Shown: in pieces, positions 1 to 33,129 of the stretch
Layout of the letters: every line of letters starts with the position of its first letter
Position numbering within the stretch: the first letter of the stretch is position 1
Assembly: GCA_020726335.1 (NCBI GenBank)
Contig: DYSU01000027.1
Location: 1-33,129 of the forward strand
DNA from: Thiomargarita sp.
GTDB lineage: Bacteria > Pseudomonadota > Gammaproteobacteria > Beggiatoales > Beggiatoaceae
Reading direction: 5' to 3'
DNA: 33,129 nucleotides
Position numbers and translations under genes: made by a program
The notes under the pieces: generated by a model
The model's input: only the letters and a program-made list of their open reading frames with translations
Databases searched by the model: none
Told to the model about the DNA's origin: nothing

Positions 1-254
1 AACAGCAACTGTTGTCAGGGCTTATTTCGTCTATCACAAGGAAGAATATTGCTGACTGAGGCTTTAAATTTAACCCATCTCAATATGACGCTTTTTGTCT
101 TGATAAAACAACAAAGCGGATTTTAATAGTGGATTTTGGGTTTAACTGGCATCAGTTTTGTAGCAAGTTCGGTTTTGTCACAACCTTGGGCGGTTTAAAA
201 ACTGTTGTTTGTTTACAACTTTTTGTTCAATGTGTGGTTTTTTGGAAAAAACTG

Positions 255-283
255 TTGCATTTATATGCTAATCTTTGTATAGT
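255..283 (+). promoter_or_regulatory. Putative sigma70 promoter for the secreted protein at 450
   Basis: TTGCAT at 255-260 and TATAGT at 278-283 are separated by exactly 17 bp. Transcription would begin near 290 and give a leader of about 160 nt. This is pattern matching only. Confidence 0.45.
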
Positions 284-382
284 TCCTGTCAGACGAGTTC
301 GTATACGTAAACCAAAGATGCGCTATAGAGCAATATTTCTTATAGTGTTGTGTTTTGTACACTAAGGCGCGGATTCTGTAGT

Positions 383-399
383 CTCATATGGTATATGAG
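383..399. repeat. Perfect inverted repeat in the 5' leader
   Basis: CTCATAT-GGT-ATATGAG has two perfect 7-bp arms and a 3-bp centre. It lies downstream of the predicted promoter and about 50 bp before the start codon. It could be an operator for a dimeric regulator or an RNA hairpin in the leader; the sequence alone does not decide. Confidence 0.45.
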
Positions 400-449
400 C
401 GTGAATTCAATAATAGTATTCTATGTTAAATTTGTTAGGGAGTGTAATG

Positions 450-1727
450 ATGAGTTGCAACTTAAAGAAAAAGCTTCTGCCTTCTGTGATGGCAACAGCC
501 TTAATTTCCGGCGTTACTTTTAGTGGTAATGCTGCAGCAGTAGAAGTCGCCGCTGATGCGACAGGTCAAGTGCTTTTGGCTCCGATTTTCTACGTAAAAA
601 ATGAAGGTCAAGTTAACTATATTAAAGTAATCAACACCAGTTTTACCCATGCAGTTAAAGCGCGTATCGCTTTCCGTTCACGGGTGAACTCTACTGAGGT
701 GCTTGACTTTATCTTATATTTAACCCCTGGTGATATTTGGCGCGGTGAAGTTGTCAACGTAGCGGGTCAATCTTGGGTTAAATCTACTGATGACTCTGTT
801 CGCAACTTGCCTTTTGCTGATTCTTTCGCATCTGTTGCGGGTAAGGCTGCAAGCGTTCAAATGTTTGATGCCGCTTTGTCTGTAAACGATGACAACGAAA
901 TGGGACACTTTGAAGTGATCGGTGCTTACAGTGCAACAGGCGTGGTCAACACCCCCTCTGGTTTCATAACCATCAAACAAGGCATGTCCAAATTTGACTT
1001 GGCCAAAATCTTTGACACCCCAATCGCCACTTTATTGCCACTGAATGCGTGTGCTGTAGGTGCAATAGTTGGCTGTAACTTAAGAACAGATGACCCTACT
1101 TCCGTTCAATTGCGCGGTGAGGTTTCTTTAAGCTTGGCAGGCGACCAATTTGGTTATGAAATGACCGCATTGGATGACAGCACAGACACAGGTTTGGTGA
1201 TTTCTAACCCATTCTATGATGTGGCTGTTCGCTTGAGCGTGGACTTGGGTGCTAACTTCGCAGGCCCTGGCGTAGACAATATTTTGAATATTGAATCTGC
1301 ATTGGCTGCCGCAGGTTTTGGTGCTTCTTATCAAAATAATGACAAAGGTTTAAGCTTCAGCTTAATTACTTTCCCAACCAAGTACAGACACTTTAAACAA
1401 GACCCTTGCGCCTCTGGTAGCACAGGAAACTGGACACCACCTTTTAGCCCACAAGGCACCATGGGTTACAACATTAGACAATTGGATAACCAAGAACATG
1501 ATGTTATCAGTGCCGACATCTCTGTTTCTGGTAGCTTAACACCGCCCGGTGCTAAAATCTTACCTGAAGTTGAGTGGTTCTTGCCAGAATGGAAATTTGC
1601 TGAAGGCTGGTACAGCTTGAACTTGATTCCAGAAGTGGGTTGTCCTTACCCAGGCGCGCCTGCAATCGTCAATACTTTAAACATGAACGGTTCAAAAAGC
1701 GAGTTTATTCCTAACTCACCTTTATAA
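450..1727 (+). CDS. Secreted protein of unknown function (~425 aa)
   Basis: I do not recognise the family. The N-terminus is a clear Sec signal peptide: a lysine cluster (KKK, residues 6-8), a hydrophobic stretch, and a likely cleavage after GNAAA. The mature part is rich in beta-strand-like alternation, Asn, Thr and Gly, and has scattered cysteines (LNACAVGAIVGC; DPCASGS; VGCPYPG) that could form disulfides outside the cytoplasm. ATG 450 is chosen because AGGGAG at 437-442 sits 7 nt before it. ATG 447 is almost as good, while the upstream in-frame ATG 423 lies before the ribosome binding site. A strong terminator follows directly, so this is probably a single-gene unit. It may be a surface-layer or sheath protein, but that is a guess. 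The export call is firm; the function is unknown. Confidence 0.7.
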   Translation: MSCNLKKKLLPSVMATALISGVTFSGNAAAVEVAADATGQVLLAPIFYVKNEGQVNYIKVINTSFTHAVKARIAFRSRVNSTEVLDFILYLTPGDIWRGEVVNVAGQSWVKSTDDSVRNLPFADSFASVAGKAASVQMFDAALSVNDDNEMGHFEVIGAYSATGVVNTPSGFITIKQGMSKFDLAKIFDTPIATLLPLNACAVGAIVGCNLRTDDPTSVQLRGEVSLSLAGDQFGYEMTALDDSTDTGLVISNPFYDVAVRLSVDLGANFAGPGVDNILNIESALAAAGFGASYQNNDKGLSFSLITFPTKYRHFKQDPCASGSTGNWTPPFSPQGTMGYNIRQLDNQEHDVISADISVSGSLTPPGAKILPEVEWFLPEWKFAEGWYSLNLIPEVGCPYPGAPAIVNTLNMNGSKSEFIPNSPL

Positions 1728-1739
1728 TCACCTGTTGTT

Positions 1740-1761
1740 AATACACTTTAGTGAGTGTATT
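1740..1761. repeat. 8-bp stem hairpin after the first gene
   Basis: AATACACT and AGTGTATT are perfect reverse complements around a 6-nt loop (TTAGTG). The hairpin lies 12 bp after the stop codon and just before the main terminator. It could protect the 3' end of the mRNA or act as part of a double terminator. Confidence 0.5.
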
Positions 1762-1768
1762 CTGCTTG

Positions 1769-1802
1769 AACCCGTCCTTCATTGAAGGATGGGTTTTTTT
1801 TT
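1769..1802 (+). terminator. Rho-independent terminator
   Basis: AACCCGTCCTTC-ATT-GAAGGATGGGTT forms a 12-bp stem with one G-T wobble and a 3-nt loop, followed by an unbroken run of T. It ends the transcript of the secreted protein at 450-1727. Confidence 0.9.
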
Positions 1803-2066
1803 GCCTAAGTCTTATTCCGTCGCGTAATACCCATAGTCTATTTATGTATTTATTCAATAATATAAATTATGCTATTTTATCAAAGTAATGAGTACAAGCT
1901 ATTGCATCAATAGTCTAAAAAACGAACTGCTCATTCTCGTTTTCTCATTGCCATTAGGGAATATCAAGTTGATAGGCCACTGTCCATGGTTTATAACCTG
2001 CAACTTCATGATTCCAAAGCGATTACTATAAAAACTGATTTTATTCTTTAGTGTAACGAGGTTTAT
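1803..2066. other. AT-rich intergenic region
   Basis: With the terminator before it, this gives 339 bp without a gene between two secreted-protein genes. No open frame here looks coding. The only structure I can support is the promoter at 1969-1997 and a good Shine-Dalgarno sequence (ACGAGG, about 2054-2059) before the next gene. Confidence 0.5.
1969..1997 (+). promoter_or_regulatory. Putative sigma70 promoter for the duplicated-domain secreted protein
   Basis: TTGATA at 1969-1974 and TATAAC at 1992-1997 have a 17-bp spacer. The predicted transcript starts near 2004 and has a leader of about 62 nt. Confidence 0.5.
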
Positions 2067-3677
2067 ATGATTATTCATCAGCCTTTACGGCAGGTTTTTC
2101 GCGTATTGTGTGTGTTCTTATTTTCCTACGCATTATCGGCACAAGCATGGCAAACAGGCACAGATATTCCCGAGAAATCACAATGGCATGGCACAGCAGG
2201 CGGCATTTTTAATCCCAACTTGATCAGCAATGGCCGTTTATTTTATATCGCTGCCATCCCCGAAGTAAAACCCATTCCATGGCAAATCCACACAGGCCAA
2301 GCGGCTTTCTTCAATATTTATCTGCCACCCGGTGTAAGCCAAGTCAGCATGGGCATTAACGCCGCTGCGTTGGCCGCCAGTCAATCGGTGATGTTCAAAG
2401 ACTATGGTGAACGCACTTGCAACGATGAAACTGAACTGCCGCCCACCCCCAGCATGGTTGATTTTACCGACAGCGAAGGCCACCACATCACCCCCGCCAC
2501 ATGGCAGGTTTTAACGGGTGCCAGCAATGTATCGCACAAACGTGCCGCTGACTCAGAATTTAATCAATGGGGTTCTTGTGTTCTATTTGGCTTTTTCAAC
2601 CGCGACAATTTATATGGCTCAGGCGTGCAATTGGATGAAGTGGCTTTCACCTATCATATTGATAATGAAGCTATTTTTAGCGATTGGGCGAACAACGGTG
2701 GTTTAGTCAACACCGTGTTGACTGAAGCCGAATTGATTGCAAAAGAAACCACGGTTCTTGCCACAGCCAACAACAACGCGATAAAAACCGCACAAGCATT
2801 GCCTGACCCTGAATGGGTTGATGGGGTCAATATTCCACCCAGAATCCAATGGACAGGCAAATCAGGCGGGGTGTTTAACCCTGACCTTTTGAGCAGTGGC
2901 CGTTTATTTTACATCGCCGCCGTGCCGGGTTCTAGCCCAATTCGCTGGACCATCATGCGCAATGAAGCGGCTTATTTACATATTTTTGTGCCACCCGGAG
3001 CCAAACAAATCAACATGGGGATTAACGCCGCCGCTTTAGCGGGCAGTCAATCCATTATGTTCAAAGATTATGGTGAAACCGCCTGTGCCGACACCCCCAC
3101 TTTACCTCCTGTACCCGTCAGAACGGATTTTCTTGATGCCAATGGCAATAAAATAACCCCTACAGGTTGGAAAGTTTTAACGGGCGCAAGCAATGTTTTC
3201 CATGCACGCGATGAAAATTCTGCATTTTTTAATACAGGCTCTTGTTTAATCTTCGCTTTTTTCAACCGTGAAAATTTATATTCAAAAGGTTTTCAACTGG
3301 ATGAAGTGGCTTTCACCTACATGATTTCCAATGAAACTGTATTCCGCCTGTGGGCAAACAGCGATGCAGGTGTGACCACCCCAGGCCCTGTGGTTGACAC
3401 CTCTGTGCCTGAAGTGACGGATGAACAACCCAAACCCACCACCAGCCTACCAGAGGAAACAAAGAAAACGCCCACTACAACGTCAGATGATGCCAGCACC
3501 AAGCTTCACCCTTGCGGCGGTGCGTCGTTTTGTATTAAAAACGGGGTGTTGATTTTACCTATGGTTGATTTAGGCAAGGGCAATTATCAAAACGTGACGT
3601 TAAAAATCAAAACGGACAACAGTTCAGGCAATGAATCGTTGGTCTTGCAAACACTCAACGGCACAACCTCACCTTAA
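2067..3677 (+). CDS. Secreted protein with two tandem copies of a ~180-residue domain
   Basis: The family is not recognised. After a signal peptide (residues 1-27, cleavage near AQA-WQ) the protein is an internal duplication: residues 28-207 and 250-430 align along their whole length, with shared blocks such as GRLFYIAA, MGINAAALA, MFKDYGE, VLTGASNV and QLDEVAFTY. Each copy has two cysteines exactly 53 residues apart (C118/C171 and C340/C393), which suggests one conserved disulfide per domain. A linker rich in Pro, Thr and Glu (about 433-478) leads to a short C-terminal module with its own Cys pair (HPCGGASFC). This layout, domain-domain-flexible linker-small module, is typical of extracellular binding or cell-surface proteins. 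The start is supported by a Shine-Dalgarno sequence about 7 nt upstream. The function cannot be assigned. Confidence 0.7.
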   Translation: MIIHQPLRQVFRVLCVFLFSYALSAQAWQTGTDIPEKSQWHGTAGGIFNPNLISNGRLFYIAAIPEVKPIPWQIHTGQAAFFNIYLPPGVSQVSMGINAAALAASQSVMFKDYGERTCNDETELPPTPSMVDFTDSEGHHITPATWQVLTGASNVSHKRAADSEFNQWGSCVLFGFFNRDNLYGSGVQLDEVAFTYHIDNEAIFSDWANNGGLVNTVLTEAELIAKETTVLATANNNAIKTAQALPDPEWVDGVNIPPRIQWTGKSGGVFNPDLLSSGRLFYIAAVPGSSPIRWTIMRNEAAYLHIFVPPGAKQINMGINAAALAGSQSIMFKDYGETACADTPTLPPVPVRTDFLDANGNKITPTGWKVLTGASNVFHARDENSAFFNTGSCLIFAFFNRENLYSKGFQLDEVAFTYMISNETVFRLWANSDAGVTTPGPVVDTSVPEVTDEQPKPTTSLPEETKKTPTTTSDDASTKLHPCGGASFCIKNGVLILPMVDLGKGNYQNVTLKIKTDNSSGNESLVLQTLNGTTSP

Positions 3678-3689
3678 TCCCTCCCGCAT

Positions 3690-3707
3690 AGACAGCTTCG
3701 GCTGTCT
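3690..3707. repeat. UUCG-tetraloop hairpin between secreted-protein genes
   Basis: AGACAGC-TTCG-GCTGTCT is a perfect 7-bp stem closed by the very stable UUCG loop, 12 bp after the stop at 3677. The bases after it are not a T-run, so it is more likely an mRNA-stabilising or weak terminator structure than a full intrinsic terminator. Confidence 0.6.
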
Positions 3708-3742
3708 GTCTCTCTGGCTGGTGTAAGCCTTCATAAACAAGC

Positions 3743-3748
3743 TATAAT
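3743..3748 (+). promoter_or_regulatory. Putative -10 element for the PEGA-repeat gene
   Basis: A perfect TATAAT hexamer lies 53 bp before the chosen start codon, but no good -35 box is present at 16-18 bp spacing. Tentative. Confidence 0.3.
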
Positions 3749-3801
3749 CCTCTAGTGAAAGCCCGATGCCTGTCACGGCAAAACCAAAAAGGGGGAAGAA
3801 G

Positions 3802-4836
3802 ATGAAACCATTACACCAACGCATTGCGCTATTGTCGTTGATTTTATTATTGTTTTACCAAAACGTCTGGGCAGGTCAAGCCCGACTTTATGTCAAAACC
3901 CATCCGCATAGCGTCATCACCATTTGGAATATTAAAACCAAATTTCAACAAGGTATGCATTTACCCGCAGGCCATTACGATTTACAAGTTCACAAAGCGG
4001 GTTATGAAGCTTATCGAAAAACCATTTATATGGGCAAAAAAGACCGCTATTTAAGTGTGCGTTTACAGCCTAAAAATGTCGCTGTCAAGACAGAACCCGT
4101 TTATCGCGGTACATATCCTTTGTACGTTCAAGTCAACAATGTGCCGATGTCGCAAGTTAAAATCAGCGTTTTGAACATCAAACCCAACTACAGCCAAGGC
4201 ATGTTGCTCAAAGCGGGTGATTATAAACTGCAAATTAAGGCCGTGGGCTATCAACCCGATGTCCAATGGGTGGCGATTAAAAATCAACCCGTGCATTTGG
4301 ATTTGAATTTAATCCCCCAACAAACCACTTATAGCGATAATTTTGTCGGCAATACCGATGAAGACTTAAATCAAAGTGGACAATATCCGCTCTATGTCAG
4401 CACCGTGCCTGACGATGCTGAAATCAAATTGCTGAACATCAAACAGCGTTTTTATCAAGGTATTCAATTACCTGCGGGACGTTATTTGCTGGAAGTGAGC
4501 AAACAAGGTTTTAGCCGACAACAACAATGGGTTACGGTTGCCAACAGCTATGTTTATTTGCATGTGGATTTGGCAAACCTTGCCAATAACAGCGACAAAA
4601 AAGCCTATGCGTTGCAACCAGCAACCCCTATGAATCCCAACCCCTTGCAATTGAACATAAAAACCCAGCCTGTAGGTGCGCAAGTGTTTATCTTAAACAT
4701 CCAGCAAATGTACCGTTCAGGGATGCGTTTGCCCGCAGGTCGTTATCTATTGCAAGTCAGCTATCCGGGTTATCAAACCTATGAACAATGGATAGAACTG
4801 AGCAGCAGCGATGTCAATTTAGAAATTCGCTTATAA
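3802..4836 (+). CDS. Secreted protein of four PEGA-like repeats
   Basis: A signal peptide (residues 1-24, ending VWA) is followed by four copies of a ~62-residue unit at about 28-88, 107-170, 197-257 and 282-344. Each unit reads roughly LYV-x-T-x-P...-LNIK-x-x-Y-x-QGM-x-LPAG-x-Y-LQV-x-x-x-GY, then an aromatic-containing strand and a final hydrophobic strand. This is the pattern of PEGA domains, small beta-sandwich modules found in bacterial surface and S-layer proteins; here the family's PEG(A) turn reads LPAG. Nothing else is present, so a binding or scaffold role is likelier than catalysis. ATG 3802 is chosen because GGGGGA lies 5 nt before it and the signal peptide begins there; the longer frame from 3766 would add a charged tail ahead of the signal. 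It may belong functionally with the secreted genes on either side. Confidence 0.75.
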   Translation: MKPLHQRIALLSLILLLFYQNVWAGQARLYVKTHPHSVITIWNIKTKFQQGMHLPAGHYDLQVHKAGYEAYRKTIYMGKKDRYLSVRLQPKNVAVKTEPVYRGTYPLYVQVNNVPMSQVKISVLNIKPNYSQGMLLKAGDYKLQIKAVGYQPDVQWVAIKNQPVHLDLNLIPQQTTYSDNFVGNTDEDLNQSGQYPLYVSTVPDDAEIKLLNIKQRFYQGIQLPAGRYLLEVSKQGFSRQQQWVTVANSYVYLHVDLANLANNSDKKAYALQPATPMNPNPLQLNIKTQPVGAQVFILNIQQMYRSGMRLPAGRYLLQVSYPGYQTYEQWIELSSSDVNLEIRL

Positions 4837-4915
4837 TTTAACTCAAACAGTGGATATAACTGCGGATATTGTGGATAATAAATGCGGTTGAATTTAATTA
4901 AAAATTGAGGTGACT

Positions 4916-7900
4916 ATGTTCAATAAATACAAGGCAATTTATGCGCTGATTGCTTATTTTCTAATGATATACACACCTTTCGCATGGGCGGGCGAATGGG
5001 TTAAACGCGGTTTAGAGCAAGAAAATATCATTGTATTAAAAATGTCGCCCAGTAAACCTGCGGTGTTATATGCAGGCACCGCCGGCAATGGGTTATTCAA
5101 AACCAGCGACGGCGGCCAAACATGGCAGGCTGTGGGCGCGGGAATTGTGGAAAAACGCATCACCAGTATTGCGTTACATCCTGTTGATAACAATCGCATT
5201 TATGTGGCCACAGGCACGCTCAAACTCTACATCAGCCGCGATGGCGGCAACACATGGACTGTGAATGACACCAGTTTTGCCACCACCGAATTGGCGTTGT
5301 TTCAAATCACGCGGGTGGCAGTCGATGCACTCAATCCTGACCTTGTGTATGCAGGTGGTTTGAATGACGGCATACACCGTTCCACCGATGGGGGGAAAAG
5401 TTTCAGTTTGCTCAGCAAGCAATTGAAAAGCTTCACCGCCGATGCCCTGCTGGCTCACCCACAAAAACCCAATGTAGTCTATGTCAAAACCACCACAGGC
5501 ACGGTTTGGGGCAGCACCGATGGCAGTCAAACATGGACAAAATACCCCGCACCCAGCAACAAACTGGCCGCCTTTGCCGTAGGTTTCGACCTAGCCTATG
5601 TGGTGGTTAAAGACAATGGCTTGTATCGCATCAGCCGCAACAGCGGTCAATGGCAGTTGATCAATCAAAGTGCCGAAGCATTAAAAATCACCGATTTATC
5701 CGTGGCTTCCCCCACCACAGTCTATGCCATCAGCGGTTTGGACATTTTAATCAGCAACGACAGCGGCCAAACATGGCAAACCTTCAGCACCGCCGTTGCG
5801 CCGCAACCATTAAAATTTTTGGTCAACCAAGGCACGATGCCGTTGTATGCCGTGACAGGCGCGGGTTTATACCAATACCAAGATGCCCAGCCTTTGGCCA
5901 TTGAGCCGTTGCAAGCCCATGTAAACATTGGAAAAACCGTTTTATTAACCGCCAAAGGTGGCAAAGGGGCTTATTTTTGGCAAGCCGATGGGGGTTCGTT
6001 GAAAGCGAATGGCAACCAAGCCCAGTTCACCTTGCCCGTTGCGGGCGCGTTTTATGTCTGGCTCAGCGATGGAGAAAACATTGTGTGGTCGTTGATTGAT
6101 GACCAACTGCCTGCAGGCACGCCGCTTTCGGTCTATATGGTTCCCAAAACCTTAAGCATGGAACTGGGTGAAACCCACAATGTCGTGGTCAGAACTTTAT
6201 TGGCTGATTTGAGCCAGCAAAATGTCACCAACAAAGTCACCTTCACCATCGCCAACCCCGACATCGCCGACATCAGCGCGTTGGGCGTGGTCACGCCGAA
6301 AAAAGCGGGCAAAACTGTGGTCACTGCCAGCTACGAAGGCTTGACCAGCCGCATGGTATTGACAGTCAACGACACGATTGAATGGGTTGAAGTGGAGCCT
6401 GCCTTGATAGAATTACAAGAAGGCGGCAAACCACAAGACATCAAAGTGTATTTGGTCCATAAATCAGGTGCGCGCCAGTTGTTTGAAAATCCGACCATGA
6501 TTGTGGTCAACCCTGCGATTGCCGCTTTAAACGGAAACCAAATCAGCGGGTTAAAACGCGGCACCACTGAATTGGCCTTATCGCTCAAAGACCATGGCCT
6601 TGAAGTGCCTGTGGTGGTCTTGCCTTCTATGCCCTTGCGCATCAGCCCCAGCACCGCACACACCCAAGTGGGCGAAGAACTGGATTTCAGTGTCAGCGGC
6701 GGTTTTCCCCCTTACAGTGCGAAAGTTGACCAAGGCACAACCCGCCAGCAAGGTTCAAACCTCTTTTTCCAACACAACCAAGCGGGCAATGCCGTTTTGA
6801 CTTTGACCGACAGCAACGGCCAACAAACCAGTGCAAGCATCACCATCAACCAAGCCCTGTTTGTTGCGCCCGCGCAAACCACCACCACCGCAGGCGGACA
6901 AGTCAATTTACAAGCCAACGGCGGCAGTGGCCAATATCAATGGCAAGCCAGCCAAGGGCAAATAAGCAACACCACAGGCAACAGCGTGACGTTTACTGCC
7001 CCCAATCGAGATGGAATTTATGGCGTGACCGTAACCGACAGCACTTCATTTCGTCAAGATGCCACCATTATTGTCGGCAAAGTGATGTTTTTAAGCCCTG
7101 AACAATTGTATTTGGGGAGCAACGAAAAAGCCTCCGTCAGCATTTTAGGGGGTGAACCTGCTTATCAAGTCACCGCCAGCGCAGGGCAAGCGGTGGTCAA
7201 GGACAAAACACTGGACTATACCGCGCCTGCCGCTTCAGGTTTTTATACCATCGAAGTGACTGACAGCACAGGCCAACAGCGTGCCGTGATGGTCTCCGTT
7301 GGTTTGGATTTGCTCATCACGCCACAAGCGGCGCGGGTTGCGCCTGAAACAACGTTGGTGTTGAATGCGGCGGGCGGCTTTGGTGGCAAACATTGGGTGA
7401 TCAGCAAAGGCTTGTTGGACACCAACAAAGGCGATAAAGTGACTTGGACTGCGCCCAAAGTGTTTGGTCCCGTACAAATCCATGTGATTGACGATGCGGG
7501 GGCAATCGCTTCGGCTGAAGTTGAAGTCAGCAATGAAAACATGGTGGTCACGCCCTCATCGCCCCATGTGTTCATGCAATCGCAAGCTGATTTCAGCGTT
7601 ATCGGCGGTGGCGCACCGTACACTTGGGTGGTGGGTGCAGGCGACTATACACCAAGTAAAGAGGGCAGCAGCATCAGCTACACCGCGCCACAAGTCAAAG
7701 GCCATTACCCAGTCGAAGTCACTGACAAGGCGGGTTTGAAAGCCATCGCCCATGCAGATGTCTATTCCAGCAAATTGATGGTGTCGCCCAAAACCTTGTA
7801 TATCAACCAAGGCGAATCGGCGCAAATCACCGTCTCAGGCGGCACAGGCGATTACACCTTATGGGCAGAAGCCGGCCATATGGACCACGCCAGCTTGAGT

Positions 7901-8191
7901 TTGCCCGAAGAGGCCACCCAAATTGCCAGCAGTTATCAAACGGGTTATTCCGTGTCAGACAGCGACCGCATCACCGTGATGGACAGCGCAGGCAACATTG
8001 CACTGGTCAGCGTCAACATCCAAAACAGCGTGGAAGCGCAAAAAATCTGGAAAACGGTCACCACTTATGCGGGCGAAGACAACCAAATTGACAGCGATGA
8101 AATGGAAACGGGTTTGCAAGATTTCTTTGCCAACAACAGTTTGATTGACAAAAAAACCCTGTTTTGGCTGGTTGATGCTTTTATGCAGTGA
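4916..8191 (+). CDS. Large exported protein: Asp-box propeller, Ig-like repeats, EF-hand-like tail
   Basis: This protein of ~1091 residues begins with a signal peptide (1-26, ending AWA). Residues about 35-320 carry Asp-box/BNR-type repeats (TSDGGQTW, SRDGGNTW, STDGGKSF, STDGSQTW, SNDSGQTW), as in sialidase-fold and YCF48-like beta-propellers. A Big_2-like Ig domain follows at about 405-485 and a related one at about 488-570. One earlier and six later copies of a ~73-residue unit fill most of the rest, each with a GG-x-G/P-x-Y turn and ending in a V-T-D-S-x-G-x-x strand. Near the C-terminus, AGEDNQIDSDEMETG resembles an EF-hand or dockerin calcium loop. No sortase or autotransporter signal is seen. 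ATG 4916 is used (GAGG 5 nt upstream), not the in-frame GTG at 4910. It is likely a cell-surface adhesin or matrix protein; the ligand is unknown. Confidence 0.75.
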   Translation: MFNKYKAIYALIAYFLMIYTPFAWAGEWVKRGLEQENIIVLKMSPSKPAVLYAGTAGNGLFKTSDGGQTWQAVGAGIVEKRITSIALHPVDNNRIYVATGTLKLYISRDGGNTWTVNDTSFATTELALFQITRVAVDALNPDLVYAGGLNDGIHRSTDGGKSFSLLSKQLKSFTADALLAHPQKPNVVYVKTTTGTVWGSTDGSQTWTKYPAPSNKLAAFAVGFDLAYVVVKDNGLYRISRNSGQWQLINQSAEALKITDLSVASPTTVYAISGLDILISNDSGQTWQTFSTAVAPQPLKFLVNQGTMPLYAVTGAGLYQYQDAQPLAIEPLQAHVNIGKTVLLTAKGGKGAYFWQADGGSLKANGNQAQFTLPVAGAFYVWLSDGENIVWSLIDDQLPAGTPLSVYMVPKTLSMELGETHNVVVRTLLADLSQQNVTNKVTFTIANPDIADISALGVVTPKKAGKTVVTASYEGLTSRMVLTVNDTIEWVEVEPALIELQEGGKPQDIKVYLVHKSGARQLFENPTMIVVNPAIAALNGNQISGLKRGTTELALSLKDHGLEVPVVVLPSMPLRISPSTAHTQVGEELDFSVSGGFPPYSAKVDQGTTRQQGSNLFFQHNQAGNAVLTLTDSNGQQTSASITINQALFVAPAQTTTTAGGQVNLQANGGSGQYQWQASQGQISNTTGNSVTFTAPNRDGIYGVTVTDSTSFRQDATIIVGKVMFLSPEQLYLGSNEKASVSILGGEPAYQVTASAGQAVVKDKTLDYTAPAASGFYTIEVTDSTGQQRAVMVSVGLDLLITPQAARVAPETTLVLNAAGGFGGKHWVISKGLLDTNKGDKVTWTAPKVFGPVQIHVIDDAGAIASAEVEVSNENMVVTPSSPHVFMQSQADFSVIGGGAPYTWVVGAGDYTPSKEGSSISYTAPQVKGHYPVEVTDKAGLKAIAHADVYSSKLMVSPKTLYINQGESAQITVSGGTGDYTLWAEAGHMDHASLSLPEEATQIASSYQTGYSVSDSDRITVMDSAGNIALVSVNIQNSVEAQKIWKTVTTYAGEDNQIDSDEMETGLQDFFANNSLIDKKTLFWLVDAFMQ

Positions 8192-8253
8192 CAGGCTTTA
8201 AATTTTACACTCAACAGCATTATATGGCCCATACTCAACAAGAAGGAATGATT

Positions 8254-9243
8254 ATGACTGAACATCCATTTGCCCCCTATATTCGTATCATCGGCAAAGG
8301 CAAAAACGGCGCGCGTCCGCTGACTGAAGATGAAGCTTATCACGCCATGCAAATGATCATGGCCGAAGCGGTTTCACCCGAACAATTGGGCGCGTTCATG
8401 ATGTTGATGCGCATGAAAGAAGAAACCGCACCTGAGCTGGCGGGTTTTGTGCGCGCCATCAAAGAAGCCATGATTTTACCCCAACAAAGCCAAGCGGTGG
8501 ATTTGGATTGGTCATCCTATGCAGGCAAACGCCGCTATTTGCCATGGTTTTTGTTGTCTGCTTTGCTGTTGGCCGAAAATGGGGTGCGCGTGTTCATGCA
8601 CGGCAACAGCGGCCACACCGCAGGACGGTTGTATACCGATGAGGTGTTGCATTTGTTTGGCTTCAGTCCCGCGCCCTCGTTCAGCGACGCATTGCACCAA
8701 ATTGCACAACACAATTTCAGCTATATGTCCTTGGCGCAATTGTCACCCAAATTGGCCCATATCATGGCATGGCGGCACCAAATGGGCTTGCGTCTGCCCG
8801 TGCATACCGTGGTGCGCTTGCTCAACCCGTTCAATGCCGATTATTTGATACAAGGTATTTTCCACCCCGGTTATCGCCCTGTGCATCAGCAAGCGGCGGC
8901 GTTGCTCGGCCAAGCCCACATGGCGGTGTTAAAAGGCGATGGCGGCGAAATTGAGCGCAACCCTGACATGCCTTGTCTGGTGCAGTCGCTACACCACGGC
9001 GAATTGTCCAATGAAGAATGGCCTGAAATCTTTGGCAAACGCCATGTCAAAGAAGGCTTGGAACAACCTGAACGTTTGCTGGCCTTGTGGCGGGGCGAAT
9101 TGCTTGATGAGTTCCCAACCCAAACCGTGATGGGTACCACAGCGGTGGTATTAAAGCTGTTGGGCAAAGCGCAAAGCCAAGATGAAGCGCACAGCTTGGC
9201 GCAAGAATGGTGGTCACAACGCGATAAAAACAGGTTTGTATGA
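8254..9243 (+). CDS. ybiB: TrpD2/YbiB-type glycosyltransferase-like protein
   Basis: This ~329-residue protein has the fold pattern of anthranilate phosphoribosyltransferase. The N-terminal helical part contains LTEDEAYHAMQMIMAEAVSPEQLGAF-like spacing and the MMLMRMKEETAPELAGF helix, and a nucleoside-phosphorylase-like C-terminal part follows. The canonical glycine-rich PRPP motif (GTGGD) is replaced by MHGNSGHTAG, so it is probably not a tryptophan enzyme but a member of the TrpD2 (YbiB) group, whose E. coli member binds nucleic acid and is linked to the SOS response. ATG 8254 has AAGGA about 6 nt upstream; the longer in-frame start overlaps the previous gene. The stop overlaps the next start (ATGA), so it is translationally coupled to the ThiS-like gene. 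The family call is good; the in vivo role is unknown. Confidence 0.75.
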   Translation: MTEHPFAPYIRIIGKGKNGARPLTEDEAYHAMQMIMAEAVSPEQLGAFMMLMRMKEETAPELAGFVRAIKEAMILPQQSQAVDLDWSSYAGKRRYLPWFLLSALLLAENGVRVFMHGNSGHTAGRLYTDEVLHLFGFSPAPSFSDALHQIAQHNFSYMSLAQLSPKLAHIMAWRHQMGLRLPVHTVVRLLNPFNADYLIQGIFHPGYRPVHQQAAALLGQAHMAVLKGDGGEIERNPDMPCLVQSLHHGELSNEEWPEIFGKRHVKEGLEQPERLLALWRGELLDEFPTQTVMGTTAVVLKLLGKAQSQDEAHSLAQEWWSQRDKNRFV

Positions 9244-9446
9244 AAATTGAAATTGTATTAAATGGCGCAAAAACCAGCATCGACAACCCTTGTTCAGTGG
9301 CCAATTTACTACAACAGCTTGATTTAATTGATAAACGGCTGGCGGTAGAGGTTAATCAACAGTTGGTCAGCCGCAGTCAATTTGCCCACCATCTATTGAA
9401 CGCAAACGATAAAGTTGAAATCGTTCACGCAATAGGTGGCGGTTAA
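9240..9446 (+). CDS. thiS: ThiS-like sulfur carrier protein
   Basis: This 68-residue beta-grasp protein has the required C-terminal di-glycine (VEIVHAIGGG), the tail that is adenylated and thiocarboxylated to carry sulfur. The length and the pattern (MKIEIVLNG at the start, VAVEVN-like strand in the middle, NDKVEIV near the end) match ThiS of the thiazole branch of thiamine synthesis. The start overlaps the YbiB-like stop by 4 bp. No thiG, thiF or thiE is beside it, so the partners must be elsewhere; a MoaD- or CysO-type carrier is possible but less likely. It converges with the minus-strand flavoprotein gene, leaving only about 12 bp between their ends. Confidence 0.85.
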   Translation: MKIEIVLNGAKTSIDNPCSVANLLQQLDLIDKRLAVEVNQQLVSRSQFAHHLLNANDKVEIVHAIGGG

Positions 9447-9458
9447 GCAACGGCGCGC

Positions 9459-10583
9459 TTAGCGATAGGCACGCAAATAAAACCATTCAAAAAAGCGTTT
9501 GACCCAATGCAACCAAAAGCCTTTGAACATAAAATTGTGCTTGAGGTTGCGAAACACCAGTACGCCACTGTCTAAAGTATCGACAATGCAAATCAATTCA
9601 GCGGTGAAGCGGTGGGTTGGGGCTTTTCCATCCAAACCAGCCAATAAATTTTTCACCGCTGAAATCGCTTGCAAATCCGCAATATGCGCTTGTTTGGGCA
9701 ACCAATCGGGGCCTGTAAAACTGCCGCTGTCACCCGCAACGTAAATACCGCTGTAGCCTGCCACTTGGCAAAATTCATCCGCTTGAATAAAACCGCCCGC
9801 GCTCAGCGGCAAACGGCTGCCATTGAGCCACGCAGGCCCTGTCATGCCGGGCATGAACAAGGTCAAATCGCTGTGAAATTCGCCGCCTTCGGTTTTCACC
9901 CTGTTACGGGTAAAGCCTTGTAATGGATGACCTAAATGGGTTTCAATGCCACGGCGTTGCATTTCTTTGAGTAAATTGTCCACCGCTTTTTCGCCCAGCC
10001 GCCGCCCGGGTTTGGATGCGGGGCTGAAAAACACCAATTTGAAGGAGTTGCGCCGTTTTTGTTGTCGCAACAAGGTGTCGATGCCAAATAAAAATTCAAA
10101 CATCGGCCCGCCGCGCATTGCCGCAGGTTCATTGGGGTTGCTGCTGAAGCCAAAAGCCAGCGTGCCGCCTTGCATTTGTGCCAGTTTGTCGCTATAGGCT
10201 TTGGTTGCCTCATAGCTTTCGCAAGGGATGTGAACATGTTCGATGCCTGCCAATTTTTTGATAAACCGCCCGCCCGTGGCAATGATTAACCGGTCATAAT
10301 GGATTTCGCCGTCATTGAGTTTGATCAAATTGTCTTGTGGTTCAATACATTGCACGCTACCCACGCGGTAATCGACGTGGTGGCGTTGTAAATAGGGCAA
10401 GATATTGATGGTCAACGCTGCTTTGTCGCGCAAACCTGCGGGAATCCAAATTAAACTGGGGTAATAAAACAGCTCAGGCTTGGGCGCGACCAAGGTGATT
10501 TTGTGTTGAAAGCCTTGTTTGCGCAAAACAGAAACGGCTTTGAGTGCGGCAAAGCCTGCGCCGAGGATGACAATGGGGGTCAT
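9459..10583 (-). CDS. FAD-dependent oxidoreductase, sulfide:quinone oxidoreductase-like
   Basis: This 374-residue protein has an N-terminal FAD-binding Rossmann motif (VILGAGFAALKA, residues 5-16), a second dinucleotide region ending in IATGG (101-105), and the conserved FAD contact YVAGDSG (281-287). The C-terminus ends in amphipathic aromatic helices (FMFKGFWLHWVKRFFEWFYL) that would dock on the membrane as in SQR. Among the SQR redox cysteines, C121 (IPCESYE) and C332 (ICIVDTLDSG) sit near two expected positions. The third, usually in a CxGAP-like motif, is replaced by MRGGP (156-160). Sulfide oxidation by the standard mechanism is therefore doubtful. It may be a divergent SQR, a flavocytochrome c-like enzyme or an NDH-2-like enzyme. 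Quinone may be the electron acceptor. Confidence 0.75.
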   Translation of the reverse strand: MTPIVILGAGFAALKAVSVLRKQGFQHKITLVAPKPELFYYPSLIWIPAGLRDKAALTINILPYLQRHHVDYRVGSVQCIEPQDNLIKLNDGEIHYDRLIIATGGRFIKKLAGIEHVHIPCESYEATKAYSDKLAQMQGGTLAFGFSSNPNEPAAMRGGPMFEFLFGIDTLLRQQKRRNSFKLVFFSPASKPGRRLGEKAVDNLLKEMQRRGIETHLGHPLQGFTRNRVKTEGGEFHSDLTLFMPGMTGPAWLNGSRLPLSAGGFIQADEFCQVAGYSGIYVAGDSGSFTGPDWLPKQAHIADLQAISAVKNLLAGLDGKAPTHRFTAELICIVDTLDSGVLVFRNLKHNFMFKGFWLHWVKRFFEWFYLRAYR

Positions 10584-10595
10584 GGTTAAACCTTT

Positions 10596-11486
10596 TTAGT
10601 GAATTAAGGGAATCGGGGTTAAGGTAAACTGTTGTTGACGCAATAATTTAATCAAACCTTGTTTACCAGGCAAGTGTAATGCGCCGACGGCAATGAAAAT
10701 GCGCCCTTGGTTTAAATGCGGTAACATGCGCGCCAACATACGGACATTGCGCTGGGGAATCAAGCGTTGCATAAAGGCTTGGGTGGCTGGGTTGTTGCGG
10801 TTGATCATGGTTTGGCTGTCGTGTAATAGTTGGGTCAGATGGCCTTTTAAATACAAATTTAAAGTGTTGTTGACATCGTTGCGGTTGTTTTCTGTTTCGG
10901 CTAAGGTTTCTTTAAGCAACGCAATTTGCTCTGTTTGGGAAATTTGATAATACACCGACAATTGTTCTTGTGCGGTTTCTAAAGGATAAATCATTTTATC
11001 ATAAAGCAAAGCTTGGTAATAAATGGCGATATCCAAAATCACATCTTCATTGCCCGTGTTGCGATTCATGCCCAGATAATACACCGCCATCCAAGGTTGC
11101 AATTGCATGGCTTCGGACAAGCTTAAGCCATATTGGCTGATGGTTTGATAAAATTTGACAAACGCTTCTTTGCTCAAAACTTTCAGCAACGCAAATTTAT
11201 CTGGGGAAAATTTTTCAGGCAACATGTGTTCATCTTGGCCGCTGGGCAAGGTCTCCAACATCAGTTGTTTAGACTGTTGCAAATACGGCAACACCTGCAC
11301 CAGCAAGGGTTTAATTTGGGGATCATTGGAGTGCATGGTTGCGAACAAATAGCTATGGCCTTGAATTTGCGGGTGCGTGATGCGCCACAACAAGGCATCA
11401 TCTGTTGCCTGCACATTTAATGGTGACAAAAAAAGCAAAAAGCAATACAGTAACAGGCTGTTATATTTTGGGCTTGATATCGACAT
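10596..11486 (-). CDS. TraB/GumN family protein, exported
   Basis: This 296-residue protein has a signal peptide (hydrophobic residues about 10-27, ending VQA). It carries the two signature regions of the TraB/GumN (Tiki-like, GX2H) superfamily: YLFATMHSND near residue 46-55 and FIAVGALHLPGKQGL near the C-terminus. The first normally reads G-T-x-H; here it is A-T-M-H, so one glycine is lost but the histidine remains. Family members are proposed metallohydrolases. It lies 12 bp from the flavoprotein gene downstream on the same strand and may be co-transcribed with it. No clear Shine-Dalgarno sequence precedes ATG 11486, and the divergent gene starts only 12 bp away. Confidence 0.75.
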   Translation of the reverse strand: MSISSPKYNSLLLYCFLLFLSPLNVQATDDALLWRITHPQIQGHSYLFATMHSNDPQIKPLLVQVLPYLQQSKQLMLETLPSGQDEHMLPEKFSPDKFALLKVLSKEAFVKFYQTISQYGLSLSEAMQLQPWMAVYYLGMNRNTGNEDVILDIAIYYQALLYDKMIYPLETAQEQLSVYYQISQTEQIALLKETLAETENNRNDVNNTLNLYLKGHLTQLLHDSQTMINRNNPATQAFMQRLIPQRNVRMLARMLPHLNQGRIFIAVGALHLPGKQGLIKLLRQQQFTLTPIPLIH

Positions 11487-11498
11487 GAGGAAAAAACT

Positions 11499-12209
11499 AT
11501 GAAAACGATTGCTATCATTTTACTGCATTTATGCAGTCTTTTCTTATCTTTAGCGGTCATGGCCGCTGAGGGAACCCAAGTCAATTTCATCGGCTACACG
11601 GAAAAAGGCGATTATTTAGCGTTTGAAGAATACGGCGAACACGAAGGCAGCGGCGTACCTTATTCCGATATTTTTATTATTGATGTCAGCAAAAACCGCT
11701 ATGCGATCAAACCCATTAAAACCAACCCGCGTGATGTGGCGGCGTTTTCTTTGGATGAAACCCGCGAATTCAATCAAAAACAAGCCCAAGCCCAATTGGA
11801 TAAACTGGATATTTTGCCCAACAACACAGGCCAACAGGTGATCGCCCACGGTTTGTTAGACCTCGGTGTTGACCCCCATCAAGTTGAATTTGCGTTATAT
11901 CCGCCGATTGCCGATTATCTCAAAACCAAATTCAAACTGAAATTGACCGAAATTGAGACCGAAGAAAGCTGTTATGGCTTCGGCAAAGGTAAAAAAATGC
12001 AACTCAGTTTGCAAAAAAATGCGGATAAAGCGGTGTATTTGCAAAACGACAAAACCTTGCCTCCAACACGCGGTTGTCCGCTGGCGTATCGGATTCAAGA
12101 TGTGTTTGTTTATCATGAAAAACAATTGGCGGTGTTTTTGAATTTAATCTTGCCCGGCCACGAAGGCAAAACCCTGCGTTATAGGGTGGTGACAGGTCAA
12201 TTGCCTTAA
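11499..12209 (+). CDS. DUF2259-type predicted secreted protein
   Basis: This 236-residue protein has a signal peptide (1-22, ending VMA). The mature part opens with the family-like pattern VNFIGYTEKGDYLAFEEYG, a strand pair describing a state or metabolic readout as seen in DUF2259 members, followed by YSDIFIIDV. Two cysteines, in ETEESCYGFG and TRGCPLAY, probably form a disulfide. The function of the family is unknown. A Shine-Dalgarno sequence (GAGGAAA) overlaps the start region of the divergent TraB gene. The family name is from memory of the N-terminal pattern, so moderate confidence; coding status is firm. Confidence 0.7.
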   Translation: MKTIAIILLHLCSLFLSLAVMAAEGTQVNFIGYTEKGDYLAFEEYGEHEGSGVPYSDIFIIDVSKNRYAIKPIKTNPRDVAAFSLDETREFNQKQAQAQLDKLDILPNNTGQQVIAHGLLDLGVDPHQVEFALYPPIADYLKTKFKLKLTEIETEESCYGFGKGKKMQLSLQKNADKAVYLQNDKTLPPTRGCPLAYRIQDVFVYHEKQLAVFLNLILPGHEGKTLRYRVVTGQLP

Positions 12210-12240
12210 AGTTTTATTGCTTTTATTGTAACTAATTGAA

Positions 12241-13035
12241 TTAACTTCCAAATGTCGCGTTAACGACTTCCATCAGCGCGTTGATGGTTTCATCATCGTC
12301 ACTGAGTGGTTCAACCAGTGCAGCACGACAAGCCTCCACGGTTGATAAGCCGTTGTGGATGAGCGTGGCGGCATAAACCAATAAACGGGTGGATGCGGCT
12401 TCTTCCAAATCATAGCCTTTCAAGGCGCGCAAGGCGTTGGCCAAATTGACCAAGCGTTGCGCCTGTTCACGGGCAATCCCTGTTTCGCCGATGATGATTT
12501 CTTGCTCCAGTTTACTGGAGGGGTATTGGAATCGCATGGCAACAAAACGCTGGCGGGTGCTGGGTTTCATGCCTTTGAATACATGCTGATAACCGGGGTT
12601 ATAGGAAACCACCAGCATGAACTCGGGCGATGCTGTCAAGTTTTCACCTGTGCGCTCTATGGGTAGAATGCGTCGATCATCGGTCAACGGGTGTAGCACG
12701 ACAGTGGTGTCTTTACGCGCTTCCACCACTTCATCCAGATAACAAATGGCTCCTTCGCGCACAGCGCGGGTCAGCGGACCATCTTGCCAATAGGTTGCAC
12801 CATGGCCGATCAAATGCCGCCCAACCAAGTCGGCGGCGGTTAAATCATCATGACAGGCCACGGTGTATAAAGGCCGCCCCAGTTTTGCCGCCATGTAGCT
12901 GACGAAACGGGTTTTTCCGCACCCTGTAGGTCCTTTAATCAGCACAGGCAACTGGTAGTGATAAGCGTACTCAAAGAGATTGATTTCATTGCCAAAAGGC
13001 AAATAAAAAGGCGTTAAGGTGTTGGTGCTGGACAT
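12241..13035 (-). CDS. norQ: NorQ/NirQ, MoxR-type AAA+ ATPase for NO reductase activation
   Basis: This 264-residue ATPase has Walker A GPTGCGKT (35-42), Walker B with ICYLDEV, a sensor-type VVSYNPGYQ segment and an arginine-rich TRQRFVAMRF region, all close to NorQ/NirQ/CbbQ. NorQ acts with the von Willebrand protein NorD to insert the non-haem iron in NorB. Its norD partner is 14 kb away on the other strand of the same island (27360-29198). The start at 13035 has GGAG 8 nt upstream; a longer in-frame start would add 20 residues overlapping norF. It is the last gene of the leftward nor unit (gap of 22 bp after norF) and converges with the DUF2259 gene. Confidence 0.93.
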   Translation of the reverse strand: MSSTNTLTPFYLPFGNEINLFEYAYHYQLPVLIKGPTGCGKTRFVSYMAAKLGRPLYTVACHDDLTAADLVGRHLIGHGATYWQDGPLTRAVREGAICYLDEVVEARKDTTVVLHPLTDDRRILPIERTGENLTASPEFMLVVSYNPGYQHVFKGMKPSTRQRFVAMRFQYPSSKLEQEIIIGETGIAREQAQRLVNLANALRALKGYDLEEAASTRLLVYAATLIHNGLSTVEACRAALVEPLSDDDETINALMEVVNATFGS

Positions 13036-13057
13036 CACGTTTTCTCCATGCAGGGTT

Positions 13058-13327
13058 TTAAAAGGAATAGGCCAAGCTGACACCCAATGCAACAACCAAC
13101 AGCCAGCCCCAAACGATAAATCGCCATAAAGAGGGGGCTTGGCGCAGTGCCATGAAGTGATCAGCGATTAACTGTCCTTTCCATACGGTTGTCAAAAGCA
13201 ACGCAGTCATCACGGCATGGCTGCTGAGTCCAAGTTTACCCACGCCCAGCGCAAAGCCTGTCAGCAACAGCAAAAACAGCCATACCGTGGTACAAGGTTG
13301 CAACCAATAATGTTGCTTATCAGACAT
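13058..13327 (-). CDS. norF: NorF-like small membrane protein
   Basis: This 89-residue protein has three hydrophobic segments (about 14-32, 35-50 and 67-88) and a cytoplasmic-type charged loop QLIADHFMALRQAPSLWR. That loop is the mark of NorF and of the prokaryotic cytochrome c oxidase subunit IV family. NorF is a small accessory membrane protein commonly paired with NorE in denitrifiers, where it raises NO reductase activity. It sits between norE (34 bp) and norQ (22 bp), all on one strand, so one transcript is likely. Confidence 0.8.
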   Translation of the reverse strand: MSDKQHYWLQPCTTVWLFLLLLTGFALGVGKLGLSSHAVMTALLLTTVWKGQLIADHFMALRQAPSLWRFIVWGWLLVVALGVSLAYSF

Positions 13328-13361
13328 GTTTTACCTCATCTAATTAAAGGGATGTTGCGAA

Positions 13362-13931
13362 TTATTTCAGGATATACAGCAATGGAAACAGAACAACCCA
13401 AACCAAATCCACCATGTGCCAATAGGATGCAGCGCTTTCTAACCCACGGTGTTCGCTGGCACTGTAGCCGCCACGTTGGGTTTTGAGAAGAACAAAGCCA
13501 AGAATGACCATGCCCAAAATAACGTGCATGAAATGGAAAAAAGTCAAGGAAAAATAAAACATGAAAAATAGGTTGCTGTCTAAGTCATAACCTGCGGCAA
13601 GTTTGTCTTTGTATTCAAAGACTTTGACTATTAGAAAAAGCAACCCGCTGGCCAAAGCCGCGCCCAGCCAGCGTACACAAACAGGGCTTTGCTCTTGGCG
13701 TATGGCAGTGACAGCGCGCACCACACAATAACTGCCTGTGATGAGAACCAAAGTGTTAAATGCGCCCAACTCTTTATCCAAAGTTGCTTGGCCTGCGTTG
13801 AACAATTCAATATTGTAAGCACGGGTAAAAGCATAACCGATGAAAAAAATACCAAACACCAAAAGCTCGGCATAAATAAAAATCCACATGGCCAGATCAC
13901 CCGCAAGCTGGGGTTTAGCCTGATCATCCAT
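13362..13931 (-). CDS. norE: NorE, haem-copper oxidase subunit III-like protein
   Basis: This 189-residue membrane protein has about five transmembrane helices and the subunit III pattern: GDLAMWIFIYAELLVFGIFF near the N-terminus, FFHFMHVILGM in the fourth helix region and WHMVDLVWVVLFPLLYI at the end. In denitrifiers this short, five-helix form is NorE, an accessory of cNOR, not a true oxidase subunit. ATG 13931 has AAGGAG 8 nt upstream and starts MDDQAKP; the longer frame to 14021 overlaps the preceding small ORF and adds an unlikely extension. The place between a small membrane ORF and norF supports the call. Confidence 0.9.
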   Translation of the reverse strand: MDDQAKPQLAGDLAMWIFIYAELLVFGIFFIGYAFTRAYNIELFNAGQATLDKELGAFNTLVLITGSYCVVRAVTAIRQEQSPVCVRWLGAALASGLLFLIVKVFEYKDKLAAGYDLDSNLFFMFYFSLTFFHFMHVILGMVILGFVLLKTQRGGYSASEHRGLESAASYWHMVDLVWVVLFPLLYILK

Positions 13932-13948
13932 GATGATGACTCCTTGAA

Positions 13949-14188
13949 TTAAAGCTTTAAGAACAAAACCACACCCATAAAAGTGGCGAAGAAAAACAAG
14001 GTGATATTGAGTCCAACCCAATACTTGGCTTGGCTTGTTTTGACAGGATTGATCAGAAAAACGATGCCGCCAAAACCTGCCAAAATGGTCATTAAATCAG
14101 CAAAGGTAAAAGCGGCCATCAACAGTAATTTTTTGTTGGGTATGATGTCTGCCAGCAGTAAAACGCTGAATGTGGCAATGCCCAACAA
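13949..14188 (-). CDS. Small hydrophobic membrane protein of the nor cluster, start uncertain or frameshifted
   Basis: I do not recognise this protein. From TTG 14188 it is 79 residues with long hydrophobic segments (LMAAFTFADLMTILAGFGGIVFLI; GLNITLFFFATFMGVVLFL, quoted in part). The open frame continues upstream to 14242, and the extra codons (AYPTIWHYLAVIPAIIALLG) read like another membrane helix. That stretch has no ATG, GTG or TTG. An ATG at 14246-14244 lies one base out of frame, and removing one base from the A or G run after it would give a ~98-residue protein beginning M-K/R-AYPTIWHYL. So either a start-proximal frameshift, a sequencing error or a non-canonical start is present. The stop lies 17 bp before norE, which suggests co-expression with the NO reductase accessory genes. 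Confidence 0.55.
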   Translation of the reverse strand: MLGIATFSVLLLADIIPNKKLLLMAAFTFADLMTILAGFGGIVFLINPVKTSQAKYWVGLNITLFFFATFMGVVLFLKL

Positions 14189-14317
14189 GGCAATAATGGC
14201 GGGAATGACAGCGAGATAATGCCAGATTGTAGGGTAAGCCCTTCATAACTGATTGATTATGCCTATGTTCACCCTAAAACCCTTTTAAAAGAGCATTAAA
14301 GTGAAGCCAAGCTTTGC

Positions 14318-15163
14318 TTATTTAACGCCTTCAAACAACTCTACCGCTTTGTTCATTTCTTTGAGTAAAGGCAAACTAAGTTGCGCGGCTTTGTTTAAAC
14401 CTGCAACAGAAACATCGACAGCATCCAACACAGGCTTAAATTCATGCCATAACTTTTGCACTGTTTCCAGTTGGGCGCGAATGGCCGCATCTTGTGTGCC
14501 TGACAACCCCAGTTCAGCATCGCCTTCAAACAAGCCTTTTAAAGTGCGTTCAAACAAAGCGACGGTTTTTTGCAAATGGGCTTTGTTCTCTTCCACCCCA
14601 ATGCCGTTGGCCACCAGCAACAATTCTTTGGTCATTTTTTGGGTCAACATCCGTTGTTTGCCCGCCAGATTGAGGGTGGTTGCCGTTGCTGGGGCAAGCG
14701 CAGAACCTGCGGCTTTCTCATACATACCGACAGCCGCATTCATTTCTTGCAACAAAGGCAGGTTTTCTGCCGCGATTTTTTTCAACACGGTCACGTCCAC
14801 ATCGCCGCCGATAACTGATTGAACGGTTTGATTAAAACTGTTCCATAAAGCGGCCACTTTATCCAGTTGAGCAACAATGGCGGCATCTTCTGTTTTGGGT
14901 AAATTCAATTCGGCATCGCCGTTTTTCAGGCCTTTGAGGGTTTTGTCAAATAACACGGCAGTCTGTTGCAATGCCGTTTTATTGGCCTCTGCATCAATGC
15001 CTTTGGCCACCAATAACGCTTCTTTGCTCATTTTTTGGGTCAGCATCCGCTGTTTGCCCGCCAAATTGATGACGGTTCCCATGTCAGCCCATACTGAACC
15101 TGTAGACAAGCCAATGGCCAGCAATGAAGCGGCAATGGTTTGTGATAATTTCAAATAACTCAT
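14318..15163 (-). CDS. Exported protein with two tandem PilJ/NarX-type sensor domains
   Basis: This 281-residue protein has a signal peptide (1-26, ending VWA) and then two copies of one ~130-residue all-helical domain. Each copy starts with the P-box-like motif: INLAGKQRMLTQKM at 32-45 and LNLAGKQRMLTQKM at 164-177, an internal period of 132. This N-A-G-x-x-R-M pattern is known from the periplasmic sensor part of NarX and from PilJ N-terminal domains, where the arginine helps bind nitrate or nitrite. Here there is no transmembrane signalling helix, HAMP, kinase or methyl-accepting domain, so it seems to be a free periplasmic protein. It lies between norB and norE, separated from norB by a strong hairpin. 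It could be a nitrate/nitrite-binding accessory or buffer. The domain call is good; the role is inferred. Confidence 0.85.
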   Translation of the reverse strand: MSYLKLSQTIAASLLAIGLSTGSVWADMGTVINLAGKQRMLTQKMSKEALLVAKGIDAEANKTALQQTAVLFDKTLKGLKNGDAELNLPKTEDAAIVAQLDKVAALWNSFNQTVQSVIGGDVDVTVLKKIAAENLPLLQEMNAAVGMYEKAAGSALAPATATTLNLAGKQRMLTQKMTKELLLVANGIGVEENKAHLQKTVALFERTLKGLFEGDAELGLSGTQDAAIRAQLETVQKLWHEFKPVLDAVDVSVAGLNKAAQLSLPLLKEMNKAVELFEGVK

Positions 15164-15189
15164 AATTTTTCCTTAAAATACAATGAATA

Positions 15190-15222
15190 AGGGCTGTCAA
15201 ACGGTTTATGTCTGACAGCCCT
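15190..15222 (-). terminator. Strong hairpin between norB and the PilJ-domain gene
   Basis: AGGGCTGTCA and TGACAGCCCT form a perfect 10-bp stem around a 13-nt loop, 11 bp after the norB stop on the minus strand. The downstream bases are only partly T-rich (TTATTCATTG), so it may be a leaky terminator or an mRNA 3'-end stabiliser that lowers expression of the genes after norCB. Confidence 0.6.
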
Positions 15223-15232
15223 GTGGTTACTA

Positions 15233-16615
<1,383 letters not shown>

Positions 16616-16643
16616 TCAGTGTACTCCTTAAGTGATTAGAGGC

Positions 16644-17078
16644 TTAACCTTGGATATTGGGTGGCCAATTGGCGGTCTTGATTTCTGAGACGTATTTCAA
16701 AAATTGGGCGAGGGCCTCCAGTTCATCATCTGAAAAATTGAACTGGGGCATACTGCGGCGATTGGGTATGCCTTGCGCAGGACGGCTTTTGATAAAAGCT
16801 TTAACCGCTTCAGTGCTGTTGCCAAAGCGTTTGTAGACATTCCCCAGCTCTGGTGCGAAATACGCACCTTCGCCAAGCAAAGTATGGCAACCAATGCAAT
16901 TATTCTCTTCCCATAGCCGCTTGCCTTGCGCCACTTGTTCAGTGATTGCGCCGCGATTATCGCGTTCGGGGAAGTTGGCATTGGTATGGAAAGTTAATCC
17001 TAAAAATAAGAGTAGAAAAAATAACGAGCCGCCATAGTAAATATTGCGAGCCACCGTTTTGTTCAAGACTTCGCTCAC
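16644..17078 (-). CDS. norC: NorC, cytochrome c subunit of NO reductase
   Basis: This 144-residue protein has one N-terminal membrane anchor (about 13-31) and a periplasmic monohaem domain with CIGCH at 61-65. It has the NorC-typical sequence TLLGEGAYFAPELGNVY just after the haem, and M110 in RRSMPQFNFS as the axial ligand. It passes electrons from periplasmic cytochromes or cupredoxins to NorB. The start codon is GTG, supported by AGGAG 8 nt upstream. A perfect FNR/DNR box and a GATAAT -10 element lie upstream, so norC heads the leftward nor transcript. Confidence 0.97.
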   Translation of the reverse strand: MSEVLNKTVARNIYYGGSLFFLLLFLGLTFHTNANFPERDNRGAITEQVAQGKRLWEENNCIGCHTLLGEGAYFAPELGNVYKRFGNSTEAVKAFIKSRPAQGIPNRRSMPQFNFSDDELEALAQFLKYVSEIKTANWPPNIQG

Positions 17079-17114
17079 GGTTCAATCTCCTGCTGGGTGG
17101 ATAAAAGAGCTTCG

Positions 17115-17156
17115 ATTATCTATAACCCCAAAGCCCATAACCTTGATGTGCATCAA
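17115..17156 (-). promoter_or_regulatory. FNR/DNR-type box and -10 element of the norCB promoter
   Basis: On the minus strand, TTGATGCACATCAA (17156-17143) is a perfect TTGAT-N4-ATCAA palindrome. GATAAT (17120-17115) begins 22 bp after it, placing the box centre close to -41.5 of a start near 17108, the class II activator position. The leader to norC would be about 30 nt. This is the expected control of norCB by an NO- or oxygen-sensing CRP/FNR-family regulator; the regulator itself is not in the window. Confidence 0.85.
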
Positions 17157-17206
17157 TCGCAGTCAGATGAACAAAGCAAGCGGCAATACTGTTGGAATCA
17201 GGTGAA

Positions 17207-17225
17207 TTTTTGCCAGCGGCAAAAA
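17207..17225. repeat. Inverted repeat between the cupredoxin gene and norC
   Basis: TTTTTGCC-AGC-GGCAAAAA has perfect 8-bp arms and a 3-bp loop. It lies 12 bp after the cupredoxin stop on the minus strand. The T-run is on the wrong side of the stem for a classical terminator in that direction, so it is at best a weak transcript end. Confidence 0.45.
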
Positions 17226-17236
17226 GGACAGGTTGT

Positions 17237-17623
17237 TTATTTGCCAACCACCACTTCACCCGTCATTTCTGGATGGGGGCCGCAACGATAAGGAAATACA
17301 CCCACTGTGTCAAATACCCGTTCATAAACATCCTCTGGGAAAAGATAAGCAGGTTCAGGCTCACCCAGTTGTTTAAACCAAACGTTGTGATATTGGCGTT
17401 TTTCTTGATTAATCCAGCGCACTGTTGTGCCAACGTTCACTTCAAAATGGGCGGGGATGTATTTAAATTCATGAATACTGATCAAAACCACACCGTTTTC
17501 ATCGGTAGGTGGATTTTTATCCACAGTGGTATGGGTGGGTAAATGGCCGTTGCCATGTTCTGCCGCATCAAGAGCCATCCATTGGGCAAACAGTAAAAAA
17601 AATAACAAGATGCGTAACAACAT
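17237..17623 (-). CDS. Periplasmic cupredoxin (type 1 copper protein)
   Basis: This 128-residue protein has a signal peptide (1-21, ending DAA). The single cupredoxin domain shows the four type 1 copper ligands: H79 (QYHNVWF) and the C-terminal loop C114-x2-H117-x2-M120 (YRCGPHPEM). The C-x2-H-x2-M spacing resembles amicyanin rather than pseudoazurin or plastocyanin. The position between the nirS/NirT-like pair and norCB suggests it carries electrons to NirS or NorC. The start has AAGGA about 7 nt upstream. The 97-bp gap from the cytochrome gene contains no good activator box, so it is probably co-transcribed with nirS. Confidence 0.88.
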   Translation of the reverse strand: MLLRILLFFLLFAQWMALDAAEHGNGHLPTHTTVDKNPPTDENGVVLISIHEFKYIPAHFEVNVGTTVRWINQEKRQYHNVWFKQLGEPEPAYLFPEDVYERVFDTVGVFPYRCGPHPEMTGEVVVGK

Positions 17624-17720
17624 AGAGTTATCCTTTCAGTGGTTGACCAATGGCCAAGCACCTACGCGAAAGCGTTTTGACACTTTAGCATAAGCACTTA
17701 AGCACATGATAAACAGTGTG

Positions 17721-19415
17721 TTATCGGTCATTGGCTGTGGCATTGATTTCGGCTGTTGGATTATCCAGTGCCAGTTTATAGCCAACGGAAACATGATGCC
17801 AGCGGGCGGCACTGTAGTCATCGTGAATGGCAAACCCAATATTGTAGACTTTGCCCGCTTCGATGACAATATCACCTGCCGCGCCAGAATTGAGCTTGCG
17901 CGTCAGTTCAACCACCCACACACCATTCTCCAGCTTGCCCGTAAATTTCGCACCCGATCCGCCTGTCATGACCCTATCGGCAAGAATGTAACCGTTTTCG
18001 GTTGAACCATCCCCAGAGTTGAAGCGCAACAAGTCCATAAAATGTCCCGCTTTCAGCTCGGCTTGAATCGCCGCATCATCTTTACGGTTGTTATAGCCGC
18101 CCCGTTTTTTGTCTTTGCCAAACACTTTAAGATCGATTTTTGTCCGACTTTCACTGATGTATTTGGTTGCTTCCGACTTGACGGCATCCGGCATGGAATT
18201 GACATCATGATGACAGGTACCCCAACAGCCCAATTGATTGGCATATTGGGTTTCATCCGTGGTCAACATCAATGCCAGTTTGACTTGATTTTTGGCATCC
18301 ATTTTACCGCCTTCGACAAAAGGCAAGGGCGCATGGGGCGTATCTGGCCATTCAAAGCGCAGATAAAGATTTTCAGCATCATGGGTAGCACCCACTTTGA
18401 CGGGGATACTGCCGCGTTTATCAGGAATGGCTTGGGCTTCAAGTGCGGGTCTTTCGCCGCTGATAATCTTGCGCCCTATATCGGCGGCTTCTTTGTCATG
18501 ACAGGTAAAACAACGATCCCCTGCTTTAACGATGGCACGCGCGCCGCTGTGGTCTTTGCCCGTCATGACCCACTCAAAAGAGGCTTGGCCGGGGTAAAAC
18601 AGCACAATATTGCGTGTTGAGGCCTTGCCCCACGACACCGCCCCAGCCTCACTGGAGGCAATTGCTGTGGCTGTGGGCGCTTTCACTTGGATCAAGGGTG
18701 CAGTGGCTTGTGCAGTGGTTTTTATAGTGGTGGCTTCTGCCTCTGCTTTCTCTTTTTGCACTTGCTCAAAGGCTTGCCATTTGGCGGGTATCGGGCGAAT
18801 AAATGCGGGATTTGGGGTTTCCAGTGTTTCGATTTCTTCATCACTCAACTGGTCATGCACTTTTTTATGGACGATGCCTTTGTGACAATCAATGCAGGTA
18901 TTGCCTTTTTCCATGGCATTGCGGTGCTGTTGGTAGGCACGCGGCTTTTGCTGGCTCGGTTCCATGGTCTCAAAATCGTGGCAATTACGGCATTCGCGTG
19001 AATCTGTGGATTTCATCGCTACCCAGACCCGTTTTGCCATGGTCAAGCGTTCGGCATCGAATTTCTCTGGTGTTGCAACGGTTCCCATGACTTTATGAAA
19101 AACTTCGTTGCTGGCCTGAATTTTACGCACCACTTTGTGTATCCAAGGGCGCGGCACATGGCAATCAGGGCAACCTGCGCGCACCCCACTGCGGTTGCCA
19201 TCATGTATGCTGCCAACGTATTCTTGATACACATTCTCTTTCATTTCATGGCAAGAGATACAAAATTTCATTCTATTGGTGGCTTCCATGACCGTGTTAA
19301 AACCACCCCAGAAAATAATCCCTGCCACCATGAAAAACAGTGATGTGCCAAGCGTGGCACCAAACAAGGTCTTGCGCGAGAATAAGCTCGGTTTTTTGAG
19401 TGGCAAAACACCCAT
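17721..19415 (-). CDS. NirT/NapC-type tetrahaem cytochrome fused to an ethylbenzene-dehydrogenase-like haem domain
   Basis: The 564-residue protein has two parts. Residues 1-190 are a NapC/NirT quinol dehydrogenase: an N-terminal membrane anchor (about 19-38) and four CxxCH motifs at 52-56, 82-86, 142-146 and 174-178. After an Ala/Thr/Lys-rich linker (about 215-262) comes a periplasmic domain with a fifth motif, CFTCH, at 302-306 and CWGTCH (397-402), a C-x3-CH form. The strand pattern (THDAENLYLRFEW; ENGVWVVELTRKL; YNIGFAIHDD) is like the haem-binding subunit of ethylbenzene/DMSO-type dehydrogenases. It probably takes electrons from quinol and delivers them to NirS, standing in for NirT plus a soluble cytochrome. 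It lies 92 bp after nirS with AAGGAG before the start. Plain NirT proteins are about 200 residues. Confidence 0.88.
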   Translation of the reverse strand: MGVLPLKKPSLFSRKTLFGATLGTSLFFMVAGIIFWGGFNTVMEATNRMKFCISCHEMKENVYQEYVGSIHDGNRSGVRAGCPDCHVPRPWIHKVVRKIQASNEVFHKVMGTVATPEKFDAERLTMAKRVWVAMKSTDSRECRNCHDFETMEPSQQKPRAYQQHRNAMEKGNTCIDCHKGIVHKKVHDQLSDEEIETLETPNPAFIRPIPAKWQAFEQVQKEKAEAEATTIKTTAQATAPLIQVKAPTATAIASSEAGAVSWGKASTRNIVLFYPGQASFEWVMTGKDHSGARAIVKAGDRCFTCHDKEAADIGRKIISGERPALEAQAIPDKRGSIPVKVGATHDAENLYLRFEWPDTPHAPLPFVEGGKMDAKNQVKLALMLTTDETQYANQLGCWGTCHHDVNSMPDAVKSEATKYISESRTKIDLKVFGKDKKRGGYNNRKDDAAIQAELKAGHFMDLLRFNSGDGSTENGYILADRVMTGGSGAKFTGKLENGVWVVELTRKLNSGAAGDIVIEAGKVYNIGFAIHDDYSAARWHHVSVGYKLALDNPTAEINATANDR

Positions 19416-19507
19416 GTCGCACTCCTTAGATGAAGTTGAATAATGAGGTGCAAACCCAACAAGTTTTTAAAACCTGTCGGGCTTGGGTTTCAGTTTCAGT
19501 TACCCAA

Positions 19508-21214
<1,707 letters not shown>

Positions 21215-21252
21215 TTAGAATGCTGCCATGATTTCATCAATAAATCCACCCC

Positions 21253-21269
21253 ACTTTGATATTCAAAGT
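21253..21269. promoter_or_regulatory. Palindrome upstream of nirS, candidate operator
   Basis: ACTTTGA-TAT-TCAAAGT has perfect 7-bp arms. It contains FNR-like half sites (TTGA and TCAA), but they are 3 bp apart instead of 6, so it does not fit FNR/DNR. It is 75 bp before the nirS start and could be a binding site for a second regulator of nirS. Confidence 0.4.
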
Positions 21270-21429
21270 ATCAGTGCTTTTTGGAGGTGTTCACTGTTTA
21301 TTTTGCAGTCTTTTAACCATAGTTTATGAAGTGCTTATCATACGTTGGTTTTTGTGTAATCAACCACGGCCACTGTGGTAAATGGCAAACACATCATGCG
21401 CAGTCTCAAATATTTTTCACGGCCAGACA

Positions 21430-21472
21430 TTGACTTACATCAAAGTCAAAAAACTAACGTGTGTCTGATACT
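21430..21472 (+). promoter_or_regulatory. FNR/DNR-type box and -10 element of the hemerythrin promoter
   Basis: TTGACTTACATCAA (21430-21443) matches the FNR/DNR consensus with one base different. GATACT (21467-21472) begins 23 bp after it, so the box is centred near -42 of a start at about 21479. Read leftward, the same box has a weak GAGACT (21407-21402) 22 bp beyond it and might also serve nirS. Confidence 0.75.
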
Positions 21473-21510
21473 GTGGCATTGGTTTTTTAAAAAAATTAGG
21501 GAGAAAACAT

Positions 21511-22068
21511 ATGCAACATTTGTCTACCATCATATTGGCCCTTTTGGGCTTGACCTTGGCCACCATTGCTGGGTTTGGTTTTATGTCGGGCAGTTATTTG
21601 GCATGGCTTGCGCTCATTTTGCTGGCATTGTTGCCTTGGTTACACAATTGGATAATGGCAAAAAGATACCTGACTTGGAAAGAAGCCTACAGCGTTGGAA
21701 TCCAAACACTGGACGATGATCATAAACGTTTGTTGTATTTAATCAACACGTTAGATACTGCCGTGCATTATCAAACCGACATCGCATTTGAGCGTCAGGC
21801 TTTAAATGAAGTGGTTGACTACACACAAACGCACTTCGCTCGTGAAGAGAAATTAATGCAAACCCATCAATACCCCGATTATCCAGACCATAAGAAACAA
21901 CATGAGGCGATGATTGCGAAAGTCAACGAATTTGTGCAACACTATGACAGTGATCGTGATGGCACAATCGAAGAACTGTTAAACTATTTGCGCGAATGGT
22001 TGATTCATCACATCCAAGGCACTGATCAAAACTACAGCGGGTATTTGACTTCACGCGGTGTGCATTGA
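21511..22068 (+). CDS. Membrane-anchored bacteriohemerythrin
   Basis: This 185-residue protein has two N-terminal transmembrane segments (about 5-26 and 29-48) followed by a hemerythrin four-helix bundle with the full di-iron ligand set: H71 (LDDDHKRL), H108 and E112 (THFAREE), H127 and H131 (HKKQH), and H167 plus D172 (HIQGTD). Bacteriohemerythrins bind O2 reversibly and some interact with NO. Tethering to the inner membrane next to NirS and NorCB suggests O2 or NO handling at the site of denitrification. The start is supported by AGGGAGA about 6 nt upstream, and the promoter carries an FNR/DNR-type box, so expression should follow low oxygen or NO. There is no terminator before the nirC promoter. 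Confidence 0.93.
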   Translation: MQHLSTIILALLGLTLATIAGFGFMSGSYLAWLALILLALLPWLHNWIMAKRYLTWKEAYSVGIQTLDDDHKRLLYLINTLDTAVHYQTDIAFERQALNEVVDYTQTHFAREEKLMQTHQYPDYPDHKKQHEAMIAKVNEFVQHYDSDRDGTIEELLNYLREWLIHHIQGTDQNYSGYLTSRGVH

Positions 22069-22078
22069 GAGGTTACGG

Positions 22079-22120
22079 TTGACCCAAATCAAGGCAACCC
22101 ATGTTTCTGCACCCGATAAT
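22079..22120 (+). promoter_or_regulatory. FNR/DNR-type box and -10 element of the nirC operon
   Basis: TTGACCCAAATCAA (22079-22092) is a near-consensus box, and GATAAT (22115-22120) begins 22 bp after it, the same spacing and the same hexamer as at norC. The start would be near 22127, giving a structured leader of about 99 nt before nirC. The box begins 11 bp after the hemerythrin stop codon. Confidence 0.82.
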
Positions 22121-22152
22121 AAACCCCGTTTATCAGGTTTTCAAACGCCCTA

Positions 22153-22183
22153 TTGCCCGTCATACACAACGTATGGACGGCAA
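22153..22183 (+). repeat. Imperfect hairpin in the nirC leader
   Basis: TTGCCCGTCATAC and GTATGGACGGCAA pair around the 5-nt loop ACAAC with two single-base bulges. The hairpin lies entirely inside the predicted nirC leader, just upstream of the terminator-like hairpin. Confidence 0.55.
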
Positions 22184-22192
22184 GGCACTTAA

Positions 22193-22222
22193 GGGGGATG
22201 ACTCTCCTCCCCCGCTTTTTTT
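22193..22222 (+). terminator. Terminator-like attenuator hairpin ending 3 nt before nirC
   Basis: GGGGGA (22193-22198) pairs with TCCCCC (22208-22213), and a run of seven T (22216-22222) follows two bases later. Any transcript that enters nirC from upstream must pass through it. It therefore either ends hemerythrin read-through or acts as a regulated attenuator of the haem d1 operon. The only good ribosome-binding purines nearby are inside its left arm. Confidence 0.7.
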
Positions 22223-22224
22223 AA
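22198..22224 (+). CDS. Candidate 8-codon leader peptide through the nirC attenuator
   Basis: ATG at 22198 opens a short frame coding for MTLLPRFF. It ends with TAA at 22222-22224, one base before the nirC ATG (TAACATG). AAGG at 22191-22194 could serve as a close-spaced Shine-Dalgarno. A ribosome on this frame would melt the hairpin and could re-initiate at nirC. The frame is short enough to occur by chance; the exact fit to the hairpin and start codon is what makes it worth noting. Confidence 0.35.
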   Translation: MTLLPRFF

Positions 22225-22225
22225 C

Positions 22226-22540
22226 ATGTTGAAAAAAATATTTATTTTATCCTTTTGCCTGCCCATGGCGGCGATTGCCGCTGACATCACCCTGCAACGA
22301 CAAGACGAACTGCTTTATTTATTGCATCAAGATTGTGGCTCTTGTCACGGCATGACGTTAAAAGGTGGCTTGGGGCCGCCGCTGTTGCCGCAAGTTTTGC
22401 AGGATAAACCCGTGGAACTGCTCAGCGCAACCATTTTATTTGGCCGTCCCAGCACACCCATGCCGCCGTGGTCGTTTATGTTGAACGCAGATGAGGCCAC
22501 ATGGCTGGCGAAGCATTTAAAAGGTCAAGCACATGATTAA
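22226..22540 (+). CDS. nirC: NirC, small periplasmic cytochrome c
   Basis: This 104-residue protein has a signal peptide (1-18, ending AIA) and a monohaem c domain with CGSCH at 37-41. A Met in STPMPPWSFML or nearby is the likely axial ligand. NirC is an electron carrier in denitrifiers, linked to NirS maturation (d1 formation) and able to donate electrons to NirS. It has no linear Shine-Dalgarno sequence directly before its ATG; the bases there are the T-run of the attenuator hairpin. The stop overlaps nirF by 8 bp, so the two are translationally coupled. Confidence 0.93.
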   Translation: MLKKIFILSFCLPMAAIAADITLQRQDELLYLLHQDCGSCHGMTLKGGLGPPLLPQVLQDKPVELLSATILFGRPSTPMPPWSFMLNADEATWLAKHLKGQAHD

Positions 22541-23702
22541 ATTTCTCAGCCTTATTGTCGTTGCTGTTTTCAGCTTGTCGTTGCCAGCGGCTGAACCACG
22601 CGGCACGGGCGACATGGGCATCATCATCGAACGCGCCAACGGCAGTGTTTTGATCATTGAAACCACCCATAACAGCCAACTTTACCGCGTCGAAGGGTTG
22701 GGCGATTTGTCCCACGCTTCCGCCGTGTTTTCGCGTGATGAACGCCATGCCTATGTGTTTGGGCGCGACGGTGGCTTGAGTAAAATCGACCTTCTCAGCG
22801 GCACGTTGCTAAAGCGGGTGATGCAAGCGGGCAACAGCATCGGTGGCGCAATTTCCCAAGACGGCAAAATCATTGCAGTTTCCAATTATGAACCGGGCGG
22901 GGTAAAACTGTTTGATTCAACCAGCTTGGAATTGTTGTCCGATATTCCTGCCCATTATGCAGAAAGCAAACAATCCAAAACGGTGGGCTTGGTGGACGCG
23001 CCCAATCAACACTTTGTATTCAGTCTGTTTGAGGGCAATCAAATCTGGTTGCTTGATGCACACAACCCAAAACAACCCAAAATTCAAAAGTTTGCTGACA
23101 TCGGTTTGCAACCTTATGATGCGCTGATTTCCAGCAATGGCCGTTTTTATATCGCAGGATTGTTCGGCGAAGAGGGTCTTGCGCTGTTGGACTTGTGGCA
23201 ACTGGATAAAGGCGTGCAACGGATTTTGCCACACTATGGCAAAGATGACCCAAAAAAACCCGTTTATAAAATGCCTCATCTTGAAGGCTGGGCGTTGACG
23301 GACGATTACGCCCTGTTTCCAGCCGTGGGACGCAATGACGTGTTGGTGGCTGATCGTCGCACATGGCAGTTGGTCAAAAAAATTCCCGTTTACGGCCAAC
23401 CCGTATTTGTCATGTCGCGCCCCGATGGCCGTCAAGTGTGGGTCAATTTTGCCATGCCCAACAACGACACCGTGCAAATCATCGACACCTTGAAACTGGC
23501 GGTGATGACCACAAAAAAAATCGGCAAAGGGGTGTTGCACATGGAATTTACCCCACGCGGCGAAGCGGTCTGGTTGTCGGTGCGTGACGAAGACAAAGTG
23601 CAAATTTACGGCACAGAAGATGGGCAACTGCGAGGTGAGTTACCCGCGCACAAACCCAGCGGTATTTTCTTTGCCGCCCGAGCGCACCAAAGCGGCTTAT
23701 AG
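22533..23702 (+). CDS. nirF: NirF, haem d1 biosynthesis protein
   Basis: This 389-residue periplasmic protein has a signal peptide (about 1-19, ending PAA) and an eight-bladed d1-type propeller related to the NirS d1 domain: repeated strands such as AVFSRDERHAYVFGRDGGL and AISQDGKIIAVSNYEPGG (given in part), and GVLHMEFTPRGEAVWLSVRD near the end. NirF acts on a late precursor in haem d1 synthesis, after NirJ. Its ATG lies inside the nirC stop region (overlap of 8 bp). No nirN paralogue is present in the window, although nirN often accompanies nirF in other denitrifiers. Confidence 0.95.
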   Translation: MIKFLSLIVVAVFSLSLPAAEPRGTGDMGIIIERANGSVLIIETTHNSQLYRVEGLGDLSHASAVFSRDERHAYVFGRDGGLSKIDLLSGTLLKRVMQAGNSIGGAISQDGKIIAVSNYEPGGVKLFDSTSLELLSDIPAHYAESKQSKTVGLVDAPNQHFVFSLFEGNQIWLLDAHNPKQPKIQKFADIGLQPYDALISSNGRFYIAGLFGEEGLALLDLWQLDKGVQRILPHYGKDDPKKPVYKMPHLEGWALTDDYALFPAVGRNDVLVADRRTWQLVKKIPVYGQPVFVMSRPDGRQVWVNFAMPNNDTVQIIDTLKLAVMTTKKIGKGVLHMEFTPRGEAVWLSVRDEDKVQIYGTEDGQLRGELPAHKPSGIFFAARAHQSGL

Positions 23703-23717
23703 CCCGAGGAAACACCA

Positions 23718-24185
23718 TTGCCAGTCCCCTCTTTAACCGCTTTGCAACAACGCTTGTTAGACCGTTTTCAACACCGTCTGCCGTTGTCGCCTACGCCCTA
23801 TGCTGATATGGCAAAACGCTTAGACGTGGATGAAGCGCAACTTATTGACGCGCTTGATGATTTACAAAACAAGCACATCATCAGCCGCATTGGGCCTGTG
23901 TTTAAACCCCACCGCATCGGCACCAGCACGCTGGCGGCTCTGTCAGTTCCGTCACAGGATTTGGCCGCAACAGCGGCGTTTATCAGCACTTTGCCTGAAG
24001 TGAATCACAATTATGCGCGTGAACACCTGTTCAATCTTTGGTTTGTGCTGACCGCCACGGATGAAGCACATTTGCGCGCTGTCATTGCAACGATTGAAAC
24101 AACAACGGGTTTGCCTGTGATGTCTTTACCCATGTTACGAGAATTTCATATTGATTTAGGCTTTCAACTCAACCACATGAGGTAA
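23718..24185 (+). CDS. nirD: NirD, subunit of sirohaem decarboxylase
   Basis: This 155-residue protein of the AsnC/Lrp-like NirD/L/G/H family has an N-terminal winged-helix part (LLDRFQHRLPLSPTPYADMAK) and a C-terminal alpha/beta part with EVNHNYAREHLFNLWFVLTA. That Y-x-R-E-H-x-x-N-x-W-F-V pattern is shared by NirD and NirG. With NirL it forms the complex that removes two acetate side chains of sirohaem to give didecarboxysirohaem. The start is a rare TTG, accepted because GAGGA lies 7 nt upstream and the family alignment begins here. The nirL start follows 1 bp after its stop. Confidence 0.9.
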   Translation: MPVPSLTALQQRLLDRFQHRLPLSPTPYADMAKRLDVDEAQLIDALDDLQNKHIISRIGPVFKPHRIGTSTLAALSVPSQDLAATAAFISTLPEVNHNYAREHLFNLWFVLTATDEAHLRAVIATIETTTGLPVMSLPMLREFHIDLGFQLNHMR

Positions 24186-24186
24186 C

Positions 24187-24699
24187 ATGTACCAGCCTGA
24201 TGCGATTGATTGGCAGATTATCGAATATATTCAAGAGGGCTTGCCGCTGGTGCATCGGCCCTATGCCCCGTTGGCGACGCAACTTGGCTTAAGCGAAACA
24301 CACCTAACATCCCGCATTGCAAATTTACACCACACAGGTATTATTAAACGCTTTGGGATTGTCATTCATCACCGCCGTTTGGGCTATCAAGCCAACGGCA
24401 TGGTGGTGTGGGATGTGCCTGATGAGCAACTGATTGATACAGCACAACATTTTACCCAGTTTGTGCATGTCACGCTGTGTTATCAGCGTTCCCGCCACTT
24501 GCCCCAATGGCCGTATAATTTGTTTACCATGATTCACGGTCTTAACCGTCAACACGTTATCGCCCATGTGGCCGCCCTGAATGAGGCTTGTGGCTCATTT
24601 CCGCATGAAATTTTGTTCAGCCAGCAGTGTTTTAAACAGTGTGGCGCACATTATGTAAACCCGATCAAAACAGAGGTTAAACCCTGTGATAGACAATAA
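24187..24699 (+). CDS. nirL: NirL, subunit of sirohaem decarboxylase
   Basis: This 170-residue protein belongs to the same family as NirD but to the L/H branch: RFGIVIHHRRLGYQANGMVVWDV, then CYQRSRHLPQWPYNLFTMIHG (both given in part). The histidine pair in IHHR is in the region proposed for substrate binding or catalysis. It pairs with NirD. Its C-terminal end overlaps nirG by 14 bp, so translation is coupled through the whole DLGH run. Confidence 0.92.
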   Translation: MYQPDAIDWQIIEYIQEGLPLVHRPYAPLATQLGLSETHLTSRIANLHHTGIIKRFGIVIHHRRLGYQANGMVVWDVPDEQLIDTAQHFTQFVHVTLCYQRSRHLPQWPYNLFTMIHGLNRQHVIAHVAALNEACGSFPHEILFSQQCFKQCGAHYVNPIKTEVKPCDRQ

Positions 24700-25132
24700 C
24701 GACCGTGCGATTATTAACCACTTGCAGGGCGGGTTTCCCTTGTGTGAGCGACCTTATCAAGTGGTTGCCGAACATTTGGGACTGACTGAAACAGAGGTGC
24801 TACAACGTCTGCAAAACTTGCTCGACAAGAAAATTCTTAGCCGTTTTGGCCCGATGTACCATGCTGAAAAACTGGGCGGCGGTTTGACCTTGGCCGCCCT
24901 TAAAGTGCCGCCTGCGCGTTTTGACCAAGTGATGGCAATGGTCAATGCGTTTCCCGAAGTGGCGCACAATTACCAACGCGAACATGAATTGAATATGTGG
25001 TTTGTACTGGCGACAGAAACGCCGCAACGCATCCTTGCAGTGATTGCTGAAATTGAACAGCAAACAGGTTTGAAAGTCTATAACCTGCCTAAGGAACGGG
25101 AATATTTCATCGGCTTGAAGTGGGAGGTGTAG
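24686..25132 (+). CDS. nirG: NirG, sirohaem decarboxylase component
   Basis: This 148-residue protein is of the D/G branch, with RFGPMYHAEKLGGGLTLAAL and the Y-x-R-E-H signature in HNYQREHELNMWFVLA. It starts with GTG inside the end of nirL, with AGAGG upstream. In organisms that have all four genes, NirG and NirH form a second decarboxylase module next to NirDL. The stop TAG is followed immediately by the nirH ATG. Confidence 0.92.
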   Translation: MIDNNDRAIINHLQGGFPLCERPYQVVAEHLGLTETEVLQRLQNLLDKKILSRFGPMYHAEKLGGGLTLAALKVPPARFDQVMAMVNAFPEVAHNYQREHELNMWFVLATETPQRILAVIAEIEQQTGLKVYNLPKEREYFIGLKWEV

Positions 25133-25606
25133 ATGTTAGACCCCATTGACCGCGCCCTTATTCACGCCACGCAAGCGGGTTTGCCGCTGACTGTTCGCCC
25201 TTATCATACATTGGCCGTACAACTGGGCATAAACGCTGATGAAGTGATACAACGGCTACAAAACATGCTCGACAACGGCATCATCCGCCGCATCGGTGCA
25301 ATACCCAATCACTACGCGCTGGGCTATCAAGCCAACGGCATGACGGTGTGGGACGTGGATGATGACTTGATTGATGAACTGGGATTGTGCTGTGGTGTGC
25401 TGGATTTTGTCAGCCATTGTTATCAACGCCCACGCCATTGTCCCGAATGGCCGTACAACTTATTTGTCATGGTACACGGCAAAAACCGCAACGAAGTCGA
25501 ACAAAAAACAGCACAAATCGCCGCTTTGCTCGGTGTACATTGCCGTCAACATCAAATTCTTTACAGCAACCGAATTTTGAAAAAAACAGGGTTGCGCCTG
25601 ACTTGA
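25133..25606 (+). CDS. nirH: NirH, sirohaem decarboxylase component
   Basis: This 157-residue protein belongs to the L/H branch. RRIGAIPNHYALGYQANGM and CYQRPRHCPEWPYNLFVMVHG (given in part) closely parallel NirL. Where NirL has the HH pair, NirH has NHY, a difference expected between the L and H paralogues. The start is directly adjacent to the nirG stop, with GGGAGGT as ribosome binding site. It completes the D-L-G-H set, in the same order as in Pseudomonas aeruginosa. Confidence 0.92.
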   Translation: MLDPIDRALIHATQAGLPLTVRPYHTLAVQLGINADEVIQRLQNMLDNGIIRRIGAIPNHYALGYQANGMTVWDVDDDLIDELGLCCGVLDFVSHCYQRPRHCPEWPYNLFVMVHGKNRNEVEQKTAQIAALLGVHCRQHQILYSNRILKKTGLRLT

Positions 25607-25674
25607 TTTGTCTCAAGGCAAAGTGAACCGTGGGTTTTCATACTCAAGGCCAGAAAATCGCAGGGAGTCTCGCC

Positions 25675-26844
25675 ATGTTGCGCGTCAGCCATTATCTTAA
25701 AGAATTACTTAACCCCGCCGAACCCAAACCCACATCCAAGCCTTCAGGCCCTGTGGTCATTTGGAATTTAGTGCGCCGATGCAATCTGACGTGCAAACAC
25801 TGCTATTCAATTTCCGCCGACAAAGATTTTCCCCACGAATTGAATACAGCCGAAGTGCTGAGCGTCATGGCAGATTTAAAGGCTTTTGGTGTGCCTGTGT
25901 TGATTCTGTCTGGCGGCGAACCCTTGTTACGCCCTGATATTTTTGAAGTTTCAAAAGCCGCCAAAGAGAGGGGCTTTTACGTTGCTTTATCGACCAACGG
26001 CACTTTGATTGATCAAAGCAATATCAGCAAAATTGCCGCAATGAATTATGACTATGTCGGCATCAGTTTGGACGGTATCCAAGACACCCACGACCGATTC
26101 CGCCGAAAAGCAGGGGCGTTTGAAGCTTCCCTCAACGCAACGCGGCTGTGCCGTGATCAGGGCATTAAAGTGGGTCTGCGTTTTACCCTGACCCAAGACA
26201 ACCAGCACGATTTTCCCTTGTTGCTGGCGTTGGTAGAGCAAGAGCGCGTGGCTAAATTTTACCTGTCGCACCTCAACTATGCAGGGCGCGGCAATAAAAA
26301 CCGTAAAACCGATGTCCATCACAGGATGACGCGCCTGGCCATGGATTTGTTGTTTGACACAGGGTTGCGCCTGTTGCAAGAAGGCAAAAACCATGAATTT
26401 GTCACGGGCAACAACGATGCTGATGGGGTATTCCTGCTTGATTGGGCAAAGCGGCGTGGGTTTGCCCCCGCAGTGGTTGAGCATTTGCGCGTCAAACTGG
26501 CACAATGGGGCGGCAACGCTTCGGGGGTCAACGTCGCCAACATCGACAATCTGGGCAGGGTTCATCCCGACACCTTTTGGTGGCAATATCCGCTGGGCAA
26601 TGTACGCGAACGCCCATTTTCCGCGATTTGGACAGATGTCTCTGACCCGCTGATGGCAGGACTCAAACGCTTGCCTCGCCCACTGCAAGGGCGTTGCGCG
26701 CTGTGTGTGCATCAAACCATTTGCAACGGCAACACCCGCGTTCGCGCTTGGCAAACCACGGGAAATTTTTGGGCTGAAGACCCCGGTTGTTATTTGACGG
26801 ATGAAGAAATCGGCCTTATTGACACAAAAACATCAACGTTATAA
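25675..26844 (+). CDS. nirJ: NirJ, radical SAM enzyme of haem d1 synthesis
   Basis: This 389-residue radical SAM protein has the cluster motif C36-x3-C40-x2-C43 (RRCNLTCKHCYS), the SAM-binding GGEPLLRPD, and a C-terminal cysteine-rich region (CALCVHQTICNGNTRVRAW...DPGC) that holds a second iron-sulfur cluster, as in SPASM-type enzymes. It acts on didecarboxysirohaem to remove the two propionate side chains that become the oxo groups of d1. ATG 25675 (MLRVSHYLKELL) is chosen: CAGGGAG lies 7 nt upstream and known NirJ proteins start at this point. A GTG at 25630 in frame would add 15 residues. Confidence 0.95.
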   Translation: MLRVSHYLKELLNPAEPKPTSKPSGPVVIWNLVRRCNLTCKHCYSISADKDFPHELNTAEVLSVMADLKAFGVPVLILSGGEPLLRPDIFEVSKAAKERGFYVALSTNGTLIDQSNISKIAAMNYDYVGISLDGIQDTHDRFRRKAGAFEASLNATRLCRDQGIKVGLRFTLTQDNQHDFPLLLALVEQERVAKFYLSHLNYAGRGNKNRKTDVHHRMTRLAMDLLFDTGLRLLQEGKNHEFVTGNNDADGVFLLDWAKRRGFAPAVVEHLRVKLAQWGGNASGVNVANIDNLGRVHPDTFWWQYPLGNVRERPFSAIWTDVSDPLMAGLKRLPRPLQGRCALCVHQTICNGNTRVRAWQTTGNFWAEDPGCYLTDEEIGLIDTKTSTL

Positions 26845-26868
26845 CCCCTTAATCTATTTGGAAAAACT

Positions 26869-27360
26869 GTGAAAAAATACTCAATTGCTTGGCTGATCGT
26901 TGGTTTGTCCGTGTTGCTAAACGGCCTTTTTATCTATCTTTTTATCGTCAAAGGCACGACTGTGCCATCAACAGACAACCGCTTCGCCATTGTCTTGACT
27001 CCTGGCGAACGCGATTTAGTGTTATCAGAAATGCGCGCTTTTTTAAGCGCGGTGCAACAAATCAGTCAGGGCATTGCCAATAAAGACATGGCAACCATCA
27101 AACAAGCATCGCAATCTCTCGGTATGGCCGCTACAACAAAAGTTCCCGTTTCTTTGATGGGCAAGTTACCATTGGAATTTAAAAAACTGGGCTTTGGCAC
27201 GCATGAAGCCTTTGATCAATTGGCACAAGACATGGTGCAAATGGATGATACCGCTGTGGCCTTGGAACGTCTGCCCGTTCTGTTGGGTGGCTGTGTCGCT
27301 TGTCATGCGAGCTATCAAATCATCACCGATGCAACGCAGGTTGCTGACAGAAACCCCTGA
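26869..27360 (+). CDS. Membrane-anchored cytochrome c'-like protein
   Basis: This 163-residue protein has an N-terminal hydrophobic anchor (about 7-27, possibly an uncleaved signal) and an all-helical domain ending in a C-terminal haem motif C142-V-A-C-H146 followed by ASYQI. The late C-x-x-C-H-x-x-Y pattern after three helices is that of cytochrome c', whose five-coordinate haem binds NO in denitrifiers. It starts with GTG (GTGAAAAAA), and its stop overlaps the norD start by one base (TGATG). The position between nirJ and norD in the same operon points to NO binding or an accessory role in NO reductase function. A cytochrome c-556-type protein is the alternative. Confidence 0.75.
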   Translation: MKKYSIAWLIVGLSVLLNGLFIYLFIVKGTTVPSTDNRFAIVLTPGERDLVLSEMRAFLSAVQQISQGIANKDMATIKQASQSLGMAATTKVPVSLMGKLPLEFKKLGFGTHEAFDQLAQDMVQMDDTAVALERLPVLLGGCVACHASYQIITDATQVADRNP

Positions 27361-29198
27361 TGGAAGAACATGTTGGCCAAATTTGGCATCAATTCATCAC
27401 CCGTTTGGCGCGCACAGAACACCTACAAGCCACGGTGTATCTGGATGACGTGCGGCGCAACGTGGGCGTGCTGTTTCGCGCTTTGGGCGGAGAAGGTGGC
27501 CTGCGGGTAGAAGCGGCCACAGCCACCCACTACCAGACACGGCGCAACTGGTTGCAACGCATCGCAGGTGTGGCACAACAGGCTGAATTTGCTTGGCGTG
27601 ATGCAGAAACTTTATACCTGCCCGCGCATTTGGCGGTGTTTCCCCAAGCAAGTCTAAACCGCGAATTGTATTTATGGCTGGCGGCTTTGGCCGCTTTTCA
27701 AGCCCCTGCCGTTAAGCTTAACTGGTTTTTGGCCAATCAAGCGGCCACAGCGCAGATTTTGGCGCGTTTTGCGGGTTTGCGCGCTCGTTATCAAAGATTG
27801 GTGGCGGCAACGCTGGCATTGCGCCCTGACCTTGCACACTTGCCGCCAGAAGAAAGCGCGCGCGAACTGGCCATTCAAACCGCTTTGCGCCAGCCCAACA
27901 GCGTCACCGACTATCCCTTTGCAAAAGGGCAGCCCATGCCCGTGTGGTTGTGGTTGCATCCTGAACCGCCGCTGACGGCAGGCCACAGCCCACGCAGAGA
28001 GGACGTGGGCGCAGAGAGTGGCGGCCAATCGCAGACAGCGCGTGAGCAACGCAAAAAAAAAGGCACCCGAACCGAAGCACCCGATGGCAAAACAGGGCTT
28101 TTGGCTTTTCGCCTTGAAAGCCTGTTTACCCGCGCTGAATATGCCAAAGTGGATCGCACGGAAGATGAAGAAGACGATTTGGCCAAAGCGCAAGATGCGT
28201 TGGAAGACATGGATCACCTCAGCGTAACCCAAGCAGAGAAAAAAACCGCCGTCAGTTTGCGTTTTGACCTCGACTTGCCTGCCGTTGAACAAGATGATCG
28301 CGTGTTGCAAGGGGATATTTTATTGCCCGAATGGGATTGGAAGCGGCGTGAGTTGCGCAAGGATTATTGTTGCCTGCAAACCATGATTGCCGACCACGCG
28401 CCCGCAGTTGAATTGCCAGCCCATTTGTGCCACAGCGCGCACAAACTGCGTCGCCAATTTGAAGCGGTTGCCCCGTTGCGCAGTTGGCATCGCAACCAAG
28501 CAGAAGGCAGTGATATTGATTTGGACGCTTGGCTGAGTTATACCACCGATATTTTATGTGGTCATGTCTCCGCAGAAAGCGGACTTTACCGTGATTTTCG
28601 CGGTGGCCAACGTGATTTGGCTTGTCTGCTGTTGGCCGATTTATCGCTGTCCACTGATGCGTGGGTCAACAACAGTGCGCGGGTCATCGACATCATCCGC
28701 GACAGCTTGTTTTTATTTTCTGAAGCCTTGCAGAACACAGGCGACCGTTTTGCGCTGTATGGCTTTTCGTCGCGCCGTCGTGATCATGTGCGCTTTCACC
28801 ACTTAAAAACGTTCAAACAAAACTACAACGCCGCCACCCGTGGCCGCATTCAAGCCATCAAGCCCGGTTATTACACCCGCATGGGCGCGGCAATCCGCCA
28901 TGCAACCAACATACTGGCGAAAGAACCCAACAGCCAGCGTTTGCTGTTGTTGCTCACCGATGGCAAACCCAATGATTTGGATCATTATGAAGGCCGTTAT
29001 GGTGTGGAAGACACGCGCCATGCCGTGTTACAAGCGCGCAAACAAGGTTTGCAAGTGTTTTGCGTGACGATTGACGACCAAGCAGAAGACTATCTGCCCC
29101 ATTTATTTGGCGCGCAACATTATATATTGCTTCGCAAGGCAGAAGACTTGCCCAAAGCATTGCCGCTGTTGTACATGCGTCTAACCTCGCAAACCTAA
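27360..29198 (+). CDS. norD: NorD, von Willebrand-type partner of NorQ
   Basis: This 612-residue protein has a long helical N-terminal half, a charged low-complexity middle (residues about 215-300, with DRTEDEEDDLAKAQDALED), and a C-terminal VWA domain from about 413. There the MIDAS motif reads DLSLS, with the later metal ligand region in LLLLTDGKPND. NorD and the ATPase NorQ work together to activate NO reductase. In most denitrifiers norQ and norD sit together after norCB. Here norD has moved to the end of the d1-synthesis operon on the other side of the divergent centre. ATG 27360 overlaps the previous stop by one base. Confidence 0.95.
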   Translation: MEEHVGQIWHQFITRLARTEHLQATVYLDDVRRNVGVLFRALGGEGGLRVEAATATHYQTRRNWLQRIAGVAQQAEFAWRDAETLYLPAHLAVFPQASLNRELYLWLAALAAFQAPAVKLNWFLANQAATAQILARFAGLRARYQRLVAATLALRPDLAHLPPEESARELAIQTALRQPNSVTDYPFAKGQPMPVWLWLHPEPPLTAGHSPRREDVGAESGGQSQTAREQRKKKGTRTEAPDGKTGLLAFRLESLFTRAEYAKVDRTEDEEDDLAKAQDALEDMDHLSVTQAEKKTAVSLRFDLDLPAVEQDDRVLQGDILLPEWDWKRRELRKDYCCLQTMIADHAPAVELPAHLCHSAHKLRRQFEAVAPLRSWHRNQAEGSDIDLDAWLSYTTDILCGHVSAESGLYRDFRGGQRDLACLLLADLSLSTDAWVNNSARVIDIIRDSLFLFSEALQNTGDRFALYGFSSRRRDHVRFHHLKTFKQNYNAATRGRIQAIKPGYYTRMGAAIRHATNILAKEPNSQRLLLLLTDGKPNDLDHYEGRYGVEDTRHAVLQARKQGLQVFCVTIDDQAEDYLPHLFGAQHYILLRKAEDLPKALPLLYMRLTSQT

Positions 29199-29226
29199 AA
29201 AAGATGCCTTCATTGAGCGAAACGAC

Positions 29227-29232
29227 TATAAT
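29227..29232 (+). promoter_or_regulatory. Putative -10 element before cysG
   Basis: A perfect TATAAT lies 37 bp before the cysG start, but there is no good -35 box at normal spacing. It may give cysG its own transcript in addition to read-through from the nir operon. Confidence 0.35.
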
Positions 29233-29268
29233 AGCGGGCATTTAATGTGAATTGAAACGAGTGAACAC

Positions 29269-30663
29269 ATGGATTTTTTGCCTATTTTTATTGATATTAA
29301 ACAACAGCCGTGTTTGGTTGTCGGCGGCGGTACGGTGGCCCATCGCAAAGTTGCGCTGTTGCTTCAAGCCCAAGCCTGTGTACATGTGGTTTCACCCAAC
29401 TTGCGCCCCGAATTAGAACAAAATTTAGCCGAGCAACGCATCACTTATCGCCAAGGTTTGTTCCAACCCACTGATTTAGATAATAAACGCTTGGTTTTTG
29501 TTGCCACCGATGACAAGGAAACCAATGCCGAAGTCGCCACAGAAGCCAAACAACGCCACATCCTTGTCAACGTGGTTGATTCACCCGATTTATGCAGTTT
29601 CATCATGCCGTCGATTGTTGACCGTTCGCCGATTTGCTGTGCCATCAGCACAGGGGGGCGTTCGCCCGTGCTTGCCCGTTTATTGCGCGGCAAAATCGAA
29701 GCAAGCCTGCCCGCCGCTTATGGTCAATTGGCCGCTTTGGTCGCTGATTTTCGGGACAAAGTCAAAGAAAAATTACCCAGCGGCCAACGGCGCAGATTTT
29801 GGGAAAATATTTTACAAGGGCGGGTGGCCGAGCTGGTGTTCAGCCGCCAAGTGGACAAAGCCAAACAACTGTTGAGCGACATTTTAAGCCAAGAAAATCC
29901 CAGCGAAAACAAAACCATGGGTGAAGTGTATCTCATCGGCGGCGGCCCCGGCGACCCTGATTTACTCACTTTTCGCGCCCTGCGCTTGATGCAACAGGCC
30001 GATGTAGTGGCCTATGATAGGCTGGTGTCTAAAGCGGTGCTTGAATTGGTGCGCCGCGATGCCGAAAAAATTGATGTCGGAAAAGAGCGCGACAATCACC
30101 ATGTTCCACAAGATGAAATCAATGCCTTGCTGGCTAATTTGGCCAAACAAGGCAAACGGGTGTTGCGCCTCAAAGGCGGTGACCCGTTTATTTTCGGGCG
30201 TGGTGGCGAAGAGCTGGAAACATTAATGGCCGAAGGCATTCCGTTTCAAGTCATTCCGGGCATCACCGCCGCCGCGGGCGCGGCCTGTTATGCAGGTATT
30301 CCGCTGACCCACCGTGATTATGCCCAATCGTGCGTGTTTGTCACAGGCCATTTAAAAGACGGCACCATGAACCTGAACTGGGATTTATTGGTGCAACCAC
30401 AACAAACCGTGGTGGTTTACATGGGTTTGCTGGGCTTGCCCATGCTGTGCCAAGAACTGATGCGCCACGGCTTGCCCGCCAACAAACCCATCGCCTTGAT
30501 TCAACAAGCCACCACCGCCAAACAACGGGTGTTCACAGGTACGTTGGGAACCCTGCCCGAAATCATCCGCAACAGCAACATCAAACCACCGAGTTTAATC
30601 ATCATCGGCGATGTGGTCAAACTGCACAAAAAACTGGCGTGGTTTAATCCAAGCACCTTGTAA
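29269..30663 (+). CDS. cysG: CysG, trifunctional sirohaem synthase
   Basis: This 464-residue protein has the full CysG layout. Residues 1 to about 210 form the precorrin-2 dehydrogenase/ferrochelatase part, with the NAD-binding VVGGGTVAHRKV near 17-28 and SPVLARLLRGKIE. Residues about 218-460 form the uroporphyrinogen III methyltransferase, with VYLIGGGPGDPDLLTFRA, VAYDRLVS, LRLKGGDPFIFGRGGEE and GITAAAGAACYAGIPLTHRD (each given in part). It converts uroporphyrinogen III to sirohaem. Sirohaem is the substrate of NirDLGH, so placing cysG straight after norD lets one region supply the whole d1 route without a separate nirE. It also serves sulfite or nitrite assimilation. It converges with feoB, only 15 bp away. 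Confidence 0.96.
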   Translation: MDFLPIFIDIKQQPCLVVGGGTVAHRKVALLLQAQACVHVVSPNLRPELEQNLAEQRITYRQGLFQPTDLDNKRLVFVATDDKETNAEVATEAKQRHILVNVVDSPDLCSFIMPSIVDRSPICCAISTGGRSPVLARLLRGKIEASLPAAYGQLAALVADFRDKVKEKLPSGQRRRFWENILQGRVAELVFSRQVDKAKQLLSDILSQENPSENKTMGEVYLIGGGPGDPDLLTFRALRLMQQADVVAYDRLVSKAVLELVRRDAEKIDVGKERDNHHVPQDEINALLANLAKQGKRVLRLKGGDPFIFGRGGEELETLMAEGIPFQVIPGITAAAGAACYAGIPLTHRDYAQSCVFVTGHLKDGTMNLNWDLLVQPQQTVVVYMGLLGLPMLCQELMRHGLPANKPIALIQQATTAKQRVFTGTLGTLPEIIRNSNIKPPSLIIIGDVVKLHKKLAWFNPSTL

Positions 30664-30678
30664 GACGGGGTTGATTTT

Positions 30679-32838
30679 TCACACGGTCAGCCATAAAGTT
30701 GTGTGGTAAACGATAAACGACAAACCCCAAGCAATGGATGTGGTGAATACAAATAAATAGCCCAAATACCGCCAACTGCCCGCTTCACGCACGAACACAA
30801 TGGATGCGGCAAAACAGGGCAAATAAATCATCATGAACACGATGAACGACATTGCCGATGCAAACGGAATGTGGGTTTTGATTTTTTCCAGCAATTTATC
30901 ACTGCTTTCGTTTTGCGCATCGCCTAAGCCATAGAGAATGCCCAGCGTGGCCACCACCACTTCTTTAGCCGCCAGCCCTGTTTCTAAAGCCACGCTCATG
31001 CGCCAATCAAACCCCAGCGGCGCAAAAAACGGCTCAGAAAATTTGCCGATTTGACCTAAATAGCTGTTTTCCAGTTGCACAGCGGCCAACTGATTGGCTT
31101 GTTCTGCGGCGGATACATGAGGCGCTGGACTCTCTATTGCCGTTTTGGGGTAATTGCCTGCAAACCAAATCAAAATGGAGGCCATCAGAATAAACGTGCC
31201 TGCTTTTTTCAAATACAGCCATGCTTGATTAGACACCGTATGCCAAATCAGGGGCATCGCAGGCCAACGGTATTTGGGCATTTCCATCACAAACGGTTCG
31301 TCTTCGCCTTTAAAAACAGTCATTTTCAATACTTTAGCGGCGACAATGCCCAACAGCGCGCCGATGATATAAATCACAAACAATAAACTGCCCGCTTGGT
31401 CGGCGGAAAAAAACGCGCCCACAAACAACACATACACAGGCAAGCGTGCGCCACAGCTCATAAAACCGATGATGAATAAAGTCAACAAACGGTCGCGGTC
31501 ATTGCGCAAGGTGCGCGCCGCCATATAAGCAGGCACCGAACAGCCAAAACCGGTCACCAAGGGGATGAACGATTTACCATGCAAACCAAAGTGATGAAAA
31601 AAGCCATCCAACAGAAAAGCCACGCGGCTCATATAGCCTGTGGTTTCCAGCAACGCGATGCCGATGAATAAAATAATGATATTGGGCAAAAACAACATCA
31701 CCGCGCCCACGCCTGCAATCATGCCATCGCCAACCAACGAACCCACCCACACATCGCCAAAAAACCGCTGGGTGCTGTCAATCCATTGGGCAAAAAACGC
31801 ATCAATCCAATCCATCGGCACACCGCCGACAACAAACGTCAACTGAAACAACGCCCACATCAAAAACAAAAAAATGGGCAAACCAAAAACAGGATGAAGC
31901 AAGACCGCATCAATTTTGGCCGTGGTCTCAGCACTGGATTGTCTTTTGCCCACCAGCGGCAAGCCGCCTGAGACAATCGGAATCGCTTTCAGGGCTGTCA
32001 GCAGGGCATGACTGGGATGCAAGCTATCGCGCACGGTTTCAGTGGCCAAACCACGGGCGATGGCAACGATTTCATCGGTAAAAATTTCATCTAAGTCTTT
32101 GGTTTGATAGTAAATATAAATCTGTTCATAGGCTTGGTTGAGCAAAGGTTGCACTTCAACCCAAATCGGCTGGTCGTGCATTTTTTGAAAAGTGGCCGGG
32201 TCTTCTTTGAGCAAATTAATCACCAATTCACGGCAATTCATGGTGCTTTTGAAGTGTTTATCCGCCAAAAATTGACTGATTTTGCTGATTTCTTGCTCTA
32301 TCACATCGCTGAATTGCAAGCGCGATGGCGACAGTTCACGTTCAAACGTGGCGACAATCGCCGCCAATAAAGAAGAAATGCCCGTTTTTTTGCTGGCGGA
32401 GGTTTTGATGCAGGGGCAACCGATGAGTTTGCATAATTGTGGGGCATCGATGTTGATGCCTTCTTTTTGCGCTTCATCATCCATGTTCAACGCCAGCAAC
32501 ATTTTTTTATTCAACATCAAAAGTTCGGTGGTCAAATACAGATTGCGTTCTAAATTGCACGAATCGACCACGTTTAAAATTAAATCATAGTTGTTTTCAT
32601 CAATAAAAGTTTTGGTCACCCGCTCTTCTAAACTGAAATCATTGAGGGCATAAGAGCCGGGTAAATCCATGATTTCAATCGCATAATTTTGATACACGAA
32701 ACTGACCATGGTTTTGCTGACCGTAACCCCGCTGAAATTGCCCACTTTGAGTTTGGCATTGCCAATCGCGTTGAGCAACATGCTTTTGCCCACATTGGGT
32801 TGACCCACCAAAGCGATGCGAACCGTGGTTTTGCTCAT
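30679..32838 (-). CDS. feoB: FeoB, ferrous iron transporter
   Basis: This 719-residue protein has a cytoplasmic N-terminal G domain: G1 GQPNVGKS (12-19), G2 within FSGVTVSK, G3 DLPGSYAL and G4 NMDD. A helical GDI-like region and a membrane part with two gate domains (AFLLDGFFHHFGLHGKSFIPLVTGFGC... and TGLAAKEVVVATLGILYG, given in part) follow. It takes up Fe(II), the form available in anoxic conditions. feoA overlaps its start by 4 bp. No feoC follows. G4 reads NMDD, and the aspartate that sets guanine preference is kept. Confidence 0.96.
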   Translation of the reverse strand: MSKTTVRIALVGQPNVGKSMLLNAIGNAKLKVGNFSGVTVSKTMVSFVYQNYAIEIMDLPGSYALNDFSLEERVTKTFIDENNYDLILNVVDSCNLERNLYLTTELLMLNKKMLLALNMDDEAQKEGINIDAPQLCKLIGCPCIKTSASKKTGISSLLAAIVATFERELSPSRLQFSDVIEQEISKISQFLADKHFKSTMNCRELVINLLKEDPATFQKMHDQPIWVEVQPLLNQAYEQIYIYYQTKDLDEIFTDEIVAIARGLATETVRDSLHPSHALLTALKAIPIVSGGLPLVGKRQSSAETTAKIDAVLLHPVFGLPIFLFLMWALFQLTFVVGGVPMDWIDAFFAQWIDSTQRFFGDVWVGSLVGDGMIAGVGAVMLFLPNIIILFIGIALLETTGYMSRVAFLLDGFFHHFGLHGKSFIPLVTGFGCSVPAYMAARTLRNDRDRLLTLFIIGFMSCGARLPVYVLFVGAFFSADQAGSLLFVIYIIGALLGIVAAKVLKMTVFKGEDEPFVMEMPKYRWPAMPLIWHTVSNQAWLYLKKAGTFILMASILIWFAGNYPKTAIESPAPHVSAAEQANQLAAVQLENSYLGQIGKFSEPFFAPLGFDWRMSVALETGLAAKEVVVATLGILYGLGDAQNESSDKLLEKIKTHIPFASAMSFIVFMMIYLPCFAASIVFVREAGSWRYLGYLFVFTTSIAWGLSFIVYHTTLWLTV

Positions 32839-33068
32839 GGTGCAACCTCTGGGGTGATTTTAATACAAGCGGCTTCTACAGCGCGCAAAGCCAATTTATT
32901 TTGTTTAAAGCTGATTTCCATGGTTTTTTTGCTCATGGAACAATTGCCTACTTGAACGGTCAAGCCTTTGGTCAAACCCAAAGCATGAAACCGTTGTTTT
33001 AAAGCTTTGTCGGCATGAATGGCCACAATCAGAGCAAAATCGCCTGAATTTAATTGATTAAGCGTCAT
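32835..33068 (-). CDS. feoA: FeoA, SH3-like partner of FeoB
   Basis: This 77-residue cytoplasmic SH3-like protein has the pattern of FeoA: DFALIVAIHADKALKQRFHALGLTKG (given in part), then a strand and a C-terminal ALRAVEAACIKITP. It supports FeoB function. The last 4 bp overlap the feoB start (ATGA), so the two are coupled. A promoter and a Fur-like site lie directly upstream. Confidence 0.93.
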   Translation of the reverse strand: MTLNQLNSGDFALIVAIHADKALKQRFHALGLTKGLTVQVGNCSMSKKTMEISFKQNKLALRAVEAACIKITPEVAP

Positions 33069-33082
33069 CTATTCACCCAAAT

Positions 33083-33128
33083 GAGAACTGTTATCATTAA
33101 ATTATACACAAATCATGTGGGATGTAAA
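33083..33128 (-). promoter_or_regulatory. feoAB promoter with Fur-like site
   Basis: On the minus strand, TTTACA (33128-33123) and TATAAT (33106-33101) are 16 bp apart, a good sigma70 promoter. A 19-bp site at 33101-33083, containing AATGATAACAGTTCTC, matches the classical Fur box at about 13 of 19 positions and overlaps the -10 edge and the start of transcription, as expected for iron-dependent repression. Confidence 0.65.
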
Positions 33129-33129
33129 C

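Follow-up and report, generated by a model that had tools for sequence, protein, structure and literature searches.

A GC-rich hairpin followed by a run of seven T residues stands immediately before nirC, the first gene of a haem d1 biosynthesis operon in a denitrifying bacterium. We lean towards reading it as inherited from a nirS/nirC junction, an intercistronic hairpin of intrinsic-terminator type that would now act as a constitutive partial terminator in the nirC leader. It has the look of a common terminator between genes and not of a new switch that senses a peptide or a metabolite, and it probably trims expression of the haem d1 genes. The original prediction described the hairpin and proposed that translation of a short leader frame sets read-through into nirC; the additions made here are an FNR/DNR promoter and the comparative context for the hairpin, and a leader-peptide mechanism appears unlikely.

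Organization of the nirC leader

The window, that is, the whole 33,129-nt stretch of DNA analysed, belongs to a 2.1-Mb gammaproteobacterial genome. On its + strand, from 22226 onwards, it carries a haem d1 operon consisting of nirC, nirF, nirD/L/G/H-like genes, and nirJ (Table 1). Downstream of nirS, on the same − strand (17721–19415), lies a gene for a NapC/NirT cytochrome with an extra ethylbenzene-dehydrogenase-type domain (PF09459). The order nirS (−), hemerythrin (+), and haem d1 genes recurs in another gammaproteobacterium (L027, positions 1–2369), where the hemerythrin gene is followed by a hairpin and then by an FNR-like box.

Table 1 Features of the nirC leader and neighbouring genes, with positions in the window
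Feature	Position	Strand	Description
nirS	19508–21208	−	Points away from nirC in the window; in the closest relative, adjoins nirC upstream and is co-oriented
Hemerythrin-domain gene	21511–22068	+	Between nirS and nirC; ends ~10 nt 5′ of the FNR/DNR box
FNR/DNR-type box TTGACCCAAATCAA	22079–22092	+	9/10 match to TTGAT-N4-ATCAA; centre 22085.5
Predicted −10 element GATAAT	22115–22120	+	5/6 match; positioned for class II activation (site at −41.5); predicted start 22127
nirC operon leader (predicted)	22127–22225	+	99 nt; start taken from the promoter prediction
Hairpin I (upstream hairpin)	22147–22186	+	−16.1 kcal/mol; z −2.9
Terminator-like hairpin	22193–22213	+	Arms GGGGGA (22193–22198) and TCCCCC (22208–22213); loop 22199–22207
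MTLLPRFF, 8-codon frame	22198–22224	+	ATG 22198, TAA 22222–22224; judged a chance frame
T7 run	22216–22222	+	Preceded by the 2-nt spacer GC, followed by AAC and the nirC ATG (22226)
nirC	22226–22540	+	c-type cytochrome; opens the haem d1 operon; lacks a Shine-Dalgarno sequence

A dedicated FNR/DNR promoter is predicted for the haem d1 operon, along with a leader that holds both hairpins. A box and a −10 element at class II spacing come together at only two sites in the window, ahead of nirC and norC, where 0.07 are expected by shuffling. The norC promoter, on the − strand, combines a perfect FNR/DNR box, TTGATGTGCATCAA (17143–17156), with a class II-spaced GATAAT identical to the −10 element of the nirC promoter; its predicted start is at 17108 and the norC start codon is a GTG at 17078. 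Two regulators of the Crp/FNR family are encoded in the genome. Since the predicted promoter lies upstream of the hairpin, transcripts of the nirC operon must cross both the hairpin and the T run, as the original prediction argued. Between hairpin and gene there is no promoter; the only promoter-like match in the vicinity (22221–22248) lies mostly inside nirC and is at chance level.

The 6-bp stem and the T7 run, which ends 3 nt before the nirC ATG, were both confirmed in the sequence, and the second hairpin announced upstream in the same leader was found as hairpin I. Thermodynamic folding finds both hairpins stable: the 6-bp stem reaches −12.3 kcal/mol, a value equalled by 2–3 of 200 shuffles, and its pairing probability is 0.97–1.0 in a fold of the 99-nt leader. 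With six base pairs and a T7 run 2 nt further on, the hairpin has the GC-rich stem and U run of an intrinsic (Rho-independent) terminator. A strict search for six exact pairs, at least four of them GC, followed within 2 nt by at least T6, returned it and nothing else on either strand of the window (66 kb in all), with 0.18 expected from shuffles. The d'Aubenton-Carafa discriminant, with its terminator threshold of >0, gave −23.9 at best, a low value due to the 2-nt spacer and the short stem. By this classical score the hairpin is a weak terminator, which counts against reading it as a terminator at all and fits a reading with partial read-through. The T run also forms part of a palindromic AT stretch, TTTTTTTAACATGTTGAAAAAAA (22216–22238), whose centre is the nirC ATG, and these T residues could pair with an A run inside nirC.

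Hairpins at nirS–nirC junctions of related genomes

The closest relative among the genomes compared (G023, of a sister genus, locus L118) encodes a NirF 87% identical to that of the window and has nirS adjoining nirC upstream on the same strand, with a gap of 72 nt. This gap carries TTTTGGGGGAGGCGCAATCTTCCCCCTTGGTTTGTGAAC directly before the nirC ATG, with the same GGGGGA/TCCCCC stem, whose end lies 13 nt from nirC in G023 and 12 nt in the window. The loop of the G023 hairpin differs from that of the window, and its T run is poorer, being T-rich but not T7 (TTGGTTTG). At the junction of a third genus (G006, L093), GGAGGGA/TCCCTCC is followed by TCTTTTT before nirC; one paired difference, G-C to A-T, separates this stem from that of the window. 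Where the original prediction looked to relatives for conservation of the stem and the T run, the stem held, being kept in the closest relative and changed as a pair in L093, and the T7 run did not, being absent from the closest relative. An alignment of the window with G023 anchored on nirC beats 99.96% of shuffles (P 0.0004), and an unanchored local alignment gave P 0.08, which is suggestive only.

The association extends to nirS–nirC junctions in general. Hairpins equalled by at most three of 60 shuffles occur at 13 of the 17 distinct junctions, frequently without a T run. Within 80 nt upstream of nirC, a hairpin with z < −2 is present for 10/15 nirC genes preceded by nirS and for 6/63 others, a contrast indicating that the hairpin goes with the nirS–nirC junction and not with nirC itself. 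Two genomes of the same family as the window (L090 and L098) have a nirS–nirC gap full of tandem or palindromic repeats.

In the genome of the window, nirS does not adjoin nirC upstream; it is on the opposite strand, with the hemerythrin gene between them. NirS is only 62% identical between the window and G023, against the much higher value for NirF, and a second, ancestral nirS was not found elsewhere in the genome of the window. Together these observations suggest that nirS was replaced or rearranged and the hairpin left at nirC; the gene was probably replaced, or exchanged along with its orientation. Conservation of the stem at the nirS–nirC junction of the closest relative argues for an inherited intercistronic hairpin over a sensing switch. 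Counting against inheritance are the loop and T run, which the window and G023, the one close relative compared, do not have in common, and a hairpin-like sequence of its own downstream of nirS in the window. The common stem may also be convergent, because short GC stems arise easily and the unanchored alignment stays at the suggestive level given above.

An inherited partial terminator would work as follows. In the relatives, the hairpin stands between nirS, whose product is needed in large amounts, and the genes for haem d1 biosynthesis. In the genome of the window, inversion or replacement of nirS would have placed the hairpin in the leader of an FNR/DNR-driven nirC operon. Some of the polymerases coming from the FNR/DNR promoter, or reading through from the hemerythrin gene, would stop near 22222, and those remaining would enter the haem d1 genes; the outcome would be a low basal ratio, without regulation at the hairpin. 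The matching of haem d1 biosynthesis to abundant NirS in denitrifiers is mostly treated as a promoter question. The presence of a hairpin at most nirS–nirC junctions suggests a simple common answer, a built-in partial terminator, which would amount to a cheap control of the ratio if termination is measured and proves relevant. The genome of the window would then offer a natural experiment on a hairpin kept with nirC after the departure of nirS.

Alternative readings of the leader

Some of the same observations would suit a hairpin without useful termination, either a leftover or an RNA-stabilizing end structure that protects, for example, upstream hemerythrin or processed nirC messages and has little effect on nirC. 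The negative classical score agrees with such a structure, as do a stem but not a T run common to the relative and the many junction hairpins that lack a T run. We give it a minor but real chance, since the T7 run is present and the strict combination of hairpin and T6 is unique in the window.

The FNR/DNR promoter might instead chiefly make a small RNA of ~95 nt (22127 to ~22222) that folds into two hairpins and ends in U residues, nirC being expressed by read-through. The promoter, both stable hairpins, and U7 do have the spacing of a small-RNA gene, but no such unit exists in the closest relative, and the leader has neither a family homologue beyond the locus nor an Rfam match, so that we consider this improbable. 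In 43 family genomes, no homologue of hairpin I or of the leader was found outside the locus, the matches being short AT-rich or chance stretches. On the strength of these genomes and of its single copy in the genome of the window, we also reject the idea that the leader derives from a repeat or mobile element. Scanning the region against Rfam at a permissive threshold gave chance matches only, nothing near a gathering score, and a known riboswitch or other Rfam leader was rejected on the lack of a model match. There is a similarly slight chance that the leader, activated by FNR/DNR in response to NO or anoxia, yields an abundant ~95-nt RNA while some signal tunes read-through, making it a lineage-specific attenuator or small RNA. 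Such an element, if real, would link the supply of haem d1 to nitrite respiration.

The original prediction offered, as an alternative, control by a trans-acting factor or by a metabolite that the upstream hairpin senses. Regulated attenuation of this kind, comparable to that by NasT/NasR, now seems decidedly doubtful. In its favour are a tandem hairpin pair before the gene and the example of nosR of Bradyrhizobium, which is under NasT antitermination control (PMC6759348); nas, nos, and nap leaders are documented cases of attenuation by ANTAR (NasT/NasR) proteins (PMC5424462, PMC6759348). No ANTAR protein is encoded in the genome of the window, however; the same search was positive in 46/143 genomes of the class, and with this working positive control we reject ANTAR antitermination. 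An ANTAR target consists of two hairpins with hexaloops bearing A1 and G4 (PMC3369931). Such dual hexaloops are absent from the nirC leader, whose loops measure 5 nt (ACAAC) in hairpin I and 9 nt, or 3 nt if inner pairs are counted, in the terminator-like hairpin. Hairpin I is also not conserved. When the terminator-like hairpin was forbidden in folding, its arms found no alternative pairing, which leaves no antiterminator for a ribosome or a ligand to favour.

The last point bears equally on the model in which ribosomes translating MTLLPRFF open the hairpin and then re-initiate at nirC. The frame exists as described, running through the stem and ending 1 nt before nirC, and nirC does lack a Shine-Dalgarno sequence. 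A frame of this type is found at 0/15 nirS–nirC junctions tested and is missing in the closest relative, and comparable frames occur at 13% of random window positions; we judge it no commoner than chance. Its sole Shine-Dalgarno-like sequence, TAAGGGGG, abuts the ATG with a spacing of 0, and the frame contains no regulatory codons. The nirC Shine-Dalgarno sequence is also missing in L087, L090, L093, and L118, all without a leader frame, so its lack is no argument for re-initiation. Control of nirC by leader translation is, in sum, scarcely credible.

Comparison with known attenuators and internal terminators

In the open-access literature we found no report of attenuation or termination at nirS–nirC. 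The nirC leader resembles the leader-peptide attenuators of trp, his, and thr operons in having a short frame that overlaps a terminator-like stem, and differs from them in lacking regulatory codons, mutually exclusive folds, and conservation, and in its poor initiation signal. With the NasT/NasR-controlled nas, nos, and nap leaders it shares a setting in nitrogen-oxide metabolism and the presence of hairpins and a terminator-like stem (PMC5424462, PMC6759348, PMC3369931). It departs from them in the ANTAR protein, the A1/G4 hexaloop, and the antiterminator fold, all of which are absent.

A closer parallel to a partial terminator at nirC comes from Clostridia, where internal terminators have been demonstrated to set ratios within operons, for example after the substrate-binding-protein genes of ABC importers, and have U tracts weaker than those of full terminators (PMC9045158). 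The window differs in that its upstream partner nirS has probably moved away, the hairpin stands in a leader behind its own FNR/DNR promoter, and termination there is a prediction. The two have in common a stem-loop whose U tract is moderate, placed where a highly needed product gives way to accessory genes, and partial read-through is expected of such an arrangement (PMC9045158). It is plausible, by analogy, that NirS and the genes for its cofactor follow the same ratio logic.
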